Part shown: one piece after another, positions 1-64,000 of the stretch
Layout of the letters: every line of letters starts with the position of its first letter
Position numbering within the stretch: position 1 is the stretch's first letter
Assembly: GCA_029378245.1 (NCBI GenBank)
Contig: JARKIF010000010.1
Coordinates: 1,860,001 to 1,924,000, forward strand
DNA from: Roridomyces roridus
Taxonomy: Eukaryota; Basidiomycota; Agaricomycetes; Agaricales; Mycenaceae
Direction: 5' to 3'
DNA length: 64,000 nt
Position numbers and translations under genes: made by a program
Notes under the pieces: generated by a model
The model's database searches: none
Told to the model about the DNA's origin: nothing
What the model saw: only the letters and a program-made list of their open reading frames with translations

Positions 1-598
1 TACGAAGAGTGAGATCACAGAAATGCATCCAGATCATATACTTACCTGTCGCTTGTGATCATCCAACTGTGCAAATAGAAGCCCTGCCCGGAGGTTAGCT
101 ATCGACCGCACTCGAATCCCTGAGCCAGTGAACGCACCTTTCCCGAGCATGCGCCTCGACATATCACGAACGAAGGCCGGCTTCCGGTATGTACCATCGT
201 CGGTGACGATATGGGTGAGGGCTTTGAGATCCGTGGTGCATATATGGCTCATCTAGGAGACTGTCAGTCGAAGTATCAAGTCATAGTCTGAGGAAATGCA
301 GACGGACGCTGAAAAACCCTCTGAACTGGAATGTCGGCCCAAATTGGGCACGCCAGTCGGAAATCGCGGACAAATCGCTCTGTAAAATCATATTTGAATG
401 AATGAACGGCTGTCTCGGAGGGGACTCTATACATACCGATATCTCTTTCAAGTTTCCGAAGAGGAGACTTGGATTCCTCGGTCCACGCATGGGCCTCAGC
501 GGTGAGGCTAGCTCGCGATAGACAAGATACGCGGCGTAGAGCACAGCGTAGAGGACCAGTGCGCCGAGGGCACCTAGAAGCAAGTGCGCCAGGAACAT
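1..598 (-). CDS. cytochrome P450, 5' part (runs off the left edge)
   Basis: N-terminal part of a fungal P450 monooxygenase, a haem enzyme normally anchored in the ER membrane. Exons on the minus strand: 598-437, 379-308, 252-138 and 83-46, with introns 436-380, 307-253, 137-84 and a donor at 45. The spliced protein starts with a hydrophobic anchor (MFLAHLLLGALGALVLYAVL), then a proline-rich hinge and the motif GPRNPSLLFGNLKEI typical of basidiomycete P450s. A later stretch reads TTDLKALTHIV, then LGKG joined across an intron to LLFAQLDDHKRQ, which corresponds to the helix B'-C region with the WxxxR-like basic motif region. The I-helix, ExxR and haem-cysteine regions lie outside the window, so the subfamily cannot be set. 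The start at 598 is the first ATG and opens the anchor. A duplicated 98-bp unit lies 95-290 bp upstream. Confidence 0.88.
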
Positions 599-692
599 AT
601 TAAATTGGATGTTGAATTCGTCAGCGGCCGTTTAAATGGCGATGGCTATGGCCCTGGGGAAAGAGCGGCGCGGAAAGTTGAAACCATCGTGG

Positions 693-888
693 GTCTTGTC
701 GGTTTCTTGATCGGGTGTTGTCCTGCGATTCTGCTTTTTTAGATCACCTGGCTGTTGAAACGGTGCGAATCAAGACACCGATCCCGCAGTGTCTTGTCAG
801 TCTTGGCCGGGTGCTGTCCTGCGATTCTGTTGCATGGATTGCCTTGCTATTCAAACGGTGTGAATTAAGACACCGGATGCCGCAGTAT
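693..888. repeat. two tandem copies of a ~98-bp unit upstream of the P450
   Basis: Copy 1 is about 693-790 and copy 2 about 791-888, both beginning GTCTTGTC. They are diverged but share blocks such as GTCCTGCGATTCTG, and each holds an inverted repeat CGGTG-N10-CACCG (761-780 and 856-875). The only start codon nearby is the P450 start at 598 on the other strand, so the repeats sit in its upstream region. Confidence 0.75.
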
Positions 889-2000
889 GCGAAATGAACG
901 CACGGGTTGCAGGGGTGAGTACCGAAGCTGTCCTAGCACATGCGGGAGATCTCCGAAGGCGGGGGATCCGGCGTTACGATGGAACGTACGGCGCAGGGAG
1001 AATCAGCAGCAATAAGAAGAAGAATTGATTGTTAGAGCACCGGAATGGCATCGACAGCGAGCACAGGTGGCTAAACCGAATGTCAGGTTTAAACAGCCGA
1101 CTAGAACAGAGTCCGGCCCAGAATCTGTCCGGGAGCTCTCAGCTGCCACCTGCGGGCAAGAACTCAAGGCGGAGCGAAGACGAGAATAAGTACAGAAGCG
1201 CATGAACCGAGAGATGGCCTTGGGACTCGGGAGAGACAGACTTTGAGCTGAGGCAGCAAGGGAAAGGAGGATGTCTGGCTGAAATGCATCCCGATCGAGG
1301 GAGGCAAGAGGGAGGAGGGGGAGATGGACGTCAAGCAGCAATGGTCACGATGTCACAATCAATCAATGATTAATCAGCAGCCGCACTCCGGACAAAATCG
1401 GACTCGGGGACAACTCGGGGAGGCAAATGAACGGCCCGGGGTGTGCGTCAGTAATCCAACTCTGTAATCCAATGAGTCTGACCAAGTAATTCAATCGGCA
1501 GCTGTTTTGTCCGCGCGCCACCTCGCCACTCCGCGCGCCTCCGTGTCGGGTTTAAAATTTCCCGAGTCGCATCCGTTTCGGCATGTCGGCTTTACGCGGC
1601 ATGTTTGATTTTGACGTGTTCTCGTATTTTGCTCGTATTTGTCGAGAGGTGCTGTCACAGGGGCTCGTTCGGTGCTGTCTCCGAGTAGCAGTCTAGAACG
1701 CTTCAAGAATCCCAGTTCGCTGCAAATTGAAGTGACGCGTCTGACCGTTTATTAGGTGGTCGCTAGTTTAGTGCAGCCTAGAGCTCTCTTCCAGCTTCCT
1801 GTGTCAGGTGTCCAACGTAAAAATTGAAGGACAGACATCTGAAGGTTCAAAGTGTGATATACTATGATACGAGGACCGTTCGCTTTGCGCGCTACTGGCA
1901 GTTGGATCCATTCGTGCGGCCCCTTGCGCCAGTTGAAGGTAACGCGCTGACTTGACACCGTACGAGACCGAATTTATTGGTGTTCTGTTCGCCATGAGCA
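889..2000. other. intergenic, no gene seen
   Basis: No reading frame here has a convincing start, splice pattern or family motif. Open frames at 1003-1341 and 1491-1706 (minus) are low in information and start at non-ATG codons. Confidence 0.6.
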
Positions 2001-2002
2001 AC

Positions 2003-2010
2003 TATATAAA
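2003..2010 (+). promoter_or_regulatory. TATA box of the small secreted protein gene
   Basis: TATATAAA lies about 56-63 bp upstream of the ATG at 2066, with a CT/CA-rich leader between them. Confidence 0.6.
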
Positions 2011-2065
2011 CGCGCAATTCAAACTCATCTCCCCATCCCACTCAGAAACACAGTTCCTGCAGAAC

Positions 2066-2772
2066 ATGCACTTCTTCCGCCTCGCATCTTTGTTTCTTGC
2101 CTCCGCCTCCCTTGGCGTCGCCGCTGCGTTGGCCACGACCAAGCCCTCCAACGGCAACAGCAGCGCGCTCGCCATCGAGGGCGTGCTGAACAGCTTGAAG
2201 CTCTCCACCAACGCCCTTTCCCCCCAAATTGGTGCGCTCTTCCTCCGCGTCGAGGTAAGTATCATCGGACTCGAGCCTGATTCACCGCAGAAAGGGTCAA
2301 GAACAAAATCGCTATCGGAGCGCACTCTGGATCCAACACCACCGTGACAGTCATTGCCCTGGCCAAGGAGCTTCACACCGCCCTCAATACCGCGACGTCT
2401 TCTCTCTCGACTGTCCCGCACGCCTACGGATCCGCCCCGAACGACAACGACCCCATCGTCGGTGAAATCGCTGATATCCTCCAGGTAAGCGTGCTATCTT
2501 CGCACTGACGAAGGGAATTCAACTGACGCTACGAGTCAGGACGTCACCGCCGCCATCGACTGTTTCTTTGAATTTCAAGAGGAGATGATCTCGGACCTTG
2601 AAACTATTCTTCAGAGCGTGAACGCTGCACTCGATGATTTGATTGAGGGCATCGGGAGTGCGATCGAGGGTATTTTCCCGGCTTTGATTCGATTGTGAGT
2701 TTCAAACCTTGGGATTCGGTTGGGATGTTGTTGATTTTTGGTTCAATAGGTTGCTTCAGAATCAGAATTGAA
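2066..2772 (+). CDS. small secreted protein, family unknown
   Basis: Starts with a clear signal peptide (MHFFRLASLFLASASLGVAA) followed by an alanine/leucine/threonine-rich helical protein. Exon 1 is 2066-2253. Intron 1 starts GTAAGT at 2254; the acceptor that keeps the frame best is CAAG before AACAAAATC (exon 2 from about 2301). Exon 2 reads NKIAIGAHSGSNTTVTVIALAKELHTAL and ends ADILQ at a GTAAGC donor (2485). Exon 3 starts DVTAAIDCFFEFQEEM (after a CAG near 2539). A final intron with donor GTGAGT and acceptor CAATAG (2750) adds IRLLLQNQN and the stop at 2770-2772; without it the protein stops at 2698. Overall shape (signal peptide, helical body, short ILQ/SAI heptads) resembles the secreted surface-binding proteins of the HsbA type, but no diagnostic motif is visible. 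It resembles the gene at 62157 in its signal peptide and layout. Confidence 0.75.
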
Positions 2773-3450
2773 TCAGCCTGTAGGGCGCAGAAAAATAGAC
2801 CATCTCACGCCATAGATCAGCTTCCGTTTCCAACTGGGAATATAGAATCCATTAGACTTCGGCCGAAATCGTCCGAACTCGGCAATTTCCCCGATCGTAA
2901 TCCCGGGGACTCGAGTCCATGCAGGCCGCGTTGCGAAAGGTTGTTAAGTCGATGAACTTGCAAAGATCCAGTACCGGGTGCGCTGGCCTGCGGGACAACT
3001 TCTCTCCTTCTGATACCGACGGAGGGAAACACTTTACACGCCCAAAGGAAGCGCTGCCACTTTCCCAAGGGGCAGCACCAAATGGAACTGAGAAGTATGT
3101 AGTGGCAACCTGAACCGACAGCCGCAGCGATGACCCTGGCTTGCTCCTCACGATGATCCACGCCGCCGTCGCCGATTGCGACGGAGACTGGGGCTTAGAA
3201 CCCGGTGAAGGCGGTAATGTCTGGACTCATTTTAGACCCTGGAGTGAGCCGGAAACCATATAAAACAAGGGACCAGGTGACATCCAGACCGGTTCTTCTG
3301 AGAGCTGGAAACGTCACCGTGGGGCGAGGCAAAACACGGGCGTGATGGCCGTTCGGCGTTATCCAAAAGAAGCCACTCGGATGTCCGCTTAACAAAACGT
3401 GATAAATAGGCCCGGTTGCCGGTGCGATGCTCCGGCCGACAAACACGCCC
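2773..3450. other. intergenic, no gene seen
   Basis: Open frames on both strands lack starts in good context and have no family features. The stretch ends at the promoter of the next gene. Confidence 0.55.
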
Positions 3451-3458
3451 TATATAAG
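3451..3458 (+). promoter_or_regulatory. TATA box of MFDGPA paralogue 1
   Basis: TATATAAG stands about 50 bp before the ATG at 3506, followed by a leader ending CCCACAAA directly before the start codon. Confidence 0.65.
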
Positions 3459-3505
3459 CACGGGAAGGAAGACGTCTACACTTTCCGCATGTAAACCCCC
3501 ACAAA

Positions 3506-3784
3506 ATGTCTCGTCCCGTCGTGCACACTGTGGTCCGCTCGCTGCGAAGCAGCACCCACCCACGGTCTCCCATGGCCATCTCCCCTCTATTCTCTCAATC
3601 AGTGGCTCCACCCCCTCCACCGCCGACGTCGCTATCGCTTCCCACCCCACTCGTCTTCGAGGGTCCCTCGAGCCGCCGTCCCGTCGTGCGGACCCGCGCC
3701 GAGCTGGACTCGCAGGAGTTTGCTGTTACGAGGGGGCCGGCCGTCGTTACGATGTTTGATGGGCCTGCATACACGCGGCGCTAG
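3506..3784 (+). CDS. MFDGPA-family protein, short paralogue 1 (92 aa)
   Basis: Single-exon gene for 92 residues. I do not recognise the family. It shares with the genes at 55988 and 58675 an N-terminal MSRP/MSQP start, a proline-rich middle, the block LSLPTPLVFEGPSSRRP and the C-terminal block VVTMFDGPA. In the two other members an intron follows and a second exon adds a hydrophobic tail (GYLVGAATA...). Here a TAG stops the frame right after MFDGPAYTRR, no donor precedes it and no tail exon can be read downstream, so the tail is lost. The promoter has a good TATA box, so the gene may still be expressed as a tail-less, soluble form. Function unknown. Confidence 0.7.
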   Translation: MSRPVVHTVVRSLRSSTHPRSPMAISPLFSQSVAPPPPPPTSLSLPTPLVFEGPSSRRPVVRTRAELDSQEFAVTRGPAVVTMFDGPAYTRR

Positions 3785-4041
3785 ACTTTGGGTCGTTGGT
3801 GTCTGGGTGAGTGAGTCATTTTACTTCAGGGGCTTCCTCTGACTCGCTCGCTAGCCGTCGCACGGATCTATTTCACATCCGCCGTTCTGGGCGGGACCAA
3901 GTCCCCTCTACGGCCGATCGGCGTCGTCTGGGCGCATGTCGGACCGCAGAAGCCCAAGGTTTCAAAGAAAATGTATGACTGTAATGTAATGCAATATTCA
4001 ATATCCACCTCCTCCGTGCGGTGCGAAATCCGTCCGTCTCA

Positions 4042-4318
4042 CCATGCCCATGGGGCGATACATCCATCCGCCTTCCGTCCTCCGCCGTCGGTACAGGAAT
4101 GTTACAACCCGCGATTCATGTCTGATTGAGTATGAGTACAAGATACGTGTCAGTCGTGTGCCTCTTTCCTCCGCTCTTGTAATTATAGCAGCTCCCTCTC
4201 AGCCTCACGTCGACGAAAGCGACTGGAGCGCCGACTGTCCCGCCGCGAGTGCCGGTCCTGTACGCAGGCAGGCACCTCGTGTCCCGCGCCGTAGATGCGT
4301 ACGTAGGAGCTGCGGAGC
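4042..4318 (-). pseudogene. broken copy of the S10 carboxypeptidase 3' end
   Basis: This is a diverged duplicate of the last exon and downstream region of the intact gene (4760-5060). The minus strand still encodes [15 protein letters not shown], including the catalytic-His motif, then loses frame through a 4-bp insertion and has lost the stretch that codes for the helix [11 protein letters not shown]. The flank AATTATAGCAGCTCC and the block CCATGGGGCGATACAT are shared by both copies, so the duplication included non-coding sequence. No other carboxypeptidase exon is present, so it cannot make an enzyme. Confidence 0.85.
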
Positions 4319-4334
4319 AATTCATCGTTCACAA

Positions 4335-4640
4335 GACATTCCAAATGTTGAGCAAAAATTAGCATCGTGCTAGAAGAGAAGACGCACGCTGATTCAACTT
4401 TGCCAGTGATTGGCGAGTCGAGCCGCCAGTCCGGAAAAGCAACGGACAAGGATGATACTCCGGAATGTTTGAAGCAGTTAGCGTCGACGCGTCTGTGTGA
4501 CATCGGTCGTATCCGACGAGGTTCTAGGAATATCCATGAAAACACCAAATCCATTGAAAACAAAAATCCTGCAGCCCAACTGCAGCCACACAGCCCGGCC
4601 TCGATTCGAACGAAGTCTTGTCATGATCAACGACTCTCTG
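4335..4640. repeat. dispersed repeat, copy 1 (tRNA-like end)
   Basis: Matches 9765-9990 in order: a block around ATCGTGCTAGAAGA, then ATGATACTCCGGAATGTTTGA, then CCTCGATTCGAACGAAGTC. The last block read on the minus strand is a T-arm-like GTTCGAATCGAGG, which suggests an old tRNA-derived element. No coding content. Confidence 0.6.
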
Positions 4641-4923
4641 GGCGTGATCAATTGCTGTCGACTTTCCAGTCAGTTTGAACCTGCCCCAAAATGAGCTCGC
4701 AGGTCAGGCAGGAGTGGGCGAGGTCTGAGAAGGATCTCAGGGTGAGAATTTTTCTGACAATGCCCATGGGGCGATACATACATCCACTGTCTGCCTTCTG
4801 TCCTCCGTGGAATCTGCATGACTTCTGATTGAGTACGAGATACATGTCATCCGTGTTCCTCATTCCTTCCTACGCTCTTGCAATTGTAATTATAGTAGTA
4901 CTTCTCCAAGCTCCGTCTCAGCC

Positions 4924-6718
4924 TCACGTCGACGAAAGCGACTCGTTCCTCATAATCTGGCTAAAGAACTGGAATGCCGCCTGTCCCACCGCGAGCGTAC
5001 CGTTCTTGTATGCAGGCACCTCGTGCCCCGCGCCGTAGATGCGTACGTAGGAGCTGCGTTTCGCAATTCATTGTCAACGTCTGAATGAGGATGAGGAAGG
5101 GAAAACTCACAAAGTGCCAGAATTCTTAAACTGCCCCGCGAGCAACCCATTCACTGTATACGGCGCAAACACCTGTTTGTTGAACTGCGCGCTAAAAGTC
5201 GTGTTGAGGGAGGCGACCATGGCTTCGACGCCGTTAAAGTTGAGGATGTAATCCTATATCCAGGTAATTATAAGTCTGCTTCAAAACTCGAGAGACAGAG
5301 AAGAGAGCACACGCACCGCATCCCCATCGTATATCAACACCCTCACCCCCGAATTAATAACCATCTCCAAATCAGGCAACGAGCTCCGCATCCAATCGCC
5401 CGTAGCAGCAAAGTTGTCGTACACGTCGTCGTTGGTCATCTGCCAAGTGACTTCGGCGCCAACGGTGGTGCGGACGGAGGCGAGGTAGGAGGAGATGTCG
5501 GGTGGGTAGGGGTCGTCGGAGGGGGAGAGGACGTAGTATACCTGTGGGCGTTCAATGGGAGGTACATACGAGATGGGAGAGGGAAGGGGGAAGACGCACG
5601 TCGAACGACCCGACGAGGGGAGATAGGATGTTGTTGTTGCAGTTGCTTTGCGCGGCGGAACACACCGAGTTGGAGCCTCCGGCATTGCAGGCTTGAATCC
5701 GAGCCTTGCACCCCGTGCTAGCAGTGTTGTACGACGTATTGGCTTTCGAGATGACCGAAGCCGAGACGAGCGAGTGGTACGGGTTCGACCCAGCATACGT
5801 GATGTAGCCGGGGTATTGAGAGATTGGGTCCTATCCACATTAGCCTCCTCATCCGTGAAATGAAGAAACGAAAACTCACAGTCAACCCATCACCAATCCC
5901 CAACGTCTTGAGATTAAGCGTAATCCCACTAACAGTCCCCGCCTTGATCGCCGCATTCTGCTGCAAAAAGTAGGCCGCAAAAGTCGGCCCATAATGCCCT
6001 CCATACGATTCCGTCCAAATCGCCAAATCCCTCGCAGCGAGGTTCGAGAACCTCGAATCTTTCAGGAAAATCTGCAAAAAGGTCCAGACGTCCTGCGCTG
6101 CTTCTACCGAGGTGCCGACGGTCTCGGTGCCGTGCGAAAAGCCCACGCCGACGGGTTGGTCGATGAACAAAACATTTGCGTCGGTGTTCCAGGAGTACGG
6201 GTTGAGGGTGACGGATTTGGAGTCGTTGGTTATCCGGCAGGGTCCGTTTTCTTGGAGGAGGCCGATCATGGAGGAGCTGCCTGGCTGTGGGATTGGCGGC
6301 GTGTTAGAACGAGGAACAAAGTGTGGACGAGACGTACACCGCCGTTGAACCAAAGCGAGAGCGGAGCCGTATCCGGGTTGTTCCGCGCAGCAAAGTACCA
6401 GAAGAATATACTCTCGGTGGAGGTGATGTCTCCGTATCCAGACGCCTGGGACACACCGAGAGTCGTTTCTGCATCGAATCCACTCAGTATTCGATGCGAG
6501 GTCGAATGCATCTACGCACCACAAATCCCAGAGTTCTCGACGACGCGAAGGGCGCCTGGGGTAGTAGCGAACGGTTGCACTTTCGCAGCGCTGACCGGCC
6601 TAGGCGTCGTCCGCACGCCACCCATCACGCCTTCACGGACGGGAATCTGGCCAGGGCCTTTGGCGGCCAGGACGACGGTTGCCAGAGAGAGCAGCCAAGG
6701 GAGGTGGATGTTACGCAT
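4924..6718 (-). CDS. secreted serine carboxypeptidase, S10 family (487 aa)
   Basis: Exopeptidase that removes C-terminal residues; secreted or vacuolar. Seven exons: 6718-6520, 6468-6338, 6284-5880, 5830-5600, 5541-5317, 5253-5111 and 5053-4924, all phases closing on a TGA. Signal peptide [18 protein letters not shown]. Oxyanion/substrate region [15 protein letters not shown] is split by intron 2. Catalytic Ser is in [11 protein letters not shown] (about residue 203), Asp in [13 protein letters not shown] (about 398, split by intron 5) and His in YGAGHEVPA (about 455). Length and motifs are normal for the family, so it looks functional. The 3' end has been duplicated into a dead copy at 4042-4318, and a possible exon-1 relic lies near 17.0 kb. 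A TATA-like TATATAAAAAG precedes the start. Confidence 0.96.
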
Positions 6719-6750
6719 TAGCGCTGTGGGGTCCAGGTGTTACGCAGCCG

Positions 6751-6761
6751 CTTTTTATATG
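6751..6761 (-). promoter_or_regulatory. TATA box of the S10 carboxypeptidase
   Basis: On the minus strand the sequence reads CATATAAAAAG about 35-45 bp upstream of the ATG at 6718. Confidence 0.6.
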
Positions 6762-7493
6762 TAGAAGTAACGACCGTGATCATCTGAGACGTTGCATCAG
6801 CCGTTATCTTGACGAGAAGATGCTCAGCCATGCGGGGTGCGGATGGCCCCGTGGTACGATTTCGTTGGCCGGGGAATCTGGACCGCGAGTTCGGGAGGGG
6901 TAGACTCTCAAATGGGGAGTTGCGTTGCTAGAAGGATGCTCGAAGTCGGCCTAGTCGGCCTAGTCGGGGGCGCAATGACGTTGGGCAATACACTACTCGG
7001 AAGAGCGGGCGTCTGTCTTGCTCTGCCTTCCCACAGTGGCCATGCGCTGCCCATCGTGCATCCCGCCCGAAGTTGATCCACACCAGCTGTGAGTCTTGAA
7101 ATAGTCTGTTTCGAAGTCTTCGACGGGTATTTGCCAGCAGCGCAAGGGCGATAGAAGAGAGTGGAAGATAACGTTCGCCTCTCTTGGCAGTCAAGGTGCT
7201 GGCCAGTCATGATTCAAGTTCATGATAGCGGGTCCGCTGAATTGAAGCTTTCCGCAAGAAGCGAGATCCAGAGGGCATGTGGTATGTTGTATCGCGGCAT
7301 TGCCGCAGCGGGCTGTCCGGGTTAGAGACCGGCATGGTCGTAGGTGGAGATCAAGAAGGGTGGAGGCTGTGCTGGTTGCTACGCTATTTGGTACACGGCG
7401 ATCACTTTCTGATCGATGCCGAGTTTGGCATTCTGCAACGATTCTGAGTTCAACAATGCGGAAATTGAGATGTACGTCGGAATAACAAGTACT
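6762..7493. other. intergenic, no gene seen
   Basis: Contains a short direct repeat (GTCGGCCTA twice near 6947-6965). Overlapping open frames on both strands show no family features. Confidence 0.55.
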
Positions 7494-8507
7494 TTATATG
7501 GGCATCCACTCCATCTCCGCTTCATCGTCCAAATCCTCATCCAACTCAATCCTCCACTCCTTCTTCGGCGCCCCCTCATACGGAATCTGCAACACATTCC
7601 ACTCGACACCGGGCGGGGGGTCATTAAACCTGCCCGTAACCTGGTGAATTTCACACGGGCCTCGAATATTCCTGGCCAGTGCGACGATAGTCCCGCGCGT
7701 GAGGGTGCCGTCCGGGATACTGATGCGCTGCAGCCGCGAAGGCGGGAGGGACGCCGGCCAGGTGAAGCCCTCTTCGGTGTTGTATGGAGTGCGGAGGGTG
7801 CGAAGGGAAGGGAGAGCCATGAGCGGAGCGATGGATTCAAAGTCGACGCCATGCCTGCCGTTGAAAATTTGTCCCGAATAGTGGGATAGTTTGGCGAGTG
7901 GGAGGGGAGGGTCTAAAGGGTCTATGGAGGCGGCAGTGGTGGCCCCGGCGATGCGCTCAACGATGGGCATGAGATGCTTGAAGTTCAGTCCGCCCCAGCA
8001 GTACGTGGGGAGACTGAGCCAGCTGAGATTCGGGAGATGTAGGATCATGAGCGTGAGGATCGCGTCCTCGTCCCCGCCAAGCATCAGGTCCATGAACCCC
8101 TTCTTCTGCTCGTCGGGTATCCAGCGCTGACCCTCGACCGCCCGTGTGATCAGAGCGAGGTCTTCCTCGGACGGAATGACCGACCAATCCTCGTCCTCCT
8201 CGACGTGCCAGTTCGTGTACCTGACGCTCAGCTCCTCGACATACGCCGCCACGCCCGGATCGCGGAGGACCGTGATCAGGTGGTTGAACCAAAAGTCATG
8301 TCCGGTCGCCTCATCCTCCTTGTGCGAGATGCGGTGGAAGCGACGCCTGAGAGCGTGCTGCTCAGCGAGGGCGTCGGCTGCGAGGGCTTGGAAGACCCGG
8401 GAGGAGGCTGATACGTTGACCAGATCAGGAAGGTGGAGCTGGGAGAGGAGGGCGCGCCACAGTTCGACGGGTAGGCGGGGGACGTCGAGATCGTTTGTCG
8501 CAGTCAT
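7494..8507 (-). CDS. F-box domain protein (337 aa)
   Basis: Single-exon gene. The N-terminus DVPRLPVELWRALLSQLHLPDLVNVS is an F-box, the module that docks onto Skp1 in SCF ubiquitin ligases; it starts about residue 8. The rest (about residues 60-337) is a leucine-rich substrate-side region with strands such as LPNLSWLSLPTYCWGGL and LPSLRTLRTPYNT, and an acidic C-terminus (LDEDLDDEAEMEWMPI). The frame stays open upstream of 8507, but the ATG at 8507 puts the F-box at the extreme N-terminus as is usual for fungal members; a longer start at 8570 (MAFRC) is possible. The target is unknown. Confidence 0.85.
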   Translation of the reverse strand: MTATNDLDVPRLPVELWRALLSQLHLPDLVNVSASSRVFQALAADALAEQHALRRRFHRISHKEDEATGHDFWFNHLITVLRDPGVAAYVEELSVRYTNWHVEEDEDWSVIPSEEDLALITRAVEGQRWIPDEQKKGFMDLMLGGDEDAILTLMILHLPNLSWLSLPTYCWGGLNFKHLMPIVERIAGATTAASIDPLDPPLPLAKLSHYSGQIFNGRHGVDFESIAPLMALPSLRTLRTPYNTEEGFTWPASLPPSRLQRISIPDGTLTRGTIVALARNIRGPCEIHQVTGRFNDPPPGVEWNVLQIPYEGAPKKEWRIELDEDLDDEAEMEWMPI

Positions 8508-10847
8508 GGTAAGAGAAGGGAGTGATGATTGCCGACGCGATTTTGAAACGGATCGACAGCGGAATGCCATCAAATGATGAAATTCAAACAGGGAGAAAAG
8601 TTGAAAATCCACTTCCTCGAGAGTCGATTCTTCAACGTCTTGAGCATATCCGCTGGAGGCAAGTTTGAGCTTCTGCTTCTGCCGACACCTCTCGGTTGAC
8701 GCCGATCCCCGTTCGGAACGTTCCGTGGCATCGCCGCATCGGCACAACATCGGCAACCAATCTTGGCCCCGGCTCCTGAACGAACGATTAGAAATGAGGT
8801 GCAAAGGAGAAGTTGGATCGACCCGCCCACACACTGGAGCGGCTGGAATCGAACCAGAACGCCTCACCAGGCTCACAAGCTTACAGCCTCCGGCGTGAAA
8901 TTGGTTGCCATGCTGATCTTGAACCCAAGGTTGTCCGATACGTGGATCAGTTTCTAGACCGCCTCATGATTTGAGCATTCGCCCCGACGGCAGCGCAAAA
9001 ACAAAAAATTGACAATGTTTTGGGAGTCCTCCCACGACCCGGCCTTGATTCGAACAAGTCCTTCCCGCCGCCGCTGTGGAGCGCAGCATGAACAGGTCCA
9101 ACTATCGTCTCTGTCAGCCCAACTGGGCGGGGTCGCACGTCATCAGGCAGGAGTGGGGGTGAATTGCGACGAGGAGGGTTTGAATGTCTGTCTCGAAGAA
9201 TTATGCATATGCTCAAAAACTCTCAACAGGTCGAGTCTATTTTGAACAAACTGCCCAACTCAAATTCTCCTCTGAATCCGGTCGCGAGTACAAAAAAGAG
9301 TACCGAAAGGACATGACATCACTGATAAGCATGTGCCGGAGTCGAACCAGCACGACAGCAAATTGAAAGCCAAGGGCGTTGGGCAGTCATAGCTTGAGTT
9401 AGTTCAGGGACTCCAGGGCCTGAACTGGAACACTGAGCAGCGCTACCTTCATTCGGAGTAAAATTTAAATTGAAAGCAGCCGTCAGCAAACGGATCGTGG
9501 CTCTCTTGAGGCTTTTTTTTTTACCGCTTCTCAGATCTGGGGCTGGCCAGGTTACACAAAGAAATTTCTACTTGTCGCATGACATCCACGATTTTGAACC
9601 GTGGGGGCATCAGAATGTGCAGCTAAAAAGATTCGGTGGCCCACCCAGAATAAGACCGAGCCTCGAATTGAACGAGTGCAGGTCCTGTCGATCGGGTACT
9701 TGACTTGCAACTTTTCAGATTCTTGAGCGAAGCCCGTGACGATCATATCGGCCGTTTCATGCAGACATTGAGCCAAAGTGAGGATCATGCTAGAAGACAC
9801 ACGCTATAGAGGAATGATACTCGGGGATGTTTGACGCACGCGACGGGTCGGTGCGACATTGGTCGGATGGTAGTATTCGACGAGACTTCTGGAATACATA
9901 TATATGTACCAGTACATCCCATGAAAAGAAACTCTTTCCCGTCCTTTTACAACCGGCCCTCGATTCGAACGAGTTCTTGAATTGAAACATGGAAATCGTG
10001 ACACTGTCCGGTTCCATCTGACAGTGGGTGAATAGTGAAACTACCCACGGTCACCCGACACTCTGTGCAAGTCCGGCACGATGGACGGAGACTCTTCATG
10101 AAACTTCAAACCGCCTTCGACAGCTTTTCAGTCTCGCGGCTGGCAAGCTTTGAACCAGTCGAGCAAAGACAGCCAAGAAACAAAAAGTTTGAATGCAGAG
10201 TTGTTTTGAGTGTTGCAAAAGGGAAGTGAAGCCAATCTTGAAGGCCATCATGGGAGCGGCTGGAATCGAACGAGCACGCCTTCAGACTGGCAGTGCCAAG
10301 GGTCAGGGGCATCCTGGTCATGAATATTCAATTGAATCCCACGATCGTGCTCAGAATTACCTTAAGCCACATCAAATGTATCATGAAATCGCCCTGAGGT
10401 TGGACAACTTTTCATCCTTGCCCTCTTCTCGGCGGGTGACGGCAGCAAAAAAAAAAAGGCGCTAGTGGCAATAGACCTGTCCACCACCCAGACTCGATTC
10501 GAACAAAGTCTTCTCAACTGGGCATGCGTATAAGAGCATTTTTCACAAAAAATAAATGGTTGAGATTCTGACTGGAGGGATTGACCTTGTGGGGAATGGT
10601 TTGGGATTTTCCCTTTGATTGAGCCCGATGTTTCATGGTTTGGGATGGTTTATCTTTGAGCATGATGGTGCAGGCATCTTTACTTGGCTTGCTTTAAGGT
10701 TTTCAGCTCCAGCCAGACGGTTAGTGGACCTGCTGCCAGTTGCATGGTTCCGAGTTCCAACTCAGTGTCCAATGGAGGTGGAGGTATATGGGTCTTCCCG
10801 TGACGCTGTCCAACTCATCAAAGTTCGGATCAAGCAAAACATTCTTA
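8508..10847. repeat. gene-free stretch with scattered tRNA-like fragments
   Basis: No gene is visible. The minus-strand T-arm-like sequence TTCGA-N-TCC or its relatives recurs near 8845, 9045, 9340, 9655, 9960, 10260 and 10490. The two at about 8830 and 10250 share TTCGATTCCAGCCGCTCC on the minus strand. These look like remains of tRNA-derived short interspersed elements rather than functional tRNA genes, because D-arm and acceptor pairing is lost. Confidence 0.5.
9765..9990. repeat. dispersed repeat, copy 2
   Basis: Same order of blocks as 4335-4640: ATCATGCTAGAAGA, ATGATACTCGGGGATGTTTGA, CCTCGATTCGAACGAGTTC. It is followed by ACTGTCCGGTTCCATCTGAC, a block that also recurs near 15010 and 16890. 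Confidence 0.6.
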
Positions 10848-11152
10848 CAGCTGTTCCACTATTTCTTGAGAAAAGTCTGTTTTTTTGTGCGCTAGCCGAG
10901 CTTGATCGAATTTTTGATTCAGTGATAAGGTGCACCTTATATAGTATTTGCTCCCGGGGAAGCGTCGGCTGTGGTGCTGTGGCGACCACGCCAAGACGGC
11001 ACCGTCAGGCGCTGCCTCGGCAGTCCTCGGCTACAGGTGTCTGTCCGGAGCACTGCACAAAAAAGGTGCGGCTTATCAGTAATCAAAAACTGGATCACGC
11101 TCGGCTAGCGCTCAAAAAAAGTGACTTTTCTCATTAAATTGTGGAACAGCTG
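10848..11152. mobile_element. non-autonomous TA-flanked MITE (Tc1/mariner type), 305 bp
   Basis: Both ends read CAGCTGTTCCAC inward and the arms stay complementary, with mismatches, for about 85 bp, so the element could fold into a long hairpin. It is flanked on both sides by TA (10846-10847 and 11153-11154), the target duplication of Tc1/mariner elements. It has no coding capacity and would depend on a transposase made elsewhere. Confidence 0.85.
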
Positions 11153-11177
11153 TAATTCGGCCCGAAGTTCAGCTCAG

Positions 11178-11776
11178 TGTGATGTCCCCAGAAGTTGAAT
11201 TTGTAGGGGATGAATGTTAAGATCCGATTCCAAAAGACAAGTCCGGAGTAGATGCCGGAACTCCGGTAGTGACCGGAGTTGGAAGGAGTCGACCGGAGGA
11301 GCGATCTAAGAGCACCACAGAGGAGTAGGGTGTCAAAGACGCCTTGCTATGTTGATAGGAAGGGAAGGAGTAGGAACCAGCCAAGACGAGTAGTCAAGAA
11401 CGTCAATTATCAACTAAGGTTGAACACAGATAAGGAAAGTCTTATATACGAGTAAGTAGAGATATATGTCATTACCACGGATCAGTAATGGAAACGGACT
11501 TATGCGGCTATGTGGATATAAGCTGATTAAGTCCGCACGGAATGATCAAGTGGATATCCTGATGAATACCAAGTCCGGGGGAAACACTCAGATACCTTCA
11601 TCGCGTGAAAACCCGAGTACCCGGATAGAACCGAGGAGCGCGTGATGCGCTTCGACGTCGGGAGGCATCCCGACGTGTGACCGGAGTTGAGTACCGGAGT
11701 TGAGTACCGGAGTTGAGTACCGGAGTTGAGTACCGGAGTTGAGGTACCGGAGTTGGTGTTGGAACGGGACATAACA
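11178..11776. mobile_element. possible solo LTR (~599 bp)
   Basis: Begins TGTGATGTCCC and ends GGGACATAACA, an inverted repeat with TG...CA ends as in LTRs, and has an internal TATA-like CTTATATACGAG near 11440. No flanking 5-bp duplication is visible (CTCAG versus ATGAA) and no internal retroelement genes are nearby, so the call is tentative. Confidence 0.45.
11681..11754. repeat. 13-bp tandem repeat
   Basis: CCGGAGTTGAGTA is repeated about five and a half times, the later copies with a one-base insertion. It lies close to the right end of the LTR-like sequence. Confidence 0.85.
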
Positions 11777-11794
11777 ATGAAACTGTAAACTGAG

Positions 11795-12912
11795 TAGGGT
11801 GTGGTTTTTAACTCTGGTTTATTAACAGGTGTTTATAAACCCGGTTTATAAATGTTTGGAAGAAAAGGTCAGTTTATAAATGCAATTACATAATACAGTC
11901 GGCGCGAAGTGAATCTTTTCGCAGTCCATTCAGACCAAGTAGGTGGTGAAATTGGATGAAAATTGCCACCAACCTTATGTGTGCATCATATTGCGGACCA
12001 AACAAGGTTTGATCCAGGTCTGATCACCGTCTGATGTGCCTAAGGAGAGGCACGAGTATCGAGTGGCACAAATATTCGCGCCATTTCATTCGCGAATACG
12101 AGTATTCATATTCGTGAGTGATGGTGGCGGTGCTATTCCGCGCGAATGCGAATATCGGTTTCTGGAAAAGTTGCTACTCGCGAATATTCGTCAGGCTACC
12201 GTAAGCTCACGGCACAAACCTAAATAGGAAATTTGATGATCGGCTAATCACGGCATCATTCGGCATGCCGGCACTTGGCAATCACTCTGGAACATGTGTT
12301 AATTCCCATGCAAGATTCAACGCAAAATCAGTCAATGATGTGTTCATTGCCTGTGAACATTTGTATTGACTGCTGATAGACTGCTGATTGACCGATTGAT
12401 GACTGAAGAAACACCTGTTCTCAGTCAACTCAATAAAATTACACCTTCTAAAGCTACTATGAATCAAGGATTTGTGGATTCGTCACCACTAGAGAGCATT
12501 CAAGCTTGTTGAATGGAAATAGTTGCCACTCGCAAATACCCGTGAATACTCGCGAATAGTGCTTACTAATCCACGAATACTCGCCATCAATACTCGCGGC
12601 GAATGCGAATATCATTTTTTGAACTTTGACGAATATTCGTATTCGCGAATGTATACTCGTGCCTCTCCTTAGATGTGCCCGTGAATGGGCACAGTGCCCA
12701 CTGAGGGTTGAATGCACACAGGGCAAGGTTTGAATGTACACAGGGGACATGCAGGAGGGGGTGAGAAGTGATTGGGGCAAAAAATTCGTCTCTGAGGCCT
12801 TTTTCTAGGCCTTTTGAGGCCTGGTTTATTAACCGGTTTATAAACAGCCTGGTTTGCAAACCAGGTTTGGAAACCGGTTTTTAATGGTCCAGGAATTAAA
12901 AACCACACCCTA
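11795..12912. mobile_element. outer hAT-type MITE, split by a younger MITE
   Basis: The ends are inverted copies of TAGGGTGTGGTTTTTAA and the element is bounded by a perfect 8-bp target duplication AAACTGAG (11787-11794 and 12913-12920). Eight-bp duplications and TAGGG-type ends are marks of the hAT superfamily. Removing the inner element and its duplication leaves about 479 bp with GGTTTATAAA-type internal repeats and no coding sequence. Confidence 0.88.
12041..12671. mobile_element. inner hAT-type MITE nested in the outer one (631 bp)
   Basis: Perfect 19-bp inverted ends TAAGGAGAGGCACGAGTAT and a perfect 8-bp duplication GATGTGCC (12033-12040 and 12672-12679). The interior is rich in palindromic CGCGAATATTCG-like words. 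Non-autonomous. It inserted into the outer element, so it is the younger of the two. Confidence 0.92.
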
Positions 12913-13429
12913 AAACTGAGAGCAGAGAGCATCGAAAGAATTACTGCTCCGAGTCGAACCGCCTCATCAAAGTCGGATGGGTGACGAATCAGAACGATCG
13001 GTCTTCATTTGAGTCCCACGGCTCAGCAATTTTCGATGTGCCGTCCCGGCTGAGCACAGGCAGTGATGTACGCCCGGCAATCAATTCGATGAGAGTCCGA
13101 GCCGATGGGCCGATCTACCCGGCAGACCAGAAACCTCAACCATCCCACGTCAACCATCGACTGGGATCTGTTTCACATGATCCTTACACCTGAACCATGC
13201 TTTGAGCACTCGTTCTCGCAGCTCAGGCCCTGAAGCATCATGTAAAATTCAACCAAAACCAACAACCATGTACCATTCATTTTTTTGTGATAAATAACCT
13301 CATACATGCGAAGTGTTTGCTGCCAACCAGCAATGCTTCCAGGATTGGACGCAGTGAAACGGTTATATTGAACACTTGTCATGAACATATGTCCAAAGGA
13401 AACACTCAAACTGCAGTCAAATTTTGTTC

Positions 13430-15150
13430 TTCCGACGATTATCCGTTGATACAAGTTTCTTGGATCCACGCTCCGTCGCATCGGCCATTGTCAAGATACA
13501 GTTGAGAGGGGAGGAGTATTTCCGGAGCTCGAGTATGTAACAACCACATCTTGTTCACTACTAGTACTAATTGAATTAGCCAGTGCATCCCAAAGGCAGC
13601 ACATAACCCGTAATCTCGACATCTGTATATCCTTCATTGGTGATAAAGTCGAGCCGCTCAGACTCCGACGTGGTATAGAAGTTATCGGTCCCCGTCGCGC
13701 TATAGAGACGGTACACGGGCACACTGCCGCACACCTGGGTGGGGTAGATGTACACAGTCACCGGGTTTGTGTTGATTAGATATCCGTTCTGTTGGGCCGC
13801 CGTGACCTCGGACGTGTTCATGGTGTAGAAGTTATCCGTGACGACGCTGTTGTACAGATGAAAGAGCGGCGCCGTGCCTTCCTCCTCCGTGAGGAACACG
13901 AGACCGAGGACATTTTGGAGGAGCCAGCCTTGGGGGTTGAAGCCGTTAGAGACGAGTGCATTGACGTCGTATGTGTACCAGTGGTCGATTCTGGGACTGT
14001 TATAGGCACGGTAGAAGGGCACGGCGTCTGCAGGGGCTCCGCAGGTCCGTGGCTGAAACGAAGATCAGCGAGGGTGTTGCTGTTTGGATGGCCAGTTACC
14101 TTCAGCGCCATTGCACACTGGCAGCATGCGGCGATGACAGTGCTCAACAGGATGGTGGGGAACTTCATACTGTTGCTTATGGAGAATCGACAGGTATTGT
14201 TGGCATTTTATACGACCTCGGTGGAACCATTGAGTTGCATGCATTCCCACGGGTTCGGTCTCAGAACGGCACGCAGGCGCTTCGTAACCTCCGGGAGTCC
14301 AGTTTCTGTCAGTCATACGATGAACGTGGCTGGCTGCACGGTGATGGACAGGAAGTATACCTATATCCCATGTGCTTTTTCGGGAGTCCTGCCAGCTGCA
14401 GTGCTCAGTGGGCTTCTTGGACCGGCGTTCGTGCATAAGCGGGAGTTTCAATGGGGCGGCTCGAATGGCGCTCCAGCTGAGCTAACTACTTAGAATCGAA
14501 CCGCTGGAGTCATTGGACTCTCGAGTCGGAGGCGGCGTAATGCAGAGGCTCCAGCGGCTCGAGCGGGAGTCACCGGGTATTTGAGCCAGGCTCTCGGGAG
14601 GACAGATGTCCCACAAATTTATGACTCGAGGACACACAAGACAAACATCGATCCCTTGTGCGACAGACCGACGGTCCAAGTCCAAAATTTTGCACCGATA
14701 GCAAACCGGTAGGCTTCCGTTCTGCGGGTGGTTGAGTCTCTGAAATCAAAATCAGAAACATTCTGTGTGCCAGCATTGTGTCTTAGATCTACATATTTTG
14801 AATGGTCGAAGGCCGGCGGACAAATATTAGCGGGTCTGTGGAGCTGCTGTCGAACACAAGTCTGTAACACTCCCTGACAGAGGGCAATATGACGATATCA
14901 GCCGCTTATTCTATATCGAGCAAGATGCACTGTAATGCAAGCGGCGGAAACTTGAACACGAAATCCAAGACTCTTCGAACGAGTCCTCAGGCCTCAGGCT
15001 TTGAGTTTGAACATGGCAACTGTCCGGCTCAAATGGAGAGTCAGGCATAGTGAAACCATGTATAACGATTTGTAATGAGTCGTATCTGGCCAGGATCCTG
15101 GAGTTGAGCGTTGGAAATACACCTTTTCTTGCCTCTTGAACATTTCATTT
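13430..15150. repeat. 1.7-kb tandem duplication, copy 1
   Basis: Copy 1 of a unit repeated at about 15345-17010. Each copy contains a DUF5648 gene and a non-coding block that is nearly identical in both (14270-14860 and 16160-16735), while the outer parts are more diverged. The far end shares TATATCGAGCAAGAT and GCAAGCGGCGGAAA between copies. Confidence 0.85.
13576..14168 (-). CDS. secreted DUF5648 protein, copy 1 (181 aa)
   Basis: Two exons: 14168-14100 codes the signal peptide MKFPTILLSTVIAACCQCAMALK, then a 47-bp intron (14099-14053), then 14052-13576. The mature protein consists of DUF5648-type repeats with the pattern P-x-Y/H-R-x-Y-N...D-H/N-F/W-Y-T (AVPFYRAYNSPRIDHWYTYD, PLFHLYNSVVTDNFYTMN, PVYRLYSATGTDNFYTTS), three of them, each followed by a hydrophobic beta segment. 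This repeat is known from fungal and bacterial secreted proteins, often beside enzymes acting on cell walls; no catalytic residues are known for it. Two cysteines flank the repeats (TCGAP and VLPLGC). Role unknown, probably extracellular binding. Confidence 0.88.
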
Positions 15151-15344
15151 CGCGCTTTGGGACTTTGTCATTGCTGCTTGTGTCAACCTCCGACTGTAAA
15201 CCGACAACTATCCGTTGACGCGCGTTCCGTGGCATCGGCGGACCAGGCGGAAGTTGAACTTTGACAGAACAGTTGGCGGAGCAGCCCGATTTTTGCCAAG
15301 CTATATGGCCATTTTGCACTAAGTAGCCAGATTTGGTTAGGTGT

Positions 15345-17010
15345 TATTCTTCCGATGCGACAGCTATGCGGGATTCTTGGATCTGTGTTCCGTGGCATCG
15401 GCGACGATGCAGTTGAAAGTGGAAGAGTATTTGTTCTGTAACAACATCTTGTCCACTACGAAGTAATTAAAAAACAATCCAATTAGCTGCATCCCAAAGG
15501 CAGCACGTAACCCGTAATCTCGACATCCTTGTATCCTTCATTGGTGATAAAGTCAAGTCGCTCAGACTCCGACGTGGTATAGAAATTATCCGTCTCCGAC
15601 CCGCTATAGAGACGGTACACGGGCACACTGCCGCACACCTGAGTCGGGTAGATGTACACAGTCAACGGGTTTGAGCTGATTTTATATCCGCTCTCTTGGG
15701 CCGCTGTGACCTCGGAAGTGTTCATGGTGTAGAAGTTGTCCATGACGGCGCCGTTGTACATATGGAAGAGCGGGGCAGTACCTTCCTCTTCCGTGAGGAA
15801 CACGAGACCGAGGACATTTTGGAGGAGCCAGCCCTGAGGGTTGAAGTCGTTGAGCGCATTGACGTCGTATGTGTACCAGTGGTCGGTTCTGGCACTGTCA
15901 TAGGCGCGGTAGAAGGGCACGGCGTCTGCAGGTGCTCCGCAGGTCCGTGGCTGGAACGAAGATCAGCGCGGGTGTTACTGTTTGAAGGGCAATTTACCTT
16001 GAGTGCCATTGCAGACTGGTAGCATGCGGCAATGACAGTGCTCAACAGGATGGTGGGGGATTTCATAGTGTTCACTATGGAGAATCGGCGGTATTGGTCT
16101 CATTTTATACGACGGTGCAAGGATTGGGTTGCCTGCATTCCCATGGGTTCGGCCTCCAGACAGGCGCTTCGTAACCTCCGGGAGTCCAGTTTCTGTCAGT
16201 CATACGATGAACGTGGCTGGCTGCACGGTGATGGACAGGAAGTATACCTATATCCCATGTGCTTTTTCGGGAGTCCTGCCAGCTGCAGTGCTCAGTGGGC
16301 TTCTTGGACCGGCGTTCGTGCATAAGCGGGAGTTTCAATGGGGCGGCTCGAATGGCGCTCCAGCTGAGCTAACTACTTAGAATCGAACCGCTGGAGTCAT
16401 TGGACTCTCGAGTCGGAGACGGCGTAATGCAGAGGCTCCAGCGGCTCGAGCGGGAGTCACCGGGTATTTGAGCCAGGCTCTCGGGAGGACAGATGTCCCA
16501 CAAATTTATGACTCGAGGACACACAAGACAAACATCGATGCCTTATGCGACCGCTGGTTCAAGTCCAAAATTTTGCACCGATAACAAACCGGTAGGCTTC
16601 CGTTCGGCGGGTGGTTGAGTGTCTGAAACCAAAATCAGAAACATTCTGTGTGCCAGCATTGTGTCTTAAATCTACATATTTTGAATGGTCGAAGGCCGGC
16701 GGACAAATATTAGCGGGTCTGTGGAGCTGCTGAAATCTGCACAACTTCCCGGCAGTTGGCACATGATGCTATGAGCTGCTTCTGCTATGTATATCGAGCA
16801 AGATACACCGTGATGCAAGCGGCGGAAATACGAACTGATGAAAAATTCTTCTTCGAACGAGGCCCACCAGGCTAGGTTGAGTTTGAACATTGCAACTGTC
16901 CGGTTCAAACTGACACGGTGCTGCAGAGTGGAATCACCTACAACGAGTCGTATCTTGCCAGAATCTGGAGTTGAGCCCTGGAAATCCACATTTTCTTGCT
17001 CCTTGAACAT
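15345..17010. repeat. 1.7-kb tandem duplication, copy 2
   Basis: See copy 1 at 13430-15150. The border in the middle is marked by the recurrence of TTCTTGGATC followed by CCGTSGCATCGGC (13460 and 15380). Confidence 0.85.
15483..16075 (-). CDS. secreted DUF5648 protein, copy 2 (181 aa)
   Basis: Two exons: 16075-15998 (MNTMKSPTILLSTVIAACYQ, signal peptide) and 15950-15483, with a 47-bp intron at the same place and phase as in copy 1. The three DUF5648 repeats are kept (AVPFYRAYDSARTDHWYTYD, PLFHMYNGAVMDNFYTMN, PVYRLYSGSETDNFYTTS). Compared with copy 1 it lacks two residues in VNALNDFNPQGW and gains three at the start; the second in-frame ATG (16066) matches the start of copy 1 and may be the real one. 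Most changes are conservative, so both copies look functional. Confidence 0.88.
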
Positions 17011-17110
17011 GCCTCCCGACACGACGCGCCGCAAATCCCCGAATTCTCCGTGACGCGCAACGCCCAGCGGTGGTATCGAGCGTCTTCACCGCCGACGACG
17101 CCGTTGAGAA
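17010..17110 (-). pseudogene. relic of an S10 carboxypeptidase exon 1
   Basis: On the minus strand, after one frame change, the sequence reads [12 protein letters not shown], close to [11 protein letters not shown] at the end of exon 1 of the intact carboxypeptidase (6520-6560). Upstream sequence is too diverged to follow and no further exons follow. It lies directly beside the DUF5648 duplication. Confidence 0.5.
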
Positions 17111-17551
17111 CCAATCTGGCCTGACCGTGGCGACGGGTATGTCTGATGTCAGCTCATACGGACCGCGCAGTGGACGAGGGTTGGAGGGGAGGAAAAAAGC
17201 TGCGCGACGCGTGCCACATTTCGTGCCAGTGATCACCACTAACAGGAAGTCGTGATTAGCGGTCAACGGAAGATGGCCACCCGACGTGTATGTGCGATTA
17301 ATATTCCATGAGATAGATAATGAAGACATAGCCTCGCGTTGGGGCTATGGGTACGCCAGTAACCCGTGGCGCCCTATAGGATGTCAGTGAGCGCGAGAAG
17401 GGAACAAAAAGTCACGAACTGCGTCTGTTGCAACAGGTTGGTACCCGTCTGAGCGCCGGGGCGCACTCTCGACATCGTCTTGGGGAGCAGATGACGTGCC
17501 ACCACCACCCGACACAGTATTGATGAGTGCCAGCTGGACAGCGAGCCCAAG

Positions 17552-17764
17552 CTACGCACCTCGAGTCATTTGGCTGAACCTCGCACCCTGCGCGCCCTCG
17601 TATACCGCCCCACTCTGGTCCCTGAAGTAGTACCGTCCAGTGTCGCTGTCGTATCCAATCCGCTCCATTCCTTCTGGTAGGCGTTCAGAGTCCTGGAAAG
17701 TTGAGCTCAGGAATGAGGAAGGCATGCGGAAGCTCACTTCGTCGCGTTGAGTCCATCGTCCCAT
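17552..17764 (-). CDS. small conserved protein, C-terminus uncertain
   Basis: Exon 1 17764-17738 (MGRWTQRDE), intron with donor GTGAGC, exon 2 from 17692 (DSERLPEGMERIGYDSDTGR YYFRDQSGAVYEG). The pattern LPEGM-RxGYD-DT-YxFRD-G is one I have seen at the N-terminus of conserved Agaricomycete proteins, but I cannot name its function. Exon 2 either stops at a TAG (17552-17554, about 54 aa in all) or is spliced at the GTGCGT donor (17559); an acceptor at CCCCAAG further down would add DDVESAPRRSDGYQPVATDA. The true 3' end needs transcript data. Confidence 0.6.
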   Translation of the reverse strand: MGRWTQRDEVSFRMPSSFLSSTFQDSERLPEGMERIGYDSDTGRYYFRDQSGAVYEGAQGARFSQMTRGA

Positions 17765-18809
17765 GGTGGAGTCGGTGAGAAGCAAGGAGAGTCGTGACGG
17801 CGGTGGCACACGGCAAACTTCAAGTTGCCGGCACGGCTATGTAGTCCGCCTCTGATGGCTTGTATAGACTCTCTGATTGCCGCAAGGACCGGGGCGCTTG
17901 GCTTCTCTTCTCCCACCACGTACCATGCGGAACGAGTTTGACTCCAGTCCCGACTACGAACAGGATCCGACGACAGACATGACCGAATCTGCTGGGTGAG
18001 TCAAACCTCCCATGCTCGGTGCAGATGTCACAGCGCCCGACTTAGACTTGCGGGCGCCTTTTTCCCGCAGTGTCACAACCTGCGCGTCATCGGTGGGACC
18101 TTCACGAGCAAGGTCCACATACATCAAGCAGTCCAAAGTCCCCGTGAACGTGCGTATACCACACTTGCAGTGATTCAATGTGACAACTCCTGCGTCAGAT
18201 TTTCAGTGGATCGGTAGAGGCGAAATTGACCTGAGACGGAGATTCGACCAGACGGGGAACCGTAAGGAGCCAAACAAATGGCATTTATTATTGAGCCTCC
18301 GATTCGCTTGTAATACGCGAAAACGAAAGAGAACGCGACGCGTTGTTGTCTTGGATTTGTGTCTCGGCAGCCGGCTATCACATCACAGCATACAATGACA
18401 AGCAACACCGCCACGTATATCATTATGCTTTCTTCTTCCACTCCACCCGACCCCCCGCTCAAGCGCTCATTGCAGGACACGGCGGCCGCCGAGCCCTGAT
18501 ATCGTTTGCGTATGACAAAGGAGTGAATTCAAGGCCTCTTTCTGCCGGTGACCACGGCCGGGAGTCCGGGACCGCCTCGCACCACGGCTCTTCTGCAATC
18601 CAATCTCGACGATCCCCCGGCGTTGAGCGATAGTTGACAGTTCCGCGCTGCTTGGAACTAATCCACGCAGTTCAACTCAATTAAAGTCCGGTGCAGGTCC
18701 GGTGTCCCGCAAGCTCATCATTACCTGTGGCCACCTTATAATTCACCGGTCCATGCTAAAAACGCTGCTCTCTCTCATTCTCATCATCTCCTATCATCCC
18801 CGCCCGACG
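17765..18809. other. intergenic, no gene seen
   Basis: Holds the upstream regions of two divergently placed genes. A TATA-like CCTTATAATTC at about 18733 may serve the acyltransferase. Open frames on both strands carry no recognisable motif. Confidence 0.55.
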
Positions 18810-20297
18810 ATGACCCTCAGTGCTGACTCGCCCACGCCTACGCTCGTCACTCCCGACGGTCCGACTCTCCTCGACGCTATCTCCGAACTCGAGATCGACG
18901 CGCTCGATGCATTTGCGTACAATGCCGCCAACTCTTACATCGTCCCCGAGCTCATCGACGTGCCTCGGTTTACTGCTGCACTCAGCAAGGCGCTCGTGCT
19001 GTTCCCGTTGTATGCTGCGCGCGTGCGATGTGGGGAAGGCGGTTCGCTGCCTTGGAAGGTGTTTCTTCACACACTGCTCGTTTCTTTCTCTGACACAGGT
19101 TATACTTCCAGCTCACACTTCCCCCTCAAGGAATCCCTCTGAGCGTCCTCGAAAGTGAAGAAACCGAGATCTTCTCCGTCGAAGCTGTAGTCCAAAAACC
19201 TCTTCGATTCCTCCCACCCCTCAATCCGCGCCAAATCGTCCTCGACCCCTCGACCCCCCTCGCCGCAATTCGGCTCACCCTGTTCCCTAATCTTGGAAAG
19301 ACTAGTATCGGTATCATACGCTGGCATCCGATTGGGAGCGATTATGTCGCGAGCCGGTTTATTCGGACGTTGAGCAAGCTGTACGTTGCTCCTGACGCCC
19401 CGCTCGAAGAACCGGAGCCGGTTTATCGTGCGGCGCGGACGTTTCTCCCCGAACCTCAACAAACGATGCTCGAGGGCGTAGACACGTATGCGGTGGAAGC
19501 GTACTACCCGCCCTCGTTGCCACACCCACAGCTCAATCCCCCCAACGAGCGGTTGGATTTCCGAATGAGCGGCAAGCAGGTGAAGCAGCTGCGCGAAGCT
19601 ATACATGCACGAGGCGAGGGATTCGTCAGTGCCCAAGATTGCCTGGTCGCACTCGTAGCAGTGGCTACCAACGCCGCGGATCCCGAAACACCGCCGATTC
19701 ATACGATCGATACGATACTCGACGTCCGCGGGGTGGCGGGTGTCCCGGCCGAGTTATCGTTTAATGGGTTAGCGTTTGCGCCTACGGATCGTGTGCAGCT
19801 TGACTCTGACTCTGTGGATGAGTACTACGCGTATGCGGCGGCGGTGAGGAAGAGCATCGTCCGTGCGAGGGAACCCGAGTTCTTGTCCGCGTTGGTGGAC
19901 TTACAAGCCAGACGCGCGGAGGAAGCGACTGGGCGCGGGGAGCTTATGGATCTTGCAAGCCCACCGGGGTATATGATATCCAACTCAACTTTACGGTACG
20001 CCTTCTCTTTCACCCATGCCACTTCACTTATCCACGCTCTTTGTTAGCCTCGACACGATCATGCGGCCCCACATCCATTTCGGACATCCTGGTCCAGGAC
20101 AAGTGAGGACCTACGTCGGGACTGTGCCATTCCGTCGGCACCTGAAGTTCGCAAGGCCCAACGACCCTGGGGAGGATGAGGGCAAGATTGAGGTGACGTT
20201 GTTTTTCGAGCCGGGTGTCAGGGAACGATTTGTCCGCGAGATTGACGAGAGGGTGGGGGCTTTGGGTGTTGAGGGGGGTGTCGAGTGGGTAAATTAA
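18810..20297 (+). CDS. BAHD-like acyltransferase (460 aa)
   Basis: Predicted CoA-dependent acyltransferase of the transferase family (PF02458 type), which moves acyl groups onto hydroxyls or amines of small molecules. Exons 18810-19058, 19112-19995 and 20048-20297; phases close. N-terminal part LDAFAYNAANSYIVPELIDV and FTAALSKALVLFPLYAARVR match the usual opening of the fold. The expected HxxxD motif falls at IRWHPIGSDYVASRFIRTLS, where the spacing is His-x4-Asp, so the active site looks altered. The second half has LSFNGLAFAP and the C-terminal PHIHFGHPGPGQVRTYVG, corresponding to the DFGWG region. Upstream ATG codons at 18702 and 18753 are in frame but would add a hydrophobic stretch unusual for this soluble family, so 18810 is preferred. 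Substrate unknown. Confidence 0.75.
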
Positions 20298-20382
20298 ATG
20301 ATGCGTCTCAATTCTTCCATTCTTTTGCACAAACTATACAACCCCAAGAAAAGAAATTACGATGCACCTGGAAACTCTTTGA

Positions 20383-22179
20383 TCATGGCTCGGCGAATGT
20401 ACGCTCTCTCCCCGTCCCTGTCTCCGTCCCCACACTGTGCTGCTGCAAATCCGCGAATGATTCCGAACGCGAATGCATCTCAATCTCATCCACCTCGGGC
20501 TGCAACTGCGCCTCCGGGTCCTTGTCCTTGTCAAGATCATTGCGCAACTGCAGCGAGTACTCTGGATCCGTTCCAGTCCCAGACCCAGTCCCACTACTCT
20601 CGTGTCCAGCCATCATGTCCGAGGTATGCAGATTGGTGAACACGACACTGCTTTGTGGGACGTTTCGATTGGTCGTAGCCACCGCCGGCCTCGCCCCACG
20701 CGTAGGGTTACGGGTGCTTCCGTCCGTAGTGAGGATGTGTCGGAGGTGCTGTCGGCTGATGAGGTGGTCCAGGATTGTCTGTGGATACGTTAACAGTTAT
20801 CACTGCAAGATGCCGTGAAAGGGGATGGGGCAGGACGCACGTGAGTGTAGATACGCCCGATAGGAACAGCAAAGATGAGGTTCATATACGTTCCAGGCGC
20901 GTAGCGGAATGCCAGAAGAGACCCGATGGCGAACAAAGCTGTGTGGCGCCATCCGTGTCAGAGTCAGGAACAAAGGAGAAGAGGGTAACGCACACGTAAA
21001 GGTTCCCGATTGAATCGCAGCCCGCATGAGCATATTGAGCCCCTTATTCGTGCGTCTCAGCTTTGACTTGGATTGCCCGAATGACACGGCGTGGATTCGA
21101 GTCTTGGACTTGTAGAACTTGACGGTAAGGATGACTGCCTCGAGATTCAGCAAGTGAATCTGAACGAGAATGCGCGACGGCGTATACTCGAGATGATGAT
21201 ATCAAGTGCGGCTTGGAGAGCTAGGTTGCCCTCCACTGTAACGTGGAGTTCGTCGATCTTGTCTAGGCTTGGTCGGCCGACATCAGAGCCAGCACGAAAT
21301 TCGGAGGCAAACGTACTTTGTCAAGAGCGTGGCTTGAATTGACGCCGCCAATCCCAGTGAAAAATCCGCAAGGATTCCAGCGCCCAGAAAGGCGCTGAGC
21401 CATTTGTTCCCGGTGAACCTGTATATCCTGAAGGAGGGTGAATGACACGTCGCAGGGAACCTTATCTAGAGCTACTTGCCTGTGCGATTGGAACGTTTGA
21501 TTGATTAGAGCCAGCACGGCCGTCACTGCAGACCATTCAACAACCAGAATGAAATTGCACTCAAGAAGGGACCCACTCAAGGAGGAGAGCGTCAACGGCC
21601 ATCCAGTGTCTGTATGCAATCAGGAAACGTGGCAACGAGCAAATGGCCGGGCTTACGGCTAACGATCGCGGGGTTGTTGAAATTCCTGAGAATGGCCGCC
21701 ATAAATTCAATTAGCTTGAGAAGAAGGAAGAAGCTAGGATACCCACGCAACACAGTAGGACCTGCCATGCGTACGGGATTAGGTGAGATCAACGTGGGAG
21801 GCGTTGCGGTTGCTCGTACCAGGCCATGAGCGCAATCGAGACAATGTGCCCTGCGTTCATGAGGTAAAGAGCGACGACACTAAGCCTGTTTGGGATATTC
21901 AACACATGGGCACGGCATGGGTATGGGAATGGGGATACTGACTTTATCCAAGGCGGGTCGCCGAATTCTAAGTACCAAGGATTGGACCCTTGTACATGGG
22001 ATGCTTGGACAGCGAGACTTACTTGAGTTGTAATAGCTTGAAAACTGCGAGGCTATAATGCCGCCAAAGAACGTATTCACTGCATGTAATATAGCGTCGT
22101 CGTCGAAGGAGCAGCAGGAGCGGGACTTACGCAGAACAGACACCAGCATGTAGCCGATTGTGGTGTCGAATTCGCCCAT
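20383..22179 (-). CDS. seven-TM DUF6534 protein 1 (398 aa)
   Basis: Integral membrane protein of the Agaricomycete family annotated DUF6534; function unknown, topology like a seven-helix receptor. Twelve exons: 22179-22131, 22079-22023, 21967-21943, 21885-21820, 21761-21747, 21685-21657, 21609-21480, 21427-21317, 21267-21188, 21134-20994, 20938-20841, 20778-20383; all phases close on TGA. Marks: GEFDTTIGYMLVSVL (TM1), KFGDPPWIKLSVVALYLMN (TM2), ECNFILVVEWSAVTAVLALI, HRIYRFTGNKWLSAFLGAGI, LQAALDIIISIILTVKFYKSK and the loop before TM6. Intron 7 (21479-21428) is GC-AG with the ideal AG|GCAAGT donor. Exon 5 is 15 nt. A long cytoplasmic Gly/Thr/Asp-rich tail ends the protein. Three relatives lie at 33.6, 39.7 and 42.4 kb. 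Confidence 0.88.
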
Positions 22180-23937
22180 TAGGAGGTAAGTATGTAGTGG
22201 GTCGTCAAAGGAAAGAAGGGGAGAGCGCGAATCCGTCCAGTCTAGTGTGACAAGTATATAAGTACATCCTTCCAAGAAGGTTACGGCGAGGCACCTTGTT
22301 CTGTCGTCGGATTTGAGGCGGACGCGGAGGACGATATTTAAAGACCGCGGACACCAGCAGACGCCGTGCAGGACCCTGTGTGGGTCCGTGCAATCAGTCG
22401 CCGTGCGCGTGGATGGGCAGGAGTTTACACGGGAGGTATTCGAGGAACCAAATGTAACCGTTGTATTGGTTTAATGTATTGCGACCCTGGATGCGTCGTG
22501 CCTGCCAGAGACTCGGTTGCGGGGAATTTCGTAAGTACGTCAAGACGGAGGTCGGAGTTGTAATGGAGGTGTCGTGGCAAGTGTTCCAGAGCGATAAATA
22601 TACCGGCGTGTCGCGAACAAGGGAATCCAGGCCTTGAGAGTCGTGATGACTGTCCCCGGATACACGGCAGAGAGAGAGAGCCAGCGGATGCGTCCGGATA
22701 GTCTGAGCTTGAGCAGTCGATGGTCGTGGAAGCAGAAAAACAGGACCGATCACATAGTCAGCATGCACAAGCACTTCCAGCTGTTGGCCGTCAGTGGAAT
22801 GACGTAAATACGGACGGTGACTGCCTTTGAGCCACAGACCTCAGGTCTGCAGATAGCACATTAGAATTCCATTCGACTACAAATTTAACTGAAATTTCTC
22901 GACCTCGCAACCGGTCGTTAATGACGAGTCATAATGAGCGGTGAGCACGGGTGGTCGCAAGCATTCGCAACGGGATGTTCGTAAACGACGTTGTGAACTT
23001 CAGTACCTCTCGAGTCGACCTTGAAGTATCCAGATCTGCTGACGAACGAGTACGCCGCGGCGGCGTCACTTGCGGCGGCATCCCGACTGGTCTGGCTTGG
23101 GTCTGGCCCGATCGACACAATTGATTCTGTGCTTTGGTTGGCGGCAAGCTTGCAATGTTCCTGTGTGATGTCGCCAAGAGTGAACGTTTGAACCTTAATC
23201 TCAGCTGATCAGATGGGCACTCCGACGGACTCCGATAAGACTCCGATCCGGCAGATCATAGAAGCCGAGTTGTTCGTGGCTGTACGCTGTCGACATGTCG
23301 GATCAAAAGGCGACAAGGCCGATCAATCCACCGCCCAGAATGCTTGCTTCTCAACATTGCCCTGGCTACTCCCAACAAACCCGGCTGATTTCCGTGCCAC
23401 ATCTTCCTTCTCCTGCACATGGCGCTCATTGTGCTGGATACACCTTTTTTTGCGTGCTTGATTGGTGCTCGACCTGCAAATAGCCCGATTATTTCACCCC
23501 GACGGAAGGCCTATACACTTGCCTTTGCGTCCATCTGTCCCAAGTCCCTCCTGGGTATCTTCCTCCCTTATCTGCTTTGTTGTTGCGCTGGCGTCTTGTG
23601 ATTGGCATCACCCCATCCACGTGAACTCATCACGCGACACCTCGCCGGCCCTTGTCTCCCGCATTCTCGCCGCTCAAGCAAAGCTCAGGCAGAAAGCTCA
23701 GCGCAAGGTTTCTGCTCATCATGACCGATATCCTCAAAGTGTCTACTAGATCCCCACGTCGTTGCTTTGCGTATCTGGGCTTCTCACCGCCGATCCAGCG
23801 CACAACGGCTATTTCGGGCTATCTGCGCGTGGGTGGATATCACCAGTCTTCCATGCAAAGAAGCACCGAACGTCTCCAACATAAATGTTGAGCGTCACAA
23901 GGTGCTTCGTCGTCCTACCCACCCACCCACCTCGCAA
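22180..23937. other. intergenic, no gene seen
   Basis: About 1.7 kb with short overlapping frames on both strands and no supported exon. The right end is the promoter side of the pepsin-like gene. Confidence 0.5.
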
Positions 23938-25561
23938 ATGGGCGTCCTCCCCGTTCTCTCCGCGATTCTCCTCGCGAGCACTACGCACGCCGAGTTCACT
24001 TTCGTCCGACGCACTTCGCTCGCTCCGCGGTCGCAGGACGTTGCTCTCCCGGCTGCAGAGTTTACCGTCCCATTCACGGGCAAAGCGTCCGTCCGCAAAA
24101 GCAAGAAGGGCGCACTGGCTGCATTGCGCGGCGGTGCCAGCAACGCGGTCGTCGTTGACGGAACGGATTTTGACGAGGAGTACATCACGAATGTGACTGT
24201 CGGTGGACAGCACTTCGCCCTCATCGTGGACACCGGAAGGTGCGTGCGCCTAATCTTGCATCTTCACTCTGATGTATCTCTATGTTTAGCTCCGACACCT
24301 GGGTCCCGCAAATCGGATTCAACTGCTTCGATCTTGACCATAACCCAGTCTCCCCGGATACCTGCGCGTTCGGCACTCCGGGTTTCAATATCCAGGCTTC
24401 CAAGACGTTCAAGCCCTTCCCCAACGTGAGCTTCAATATCACCTACGGTGACGGGGAGTTCCTCTCTGGGCCAGTCGGCTTTGACACCATATCTGTTGGC
24501 GGACTGTCTGTTACCGGTCAGGAATTTGGTGTGCCCACTCTCGCAGCGGTGAGTTTCGCTTCCGCATGAATTCAACTCCTGAACGCCTTTCAGTGGGAGG
24601 GCGACACCGTCAATACTGGATTGATTGGTCTGGCATTCCCGGAGTTGACTAGTGTATATAACACGACGGACCCAACCAAGGCGTCTGGTGCAAACCAACT
24701 CCCTTACGACCCGTTCTTCTTCACCGCCGTCAAAGAGAAGAAGCTGAAAAACTCGAGTGCGTTTGACTTATTCCCTGCACGCGACTCGAAACAAATATAT
24801 TTCGCTCAGTATTCTCCGTCTCACTCGACCGTGGCACCCTTGAACAGCAAGAAAACGACATCTTCGACGCCAACCTCGGTTTCCTCGCATTCGGCGGTAT
24901 CGTTCCGGTGCCAGTGACTGACACCTCCGTCACCGTCCCGATCGAGGGATACTCGGCCACAACCGGCATCCCCTCCTCCGCACTGGGCTCCACGTTCTTC
25001 TTCTACACCGTCGACGTACGAGCTCCTTCCTTGATTCCTTAACCTTGGATCTAACGACAGGTCCTACAGGTCGAATCCTTCACCTTCCCCGGTTCCAACA
25101 AACTGAGCACGGCGCAGAACAACACGATCCTCGACACGGGAACCACCCTCAACTTCGTCCCCACCGATGTCGCCGCCGCGTACAACGCAGCATTCAAGCC
25201 CCCGGCCGTCAACGATCCTGACGTCGGCGGATTCATCGTCCCGTGTAACGCCACCGTCCCCGAGTTCTTGGTTCGCATCGGCGGGAAGGAGTTCAGCGTC
25301 GATGGGCGCGACCAGTTGCTTCCTATCGGGACGGATGCGAATGGTGTGTTGACCTGTATTACGGGCACGCAGGATGGTGGACCGGCGGTGGCGGATAATA
25401 TTTTCATTTTGTGAGTTGTGGATTTCCCTCCAAGTTCTCGGTACTCGTGGAACTTGACTGACGGAATGGGATACAGGGGCGATGTCTTTTTGCACAATGT
25501 CGTGGCTACTTTCAACCCGATTGCGGAGCAGGTTACGCTGACGCAGAGGCAAAAGTACTGA
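23938..25561 (+). CDS. secreted aspartic protease, A1 (pepsin) family (451 aa)
   Basis: Endopeptidase of the pepsin fold. Six exons: 23938-24239, 24290-24548, 24594-24756, 24810-25015, 25070-25410, 25477-25561; phases close on TGA. Signal peptide MGVLPVLSAILLASTTHA, then a propeptide to about residue 75. First catalytic motif LIVDTGSSDTWVP (Asp about 98) is completed across intron 1; the flap Tyr is in FNITYGDGEFLSG; the second motif is TILDTGTTLNFVP (Asp about 332). The C-terminus NIFILGDVFLHNVVATFNP is the standard end of the fold. A 9-nt shift of the exon 5 acceptor (25061) would add VLQ and is also in frame. Its 3' end faces the 3' end of the minus-strand DUF2235-TPR gene. Confidence 0.95.
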
Positions 25562-25734
25562 ACGAGGGCTTTCACGTTGTAAAAATATACCATTGTATGG
25601 ATCGAACGAGAAGATGAATCATGATTAAGAATGGGTCTGCATACATGAAAGTAACTAGAAGGCCTAGGAAATATTGGTTTCGCCCCGGCATCAATTCTCT
25701 TTGAATTGTCCCTCGTGGTTGGGTTTACGGTTGG

Positions 25735-26251
25735 TGCGCTAATACGTGGAGTATTTGGTGAATACAAAGACTCGGATGCTCCGCTGATTGTGTCCACTCA
25801 CCTCGCAGTCTCGGTCGCCGGATTCACAATTCCCGTCGAAACAGGCGAGGACGCCAGACTCGTGGTCGGGTTTGCAGCTGATGCGCCAGCGCTACGTGGA
25901 GTATTTAGTGAATACCAACATGCTCAGCTACTTTGTGGAAACTGACCTCGGACTCTCAGCTGCCGCATTGTCAATTCCAGTGGTTGATAGTTTAGGGCCT
26001 TTAGGCGAGGACGATGCGCTACGTGGAGAATTCAGCAAATACCAACGTGCCCAGTTACATACTAATTTGTGGACACTCACCTGGGAGTCTCTGCTGCCGT
26101 GCTCAACCCGATCGCAGTGGTTGACGAATCCTTCCCAGGTGCGGTTCCAGTCTCTACACTGCCCTTCGGATCGTCACTGGGTGCTTGATTGGCAGCTGGT
26201 GGGCTGAGCGGCGTTTGAACGAACCTGCTCGGCTAATTTGTGTTCACTCAC
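25735..26251 (-). repeat. tandem array of duplicated exon-intron cassettes
   Basis: Exons on the minus strand at ...-26251 (donor end), 26158-26081, 26018-25947, 25891-25802 and from 25738. All internal ones begin and end in phase 2, and each codes a Ser/Thr/Ala-rich peptide ending (T/S)TGI-x-N-A-x-E-(T/S)-P-R (examples TTAIGLSTAAETPR, TTGIDNAAAESPR, STGIVNPATETAR). Introns share sequence too, e.g. TCCACAAATTAG after the donor and GAATACTCCACGTAG-like acceptors. So whole exon-intron units were copied. Confidence 0.8.
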
Positions 26252-29200
26252 CTGGGGGTCTCGGTTACTATGTTCGGAGCGCCAGTGGCCCGGGCCGATG
26301 ACTCCGCGGCTGTACCAACTGCGGTTTCAAGCTCCGTGATCTCTGATTCAATTTCCACGGCCTCTTGTTCCTGCCCAAGGGCGCGTAGATCTTTGGCGAA
26401 TAATCTCAGAGACCTGAGCTGAGCTTCCCCACAGTTTGAGTTTGTCTTTTTGATCTTCCGATAAAGCTCAACGGCCCTCCTTTGCAGCAGCAAAGAATCT
26501 TCCCGGAACTCCCAAGTGCGTAGTACCAATGCCAACTCATCGAATGATAGTACAGCCAGGATAGGATCTGTCTCCAGCAGTTTGGAGAGGATTTCATCAC
26601 TCTCCGCTTCAAGTTCGGCGACAGGTACAGTGCCATTCGAACCGATGACACGCTCGATTACGGCGAGAAGTTTCAATGATTGAGCCAGTCCAATCTGTGG
26701 CGATATTGCGGTCGGGCCATCGCACTTCCGGAACAGCTCGACAGCCTCGTGGTAAGCCTGGATGGAAGCTTCGTGCTTCTTCAAGGCACATAAAGTGGTT
26801 CCCAGATTTATCAATGCCTGTGGCAATAGGCGGGGCCAATCTGTTGCGGAAAGTGCCCGAGATATCTCGACCGCCTCATTATGGCACCGGAGCGCGTCCT
26901 CCTGGTGGTGTGATGCAAACAGATTATAACCTTCACTCATGAGAGATCGTGCAAGCAATTGAGTCAACTTTGGATCATCTGAAGGAGGTGTGCGCAGCAT
27001 TGCCGTCACTTGCCGGTGGGTTTCCACCGCCTCATCGTAACGCCCGACAATTTCTAGATCCACGCCAACCATGTGGATGCAGCTTGCCACACGTTGAGAA
27101 GATGAAGCATCTGCCTCACCGAGTTTGCGACAAAATACAACTGCATCCTCGTCCCAGTGTAGTGCCTCCTGAAAGCATCCTACTTTGCGAAGATCAGATG
27201 CAAGTCTTGACAATGATCCCACTAGAATGTTGGTCATCGCCGGGTCTGTCTCTGCTAACTGTCGCTCAATGACAACCTCTTCTCGCCTGATCTGAACCGC
27301 CTCTTCGTAGCGGCCAACAGCATGGAGAATCAAGACTAGGGCACTCAGTGACTGTGCAAGGTCTTTGGTGGTGTTGACTGTGTTGGTCTTTGCTGCGAGG
27401 TCCCGTCTAATTGCTACGACTTCCTCGCGGGCATGTAATGCCTCCTCATCACGGCCAAGATTGCGTAGATCAAGACTGAGATGGTTCAGTGAAATTGCTA
27501 GGCTCCTTTTGAACATTGCATCAGTATCGGCAAGTTTGCGGCGAATATCAATGGCCTCTTGGTCCACACGCAGTGCATCTTCGTGCCGACCAAGATTTGT
27601 GAAATCAAGCCCAAGGTTGTCCAAACAGCTGGCAAGATTTTGGGTGACAGTGGGGTCTTCTTTCAACCGATCACGGTACACCGCAGCTGATTCTTCATCC
27701 GCTTGAACAGCCTCTTCATGGCGTCCCAGTCTGCGGAGATCAAAAGCAAGGTTGCTCAATGACCGGGCTAAATCCTTGACTACTGTCACATCCGACTCTT
27801 TCACGAGGTTCCTGAGAATGTCGGCAGCTTCTTTGTCTGCCTTCGCTGCTTCTTCGAAATTCCCAATTCTCCCGAGATCTACACTCAGATTGTTTAATGA
27901 CCTTGCAAGGGATTTCTGAAAGCCCATGCTGTTGGAGTCCTTGCGGGCAAGCTCCACAATTTCTTGGTCCACCTGTACAACATCTTTGTGGCGACCGGCT
28001 TTACGGAGCCCCTGGGCCCATTTGTCCAAAGCTGACACCAGATAATGGTCTGAGAGTTTGCGAGAAACAGCGACCACTTCTTCTTCAATATGAAGTGCTT
28101 CCTCCTGTTGACCAAGCTTGTGGAGATCTAAACTGAGATTCCACAAAGACCTTCCCAAATCTGTAGTGTGTCTTGGACTGTTGTTCTCTGCGAGTTGGCG
28201 GCGTAACTTGACAGCTTCTTTGTCAGCATGCACGGCCTCTTCATAGCTCCCAAGTTTGCCAAAGATCCCCCAAGATCATTGTATGCCCACGCCAAATATT
28301 CGCTCTTCCTTGTTAATGTGTCTGGAAACCTCCGAATAGTTTCAAGCGCTTCTTTGCCAATCTTGAGTGCCTCCTCGGAATGATTTGAACCTGCAAGCTG
28401 TAGTGCAAGTTTACTCAATGCATCGGCAAGGAGTAACTCATTGGCGCTTGGATCCATTGAGGCAGCTTTCTTGTGCAACTCAACAACTTCTCTCCGGGCT
28501 GAGAGTGTGACTTCCAAATCATCTGTTCTGTGCAATTGGGCAAAGACAGTCAAGGCCAAAGCAAGCCCCTTGACAGTCATCAAGTCTGTTTGAGAAAGTT
28601 GCCTGAAGGTCTCAACGGCCTCTGTAATTGCGGATATTGCCTCTGTGTATTTCGTCGCAGCCTGTAGGTCCCATGCAAGACCAGTCAAAGACTTGGCAAA
28701 ATCCCTGGCCATGGTTGAATCTCTGTCCTTCAGCTGCCGACGAATGTCCACTGCCTCGGTGATGTACAACAATGCTTCATTGTGGTGATTGAGATGTGAA
28801 AGCTCTGAAGCCAGAAAGTGAAGTGACTGCCCAAGGTGGGGAAGGACCGTGGGATCTGTAGATGCAAGGGACCTTCGAAGGTCACTAGCCGCTTTGTGGG
28901 CATTCATAGCATCTTCCTCATAATCCAAATAACGTAGAAGAACACCAACACAGCTCAAGGAATTTGCAAGGGGCTCTGTGGTGTTTCCATGTGCACTGCT
29001 TGGATGAAATTTAACAGCATCCTGTATGTTGCTCAGGGTATCATCTGAGAGCTCTTGTATTTCGGCGGTCCGATTCTGAAGCTTCTCCAAACAGGTGTTC
29101 AAAGTTTGGATGGCATTTTCGGGAGCTTGTCCAGAACGACGGGCAACATCCAAGCGGGTAGCTGCAGCTTTCAAAGCAATATTGAGCGCCTCTGGGACCT

Positions 29201-31566
29201 GTTTGCAAGCCACCAATACCCCTGCTTTGTGCTCCAGTAATGCAGCAAGATCAGCATCAAATGTGTACAGCTGGCGCTTTTGTAGCTTTTCAAACAGAGC
29301 AACTGCAATATCAATATCCTCTGTTTCTGCTTCAATGTTTGTCTGTGAGCTAGCTTTTTCAGCCAAATTCTGTGCAGAACTTGCATCTTTGGCTGCAGGT
29401 TGCTCAAGTTTTGATAGATATGTGACTGCCAGTCTTCCGGAGAGAGCCATGAATGCAAGTCGTTGAATGAGATTTGTTTCAATCACTGCATCCACTGGAA
29501 CACTGGGAGACTGCCCATCAGACTCTGTCCAAAGTTCCTGTAGTCTTTGGACAGCCTGTAGCATGAATGGCGGATCAAAGAGCTCTTTTTCAACCTGATT
29601 GCCCAGTCCATCTACCCAGCTAAATGTGCTGCTTGCAATCTCCCTTCCAAGGAAGGAGTCCCATTTGATCCCTTTGGGCTCTTGGAATTTTGCCCGAGGA
29701 ATGTACTCCTTCTGATTCTTGAATGCCACAGATATATGAACACGCTGTCCTGGAACAATGGTCCGTCCGTCACCTCGGTGCAGTGCCCTGTGGACTGAAT
29801 TTAGTTTAAATAAAAGAGATAACAGAAAGAATGTTGCCTGGTATGCTCTCCGAATGCCTGGAATGACAGATGCTTCAGTGGAAGGTACTCGCAGACTTTC
29901 CAGAGCCCCGTGAGAGACTTGTGGATGTCATTTCTGCGCAGGTCTGTCGTTTCCCATTCACCTCCAGCTTTTCGGGGAAGTAATCGAAGCCCAGCCTGAA
30001 ACTGCCTCATTTTCCATCCAGAGCAGTGGTACTGAGGAAAGATTCAGGTTTTGATTCTCTTTCACACCTCCGCCTCTGAAAAATGATCAGGTCCAGCTTC
30101 TGCAAGATAGGAAGACGTTCTCACATATCAGAGTGCGTGCCAGGGAACCACGCCTCCTTCACATCAAGTGAAGTAATTTCAGAGCCCTGAGCACTGCCGG
30201 CCACATATTCTGGAAGAAATCGTACTCGTTGTTCATCCAACGCCAGCGCATGCCGAAAGATGCAAATATGTTGGGCGGAGGAGGTGAGAGGAAGCAAATT
30301 CCCGTAAATTATGCCTACAGAGGAGACAGTGTCCCTAGGACCAACTAGTTCAGAAAAAAACACTTGCAGATAGGGTTGAATCCATAGCTCACCAGACACC
30401 GGTGAAGTGGATTCGAATATCTCTGGAGAATGTGCTTTTGAAGTTGCGCGCAATTTCATCTCTCCTCGCCTTCTTGCGTTCCTTTCCGCGAGTCCCTGTA
30501 ACACAAATTGAAGTATGGACATATAGAATTGGGCTTAGACTAACACTTTGTCTGCAATGCAGCTCGGGCCTCACTCATGCTGCCCCATTTTAAATCCACA
30601 TTCTTCTGGTCTTCGGCATCCATGACTGCAAAGATATTCAGACTGAAGAAGACTGACGCCCGCGCCAACTACCTTTTCCTTGATGACGTCCTAAATAGAT
30701 CTCGTACGCGCTGTGGGTATGCCTACTGAGAGAGAATCTGTGAGATTGGTTGGCCACGCACTATGGTATCATGCTCTCATTTCCTCGATCAACCAATCCA
30801 ACTCTCTCAATCATGGCTGTCAAAGCTCGCGCTTGGTAGGCGCCTCGGGAAAAACCTAGGCGTACATGAGCGCGTTCGTCGCGCTAATCGTCCAGCGGGA
30901 ACCCTACCAAAAATGAAAATCTTGTCTCCATGGTGATACATTTGGGAAAGCCACTTGTACGCCTCGAGAATATTGACTTTCAAGTTCCTTGAGAAGGCAA
31001 ATCATCATCTCAGAGGATTATCTGGGTGTCAATTGTCACCTACCGAGCGATCGCAAGGTCAATCGTGGTTCCAATCCACTCGCCAAAGCGATTCATCGCC
31101 GATTGCCCTTCATTCGGTACGTAGCTCCCAATACCAGGATGATAATATTTATGCTGCTCCGCTTTCGGATCGATATGCCCGTGAAGCTCGACGACATTCG
31201 TGTTCTGGGTGTATTCATTGAAAGCAGTTTGAGAAAGTAAACGAAAGCACTCACATAGACGCCAAATTGTTTGGACGTTCCATCGATCGACACCACCAGA
31301 TTTCGGGAAACACGCGCTCGACAGTTCCCGACGCAAGGCTCGAGCCGGCATACGCAATGGTCCTCGCAAGCGCAGGTGCAGTTGCAGTTGCAGTTCGGGA
31401 TGCATGAGCACCCACAGGTCTTCGTCGGGCCCTGTAGCTGGTCCATGTGTTTCGCAGGCGTCGGATCCGCTTGCCTGTCGTTGGAGATCCCGGTCGCCAA
31501 GGGCAAAATGGTGCCCAGCCGGGAACTGTCGGGAGCTTTGACTTCTGTTTCTGTGCCGGTTTGCAT
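25738..31566 (-). CDS. DUF2235 hydrolase domain fused to a long TPR array
   Basis: Start 31566 (MQTGTETEV). Exons: 31566-31255, 31204-31044, 30987-30908, 30855-30762, 30710-30673, 30625-30545, 30495-30393, 30334-30125, 30075-29838, 29787-26251, then the phase-2 cassette exons; the terminal exon starts at 25738 and its end is unclear. Order: a cysteine-rich segment (CGCSCIPNCNCNCTCACEDH), then DUF2235, the alpha/beta-hydrolase family of the bacterial phospholipase Tle1: LVVSIDGTSKQFG, TNVVELH, nucleophile elbow GFSRGAYQARALTAMIE, GVWDTVSSVGI, FRHALALDEQRVRFLPEY and WFPGTHSDIGGGGVKE. After VPGQRVHISVAF come about 1,100 residues of ~42-residue TPRs (e.g. LGRHEEAVQADEESA). Intron 29837-29788 is GC-AG. 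Two one-base shifts, in T4 near 30010 and C5 near 28266, break the frame; both are homopolymers, so assembly error is as likely as decay. No NB-ARC/NACHT domain is visible. Inference: TPR-regulated lipase-like effector. Confidence 0.78.
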
Positions 31567-31933
31567 CGTTCTTGGCTGTAAAGACGAGGGTTCTGGGTAG
31601 GGACCCGGTGTACCGAGGGTAAGGAGAAGAAAGGGAGACGCAAGGGAGACAACGTGGCTTCTTCGTGGCTTCCCATGTATTTCTGTTTGCGGCGAAGAGA
31701 AGAAGAATGGGCCGGCACTAAGCCACGACAGGATCAATGCACGTTGCGCGAGCCGTCATGGATCCTGCAAGCGACAATAAAGGTCAGATGGGGCGGCAGC
31801 TTTTTGGGATCTACACTGATTCGCCCCGCTCCTTTCTTTGAACGGCATGCACGACTGGCCCCGAGCCGGATAACAACTGTTTATGGCATCAACAATGGAT
31901 TCTGTCGATGGGAAGGGTACAAAAATTCTCGCG

Positions 31934-32914
31934 TTACATCTTCAATTCAACCTGTCAATGGTCAGCAAATAATCCCGCGAAAGCAGACAGACACACTGAC
32001 CTCATCTATGACTACTTTGATCCTCTGAGCCAGATGCTCCGAGGCGAACCGCGGGAGCTGCTCGAATACCTTCTCCCGACACACAGCGCACTTGGACGCA
32101 GCCGCCAACGCCGCAAACATCGTCTTATCTCTGCTAACATCGACGCCGGGCGTCTCGCTCAACACGCTCGAAAGTTCCGTGAGGTAGTCGTTGAACCACT
32201 GGCGCACGCTGTGTAGGGACCCGTCGGCGATGTACCACGCGAGCTTGGCGCCCTCGCACAGACCGCACTGAGAACCAGATCCAATCGTTCTGCGGTGTGA
32301 GCCAACGGAGCGACCCGGTCGCTGAGCCGCGCGGCGGTGGCAGACTGGTGATGGTAGTACAGTAGATTGTGGTACGCAGGATGCGGGGATGTGGTCGAGC
32401 TCTGGAGGTGCTGCTGTGCTGACGACACGCAGGGGGAGGAGGAGGGATTGGCGCGCGGCTTTGAGAGCAACGTCCTTCCACTGGTGGGTGAATGCGATGG
32501 CGTAGACAGCGACGGGCTTTGTGGCGAGGTGTCGCTCCAGGTAGGCTTTCGCCGTCGGAGCGACGCACTGGACATCGTATTTAGATACGAGAACCTCTAT
32601 TATGTCACGCAGCTCGTCTAAGGTCATGGATTCTGGTGGTAGGGTGCCCGGATAGAAGAATTTTAGGGCTCGATTTAGAAGTACCGACATTTCCTGGACC
32701 GGCACCACCGAACTGGCGGGATTTGATTCTGGGTTTGAGGGAGACTGAACATGGTTTGGAAAACGGGGGAGACGAGGGATAACACTGTGCGATGGAGGTG
32801 AAAGTCCACCTCGTCGAAGGATCGCAGAACGACATCCTTTCCGGGACCGGGGAGAAAGGAGTCGTCAGGGGAAAAGACAGGTTCGGGGGTGAAGACGGGG
32901 GACGTGTCTGCCAT
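31934..32914 (-). pseudogene. BTB/POZ domain protein with three frame shifts
   Basis: Start ATG at 32914 (MADTSPVFTPEP). The N-terminal BTB domain is clear: DVVLRSFDEVDFHLHRTVLS followed by SPVFQTMFSLP, then (after a shift near 32745) NPASSVVPVQEMSVLLNRAL KFFYPGTLPPESM. The second half has the C-terminal pattern of Agaricomycete BTB proteins (YHHQSATAARLSD, CEGAKLAWYIADGSLHSVRQWF, CAVCREKVFEQLPRF), but one stretch (about 32270-32390) is out of frame at both ends. The last intron 32000-31952 has donor GTCAGT and leads to an 18-nt terminal exon (31951-31934, VELKM). BTB domains mediate dimerisation or Cullin-3 docking. Either a recent pseudogene or an assembly with missing bases. Confidence 0.7.
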
Positions 32915-33625
32915 GATGCGTGGAATGAAGATTCCTGGTTGTCGTACGAGTCCAGAGCGTGGATTCACCGTGATGGTGGCAGGAGAAGAGCTGTGGATTA
33001 GGTAAGTAATTGATTTGATGTGACATGTGACGCCTTCTTTTCTTCCGACTCCCATGCACGTCCGGCCTCTGCCCCGGTTTGATGCTCACACCGCTGCGAT
33101 TGCTCCAGGTATCTCGTGAACTGTTCCCCCAATCGTACTAAGCGCATCCGTCCGCCCCTTCCACTTTGCTCGCCTCAGGTCCTTCGTTTTTCTCTGGCAG
33201 TACAGAATCGAGCATCCTGCCCAATCCTCTGATGGTCACGCTATCGGGCACCGGAAATGTTCCTGCCGGTGCCTACTGTGTGTTGGCCATACATCAGCTG
33301 TACATCAGTCCAACGGTCTAGCCTACACGCCTAAATACACACTCAGAACCCACCCTGCGATCCGTCGTCTGGTCTTCTGGCCTTTCCCCACATAAATCCC
33401 AACTTCCCAGCCCTCCTCACAATCTCCGACGTGCGGGACCACACGCGGCACGCTGCATTCCATTTCCATTTCAGACTCAAGCCAGGAATATGCATATGAT
33501 GGCTCGGCGTTCGGCGTTCCTAACTTGGGTCTTGCCGCGTTAATGCAATACCCGGCACCCCGGCCGTTATATAGATAAACCCTGGCCAGGCGGATCCCGT
33601 CGTCACCCACTCGTCCAGCCTTCTC
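32915..33625. other. intergenic, no gene seen
   Basis: Upstream space between the divergent BTB (-) and DUF6534 (+) genes. A 95-codon minus frame at 33323-33610 shows no family feature. Confidence 0.5.
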
Positions 33626-35782
33626 ATGTCGGCTCCGACCGCTCCTGCATCCAGTCCGCTTCCGAACGTCCAGTTATCGTGCGTCTTGTGCTACTGGCTC
33701 ATAGGCTCTAGCTTGGCGAAGATAAGTGACTGACTGGCTGACGACAGATACGGGCCAATGCTTGTGGGGGTGCGTAGTCGAGAGTTTCATGCAGGCGATT
33801 GGGCTCACTGTAAGGCTTCAGGTTTTCATGAATATGATACTCTACGGCGTACGTTTCTTTCGCCACGTCTATTCGATTCCGGCACCGACTCTTCTCTCTC
33901 CCTGTGCAGGTGCTTGTTAGCCAGGTACGCACCTTCAGCCAATTGCTCAAACAACACTGAGCCGATGCCAGGCATTGACCTACTACCAAGTCTACAAGCG
34001 AGACGCGCTGTGGATGCGGATCTTCGTAAGACCCGCTCTTCACCCGCCTACTGTGACTCATATAACTGCCTCCAGGTCGCTTGTCTCTTGGTAATTGAGA
34101 CGGCCAATACGGCGCTCGATATGGCTATGATGTACCAACCGCTGATCTTGGAATACGGTGAGTGAATGAATTCATTTGGTGTAAATGTGCTTATCCTTTC
34201 AGGTCAAAAATTGGTATACTTCCCAACAGGTACGTGGAATCACACGTTGAAGGTTTTACTCCCTTAATGAGTTTCAATGAATTAGTCTTCATGACGCGTA
34301 AGCAATATCCATCCTTCCACCTCATCAGTGTCTGATAGGCAGTTTTGTAGAACCGCTCTGTGTCGTACGTCCCATACCGCTCACACAAGGAGAGATCTCA
34401 AGCCGAAATCACACACAGGTCCTCGTCTCCATGCCAATCCAAATATTCTTCGCCTGGCGCATCTTTCAACTCACCCAATCTTTGTGGATACCACTCATCA
34501 TCTCCGTATTCTCTGTCGCTAGCTTCGGTACGTGTGCGCCCCAATCCCACCCAATCCCACTGTCGCCCTATTCCTGATTCCAATCTTGTTCTGCGGTTTT
34601 TAGCGGGCGGTGTGTGGACAGCGGTGGGCCGCCCATCGGCGATTGAAAGTCCCGTGGCGCTCACAATGATACTTCCAGACCATGGTCCAAATCCTCCGCG
34701 AATTCGTCAAGAAGCCCCTCCTACATAATTCTGCCCTGCTATGGTTCCTGGCGAGTTGTGTTGCGGATGTGCTCATCACGATCTCGCTGGTTAGAACCCT
34801 GGTGCGTGTTCCGTGAATGTCCGGCGGCAAACAAAAATATACATACGGATGGGATGTTTGGACAGATGAGCAAGAAGACTGGGTTCGTCGCGACCGATTC
34901 TGTTCTGGACAAGATCATCCGAAGTACGCATTTTCGTTGGGTCTACAGAGAAGAGCGGCTGACTGTCAGATGCATTGTGCAGCGACCATTCAGACTGGAA
35001 TGATCACGTTCGTACCTTTTTCTTCTTCCAAGAACCGAGGACTCCGACTGAATGTATGGACCCAGGGCCATCTTCAGCATCCTCGACATCGTATGCTTCA
35101 TGGCCTTTCCGGCAAGTCCTCCCGCCATCGTATCAGACGCTTCTGACCGACGTGTCCGACTACCGCGCAGCATTACGCCGTGTAAGTACGTCACGTTAAG
35201 CTCGACCCGCATGCTCCGCATGGATGCGGGAAGAGTTATTTGCGGACCAACTCACTCTCACACGAACAGCAACTTTGTTTGGGACCTCGCTTTGTCCAAG
35301 CTCTACTCCAACTGCCTCATGTCGACACTCAACGCACGGCAGCGCCTCGCCGAGGCGTCGCATGCGTCGACGTTCCACCAACAGCAGCAGAGGAGTGTAG
35401 TCTTCTCTGGGGCCACGGGGCAGGGTGCGAATTCGAAGCAGGTGAGTTATTCCCATCCGTGACTCCGACTTGGAATCGGACGCGGGTTCCCTTGTTCCTT
35501 GTCTTGTCAGTTGACGTTGAATTTCTAACAGGACAGATACCTTGATGTGCGTTGGCTGCTGTCCGATCTTCCTCCTAGACTGATTGTCTGTCCGTCAGCC
35601 GTTGGAAGACACGATGAAGGATGTCGACGATGACTCTATGCCAATTCCGACGCGGCTTGATCTGGAATATGGCATTCGGATGACCAGGGTGTGTGGACTC
35701 CAAATCAACGTAGGGTTGACTCGACTTGTTATTTTTCTAGATCGTCGAACATGTCAGGGATCCGCTGCCTGAGGCACGATGA
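33626..35782 (+). CDS. seven-TM DUF6534 protein 2 (338 aa), 20 exons
   Basis: Exons: 33626-33678, 33748-33769, 33822-33848, 33910-33924, 33972-34025, 34076-34157, 34203-34229, 34286-34297, 34351-34364, 34419-34527, 34604-34623, 34679-34801, 34866-34923, 34983-35007, 35066-35111, 35171-35181, 35270-35441, 35532-35546, 35599-35688, 35741-35782. All phases close. The protein reads YGPMLVG...VFMNMILYG, VLVSQALTYYQVYKRDALWM, ACLLVIETANTALDMAM, VSMPIQIFFAWRIFQLTQS, LLWFLASCVADVLITISLV, DSVLDKIIRTTIQTGMITAI and FVWDLALSKLYSNCLMSTLN, the usual DUF6534 helices and loops. The intron at 35112 has a GC donor (CCG|GCAAGT) and is followed by an 11-nt exon; only this splice joins MAFP to NFVWDL in frame and gives a normal family sequence. 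Function unknown, probably a plasma-membrane or ER protein. Confidence 0.86.
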
Positions 35783-36391
35783 GGCGCAACATTCCAGTCA
35801 TTTCTGTTAGTATTGGCTCTACCGAAATTCACAGGGTATTCGTGGGTTATTGTGTATCTGGAATGGTACAATATCTGTGTGTCGGACACTGTGTCCGTGG
35901 GCCTGTGCCAGGTCATGCCATCAGAGCTCGGCATCTGGGAAGCCATGTGATCAATTTCTGATGAACCACGCGCAAGCCTTTGTTTATGAGCAGACCGGCG
36001 CTGGACTCGCTCTGGCTCGAGTCACTGCTAGGAACGAAAATGTCAATCACGGCCAACCGGAGATGTTGTATTTCCCTTGGCACGATGCCGATGACGCTTG
36101 ATCTGCATGCGGACGGCCGGACCACGCCAGTTGCAAGAGTGCCTCGTAGAGGCACATCCCTGGCAAGCTTCATCGAGTTGCATTCAACAAGTTGTACTTG
36201 GCAAAGTTCAATTGATACTCACCAACGCTAGCCGCGTCTTTTGGCAAGCTCTTCCGACGGCAGGCACATCATTCATTCCTTCACAGCACTCAAATGTCAG
36301 AAATACGCGCGGCACGCCTTCTCAGTTGGCTTGGCAAAAGGTCGATAGGTACTTAAACCCTCCTTTCCCTCTCTTTCTACAACAAGCCAAC
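35783..36391. other. intergenic, no gene seen
   Basis: No supported exon. A CT/CA-rich leader precedes the ATG of the next gene. Confidence 0.5.
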
Positions 36392-37174
36392 ATGCTCAGC
36401 TCAATCCTCAGCATCGCTCTCTTGCTCGCCACCGCATTCGGCGCCCCAACCTTGAATGCAACCAACTCATTCGCCACGCTCACAGCGGCGGGAAACATCG
36501 TCCGCATCCACGACGTCGCGAACCTGGGCTGGGGCGTCGACCCGGGGTACCCCGATGCCCCCGAGTTCACGCCCGTGAATGGCGTAACAGCGTTGGCGAC
36601 GACGACGCCGACGAATCAGGATGTAAGAAATCTAATAGTGTGATACTTTGACCGCATAGAATCTAACGATGGAATGTCCAGTGGATTCTCGTCCCCGTTG
36701 ACACCGGCACATTCAAAATTCAGAGCGCAATGTTTCCCGACATGTTCATATCCTACGCGAGCATCGGTGTGCCCGCCACCACTCCCATCCACTCCCAGCT
36801 CGTCCTTCGTGGGAATGCCAATGCGGCGATATTTAGCCTGCAGACTATTGCTGCCGGACAGACCGTCAAGTGCGTTGCCCGGGTTTCGGATCATCATCAA
36901 TATCTGACGGCAGCGGCGAACAGCATTTTGATCCCTGCGATCAACAAGGTCATCAGCTCCTGGACTACCACGTTGACTGATACTACCACACCGGTATGCA
37001 TTCCTTCTCTACTACTGCGGACATGCACGTAACTTTGGATCGCAGATCACGGTGACGAACGCACAAGCCGGATCGACTAGGCAGACTTTCCAGTTCATTG
37101 TCATCGGGGAGTATTCTTGCAATCAGTATGCTGAAAGAGAAGCTAATTTGAATTCCAACAGCTTAGTGGAGTGA
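36392..37174 (+). CDS. small secreted protein A of a tandem pair (188 aa)
   Basis: Exons 36392-36622, 36682-36869, 36924-36993, 37046-37110 and 37162-37174; phases close. Signal peptide MLSSILSIALLLATAFG. The mature part reads LTAAGNIVRIHDVANLGWGV DPGYPDAPEFTPVNG, then WILVPVDTGTFKIQSAMFPD, FISYASIGV and IHSQLVLRGNANAAIFSLQ, then IPAINKVISSWTTTLTDTTT P. I do not recognise the family. No cysteines stand out, so it is not a hydrophobin. The splice sites and phases are identical to those of the neighbour at 37962, and in both the last exon is a 13-nt piece coding DLVE-stop. Likely extracellular, beta-rich by look. Confidence 0.82.
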
Positions 37175-37961
37175 GGGAGGCGAAGTAGATTGATAACATA
37201 AAATTGCCTGATCATAGTGTACTTGTGGGTTCAATGAAATACAGCTTCGGCGAAGGGAATACCGGTGTGGTGTGATCGAGTCTGAGGTCGGCAGTGGGAT
37301 GCCGGGTCGAGCCGAGCCGACATCCTGCGTTCCGATACCTGGCATCTGATCACCGATCAGATCTGCACATCCTCAACAGTCTGTATTGTGCGGCGAGTCT
37401 CGGAGGGAGACAAAAGGCGGAACTGCGCAAGAACTGAAGCCATAGGCGGCTCGAACTGGGGTGACCGGCGACGAAAGAAATGGCCTGATTCTCGGTCGAG
37501 ACCTCCCGCCAGTTTTAGCAGGCTATAAACATCCGTGATGGGAGACTGTCGTATTTTCTCTTCGCTGCCAGGGACAATGTCGAATAACGTCCAACTGCTG
37601 GCTTTGCCTTGGCGTGCGTGCCCTGAGCGCTAAGCTTCCGCGCATCGCAATTCAACTTTACCACGGCGCTAACAGCGTTTGGACCAGCTTTCCTGAGAGA
37701 CCGTCTTTTCCTATCTGAATGGTCCAAACTACTCAGGATCTCAGCTACCCGTGCGGTTCCGAAGCAATGACTCGCATGGCATGAAAGGTACCGGTATTCT
37801 ATTTTCTCTCCCAGGACATGTCCCGACCCAGGCCCATCAATCATTCATCCTGTTGGTCACCAGATTTAAATATCTGCTGCCCCTGTTCAAAAAGCTACAT
37901 AAACTCTCTTCAGCATCCCCAATCCAACAGTTCAGTTCTACAACCACTAAAGGTTCAAGAA
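37175..37961. other. intergenic, no gene seen
   Basis: Spacer between the two paralogues. A TATA-like AGATTTAAATATC lies near 37862 and a CA-rich leader precedes the ATG at 37962. Confidence 0.5.
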
Positions 37962-38762
37962 ATGTTCAACGCCCTCCTCTTCCTCGCTCCAATCGTCCTC
38001 GCGGCATATGCAGGAGCCAGTGCCATCCCCGCGTCCGTTGTGGGGAAAATGACGAATGACCTTAGCGTCCTCACCTCGCTGGGCAACATCGTCCGGATTC
38101 ACGACAACAGCGGGCTGGGATGGGGTGTAGACCCAGGGTACCCCGAGGCGCCAGATTTCACGCCCGTGAACGGGCTCCTAGCGTTACCGACTACGACGCC
38201 GACGAATCAAGACGTCAGTGAACACTCCTCTTCCCTTTTGCGATGATGTGAATGCATTCAAAGTGGGTCCTCGTCCCGGTCGACACGGGTACCTTCAACA
38301 TCGAGTCCGCCATGTTCCCTGGGATGTTCATATCCTACGCGAGCTTCGGCATCGATTCCACGGAGCCCATCCACTCGCAACTCGTCCTCCGCGGCAGTAG
38401 CAATGCGGCCATCTTTAGTCTCGAGACGATTTCGGGCGGGCAGACTGTCAAGTAAGTCCTTTCTTCTTTCTGCGCATAAATTGTGTTTTCATGAGCCTTT
38501 TTTTCCGCTCAGCATTGCGATTCCGGCTATCAACAAAGTTATAAGCTCCTGGACGACCACGCTCACTGATACAACCACACCGGTGAGTCAACTGCAGTCG
38601 TTTACCTCCAAGTTGAGCCCGGCACTCGTAGATCACGGTTACCAACGTCCAAGCCGCTTCCATCCGGCAAATTTTCCAGTTCGTCGTAATCGGGGAGTAT
38701 CATTTCGGTCTGGAATGCATTGCGGGGTAACTAACCTTGCTTTCAACAGCTTAGTGGAGTGA
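37962..38762 (+). CDS. small secreted protein B of a tandem pair (195 aa)
   Basis: Exons 37962-38213, 38264-38451, 38513-38582, 38632-38696 and 38750-38762, matching those of protein A in size from exon 2 on (188, 70, 65 and 13 nt). Signal peptide MFNALLFLAPIVLAAYAGAS A. Core blocks are kept: LTSLGNIVRIHDNSGLGWGV, DPGYPEAPDFTPVNG, VLVPVDTGTFNIESAMFPGM, IHSQLVLRGSSNAAIFSLE and IPAINKVISSWTTTLTDTTT. The N-terminus after the signal is 7 residues longer than in A. Family and function unknown. The conserved core and identical gene structure point to duplication followed by selection for function. Confidence 0.83.
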
Positions 38763-39727
38763 AATAAAGATTTGGCGGATTTTGAAGGGTCAATGGGATT
38801 ATTGGAGAACTATTGGACGTAGCCTGTTTGAAAGAGGGTAATGCACTGCGAGTTGATTATTCTGGCATGCTGAGGCAGGAGGACTGACACAGACCCGTCT
38901 ATTCCTTCGGCAATTTGTGACCTTTTGAAGTACTGCCGAAAATTGATTTGGCTTCAACGTACCTCGATTGTGATTTGTATACTGCGGGAGACAGGTCATT
39001 CAGCGGCTGACTCGAACTGCCAAACACGCGACTGGGTTCAAATCCCGGGACCTGACATATGGGGCTTTTAGCGCAGGGAAGCTTTTTGTTCACGACGCCA
39101 GCCGGATCTCCACATGCGTCACCTACCTCTCCACTCCCACCCATTGCTGAGGACACAGTCAGAATCAAAAAGGTTTCTTCGACGACGTTGCTTCAGTCTT
39201 CGAATTCCGAATGAAATGCAGGTGAAGGAGCAGGCTTCGACTCTCTGCTGTTGCGTTAGACGTTTGCAGTGTCAATCTCTTTTTACCAGCCCGAGGTCAC
39301 TCTCGGCGGGCGGTGCGGGAAATAAAGTGCAGCAGTCACCCCAGGTTCGAACCGCATCCACCCCGTGAACGCAGGACTTTTTTTCTTTCAACCGAGAACT
39401 CCCTCATGCGTGGAGCTTACATGGAAGGGATCGGGGTTGCATTTTCTCAACGGATCTCCTTCCCTCAAGCTCGTCCAAAGGGCTCCGCAGACGTGGCATA
39501 TGCTGCAAATACGCTGGGTAAGGACTGAGATCAAGGTATCACACCAGCACAAAAAAGATGTATCGGCTCCACACCATGACCTGCGGCCCGAATCGAACAG
39601 GCGCCTCCTCTCCCTACGACGCAGATGGATTGAATTTCCTATTTCATACAAGTTACAAGTACATTGAATCAATTGAACTTCTTTTTTTCTTTCACATGCG
39701 CCTCCCCCTCCTCCCTCCCACCCAAGG
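38763..39727. other. gene-free stretch with tRNA-like fragments
   Basis: T-arm-like words occur at about 39028 (GGGTTCAAATCCCGG), 39344 (AGGTTCGAACC) and, inverted, near 39590. No protein gene is visible. Probably old tRNA-derived repeats. Confidence 0.5.
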
Positions 39728-41527
39728 TCATGCATGATCATGAACAGTCTCGTCGTCCGACCCATGTTCCCCCTTTCCTTTCATCTTCTCACCATCCCCA
39801 ACCGCATGCGCATTCATGAAATCATCCCGAATTTCCTGTGCCGCACTCGGTCTGGAGGCTGAGCTCCCGATACTCTGTATACCACCAGCACACGTAGGCC
39901 CGAGGGTCGCCTGGCCTTGGCGGCATGCGAGGAGGGAGAGGAAGCAGTTGTGGTATACTACATACGCGAGTTCCGTGAGAGGAAAGAGGCGAGAAGGAGG
40001 AGCAGGGGCGGACGACGTACGTTTCGAGACAGTCATGTACACCACGACGCAGGACATACTGTGGGGCATGGTGAGGTGCTGTATGAATGCGTAGTCAGCT
40101 TTCACATCATTTGAAAGAAAGACAAGCAGGAGAAAACGCACACAAGCGAGCACAGCGAACGAGCAGAGGCTGCGGGGGCGAAGGATCAGATCAACCCAGG
40201 CGAGTCAGTGGGAGGAGACGCACGCTACGATAAGGGAGCTGCCTACGACGAGCTTGATGAAGCGTCTCACGATAGAGACGTTGCTTTCCCTTGCAGTCCA
40301 AAACAGTCAACACAGGCATCGATCGTAAACGAGGACTCGCACCAAGTAAATCCCTCGTTCGAGCCGTAGAGGAAGTAGCACATGGCCGCTGCAATGCCGA
40401 CGGCCTTGACACAGAACAGTCCGAAGAAGGAGTAAATGAGGCCCTATATACGTGTATATCAGAGAGGGCGGCGGCGGTGGAGGTGGGGAATCATGATGAC
40501 ACACCGACCGCGAGATGCCGTAGATTTCGGTAAAGTGCGTGAAGATGATGCTGTATTTTGGAACTCCGTCAGCCGGATTGGAATGGAATGCGCATTGCGC
40601 AAGACTCAAACAACTGACATTCTGACACCGAGTACTGATCAATGTATGGATTGAATGTCGGTTCATGCGAGGCGGAGGTTGCTTACCGACAGCGACAACT
40701 ACGGATGCAATCCCGGTAAGCACACCGCCGATGGGAGAGTCAATAGAGGACGTACTATTTCCTGCGGCGACGACCGTCGCCACGATGGCTGGGATGATAT
40801 AATTGGGACACGCCACTGAGAGACAAGGTCGGTATTTTCGGGGGTTAGATATCTAGAAGGAACGTACACAGGAGGATATAGCCCGTGTAGAATCTGATAG
40901 TAAAAATTAGTCTTCGAAAGTGAACGAAGGCGAGACTGCGCACAGGTCGAGAATGAGGACAAGTGCCACCGCTAGCCAGACGGACAACTGAAGTAACTTG
41001 GTTAAAGAGATTCTTCGCGTGATAGCCGATGCAGAAAAAGTGACCTTGAAACTCCTGCATCAGACAAAGCCCGGTCAGTCCTGCCCAGGAACAAGAAGGA
41101 AAGACAGACCAATTCATAATCTCCGGCAACCACGCCGAGTCGTAGGCAATTGCCACGTAGTACCACACGGTGTACGTGTATACGGCGATTTGAAATGCAT
41201 CGACAGCCCTTCAGGGAGGTGAGACACGGGGTGGGGCGGGACCACACCGAGGGACGGACGCACCAGAGAGCCGCCACGAAGGCTTGGAGAAGTCGTCGAG
41301 ATGTAGGATATGCGTGGAGGTAGTTGTACGTCTGGGATCGAGGTCTATTTCACTGCGGATGCCCGGGAGACTCGGATGTTGGGTACCTGGATTGACGAAG
41401 CGCCGAAAGAACTGAGTTTCAAAAGTGGTCAGCGACGCCTGCCCGAGGGAGCAGAAGGAGAGACGGACAGAGCGCTGAAGATTCCCGTGACTGCGAGGGC
41501 ACCTAGGATTACGCTGAGGGAGGACAT
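39728..41527 (-). CDS. seven-TM DUF6534 protein 3 (315 aa), 16 exons
   Basis: Exons: 41527-41469, 41411-41387, 41331-41264, 41208-41110, 41054-41045, 40987-40944, 40893-40868, 40815-40756, 40698-40687, 40634-40619, 40550-40505, 40443-40343, 40289-40224, 40169-40142, 40078-40021, 39957-39728; phases close on TGA. Helices include MSSLSVILGALAVTGIFSAL, LLQAFVAALWAVDAFQIAVY, LSVWLAVALVLILDLFYTGY, PNYIIPAIVATVVAAGN, SFFGLFCVKAVGIAAAMCYF and the end motif SKLYHNCFLSLLACRQ. Exon sizes 59 nt to start, 10, 12, 16 and 58 nt recur exactly in the gene at 42434, including a 10-nt and a 12-nt micro-exon, so the two are close relatives with the same ancestral gene structure. Tail is short and polar. It lies head to head with that gene, 0.9 kb apart. 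Confidence 0.84.
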
Positions 41528-42433
41528 TGTGAGTAGAGAAGACAGGGATGGGTGAGATCCTCAGGAGCCGCCGGTGGGAGATTTATGGAGAGGCCGAGTC
41601 TGAGACATCGCGGAACGATGGCGGGACAAAGTATAAAGACAAAACATTCTCAGAGTTTCTTGACTTAGTTTGAAAGTTGAGCCAGAGCAGCACCTGGAGG
41701 CTGGCCAAGACGACGTGGTCGGTCCGACTCCGAGTCATATCGTGGAGCCGAAGACAAAAAAATGTACCACGTGCAGGAACCAGGCAGGGATCACGAATCA
41801 CGTCATCCATCACTGCTCGGCAAGACATCTTGGCTTCGACCACCACGATGCACCATGATTTGCTCAACGAAATCCCTATGGTGCCCACCCTCTCAACGCA
41901 AAACTGCTCCCTGCACCGTCGATCTTTGGCGTTCTCAGCGTGCCCTCGACCGCCACCCTCCCACGCATATGCTTGCTCTGATACGTATCATCCCGTTCCA
42001 CACGTTCCTTGTTCTGCTCGACGACGACGGCTGACGTTTTCCATGTCTCACACTCTCGCTTGCGTCTCCAATGTTTCAATCACGCCGCCACCGTCAACCT
42101 CTGAATCATCCACCTCTCCGATGTGCCCCGCTGGCCGTGATTCTCTGCGGGTGCAATCAAGCATGGATGTGTCTCTAATTGTCTATTAAGCCAGCCATCG
42201 AATTGATTGTCTCCTCGACGACCTCTCACCATTCTGATAAATACCGCGGTCCGGCCTTGCGGGTGCGTTTCTTGCGGACCAGCTGCCAGAAAAGGATTAA
42301 GGGCAGTGATTCACTACTCGGCTGCACTTTGTCTTTCGTGTGGCACTGGCCTATTTGAAGCCACCCACCTTGGGCCCCGCCGACGCCGCCTCTCTCCCAC
42401 TTCTCTTCTCGCTGCACCGCACCCCCGCTGGAA
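41528..42433. promoter_or_regulatory. shared upstream region of two divergent DUF6534 genes
   Basis: The 906 bp between the starts of DUF6534 genes 3 (-) and 4 (+). No exon is supported inside it. It presumably holds both promoters; no clear TATA box stands near either start. Confidence 0.45.
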
Positions 42434-44366
42434 ATGACTAGCGCTGCTTGGACCTACGGCCCTCTTCTTTTCGGGGCTGCGCTCGCTCTTATGTGCGTTC
42501 CCTCTCCTCCTTCCTCGACAAAGAAAGCTGACTTGACGGGAAATCAGGCTCAGTGGGATTGTCGCCGTTCAATGTATAATATTCTTCAAACTCTATCCGG
42601 ATGAGAGTCGTTTGAAACGAGGGATGGTCGCGGTCGTGTGGTGCGTTCGCTCTTCTCCCGTGCCCTTTTCGCGTAAACTAACTGGTACCGAAAACAGGCT
42701 CCTTGACCTGACGCAGTCCGCCTTCATCCTAGCGACCCTCGTCCATTTTTTCGTCACCCACTTTGGCAATCAGACGGTGCTGCTGTTGATCCCATGGTGC
42801 GTGCTCCCCCCTTCCTTGAGTCCCGAAAAGATCCAAACCTATCGCAGGTCTGTTGCCGTACGTCCTGCCTCTCACTATCCCGGAAACGCCGAATGACCTG
42901 CTCCCGCAGCTCACTATTTTATTAACTGTACGTGCAAATTAAACAATTAATGGACTGGGCACACTCACATCGATCTACGCAGGCCATCCAAACCTATGTG
43001 GTGCACATGTTCTACGCGCAAAAGATCCTCCTCAGTGAGTCTAGTGGCTTGTATCGATTGAATCTAAGGCGAGGAATCGGATAGCTGGGAAGAACTGGTA
43101 CGTCGCTGGGCCTATCGTGAGTCCCTCGTCTCCCAGATCATCGCACATCGTAATCCGTACACACAGATCGTCCTTGCGACTCTGCGTCTCGGTACGGTCG
43201 ACTGCATTCTCTGACTAGCTTCGGTTTGCTAATTTCCGACGTTCCGTTGACAGTTGCCGCCACCGGTACGTGAACTGTGGTGCCTGAGCCACCTCCCGCT
43301 GACTGATACAATTCATTTAGCCTCGACCATAGAGATGTCCGTTCTATCCATCCATCAACACTAGAACCGTGCTGACGCTCCGCATAGGCTCTGTCTCGGC
43401 CACTGGTTGCCCTTCATCCAGCCCAACCCCGCAGCGCGTTTTGATCCCCATGTACGTCTTTTCGCTTCTTGACTGGGGATCGACTATTGACCTGCGCGCA
43501 GTTTCTGTTCACGACTGGTCTCTCACTCTCGGCCGGCACAGACGCGCTGATCACGCTGTGTCTGTGCTACTACCTGCGCAAGGTCCGCAAGTTGTCGAAT
43601 TCCTCTGTGTGCGTGCTCCTGTTCTTCGTTTCCTGGTATATGCTGAAATGGAATGTACTTAGAATGAACGGCGTGTTGGACACGCTAACGTTGTATACAC
43701 TCGAAAATGGTTTCATCACCTCCCTGACGACGATCGCTGCCCTCGTTTTCGTACGTCCTCAACGGTGTAAGCAGGCTTTGGATGGCTAACTTCATATTAA
43801 CACACAGTGGCTCACCAAACCCGAGACAACCCTGGCTCTCTCTTTGCACTTTGTCATTGGCAAATGTACGTTCTCTTGTACTTGCTATCCACACTGCTGA
43901 CTGATTAACAGTGTACCCAAACTCCCTCCTCATACTGCTCAACACCCGGAAAGAGCTGCGCGAGATGCACGCGGGCGATCCCGGTGTGCATGTTGACCCC
44001 CTGGCTCACTATTACACGCAATTTCCTCATCGGGCACCCCGGATGCGGGGGCTCTCGCACTCTCATCACACGGGAGTGGGCGTGGGAGTGGGAGCAGGGA
44101 CGGGAGTAGGCGCGCAATTGGAGTACACGCCAAGTCGGGAGCCGCTGGTCGCTGCGCCCACACGCGCCGCCATGGCCATGGACCAACAACCGCAGTCGTA
44201 CCGGCCTGCGTTCAAGATTATGCGGCCGGTCCAAGTCAAGGTGGAGCGCACCGTGGACGTGAACAGGACGTCTATGGCTACAACCTCTGACGGGCATGAG
44301 TGGCGTCAGCCCCAGCCCAGGTCGTGGAGGTCGCATCGGGCGATTCATTGGCCGGGACTGCCTTGA
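42434..44366 (+). CDS. seven-TM DUF6534 protein 4 (395 aa), 15 exons
   Basis: Exons: 42434-42492, 42548-42640, 42698-42796, 42848-42857, 42910-42927, 42983-43034, 43085-43116, 43167-43191, 43254-43265, 43321-43336, 43388-43451, 43502-43608, 43663-43750, 43808-43865, 43912-44366; phases close on TGA. Helices include YGPLLFGAALALMLSGIVAV, LLDLTQSAFILATLVHFFVT, FYAQKILLTGKNWYVAGPII, ALITLCLCYYLRKVRK and WLTKPETTLALSLHFVIGKL followed by YPNSLLILLNTRKE, the standard DUF6534 end. The tail has a run of Gly-Val repeats coded by a GGAGTGGGC-type tandem (44075-44115). Function unknown. Confidence 0.88.
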
Positions 44367-45829
44367 TTGCTTTCGGGTTCGTCCTTTGACTGAACATTCG
44401 TAATGCTAGATATACTTTATACTACTAACTTATAGTGTAGTTACCCACCCTACCACATACCTACTACTACCTACCTACTTACTGGGCACCTTGGAGGCCT
44501 GATTATTTCGGATTTCGGTTCACTCACGCAGATTTTACGCTCATTCATTCACATTCGGAACACTAGCAGAGTACATAATTGTATCAACACCATACATAGT
44601 TCAAAGTTGAAGAAGAATTCATTTGCATTCGGTCGGCGGATGGTTTGTGAAAAGTCCGAGAGGTGCTTTATATCATTGGTACGGTCGAATTCGGTGGGGA
44701 TTGGATGGACCCTCGAAATGGTAACCCAGTGCATGCCTTCGGCCTTGCAAGTGCAGCATGCACAGGTTGGCCGGCCCGCGACCTACCCGGGTTCGATTCC
44801 GGTGCTTCGTTGTCCAGAAGGTTTCGGTGGTATTTTTGATGTCTTATCTAAGAACTCTTAGGTCTTTTTTGTACATAGTGGGCTCATGAGGTTGTAAATT
44901 GACAGACAAAGGTACGGAGAGAGTCCAATATAATGCCACGATCGAGTCCACCGTACCACAGTTGGAGCACATCATGCTATTGAATTCGGAGAAGAATGTC
45001 GGATGCAGCCAGGTTCTTTGACAGCGAGTTCCTGCAGGTGCAAATCCTGGGACTTGCATGGTTTCAGGCGCTGAATGATCAGGGTTCGATCCCCAGTGCT
45101 TCCTAAGTTCTTTGGAGAAAAGGTAATCTGTTTTGCGGTCGAAACGGAGGGAATCGGTGTGACCACTAGTCGTCTAAATTGTAAAAAGGTGGCTTCAAGT
45201 TTTTCTGAAGCACAGACAGGCACTCGATGGAGAGAGTACAGAGACGAATGGCATGGCCTGGACCCAGCATGCTAGGTTCAAATCCTGACTCTTCATCGGA
45301 TCTTCGCACGTTGACACACTTTTTTGCTAGACAAGGCAACAGATAGGTTGAGAAAAATGGAGGGTGTCGCACTACGTGCCATAGGTTGGCGTTGAAGCCT
45401 CAAGACGCTCCCTCGAAGGCCGGACTCATTGTTATGGGGTACTACGCCCGGCGACGGGGGAACTTCTACGCGCATCATACTGATCCGAATTCACGGAGGA
45501 GGAGGAGGAGGTACTCTGGAGATGTTGTGTTCAAACCCAGCCTCTCCATGGCGATGAATTAATTGCCTTTTTTTTTCTTTCAAAATATCGATTCAAGTTT
45601 TACCAGTTGAATCTCGACATGCGGTACCGAGCGGAACACCAACCTGAGCTTGGAGTGCACCCAGCGTCCTAGATACACAAAACGGAATCGGACCTAGAGC
45701 CGGATTTTGCCTCTCCGCATGCGGTAGGGTCCTGTGGATTGGGATTACAAATGGATGGTCGAGATTCCACCAGGCTTCTTCCTCCTCAGTATTTTTGATG
45801 CCCAAACGGGGGAAGCGAACGGCAAGTTA

Positions 45830-48450
45830 GTAGTCTAGTGGTCGTACGCGGTTGTAGATTGACAGACAAAAGGGGTGCAAGAATTCGGTGACGACATATC
45901 GGAGTGTCCAGGTTCTTCATTGACAGAGGGGCAGTCACCGAGTCACTCCAGATTCGAATCCTGGAACTCGCATATTTCGGTCGACCTCTGGGTAAAGACC
46001 CCTTTTTTCGAGATTGTACCAGTGGAATTTCGTCATGCGGTACCGATCGAGCCCTACATACACCAACCTCGGCGCTACAGCGCTGAGCGTCCCGGAGAAA
46101 CACAAAACTAACACTGATCACATAATCGGAACTGCAGAGTGCAGACAGAGTTCGATAAAAATTTCAAGACTTGGAATTGGGGTAAGTGCTACGCTGGAAG
46201 TCTGTGCATTGAATTATGGATGAATGAGCCTGTTTCAACGGTACTCTGGTTGCTCTGAGCGCCAGCGCAGAAACTTGTCACAGAGTGAGAACTGGAGGCA
46301 GAGTTCCATTAGGTAGGATTAGATGCCGGGTTCGAATCCTGGCCGTCACATGGAGCGATCATAGTACATATCCCTTTTTCCAAGCCGCAAGTGTTACAAG
46401 TGCTGTTCAATTTTTGAATCCGAGACCATGATGCCGCAGTTGCGAGGCTCGGCAGTCTCATGCTCATTCTGGATTAGGAGCCCAGGGTGCCTAATAGGTA
46501 CACTGACTCGGAAACAGTAATGGATCACCAGATCTTGAAAATTGGACGCGGTGTCAAGCCTGATGGAGGGACATTGTAAACTGGTTGTGGGGTGTAGTAG
46601 AAGCACTAGGATGGCTACTATTAGCAGGTACAAATCGGAGTCCGAAATCGGCTTTGTTCGGCTTCAGTGGTGTGTCAAACGCGAACATGTGATCCATTTG
46701 TTATTCTGCATTTGGTTGACCCACACTATTTGCCGTGAAACACTGCAACGACTGACCCAAATGAGCTCGAATGTTGTACAGCTCCTCTTCACTATCCCAT
46801 CTTCCATCTGTGAGCCAAAGCAGTGCACTTCCGGCCTGCTCAGGGACTCAGAAACATCAAATGAAGAAATCAGTAAAATAATCCTCCCGTGTACCCGGGA
46901 CCCCCTAACCATATGGTATAACTTGTCAGTGGGAGCTCATGGATGCTGGAAAAGCTTAGTTGTCCTCAAAAAGTGGAAATTCAATGTGCAGAGTCCTCCA
47001 TTCAATTTTCATTGCCGAGCTGAACATCGGGTTGAAAGTTCAGCACTTGTTCTCAGGTGTCTTGAGTGTCAATGCCATACCAAAACTGACCAGGATGAAG
47101 CCTAGGATACTCTACTTCATTAATCCAGTGTCCCAGGTACAGGAACAGAGCTATAGCATGTATGCCCCGAGACCAGACAGTGTTGTTTTTCAGCTCTGAT
47201 CTGTGGCCGGATTTTTTGCATAGGGTCAACCATCACACCATCGAGTCTGTACATCTTCTAGGCATCTCATAGGATCCAAAATAGCACAACTGATCAAACA
47301 AGACCCAGAAATATGGCTTATCGGGGCTGTTGGGAGGCTCCTTGCCCAGGCTGTATATACAGATCATGCAAAAATCACCATCAGGCAACCACCCACCATG
47401 CACGTCTGCATGAGTTTCCTTTCTTACACTCTAGGTGTAACCCAGTGACCGGCATCTACTGTATTCAGCCGGACTTTCACATTGTGCAAGGCCCTATTTC
47501 AAGATCAAGGCCACCAAAGAGCCGTCACGGTGGCCAAACAGTGGTGGAAGTTCTTCGACCCTGATAGGGTGTGAGGTGGTCACAGTCACCTTGCCTGTGT
47601 CATTGGGGCAGTCCTTAGGATTGGAAGAGTTGCCCTATACATGCTTGAGACCTCTCATTAAAGACTACTGGCAGGCCATGGGCACCTTTGCCATGTTAGT
47701 GGTCACCACTTCATTGACCAAGGGCTTCACAACCAACCCACTTGAGACCGGATTTTTGGGCCCAGAATTGCTCAACAGACATCAAGCTATCATCCATTCC
47801 AATTTCCAGTTGCACCTGCAGCATTAAGTCCAGATAAAAGATCAAACACACGGATTTGACGGAAACCAGATTTTAAAATGGATCACTTTCATTTTTGTGA
47901 TCACTCTGCTTTAGCAAGGAGAGGGTCAGGCAACTCAATATTTTATGGGTATATACTAGACCCTGTAAGCTTCCTTTGAAGACCTTAACATTGCCCAGAA
48001 GTGGCGTGGCTGTGAAGCAATGCATCAAACAATTTCGAACCACGCGTGATCCATTACTTTTTCCGAGTCAGTGTACCATCTTCTCAAGTTTTAATAATGC
48101 CTTCCCAAATCATCGCCCTCCATCTCAATTACCAGAGACCATCGACGTCCTCACAGAATGGGGGCGGAAAGCGGAAGGTGCTAAGCACCAGAAGGGTTCG
48201 AATCCCGGCCGTTCCATGGCGTAAGTCTCCATGTCCCTTTTTTTGAAGGTGGGCCGTCAGACTCCGACCAGCTCAGTTTGAGGCATGCAGTATGTCATGG
48301 AGGTGTCGCGGCTACCCCGGCGCTACACCAACGTCGGCGCGTACATAATTCATCGAGCCTCTCGGGGAATTTGGAAATGGCACAAAACCTGCCGCAGAAT
48401 CAGAGTTGCAGGCATAGTTTGAGTACTATTCCTAAGCATATCGGGCTTCC
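45830..48450. repeat. ~1-kb direct repeat, copy 1, split by a transposon
   Basis: 45830-46500 plus 48074-48450 correspond in order to 48990-49950. The two halves are separated by the TA-flanked element at 46501-48073. Confidence 0.75.
46501..48073. mobile_element. decayed Tc1/mariner-like DNA transposon (1573 bp)
   Basis: Inverted ends CACTGACTCGGAAAC/AAGTAATGGATCAC (28 bp, one mismatch) with TA on both sides (46499-46500, 48074-48075). The size would suit a transposase gene, but I find only broken frames (e.g. 46664-46912 minus), so it is probably dead. Its base composition is richer in A+T than the flanks. The sister repeat keeps an unfilled site around 49573, GCCCAAGTACCATC. Confidence 0.85.
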
Positions 48451-48989
48451 TTTTGCATTTTTTATGCCGCGCTTGATCTAAGTCATGGGTGTAGCCCGGC
48501 AGAGATCACAGGCGTTCCGTCACGGTCTCGAGGAACAATCACAAGCAAGTTTATGTCAAGGAATGAGTTCAGTTGAATCGGTTCACGCTGGAGACGTTAG
48601 GTTCAAACCTAGCCTCTCTCTATGGCTGCATGAGGGTACTGTACCGTTTTTGCTGATTGTACCAGTTCAATCAAGACATCATGCTGCATCATTGCCATCA
48701 AGGTGTCCACCACCCGAGAGCTATACCAGCGCTAGTCCACCTAGCATCCTGGAAGACACTCACGGAACTGCAGGATAAGGGGTTGGAATCTACACTATAT
48801 TCGGTCAGCCGGATACTCTGTGAATGTCGGACAGGGAGGTGCTTTCACTGGTGCGGTTGATTTCGGTCGAGGATGTATCGACCCTCGAATGCCAGTGCAT
48901 GTACGAGAATGGGCCGTGACAGGTTGACATCATCAACCTACCAGGGTTCGATTCCCGGTGCCTCTATTTTTGAGGCCCAAATGGTGAAG

Positions 48990-49950
48990 CAAACGACGAG
49001 TTAGCAGTGGTCTTACGAGGTTGTAAATTGACAGATCAAGGTGCTTGATTAATTGAGAAGCTTAAGAGAGCCTGATATCATGAGCACACGGGGCGGTTGC
49101 AGCAGATCATGCTATCGATCACGACGAAGAGATATCGGAGTAGCCAGGTTCTTTGACACTGGCAGGCAGAGGGCCAACCGAATCACTCCAGGTTCGAATC
49201 CTGGACGTCGTATACACCGCCCAGCCTCTCCCACCTTTTTCGAGAATCGAGATTAAACCAGCTGTATGTGGGCATGCGGCACCGACTCGGAGCGCTACCA
49301 ACATGCTATTACCTCGGGCGCATAGACCCACCCAGCGTCCACGTCTTTGAGAAACACAAGACTTGTCACATAATCAGAGTTGAAGGCAGAGTTCAACTAC
49401 CGCTCCGCAGAGGTTACCCGGGTGATTGTGGATATGCCGGGTTCGAATCCTGGCCGTCATATTCAGCGATATCGATTGCGGTTGTGCTCTTCAATTTTTG
49501 AATTCCATACCATGCCGCAGTTGCGAGGGTCGGCAGTCCATGCCCATTCTCATCCGGATACGCCCAAGTACCATCCTCAACAGTACCTTGCAGGCAGCAG
49601 ATCGTCGACCATCTGAATTACCAGTGCTCCGAGGAGAGAAGAGACCATCGCCGTCCTCGAAGAATGGGAGCGGAAAGCGGGAAGGTGAAAAGCACTAGAA
49701 GGGTTCGATTCCTGGCCGTTCCATGGCATTATCGGATAAGAACTTCCTTTTTCGAGAGTTGACCGGCAGACTCGGACTAGCATGGAGTATGCCACGAGGA
49801 GGCTGTCGGCCACCCCAGCGCTACTAGTAACCAACGTCGGCGCGTACATAATCCATCTACTTCGCCTCCTGGGGAATTTGGAATTTGGAAATGGCACAAA
49901 ACCTGCCGCAGACAGAGTTGCAGGCATAGTTCGAGTACTGCTCCTCATCA
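48990..49950. repeat. ~1-kb direct repeat, copy 2 (uninterrupted)
   Basis: Aligns with copy 1 from TTGACAGATCAAGG through GTTCGAGTACTGCTCC. Contains three T-arm-like words (49190, 49440, 49700) and the empty site of the transposon found in copy 1. Confidence 0.75.
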
Positions 49951-50100
49951 CATATATGCGTGGCGTTATAACAAGGATTCAGAATCATGTGGGCTCGAAT
50001 CCCGGCCGTGCCCTGGGCAATAGTAAAACCAGGCTCTTCCTTTTTGGATTCAACGGGTTTTACTTATGTAGTGAGCAGGTGCCGCACCTTTGCAAAGCTG

Positions 50101-51185
50101 TGTTTGAATTCAATTTTAAACTTGATGGCATGCCGCTGGGCGCTACACCAACGCGCCGGGTACGGAAATTACCTGAGATTTTTTCATCGCGGATACGCTA
50201 GAGGGAATTCCCTGCCTCCTCGAGAGTCGGATTTTGATCAACCAGCGGGATTCTCAACTCTTGGCAATGGCACACGCCGCCAGGTCCCATCAAGGCTATG
50301 TAAAGCGACGATCAGATATTGACCGCCAGCCAAGCGTGTGGCGCTGCTGGCTGGTGCGGATCCGGGATTAAAAACCCGATATGCCGATGATGCCGTGCGA
50401 GCCGGATGGATTGGATGGATGGATACCGGCTGAAATGCGACTCGGCCTCGATCGCTAACCGAATAATATATTATGAACGTGAAACGTTGACTTGCGGCTG
50501 CCCATGGCCTGCTTGCCCCGTCGTTGCAACGTTGGATGTTATTGTTCCGGCATGGCATTGTACATCGCCAAGCCCATGGGATTACCAGTACGCGGGGATG
50601 CGAAACGGAAGCCTTTCAACGCAATATGTACTTAGATTGAATCCCTGACCGCGGTAGATGCGCTGAAAGTCAGTCAGTCGGTCAGTCAGTCCATCAGAGT
50701 TCTGTAGATGTAGTGGTCGAAGAGCGGTGATGCTTACCTTGTGCAAAGTATGCATACTTTTGGTACCGACTTTATTCTGGTTTGGTCTTTTTTTAACAGA
50801 GCAGGTGGGAGCAGGTGCCTGGGAGCTGATGATGTTATTTAAAAGCCTCGCTTCGGCTGCTGTGCCGCTGCAGTGGTTCAACGGAAGTTCACCTTGGATT
50901 CTGGAGAGAAGGATGTTGAACTGCCAGCATTCCGCGTCCTGTCGCGGAATGCCCTGCGGAACCCAAAAGTGACAGGGGGCGCGCCGCGCAGTTAGAATCA
51001 TCCAATGCGTCGGTTCACTGTTGACTTCTCTGCATCAATCTCACACGCGTGCTTCTGCAAGCGTCGGATCAGCATCCGTAAGGTGGCTGAGCTATTTGCT
51101 GTATAAAAGGAGCCGAGTCGCGCCCTGGGTCCCCATTCCACCTTCGTCGAATCCCTCTCCTCCTTCTCTTACCTTTTCACGAATC
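50101..51185. other. intergenic; promoter of the next gene at the right end
   Basis: No gene seen. A GTCAGTCAGTCGGTCAGTCAGT microrepeat (about 50668-50692) is present. A TATA box GTATAAAAGG at 51101-51110 lies about 80 bp before the ATG at 51186. Confidence 0.55.
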
Positions 51186-51639
51186 ATGCTCTTCCGCCCC
51201 ATTGCCCTCTTCGCCCTGGCTGCCTCCGCCTCGGCATCCATCATCGCCCGCGCCGCTGCCCCCGCCGTCGCGCACACCCCCGGGTCCCTCTCGACCCTCG
51301 CCATCCAGGTCCTCGAGACTTGTGTTGACACCAACCTCAACAACTGCCTCATCTGGTCTGCCACGACCCTCCCCGTTGGCTGCACCAACATCGCCGCTGC
51401 CGGTCAGGCTAGCGACGTGAGCAGCGTGTCCACCGTCGCTGGTGTCGTTTGCACCCTCTTCTCGTGCGTCCCTACTGGTTTTTCTTCGTTTCCTTGGATG
51501 CTGACGCGTTGCTGTTTTGTTTTTACGTAGCTCGACGACCTGCACTGGCACGTCGCAGATCATCAACGGCACGCTCAACGCCCTTGCCGTTGTTGGCTAT
51601 GACAACACCGCCAACTCGTTCACCTGCGTCTCGTCATAA
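51186..51639 (+). CDS. small secreted protein with six cysteines (128 aa)
   Basis: Two exons, 51186-51463 and 51531-51639. Signal peptide MLFRPIALFALAASASASII. The mature protein has six cysteines: ETCVDTNLNNCLIW, LPVGCTNIAA, AGVVCTLF, STTCTGTSQIINGTL and the C-terminal FTCVSS, probably three disulphides. Cysteine spacing does not match the hydrophobin pattern (no CC pair). Similar small cysteine-containing secreted proteins are common in Agaricomycetes; function unknown. A TATA box at 51101-51110 and a short CT-rich leader precede it. Possible effector or structural wall protein, but the sequence does not show which. Confidence 0.85.
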
Positions 51640-52027
51640 ATACCCTTCTCTAGCGTGTTTTGTCGGCTTCGAGTTGTTAAACATGTGGTTAATGGAATAC
51701 GGAATAAAAAAATTGTGAATTCGTGTGCATTGTGTGTCAATGCCGATTTGATCGGATCAGTCCGCTTGCAGCGGATGGAAGCCTCTTGCTTTCTCCCCTC
51801 ATCTACTTACTTAGTTCTCCACGACCCAGCGATGCCCATGATGATCTTCTCACTGCTCCCCACAGCTGACTCCGCTCTCCACCTCCGGCACCAGACTCTC
51901 AAAACCTACTGCGGCTCGTGTCCTCCACGCCCTCTCCGCATGTCATGAACGATCGATGCTGCGAGACATCCTTAAGTTATAGCGCACCCACCCGCATGTC
52001 TCCATTCACATCTCGCCTATTACCTCC
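51640..52027. other. intergenic, no gene seen
   Basis: About 390 bp between two same-strand genes. No supported exon. Confidence 0.5.
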
Positions 52028-53705
52028 ATGTCCATCCTCCCTCAATACGGCTTCACTGGAGGGGAAGTTGAATTCAAGTCGCTGGTCGATAAGAATCCGT
52101 TCCTCTTCCGGGTTCACACACCCAAAGCCTCGAGCAATGGATCCGGATTCATGGCGCTCAAATTCAATGGACGATTTACATCTGCGGCACCCACTCCGAC
52201 TCCCGACCTGCTGCATCCGCCCATCCCGACGTACGCTGATGTGGTGGGCTACATGGATTGGACGACACGGCACTCGTCGGCGTATGTTTCTGCTTCATTC
52301 AGCCTCATGTGGTCTTTATGGGAGGCTCTGAGGCGGTATCACTCGGGCGTCAAGCACGATGTGGAGATCGCCATCATCGATGCTACTGCTCTCAACGGGG
52401 CGGTGACGGTTGTTGAGGTTATGCGAGCTGTCTCTCCAAACGAGTGCGTTATCCGTTTCTACCCATCGAAATTCCGACTGACATTTATTGGATAGACGAC
52501 ACGAGAACCACTGGAAGTGGTACCACTTTGCCGAAGAATCCCAAACTGTGCTCGTTTACGGCTGCATCCCACCCACCGCCATCCTCGCATCCATACCCGT
52601 CCTCCGTATCCTCGACGCCCTACCATCTTACTGCCTCGTTTCCCCCTCCTCCCTCTCATCTTCATATACATCCCCGGTGCACCGCATCCTCCCATGGACA
52701 CACATAACCTCCACGCACCCACACTACCGCCGATTCTGCAATAGCCTATCAGAGAGCTTCCTCCGCCTCTCGCACGAGGAGCGTTGGATCGAGTCAACAC
52801 ACGGTGCGGTGCAGCTTGCGTTTGCGTTCCTGGGGCGGTGGTTTGAGTGGATGTATCATTTCGATTTGGAGGTACCTCACGAGCTCGAGGGAGAAGGTGG
52901 CGACCAAGACCAGGATATCTTCCGCGCTGCTGCGAGGACCAAGCTCTCCGAGCTCGCGCAGGCGATCGCTTTGTGGCCTGCACCTCTGGGTCTCCATCAC
53001 GACAAGAAGTTGGAGTGGGGATGGGATGATGTGGTGAGGGAGATCGCCCTCCTCGTAGCCGTACACGGTGCCCCGTTCGAGCACGGCGGGAAGCGAAAAC
53101 ACCAACGCGGGCGGAGGCAGAGCGCCAGGTACTCGGTGGCGTTTTCGGACGTTGCGAGTCTTTCGGAGTTTTCGGGCTTCGGCGTTGGAGGTGGGGATTC
53201 CGAGCCCGAGCCCGAACCCGAGTGCCCGTGCGAGAAGAAGGAATTGGTAGAGGGAGATGCAGATGGGATACCTGTTGTGCTGGATCCGAGGAATTATCTG
53301 CCTACGCCGCCGCCTACGCCACCGCCGTTTTTGGTTGGCGAGGAGGATGAGGAGGGATGGGTCGAGGTCGAGAAACCTGGGTTTGGGCTGGCTGAGCCTG
53401 CTGTTGTCGAAGCCGGGGCGTTGCCTTCGCTGCCGCTATCGATACCTTCTGCGGAGGTACCTCCTCCAGATCCCGTCGACGATCTTGGAGAGCTGGAGGA
53501 CAACGGCAAGTCATCGCCCTCAGCCACAGCACGTCCCTCATCCGCGCCTGCTCCCGCTTCCTCCCAACCGCGGAAGAAATGCACCCCAGCACCAGTACTT
53601 TTGTCAAGCGAGACGGCATCGTGCCTCTTTGCGGGCTTCCTCATTGGGGCGTTGCTTGTCGTTGTGCTGGCGCAACGGAGGGTGGGGGTTGTGCATCTAA
53701 GTTGA
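52028..53705 (+). CDS. conserved fungal protein with C-terminal membrane anchor (541 aa)
   Basis: Two exons, 52028-52443 and 52496-53705. I do not know its function. The N-terminal region contains LFRVHTPKASSNGSGFMALK and SAYVSASFSLMWSLWEALRR Y, a pattern I recall from fungal proteins annotated DUF7587-like (uncertain). The middle is helical and acidic; a long low-complexity part follows, rich in Pro, Glu, Ser (NYLPTPPPTPPPFLV, EDEEGWVEVEKPG, an EPEPEPE run). Near the C-terminus CLFAGFLIGALLVVVLAQRR is a single membrane helix followed by a short basic end, so it is probably tail-anchored with the bulk in the cytosol. The intron joins SPNE to RHENHWKWYHFAEE in phase 2. Confidence 0.8.
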
Positions 53706-53799
53706 GGGTCGTATCTTCAACAACTTGTGAGTTGATCTCATGAGCGTTCATTTACGAATTTGATTCCTTTTGTATATTACTTATGTGTATATGCGTTAT

Positions 53800-55620
53800 G
53801 CTGTGCGTACTGAGCGGCCTTGCGAATTAATTGCCAAGACCAACCCAAGGTGCTTCTATGTAATTACCTCGATCGGAGCTCGAGTCCATGACCAGTTCGC
53901 AGGCGTCAGGTGCGTTGAAACGTCCAGCACTCCGTCTTGGCGTGTAAGGGAGGCTGTTGGGGGTTTGCCCATCACCCTCCTGTGCTGCGGGTATCGGGTA
54001 TGTCAGCCCTTCTCGGTTCGATTCCGACTCGTTAGCTTAGAAGGTTGTCTCTGGGTTTTTGTTCTTTCCGTCACTCTCGCATCCTCGCTCTGAATCCTAC
54101 TCTGGACGCATTGAGACGTTCTTTCTTTCTCTTTCTTTCTTTCTGGTGAGGGGCCTTGTTTTATTCGTACGGAGATTGAGTTGCGAGCTAGTGTTGATGT
54201 TATCGAAGTCAGCGAGGTACTGAACCGTTGGAGTCGGTCTATGTCTAGCCTTCTTGACGAGTAGGGGCAGAAAAACTCCAGGCGTGCACCTGAACTTCCT
54301 GTGGCAGGTTGTGGCAGGTATTTCCGCCGCTCCTCTCGGTTCGATTCCGACCAACTATATAGGTCAATGTGGTTAGTTTCTTTTTTTCGGCTGTAGTTTG
54401 TGCGTGCTGAGTGGCCGAGTTCGTCTTGATGTTGTCAGTCAGGTACGGTTGAAACGCTGGCCGTCTTGGCGAGTGGTGCTTCGATTCCGACCGACTGCAT
54501 GGGTGGAGTCTATGTTTGCGTATTTTTTTCATCTTTCGTTCAACACCTATGTAATTATGCTGTGTGTGTGTGCATGTGTATGTGTGTGTGTACGCCGCGC
54601 GCAGTGCTGAGCGGCCTTGCTACCGTGCCTCTGCGGAGCTTGGGGCACCGGCGACCAGTTGGATGCCTTGGCAATCAGACAGGCCCGTACTTACGTTGCA
54701 GGTACGTCGGAACGCGCGTTAACGCGTTATTTAACGTCTCAAGCTGGTGGCGAGTAACTGGGAGGCTGTCGGGGGTTATCGTGAACAGGTAGATCCATCT
54801 CGGTTCGCTTCCGAGGTCAGTCAGTATGGCCAGAAGATGTTGAACATTTTTTTCCTCTTGCCTACTCTATCGTGCGAGTCAAGACGTTCTTTCTTTTTTT
54901 TTCTGGTGAACGGCCTTGTTCCTTTTGTATTCGTGCGGAGCTTGATGTCGCCGAGTTGACAGTCAGGTAAAAATTAAGCGTTGTTGGTCCAAGACCCGTC
55001 TTGGGCAGTAATTGCAAGGCCTCGGTTCGACTCCGAGTGACCGCATCATCATGGCGAGTGTGGCAATGTATTTTTGTCATTCTTACGGTTTTGTTCACCA
55101 GATATCGATCTATTGTGTATGTGCGTACATTGTGCCTGCTGAGCGCTGAGGGGCCTTGCCAAGACAACATACCTCTCTTCACCTCGACCGGAGGTTGAGT
55201 CGACGAGTTGCCAGTCAGTCAGGTATGTTGGACGTTAATTTGGTCCAGCCGCCGTTTCGGGAAGAGACGGGAACACTTGGGAGCTCGTCGGTGCAGCGCT
55301 GTGGGTATAGCATCCCATCCCGGCTCGATTCCGGCCGTCTGCGTGGTGAGAGTTGCTCGCTTTGAATCAAACTCCCGACGCAGTAAGGGGCTTTGCCAAG
55401 ATGTATTTGGTGGTTCTAGTTATTCGTGCGGAGATTGAGAGTTCACGTTGTCAGTCAGGTACGTTGGACGTGAACGCGTGAACTCCAGATCCGTCCTGGC
55501 CAGTAATTGTACGGCTGTCGGTTAACTCTGGGTCGAAGTCGTTCTGTGGTGCCGGTCTGTCTCGGTTCAACTCCGACCAACCACATGGGTTGGCGCGTTG
55601 GACCTTTGATCCTTTTTAAC
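53800..55620. repeat. second tRNA-like repeat array (seven units)
   Basis: About seven units of 200-300 bp. Each has a left block like TGCTGAGYGGCCTTGC (53808, 54146, 54406, 54605, 54906, 55138, 55382), a middle GTCAGTCAGGTACGTTG, and a right block CGGTTCGATTCCGAC (54016, 54338, 54480, 54800, 55023, 55322, 55563). The unit at 54406 reads GAGTGGCCGAGTT, like the D-arm (A-box) of Leu/Ser tRNAs, and the right block is a T-arm (B-box). Simple repeats (CTTT)n at 54118-54145 and (TG)n near 54560-54592 are embedded. No protein gene. Confidence 0.65.
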
Positions 55621-55987
55621 CTACAGGGCTCCCGCCGCCCGAAGACCTTCTTTTCTAATCTCTCCTTCTCTCAGAGTCTCTTGGCGGCATTCGGGACTCA
55701 TCTCCAAATCGTTACCGGCGGCGCTAAACGTCAACTCGCCGCTTTATCACCGCATTTCAGGAGAGGTTGCCAAGGGACTTGGCGAGGAGAACGCTAAAAA
55801 TCGGTCTTCGAATGCCTGATTCTTCCATTCACGCGTTCGAGATGGATGAAAGCTATTATCGACTACCCCTGGCCATCGGTGCTTGGCACACAGACGGGCT
55901 TTAATTCACACCGGTTGCTCAAGGATAAAAGGTCGGAAGAGCAGAGCCTTACGATACGATTCACCAGAATTTACCCCAGGACTAAAG

Positions 55988-56565
55988 ATGTCCCAACCCG
56001 CCCGCGTCGGAGCACAGCACGCACTTCGCAATACTATGGCTATTCACTCCTCGTCTGCCACACGCGCAGCCGCTCTAGCGATCCCACCCCTACCGATCCC
56101 ACTATCCATCCCCGCCGTGACCTTGCCGCCGATGTTGGACATCTTCGACGTACCACATCGACTTGTACGGAGGAGGGAGACGAAGCTAACAATGACGCCG
56201 GCGCCTCCCCGAAATGTCACTGCCTCCTCACCTGCTGCCAGCGTTGTGACATCCCTCCCCACGCCGTTGGTATTCGAAGGCCCCGCTGGTCGGCGTCCTA
56301 TCCGACGAAGTCATCATGAGCTCGCGTCGTTTGCAGGCTCCGGCGTCGTTACGATGTTTGATGGTCCAGCGCATTCTGGTGGACGCAGAGAGCCGCTTTC
56401 TGGTACTCGTCAACATGTGAGTCGATTTTCTCATGTTGCGTGCGTATGATCGATCCAGCGTGTCTGACGACTCGGCAGAGGCGAAAGCAGACACCTACGA
56501 ATATGGGATATCTGGTTGGTGCGGCGACTGCGGCTACGTTTGCTCTGGGCGTCTCTCACTCGTAG
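55988..56565 (+). CDS. MFDGPA-family protein, paralogue 2 (171 aa)
   Basis: Exons 55988-56416 and 56479-56565. I do not recognise the family. N-terminus MSQPARVGAQHALRN, a Pro/Ala-rich middle with LPPMLDIFDVPHRLVRR, then VTSLPTPLVFEGPAGRRP and GVVTMFDGPAH. The second exon codes RRKQTPTNMGYLVGAATAAT FALGVSHS: basic residues followed by a short hydrophobic segment at the very C-terminus, as in tail-anchored proteins. The upstream region shares TTTAATTCACRCCG with paralogue 3 and has ATAAAAGG about 55 bp before the ATG. An upstream in-frame ATG (55883) is less likely because the paralogues align from MSQP. Inference: small membrane-attached adaptor; no enzymatic motif. Confidence 0.83.
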
Positions 56566-56830
56566 AGGTACGGTACATAGATGTTTAGATGAGTATTGGT
56601 TGGGTAGATAATCCTTGTGTACTGTGTTGTATTCTCATTCGGCGATCAAATCATCCATCAATAATTGATGCAGTCGCGCCGACAGCGCCGCGTATGTCCC
56701 TCAAGCTCAAGTTTCAACTGAAGGCACTTGGTCCGTGCACATTCCTTGTAGTATGAAAAAACCTGTACTAATCTCTCTCAATAATTCAATCTGCTCGCTC
56801 TTAATCAACAAAAACTGACCACCGTGCTTA
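56566..56830. other. 3' flank of MFDGPA paralogue 2
   Basis: Contains GTATTGGTTGGGTAG, also found after the stop of paralogue 3 (59263), so the duplication extended past the coding region. No gene. Confidence 0.5.
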
Positions 56831-57660
56831 CACCGGGGGCAAAGTCCGACGCATATCAAAACGACATGCCTCGTTCGCATGTGTCGACACATGTCGTCTT
56901 TGAGATCTCCCGGGCAATTCCTTGTTCCCAATTGGTTCAGCCTGAATCAAAGATGAATGTGACGAGTGGCTAGTCCGTGCAATCAGCCGGCCGTGGGCAT
57001 GCATCGGCTTTGTCTTTGATGATACTGTTGAATTCGCTCACAAGAATACTGCCATGCCGGAGTGAAACTGTCGGTTTCTGGTGGGAGATGGGCCCAAAGT
57101 TGAACATTGAAGCAACACGTGGACATTTCCTGAGTAACAGTTCCACCCAATCATTGTTAAAAAGAATGAACTCTCGCCTGTCGCAGCATGAGAAGCCCAC
57201 AAGAAGTCCAGCTTTGAGGAATCTGTTAAATGCCACCCGTACACAAGCCTACATTTCACCAGCCAATGCTTCCCCGATGTAAACCCGTCGGCTTACAGAT
57301 CACATGGTCGCTTACATACACAGTCTTCTCTTGTCGTTTACCCTCTTGTCGTCGTCTCCGTCGTACGCGCTACCCGCCCGTCGTCTCCGAATATACCGTA
57401 GTTCTGTTGATCTCGGTGTGTCTTGGCTTCTCAGTGTTTCCTGCTGTCAGCAGGCTTCCACCCGAGCTCGAATTCTGAAGTTATTGATGGTTGATTGCAA
57501 ATCATCATTCCTGAATTCCGGATCACTGCGGCCTTCCTGAAGGTTTGTATGTGACCGCCCTCGAACTGCCCTTGTACTTTCAGCACATGCGTCGGAACAT
57601 GCGTCGAGACATGCGAACGAGGCATGTCAAAACAACATGTGTCGGACTTTGCCCCCGGTG
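56831..57660. mobile_element. CACTA-like non-autonomous element (830 bp)
   Basis: Ends are perfect inverted copies of CACCGGGGGCAAAGTCCGAC, flanked by TTA on both sides (56828-56830, 57661-57663). Inside each end a second word, GACATGCCTCGTTCGCATGT or close to it, is also inverted. A CAC terminus with a 3-bp duplication fits the CACTA/EnSpm group. No transposase frame is visible inside. Confidence 0.8.
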
Positions 57661-57663
57661 TTA

Positions 57664-58674
57664 CTCAGACCCTCAGCGGGTAATTCATCAGATCGGCTGA
57701 TCAATCCGTGATGCCATTCTTTACGGCCCGGGTCGACATTGTTGACTGTGCCTTTTTGGGTGATGCAAGACAATATCACAGGCGCTCATCGGACTGGCCT
57801 CTCACTCAAAGTCGCTCACCCTCTGTGGTGCATGTCTCTTGCACGACTGGGTTCGATTCCGGTAGACGACATGCGGATTACTCGGAGCTGTTTTTTGTTT
57901 CATTCTCGCTCACAGCCCTCCGGCCAGTCGACTCCTTTCTTTTGGCGCTGAGCGTCTACTCCCATTTTAGATCCGTGTCTGACGCACTCTGCGTTCCGAC
58001 CCCCGGTGGACAGCAGATGGGCATCGACGCCGCCCGGGTATGTGCCGTGCGGGTGGACATATCACTTGAAGAACGGCGGTGGACAGATGTATGCCGACGG
58101 TGGACGTCGTGGCAGCCTAGCTAGCATCAGCGGGTTCGGCCGCGGTTGAAAATAGGTGGTATACTTATTCGAAACCCCGACGCCCCCAATGCCGGGGCCC
58201 CAACTGCAGATCCCTGCAGATGTCTGTCTATTTCTTGTCTATTTCGGACCGTACCGTCCACGGAGGTAGACGGACATTACAGCGGACCTTGACTGGGTAG
58301 CTAGTGCCTGGGTTCACTATGAGCACGAGGTAGGAGTAGCGGGAAGAACATCAGTCTGTTTAGGGGGAGACCACATGCGCAGGGAGGTCAAATTACCAAT
58401 GCACTCGGAGGGTTCTCCCACCAAGTGGGGCTTCACCTGACTGATTCGTCTTAACAGCTTTGACCGACGTGGACATTCAGCGTGGACATAACGGGACAAC
58501 GTCAGTCTATTTGGGGTCGAACGCAGAGGACCCTCTCGACTTCCCCTGGACTCTGGGTCCATGGCTGACAGACGGATTTTAATTCACGCCGAACCCGTGG
58601 CCAGTGCTCAATAAAAGAGACGTCGATGGTTAAACGCAAGTCAGTTATGCCCCACCCTGAAAGACGAAGGACCA
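57664..58674. other. intergenic; promoter of MFDGPA paralogue 3 at the right end
   Basis: One T-arm-like word GGGTTCGATTCCGG at about 57850. From 58560 on, the sequence CAGACGGATTTTAATTCACGCCG and AATAAAAGAG resembles the region upstream of paralogue 2. No gene. Confidence 0.5.
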
Positions 58675-59241
58675 ATGTCCCAACCTACACTCGTCCGACT
58701 CGGTGCCTCCGCCCACCACGCCCTTCGTAATATTCACTCCTCCTCTATAACGCGCGCCGTTGCTCTGGAGATGCCACCTTCACTCTCACCGCCAATCCCA
58801 TTTTCCGTGCCCGCACGCACGTTGCCCCCGATGTCGGACATCTTTGACACACCACTCGTGCGGAGGAATTGGCAGTCGGCGCCGACGTCGACTCATCTTT
58901 CTCCAAAAAAATATATCGCCCCGCCCCGGACGGCTGCGTTTGTGACGTCCCTCCCCGCGCCATTGGTCTTCGATGGACCCGCTCGCAGATGGGCTCCCGT
59001 CAGGGGAACTCATGACATGGCACCGATTTCTCTCATACACCGCGGATGCGTTGTGGAGATGTTCGACGGTCCAGCTCATCCTCGTGGATGGAGAGCGCCG
59101 CCGCTGGTGAGTGATTTTTTTATGCGTCCAATGGAGAATGTCTGATGACCGAGAATGCAGAAGCGGCAAAATCAACCTATTGGATACCTTGTTGGGGCAG
59201 CCACTGCGACTACAGTCGCTCTGGCTTTGTCCCAGTCGTAG
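58675..59241 (+). CDS. MFDGPA-family protein, paralogue 3 (170 aa)
   Basis: Exons 58675-59106 and 59161-59241, with the intron at the same place and phase as in paralogue 2. N-terminus MSQPTLVRLGASAHHALRN, middle LPPMSDIFDTPLVRR, then VTSLPAPLVFDGPARR and VVEMFDGPAHPRGWR. Exon 2 codes KRQNQPIGYLVGAATATTVA LALSQS, again basic residues followed by a hydrophobic C-terminal segment ending Ser-x-Ser. No enzymatic motif. The conserved ends against a drifting middle suggest that the FEGPA, MFDGPAH and GYLVGAATA blocks carry the function. Confidence 0.83.
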
Positions 59242-60300
59242 CTGCGAAGTGATGCAAAAGTATTGGTTGGGTAGTAATCATAATCTGTTGCGCGATTATA
59301 ATGAATATGTAAACTCTCTAAAAAATCGATTCGATACCAACGAGCCATTGCTGCCGGAGCGCTCGGCACATCAGCCCGTGATGCCATCGTCTCGGAGCCG
59401 GGTGGTGAACATTCACTCTGCTCACTGTCTGATTCATAGCACGCCATGCGGCAACGGTGCCGACGAGCCAACAGCAGAATTGCAAGATGTCTGGTCATCA
59501 CGGCATCTCAATCGCTCTTCATCGGGCGTGGATTCTGAGGACATTGCACCACAAACAGTTAAATTAGTTTTGATACAATTTCTTCTCGCTCGAGCTGCAC
59601 GAGGTTACTGTCCCCGTGATTTGTCCAGTGGTCTAAAATGACTGCCGTGAAGTGCTTGGCTCACTGTTGATCAATCAACACCCGCATCACCGCTTGTCAT
59701 CTCCCCTCATCTCCCTCTGGCATCGCCTCGCCTCCATCGGAGTCCATGGACCATCCCACCCTACCACCCATTCCTGTATGATTTGTCTCTAGTGCTTTCT
59801 TGAAGCTCCCGAATCCCTTCCCCAAGCGCTCGGCCTCATCCTACGATTTCATTGGGCAGTTAGCCCGGGTTCACGCACTTACCTTTTCTTTAGTCTGTTT
59901 TTGGTCTGTTACTCAAACTGGTCGTCAAAGCTCAAGACATGCTTTGTTTAGTACTCCGGTGTGTGCGGGCCTTGATAGCCTCACTGATACTCTACGGTCT
60001 GCTCTGGGACTCGCCGCACGTTCACCACGCTCCTGTTTCACGCACCTTCATAGGCCTTCATGCACATGGTGCGTCGCCGACGGCCGTTTCATGGTGATCA
60101 TTGTCATGCTGCCAGGCTACATGGAGCGCAATACATGCGAGACCAACGGCGTCGCTGCGCGGTGATCGGAATCATCAGTTCGCTCGGCTGCCCGGTGTGT
60201 GGCACCTTCGGGAGCTTGAATAAGAGAGCAGAGAGGAAGGTATAGCTGCCAAAAGATCCAAGTACAAAAAGGTTTGAACAAAGAGTTTTGCTCAGAGTGA
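59242..60300. other. intergenic, no gene seen
   Basis: About 1 kb with long but unsupported frames (59111-59641 plus and 59800-60165 plus); neither has splice sites or family motifs that make sense. Confidence 0.5.
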
Positions 60301-60393
60301 TTCCGATGCGGGGAATCGAACCCCGCGCAACCGCGTCATGAGATGCTATTGCTTTAATGAGAGGCGGATATGTTACCGATACACCACATCGGA
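60301..60393 (-). tRNA. tRNA-Glu(CTC) with a 22-nt intron
   Basis: On the minus strand the acceptor arms TCCGATG and CATCGGA pair perfectly, with A as discriminator base. D-arm GTGT...ACAT, anticodon loop CTCTCA with anticodon CTC, T-arm CGGGG-TTCGATT-CCCCG. An intron of about 22 nt (TTAAAGCAATAGCATCTCAT GA) follows position 37, the standard nuclear tRNA intron site. The mature length is 71 nt. One pair at the top of the anticodon stem is a mismatch. Closely similar to the yeast tRNA-Glu outline. Confidence 0.92.
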
Positions 60394-60693
60394 ACTGCAA
60401 CAGTGCCGAGCTGGGGGAATCAGGCCTTGCAACGTAGGCAGAGGGCAGGCACAGTTGGTTTGAATTTTGCTCCAGCGCTTAGGCACAGAAAAAATAAGTC
60501 CGCACATATCGGCATAGCGCTGGTGTACAGGCTACCAGCGCCACCCATTCGAATGTCTGTGTTCAAACGACCTTGTCGTCTCTCTGTAATGCATACCCAC
60601 CACCCAAAAATATTTTGTGATCAGCAGACTCGTGCTTCTGATCTAGAGTCCACATGCTCGGCTCCGCTTCGTTCCTTCTCTCTCTCCTCCACC
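60394..60693. other. spacer with promoter of the GH17-like gene
   Basis: No gene. A CT-rich leader (TTCCTTCTCTCTCTCCTCC) directly precedes the ATG at 60694. Confidence 0.5.
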
Positions 60694-61936
60694 ATGCCTT
60701 CCTTAGCTCTCCTCGCTCTGGGACTCCTCGCGGGCATTGTATCCTCGGCATCAGCATATCCCTACCGCAACGGCAGTCGCCTCGACCAGATTCGGTCCAT
60801 GTACGCTTGGGAGGGCTTCGTCTACTCCATCACGGTAGTTCCCCCTCCTTCTCAGCAGCTCCTCTGCTCAACCCACCAGGCATGTCAATCTCAGGAAGAG
60901 ATGACACGGGATTTCACTCGGATGAAGAGTCGCGGCGCGCGGACCGTCATCACGTTTGATTTTTGTGAAGATGGGGCTGATGTGGGGTACTACGATGGTC
61001 TGTCCTCTCAAATTCACTTTACGCAGGCCGCTGAAGATGTTGTTTGACTTCAAGATGTCATCCTCGCGGCAGAGCGGGCGGAGATGTTCGTTATCCCACT
61101 CGCGTGGACGTTACCGATCCATGTTATAAACCAGAACTACACAGCTAATGGTTTGTCTTTACGTGATTGCAATTGCCTAGCAGGAACTAATACTTACAAG
61201 ATACCTTCCTCATCAAATCCGTTCCGCGTATACTGGCTGTGACCGAGGCGGTAATCCGCAACCCCGGGCCCGTACTTGCTGTCGCCGTCGGTGAATGAGA
61301 ATCTCCTGAATACCCTCGTCAAACTCATTGATCCATAGGAGACGAACCGTTGTACGACAACGACGCCGGCAGCCCCTCGGCCCTGGCATCCTACGTCACC
61401 TCCATGCGCGCCAACTTCACCTCTGCCGGCCTCACCATCCCCATATCCATCTCTGAACTCGCCTACGGGTGGCAGAGCTCCAGCGGGAACATAACAGACT
61501 TGGCGTCCCAGCTCGACTTTTTCATGATCAATGAATTCCCGTATTTTGCGCAGAACGCAGAGGCGGGTGGGGATCCTTCGACTTGGACGAATTTCTTGGC
61601 GGATTTGGAGTATTTTGAGGGACTTGCGGGGGGGAGGCCGTTGCTTGTTACGCAGGTGAGATTACCTTTCCTCCTTGGTCTTCTCCCTAATGTTGTATGT
61701 AGACCGGCTGGCCGAGCAACGAAGACGAGTTTGCGCCGAACAGTCCCGCAGTCGTAGCAAGCGTCGCCTCGGAAAAAGCATATTGGGACCTTCTGGACGG
61801 ACATTGTGAGGATTACTTCAAGCTCAAGAATATCGGGTGGATGTGGCGCTCGTATCGGGATGACATTGAGGGGTGGGGAGTTGTCGAGTTGAATGGGACG
61901 GACAAGTGGGAGTGGGAGGCCAGGGTTAGGTGTTGA
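60694..61936 (+). CDS. secreted GH17-like glycoside hydrolase (326 aa)
   Basis: Six exons: 60694-60834, 60895-60997, 61055-61150, 61201-61290, 61339-61655, 61703-61936; phases close on TGA. Signal peptide MPSLALLALGLLAGIVSSAS A. A TIM-barrel with GH17 marks: RTVITFDFCEDGADVGYYD, MFVIPLAWTL, PGPVLAVAVGDEPLYDN (the Glu is the expected acid/base), ISELAYGWQ, FFMINEFPYFAQNAEAGG and LLVTQTGWPSNEDEFAPNS. GH17 enzymes cut beta-1,3-glucan in fungal walls. In classical members the nucleophile is the Glu of ETGWPS; here that place is Gln (TQTGWPS), so this protein may be a non-classical or inactive member. Ends IGWMWRSYRDD...WEWEAR VRC, as in basidiomycete relatives. Confidence 0.88.
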
Positions 61937-62105
61937 TTCGTGCGGAGCCGAGTGTTTCCATACTTTCTCTTCTGGGGAATCCAAGCGATATTGCGCGAAT
62001 CCGCGGTGGAAGACTGGCAATTTAAATTTACCTTCCGTTTCGCTCGCAACGGACGTTTATTTGTGACGAATCCAACCATTGAAGCGAGCAGTAGGACTCT
62101 CTGGT

Positions 62106-62113
62106 GTATATAA
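62106..62113 (+). promoter_or_regulatory. TATA box of the small secreted protein at 62157
   Basis: TATATAAG about 45-50 bp before the ATG. Confidence 0.65.
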
Positions 62114-62156
62114 GGGCCTCGAGCTCTGGCGAAACTGCCCAGAATCAGAATCTCCG

Positions 62157-62732
62157 ATGCACTTCCTCCGAGCAATATCCCTGTTCATCGTGTCCGCATC
62201 TCTTGCGGCTGCGACCCCCGCCGTGACCATCACCGGTCGCAGCGAGGCCCTCGCGGGCATTCAGGAAGACGCAAGTGACTTATTGCTCAAGATGAATGCC
62301 ATGATTCCGAAACTCCGTGCGTCGACTGCGGTATCCCTTTCTCTCCACAGTGTTTCTGATCATGATGGACCAGAGGCGGCGGCCAACGGCACCAATATGA
62401 CCTCGGTCGCCCCGTTGATGAATAAATTGAACGAGGCGTTTGCGACTGCCCCCGTGTCGAGGGTTGGCCCCGAGGCCGGCGTCATCACCGATATGAGCAA
62501 GGTACACCGTTCTTCTACGGCTCGAGAAGAAAAGGCTTACACAGCTGCGCTGCTGCAGGTACTCACCGTCGCCGGCGACATCCTCTTCTTGATTGAAGCC
62601 ATATCACTCTTTCTGGACCGTGGTGTTGGACCTACGATCTCGACCGCAAATGCACAGTCTAAGCAGAGTCTTGAGATGGGTTACACTACCATCAGTGGCA
62701 TTCAAACCGCTGTGGCTTTGTTGCCAGGTTAA
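62157..62732 (+). CDS. small secreted protein, family unknown (191 aa)
   Basis: Read as one exon. Signal peptide MHFLRAISLFIVSASLAAAT P, close in wording to that of the gene at 2066 (MHFFRLASLFLASASLGVAA). The mature protein is helical, with EALAGIQEDASDLLLKMNAM, MNKLNEAFATAPVSRV and a hydrophobic stretch VLTVAGDILFLIEAISLFLD, and no cysteines in the mature part. Possible introns (GTGCGT at 62323, GTACAC at 62503) would break the frame and are rejected. Family not recognised; perhaps a distant relative of the 2066 gene. An in-frame ATG at 62079 lies upstream of the TATA box and is not used. Confidence 0.7.
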   Translation: MHFLRAISLFIVSASLAAATPAVTITGRSEALAGIQEDASDLLLKMNAMIPKLRASTAVSLSLHSVSDHDGPEAAANGTNMTSVAPLMNKLNEAFATAPVSRVGPEAGVITDMSKVHRSSTAREEKAYTAALLQVLTVAGDILFLIEAISLFLDRGVGPTISTANAQSKQSLEMGYTTISGIQTAVALLPG

Positions 62733-62884
62733 ATTAATTTACGAATGGAGTGGCCAAGGAATTGATCACAGTCGTTGTTGAGTTGTAAGTTGCAACGGAT
62801 TGGACTGGATTGTGGCCTTCGGAAGTTAGAATGTCCAGGTAATCACATTATTTCGTCTCCGTTCTACTCGTGGGGGCATTGACT

Positions 62885-62935
62885 TCGAGTCGGGGGTGGC
62901 CGAGTGGTCAATGCATGGAACTAACTTCGGCCATG
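62885..62935 (+). ncRNA. 5' half of a Leu/Ser-type tRNA, relic
   Basis: GGGGTGGCCGAGTGGTCAATGC is the acceptor/D-arm (A-box) part of a class II tRNA. No anticodon arm or T-arm can be folded after it, so it is a fragment. Confidence 0.5.
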
Positions 62936-62996
62936 GCGGCCGATCATGATGGGTGACTGACGTGTGACCGTCAGTACTTTTTCTTCTCCATCACCC

Positions 62997-64000
62997 ATGT
63001 CCAGATGGATGCAACCCCAGACACAGCTCACTTGCGGCGCCGATTCAGTGGAAATCCGCTCCTATGCCTCTCCTCCTCAGCCCCCGTTCTTGCCAATACC
63101 TACCAAGGACACCCCTAACTCGCCTCCGTCGCGAAAACGAAAGCAGACGACTGGATGCGGTGTCATCGTCCACTATGGTGCCATCGTCTCACCGGGGCAG
63201 ATGTGGCGCGCAGCCGAGACGAGGTGGCCATCCGTGACACCCATCGTGCCCCTCGAAGACCGGTATTTTCCTGCAGAGACGAGAGACGCGTTGGACTTGG
63301 GACGGAAGAGGTGCGGCTGCACTCGGACGGGGATTGGGTGCACTTATTGGTGAGTTTTTTTTGGCACAATAACACTCACTCACTCTGGACATGAGTAGTG
63401 GCAACACACTTGGCGCACTTTCCACTCCGTGTCCCGCACACCAAAAATCGCGCAGCGGCAAGAACTACTACACCATCCTCCCGTCTGCCGTCTCTCCCCC
63501 AATTTCTCCTTACGTGCCTCCCGTACCTGTACCCCAATTCGCGCCTCCGTCTCCTCCACCGATGTCCTCGTCACCACCGCCACAGCCAGAAGTCGCAGCG
63601 GTAGTGGAGCCACACCTTGAATCTGAACCTGCCGTGGTCCCAGTCACAGAGTCACCCGTCCTTCCCCACCCTCGTGCACGCGCTCGACACCCAACCTCTC
63701 CTTCCCCACCGCCCGTCTTTTACGCAGATTTCACTCCCACGCCATCGCCGGAGATACACCCTGCATATATCGACCCCTTCTCTATACATTTCTCGCAGCA
63801 GTCGCAGCCCGAGACGCTGACGGAGACGGAGATGTGGACGCCCATGGATGAAACTGTCACTATTGTGGAGGACGAGCAGGAGAACGGTCACGAGAACGGG
63901 GAGCAACAGCCTGAGGGAGAGGAAGCTAGGCAAACGACCGATGCCGAGGTGCGTCCCAATGCCGGCGTCACTTTTCATTCTCTGATCATCCTTGCAGATT
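62997..64000 (+). CDS. conserved proline-rich protein, 5' part (runs off the right edge)
   Basis: Exons 62997-63349, 63399-63948 and from 63998; intron 2 is 63949-63997. The first exon ends with a conserved cysteine-containing block, ALDLGRKRCGCTRTGIGCTY C, joined across the intron to GNTLGALSTPCPAH; four to five cysteines plus His suggest a small metal-binding or disulphide knot, a pattern I have seen in Agaricomycete proteins of unknown function. Before it are GCGVIVHYGAIVSPGQMWRA and a basic SPPSRKRKQ patch (possible nuclear signal). The second exon is Pro/Ser/Glu-rich (VPPVPVPQFAPPSPPPMSSS) and acidic at its end. The first ATG in frame is at 62997. The C-terminus lies outside the window. 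Confidence 0.78.

Follow-up and report, generated by a model that had tools for sequence, protein, structure and literature searches.

Near the 3' end of a gene on the minus strand of the mushroom Roridomyces roridus (Agaricales, Mycenaceae), several short exons and introns resemble each other (26251–25739 of the window, the 64,000-nt stretch of DNA that we analyzed). Where did these repeats come from, and do they encode part of the protein? Based on the sequence comparisons described below, we believe, with a probability of roughly 75%, that a short exon-intron unit was duplicated locally and in tandem, and that its copies formed a lineage-specific tail rich in serine, threonine, alanine, and proline.

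The array follows a large TPR-coding exon in frame -2 (26330–28275, with Pfam matches to TPR_10 and TPR_12 on the open reading frame 26248–28275). We call this exon 1. Its 3' end, which lies after the last TPR and ends in ...NIVTETP-AG/ (26252–26312; the slash marks the splice site), resembles the cassettes and is the most diverged copy, which we identified with nhmmer. Downstream, all on the minus strand, are intron 1 (26204–26251; 48 nt, GTGAGT...CTCAG, phase 2), exon 2 (26081–26203; 123 nt), intron 2 (26019–26080; 62 nt, GTGAGT...CGTAG), exon 3 (25947–26018; 72 nt), intron 3 (25892–25946; 55 nt, GTCAGT...CGTAG), exon 4 (25802–25891; 90 nt), a fourth copy of the intron (25739–25801; 63 nt, GTGAGT...TATTAG), and a degenerate fifth copy of the exon (25665–25738).

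Exons 2, 3, and 4 are open, have lengths that are multiples of three, and are in phase 2 at both ends, so they are frame-neutral. The initial annotation had proposed at least four such symmetric exons; we count three complete ones, as the end of exon 1 is diverged and the fifth exon is degenerate. By eye, no donor resembling the other cassette donors was found after the fifth exon copy. This copy is absent from the public protein. Its first in-frame stop is at about 25051, antisense to the neighboring gene, which by our own reading of the sequence encodes an aspartic-protease-like protein (about 23938–25561, plus strand) and is convergent with the cassette gene.

The public protein for the array gene is FB45DRAFT_1029096 (P0001; 1154 amino acids, on contig C2, with its annotated start at 29450 on the minus strand). 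Within the array, this model contains exactly exons 1–4 and uses introns 1–3. Joining exons 1–4 from 26400 onwards gives 145 residues, and the end of the public protein is identical to these letter for letter. Exon 4 is the last exon of the model, the fourth intron copy is left unspliced, and the stop is an Arg-TGA within the donor of that copy (AG/GTGAGT). Sequence homology and the public gene model both support the proposal that the gene's 3' end carries symmetric cassettes in tandem, which encode a Ser/Thr-rich tail.

The other introns would also end the protein if they were retained. Introns 1, 2, and 4, if unspliced, give an immediate Arg-stop, and intron 3, whose donor is GTCAGT, gives Arg, followed by five further residues and then a stop. 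By itself, this is nothing special: in phase-2 introns generally, a GTGA donor contains a stop in frame. We also compared the introns to CTRAY, a branch-site consensus. The best match is 4 of 5 positions in all four introns, so the branch site does not separate the spliced copies from the unspliced one. In the public model, a Glu-[Ser/Thr]-Pro-Ser motif is encoded at all three junctions where introns 1–3 are spliced out.

To quantify the similarity of the copies, we compared each pair of introns to 500 dinucleotide shuffles, and exon pairs were also compared to 500 shuffles. All six intron pairs scored above all 500 shuffles (z = 5.4–10.4), which bears out the earlier view that the introns are repeats of each other. 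The closest pairs are the neighbors 2–3 and 3–4, as expected under tandem duplication. Across the array, homology is weaker for the exons than for the introns. Just 3 of the 10 exon pairs scored above all shuffles, and these are the neighbors 2–3, 3–4, and 4–5 (for 4–5, z = 5.3 and 0/500 shuffles reached the score). The neighboring pair 1–2 did not, as 63/500 shuffles reached its score. Neighboring introns and neighboring exons are thus both homologous, the exons in three of four neighboring pairs. Because the neighboring exon copies 2–5 are only 66–77% alike in ungapped columns, the amplification is probably not recent. As for the peptide (T)TGI-N-A-ET-PR that the exons were said to share, variants of it are recognizable, but the resemblance is loose, with 5–9 of 17 residues identical across six ungapped pairs of cassette ends.

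We also built an nhmmer profile from units 2–4, leaving out the copy formed by the end of exon 1 and intron 1. This profile matched the end of exon 1 and most of intron 1 (26312–26219) at E = 1.9e-7. There was no further match at E ≤ 5 in the 193 kb that we scanned, which comprised the window and 129,004 bases from 28 non-overlapping loci out of 70. Across all 70 loci, matches were confined to the 8 that overlap the array, with none in the other 62.

As a modest control, we scanned 556 pairs of neighboring intron-like stretches, drawn from 941 candidates. At a score of 20 or higher, there were 6 similar pairs inside the array versus 5 elsewhere, so neighboring look-alikes are not unheard of. 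Two of the 5 are a single tandem repeat in locus L066, apparently non-coding, and two are a single pair in the window, each counted with alternative acceptors. At a score of 46 or higher, there were 2 pairs in the array versus 2 elsewhere, both from the L066 repeat. We rejected both of these candidates. For the window pair (42493/42641, score 28), a repeat search of 41800–43600 gave no repeat at those places, and the L066 pair (1660/1773) belongs to a 112-bp tandem repeat that by eye looks non-coding and transposon-like. That repeat (L066:1540–1788) has splice-like GTGAGT...CAG ends. Within the 193 kb scanned, a run of four homologous introns with open symmetric exons was found only in the array.

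Several features suggest that the exons are translated, or were in the recent past. The G+C content is 0.54–0.64 in the end of exon 1 and exons 2–4, versus 0.42–0.52 in the introns. In the right frame the tail has no stops, whereas the two alternative frames contain 6 and 5, and its codon score is best in the right frame (15/1000 base shuffles reached this score). Also, second codon positions show the fewest differences between cassette ends (39/102, versus 51/102 at first positions and 60/96 at third positions; these are sums over six pairs that are not independent of each other). The open frame, codon score, G+C contrast, and few second-position differences all support translation. The tail has 120 amino acids, is rich in Ser, Thr, Ala, and Pro, and contains six [ST]P sites, versus two in the other 1034 residues of the protein. 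It is probably flexible and disordered, and might be suited to proline-directed phosphorylation or to a role as a spacer.

To see if the array exists elsewhere, we searched the 90.8-Mb assembly. Among the best-scoring candidates of a DNA search, no second copy of the array was found, and no second haplotype copy that would allow cassette counts to be compared. The assembly is partly redundant, as a 3.5-kb stretch of the window (48477–52000) is 100% identical to part of contig C489 (2417–5934), a redundant or alternative contig; no such contig was found at the array. Both of our intron patterns, allowing up to 3 mismatches in 27 positions or up to 2 in 19, occur only within the array, so we discarded the idea of a dispersed introner family.

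The TPR relatives that we compared do not have the tail. In this genome, six TPR relatives end just 0–11 residues after the match (L043, L044, L045, L046, L047, and L049; these represent seven loci, as L045 and L055 are near-identical). Apart from C2, the TPR search matched nine contigs. Two of them, C460 (L050) and C334 (L059), have over 100 residues between the match and the next stop. The match thus does not mark their C-terminal end, and we left them out of this comparison; the cassette profile found nothing in either one. The DUF2235-TPR proteins P0013 from Mycena vulgaris and P0061 from M. sanguinolenta carry DUF2235 in the same protein as the TPR block, which is 32–37% identical over parts. 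By eye, their C-terminal ends contain no matching cassettes, and they were absent from the matches in our tail search. By eye, P0003 and P0061, both from M. sanguinolenta, end in a short Ser/Thr-rich stretch beyond the TPRs, without matching cassettes. More broadly, residues 1000–1154 of FB45DRAFT_1029096 were not similar to any other protein at E ≤ 10 among 6039 candidates that share words with them. As the array DNA was found once, the relatives compared lack the tail, and this protein search gave no match to it, the tail probably arose locally, with tandem duplication as the simplest route. A title-level literature search returned nothing on this gene or on cassette arrays in the Mycenaceae.

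Further upstream, the gene is less tidy. It had been described as a DUF2235-TPR gene. DUF2235 (PF09994) does match upstream of the TPRs and on the same strand (30124–30998), but these matches lie beyond the annotated start at 29450 and the domain is absent from the annotated protein. Judging by the relatives, the frame changes near 30000 (in the DUF2235 part) and near 28250 (in the TPR part), and the stretch 29995–29858 matches relatives in a frame unlike that of its surroundings. These breaks might be either small assembly errors or gene decay, and they raise the chance that this is a pseudogene. The public model has a 23-nt "intron" inside the TPR coding sequence (28128–28150), where the relatives switch frame. 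This is probably a prediction artefact across the frame break, which suggests that the public model was made automatically.

Could the array be a non-functional 3' repeat in a gene that is decaying? If so, the predictor took up splice-like signals, and translation stops shortly past the last TPR, perhaps at the Arg-TGA in donor 1 (26251). The upstream frame changes would fit with this, as would the six relatives that end near the last TPR, the immediate stop if intron 1 is retained, and exons that are more variable than introns. We consider it unlikely, given three consecutive open exons with lengths in multiples of three, the contrast in G+C, the codon signal, and the second codon positions, which differ least. 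That introns are more alike than exons would also fit with introner-like propagation, in which a mobile intron inserted copies of itself at a number of neighboring sites and the intervening exons are unrelated. This seems extremely unlikely because no copies lie beyond the array in the assembly at the mismatch limits given above, and because the neighboring exons 2–3, 3–4, and 4–5 are alike too.

Another idea is compatible with tandem duplication rather than exclusive of it: the array might be a device for varying the tail, with the number or inclusion of cassettes being regulated or polymorphic and the tail's length under selection. In favor of this, the three complete cassettes are frame-neutral, and retention of any intron leads to a stop at the donor or within six residues. 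We think it very unlikely nevertheless, as the divergence of exon copies 2–5 suggests that they were probably not amplified recently, and our searches found neither a second copy of the array in the assembly nor a protein matching the tail (E ≤ 10) to compare with.

Tandem duplication has its own difficulty: the introns are more alike than the exons, and 7 of the 10 exon pairs are within the range of the shuffles. This is the opposite of what protein constraint alone would lead us to expect. The exons may be less similar because their lengths have changed and because a disordered tail is under weak constraint.

If tandem duplication is correct, then unequal exchange or slippage would have produced several head-to-tail copies of a short exon-intron unit from the 3' end of the TPR gene. 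With phase-2 splice sites on both sides of the unit (AG/GT...AG/C), each copy would add a frame-neutral exon, and together the copies would build the probably disordered, lineage-specific tail. As a GTGAGT donor in phase 2 reads Arg-TGA, the last cassette in use would end at the fourth copy's donor, which is left unspliced. With three complete frame-neutral cassettes, the layout would permit gain, loss, or skipping. From sequence we infer how the unit was duplicated, that the introns are spliced in cells, and that the tail serves as a spacer or phosphorylation platform.

We also speculate that the gene's own terminus was copied, so that the Arg-TGA in AGGTGAGT became a splice donor at each duplication of the 3' end. 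Each duplication would then make an intron of the former stop and 3' UTR, and the stop would shift one cassette further. This is quite unlikely. If it were true, the tail's length would depend on the extent of splicing along the array. Were such a route shown, it would be a simple rule for extending the C-terminus without damage to the frame, and one could check it by searching genomes broadly for terminal stops that lie within phase-2 donors.

The array looks like a known type of gene evolution. Internal gene duplication with the creation of introns was reportedly described by Gao and Lynch in 2009, a study cited in PMC2809761. Tandem genomic duplication is among the intron-creating routes reviewed in PMC3443670. 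Such duplications involve local copying within a gene, AG/GT boundaries, and a segment that can supply splice signals, all of which the array shares; the array differs in that the intron is repeated along with the exon, and it is known from its present state alone. In the potato RdRp gene, as described in PMC4974935, an intron was gained through tandem duplication. There, as in the array, the duplicate spans an intron-exon boundary and inherits the branch site and acceptor of the parent intron, but the account is of one new intron, versus four homologous introns in a row in R. roridus. Introner-like elements have multiplied in Dothideomycete fungi (PMC4457414), and these similar introns are spread among genes, while those of R. 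roridus were found only in one array. The array would be a compact fungal case of stepwise gain of a C-terminal tail by copying frame-neutral exon-intron units.

Elsewhere in the window, 46499–48076 contains a repeat of about 1.57 kb with terminal inverted repeats of some 30 bp. It has at least 28 near-full-length matches in the genome, with 91–97% identity, and is probably a TIR DNA transposon. At 11680–11755, a 13-bp unit is repeated 5.8 times with 98% matches.
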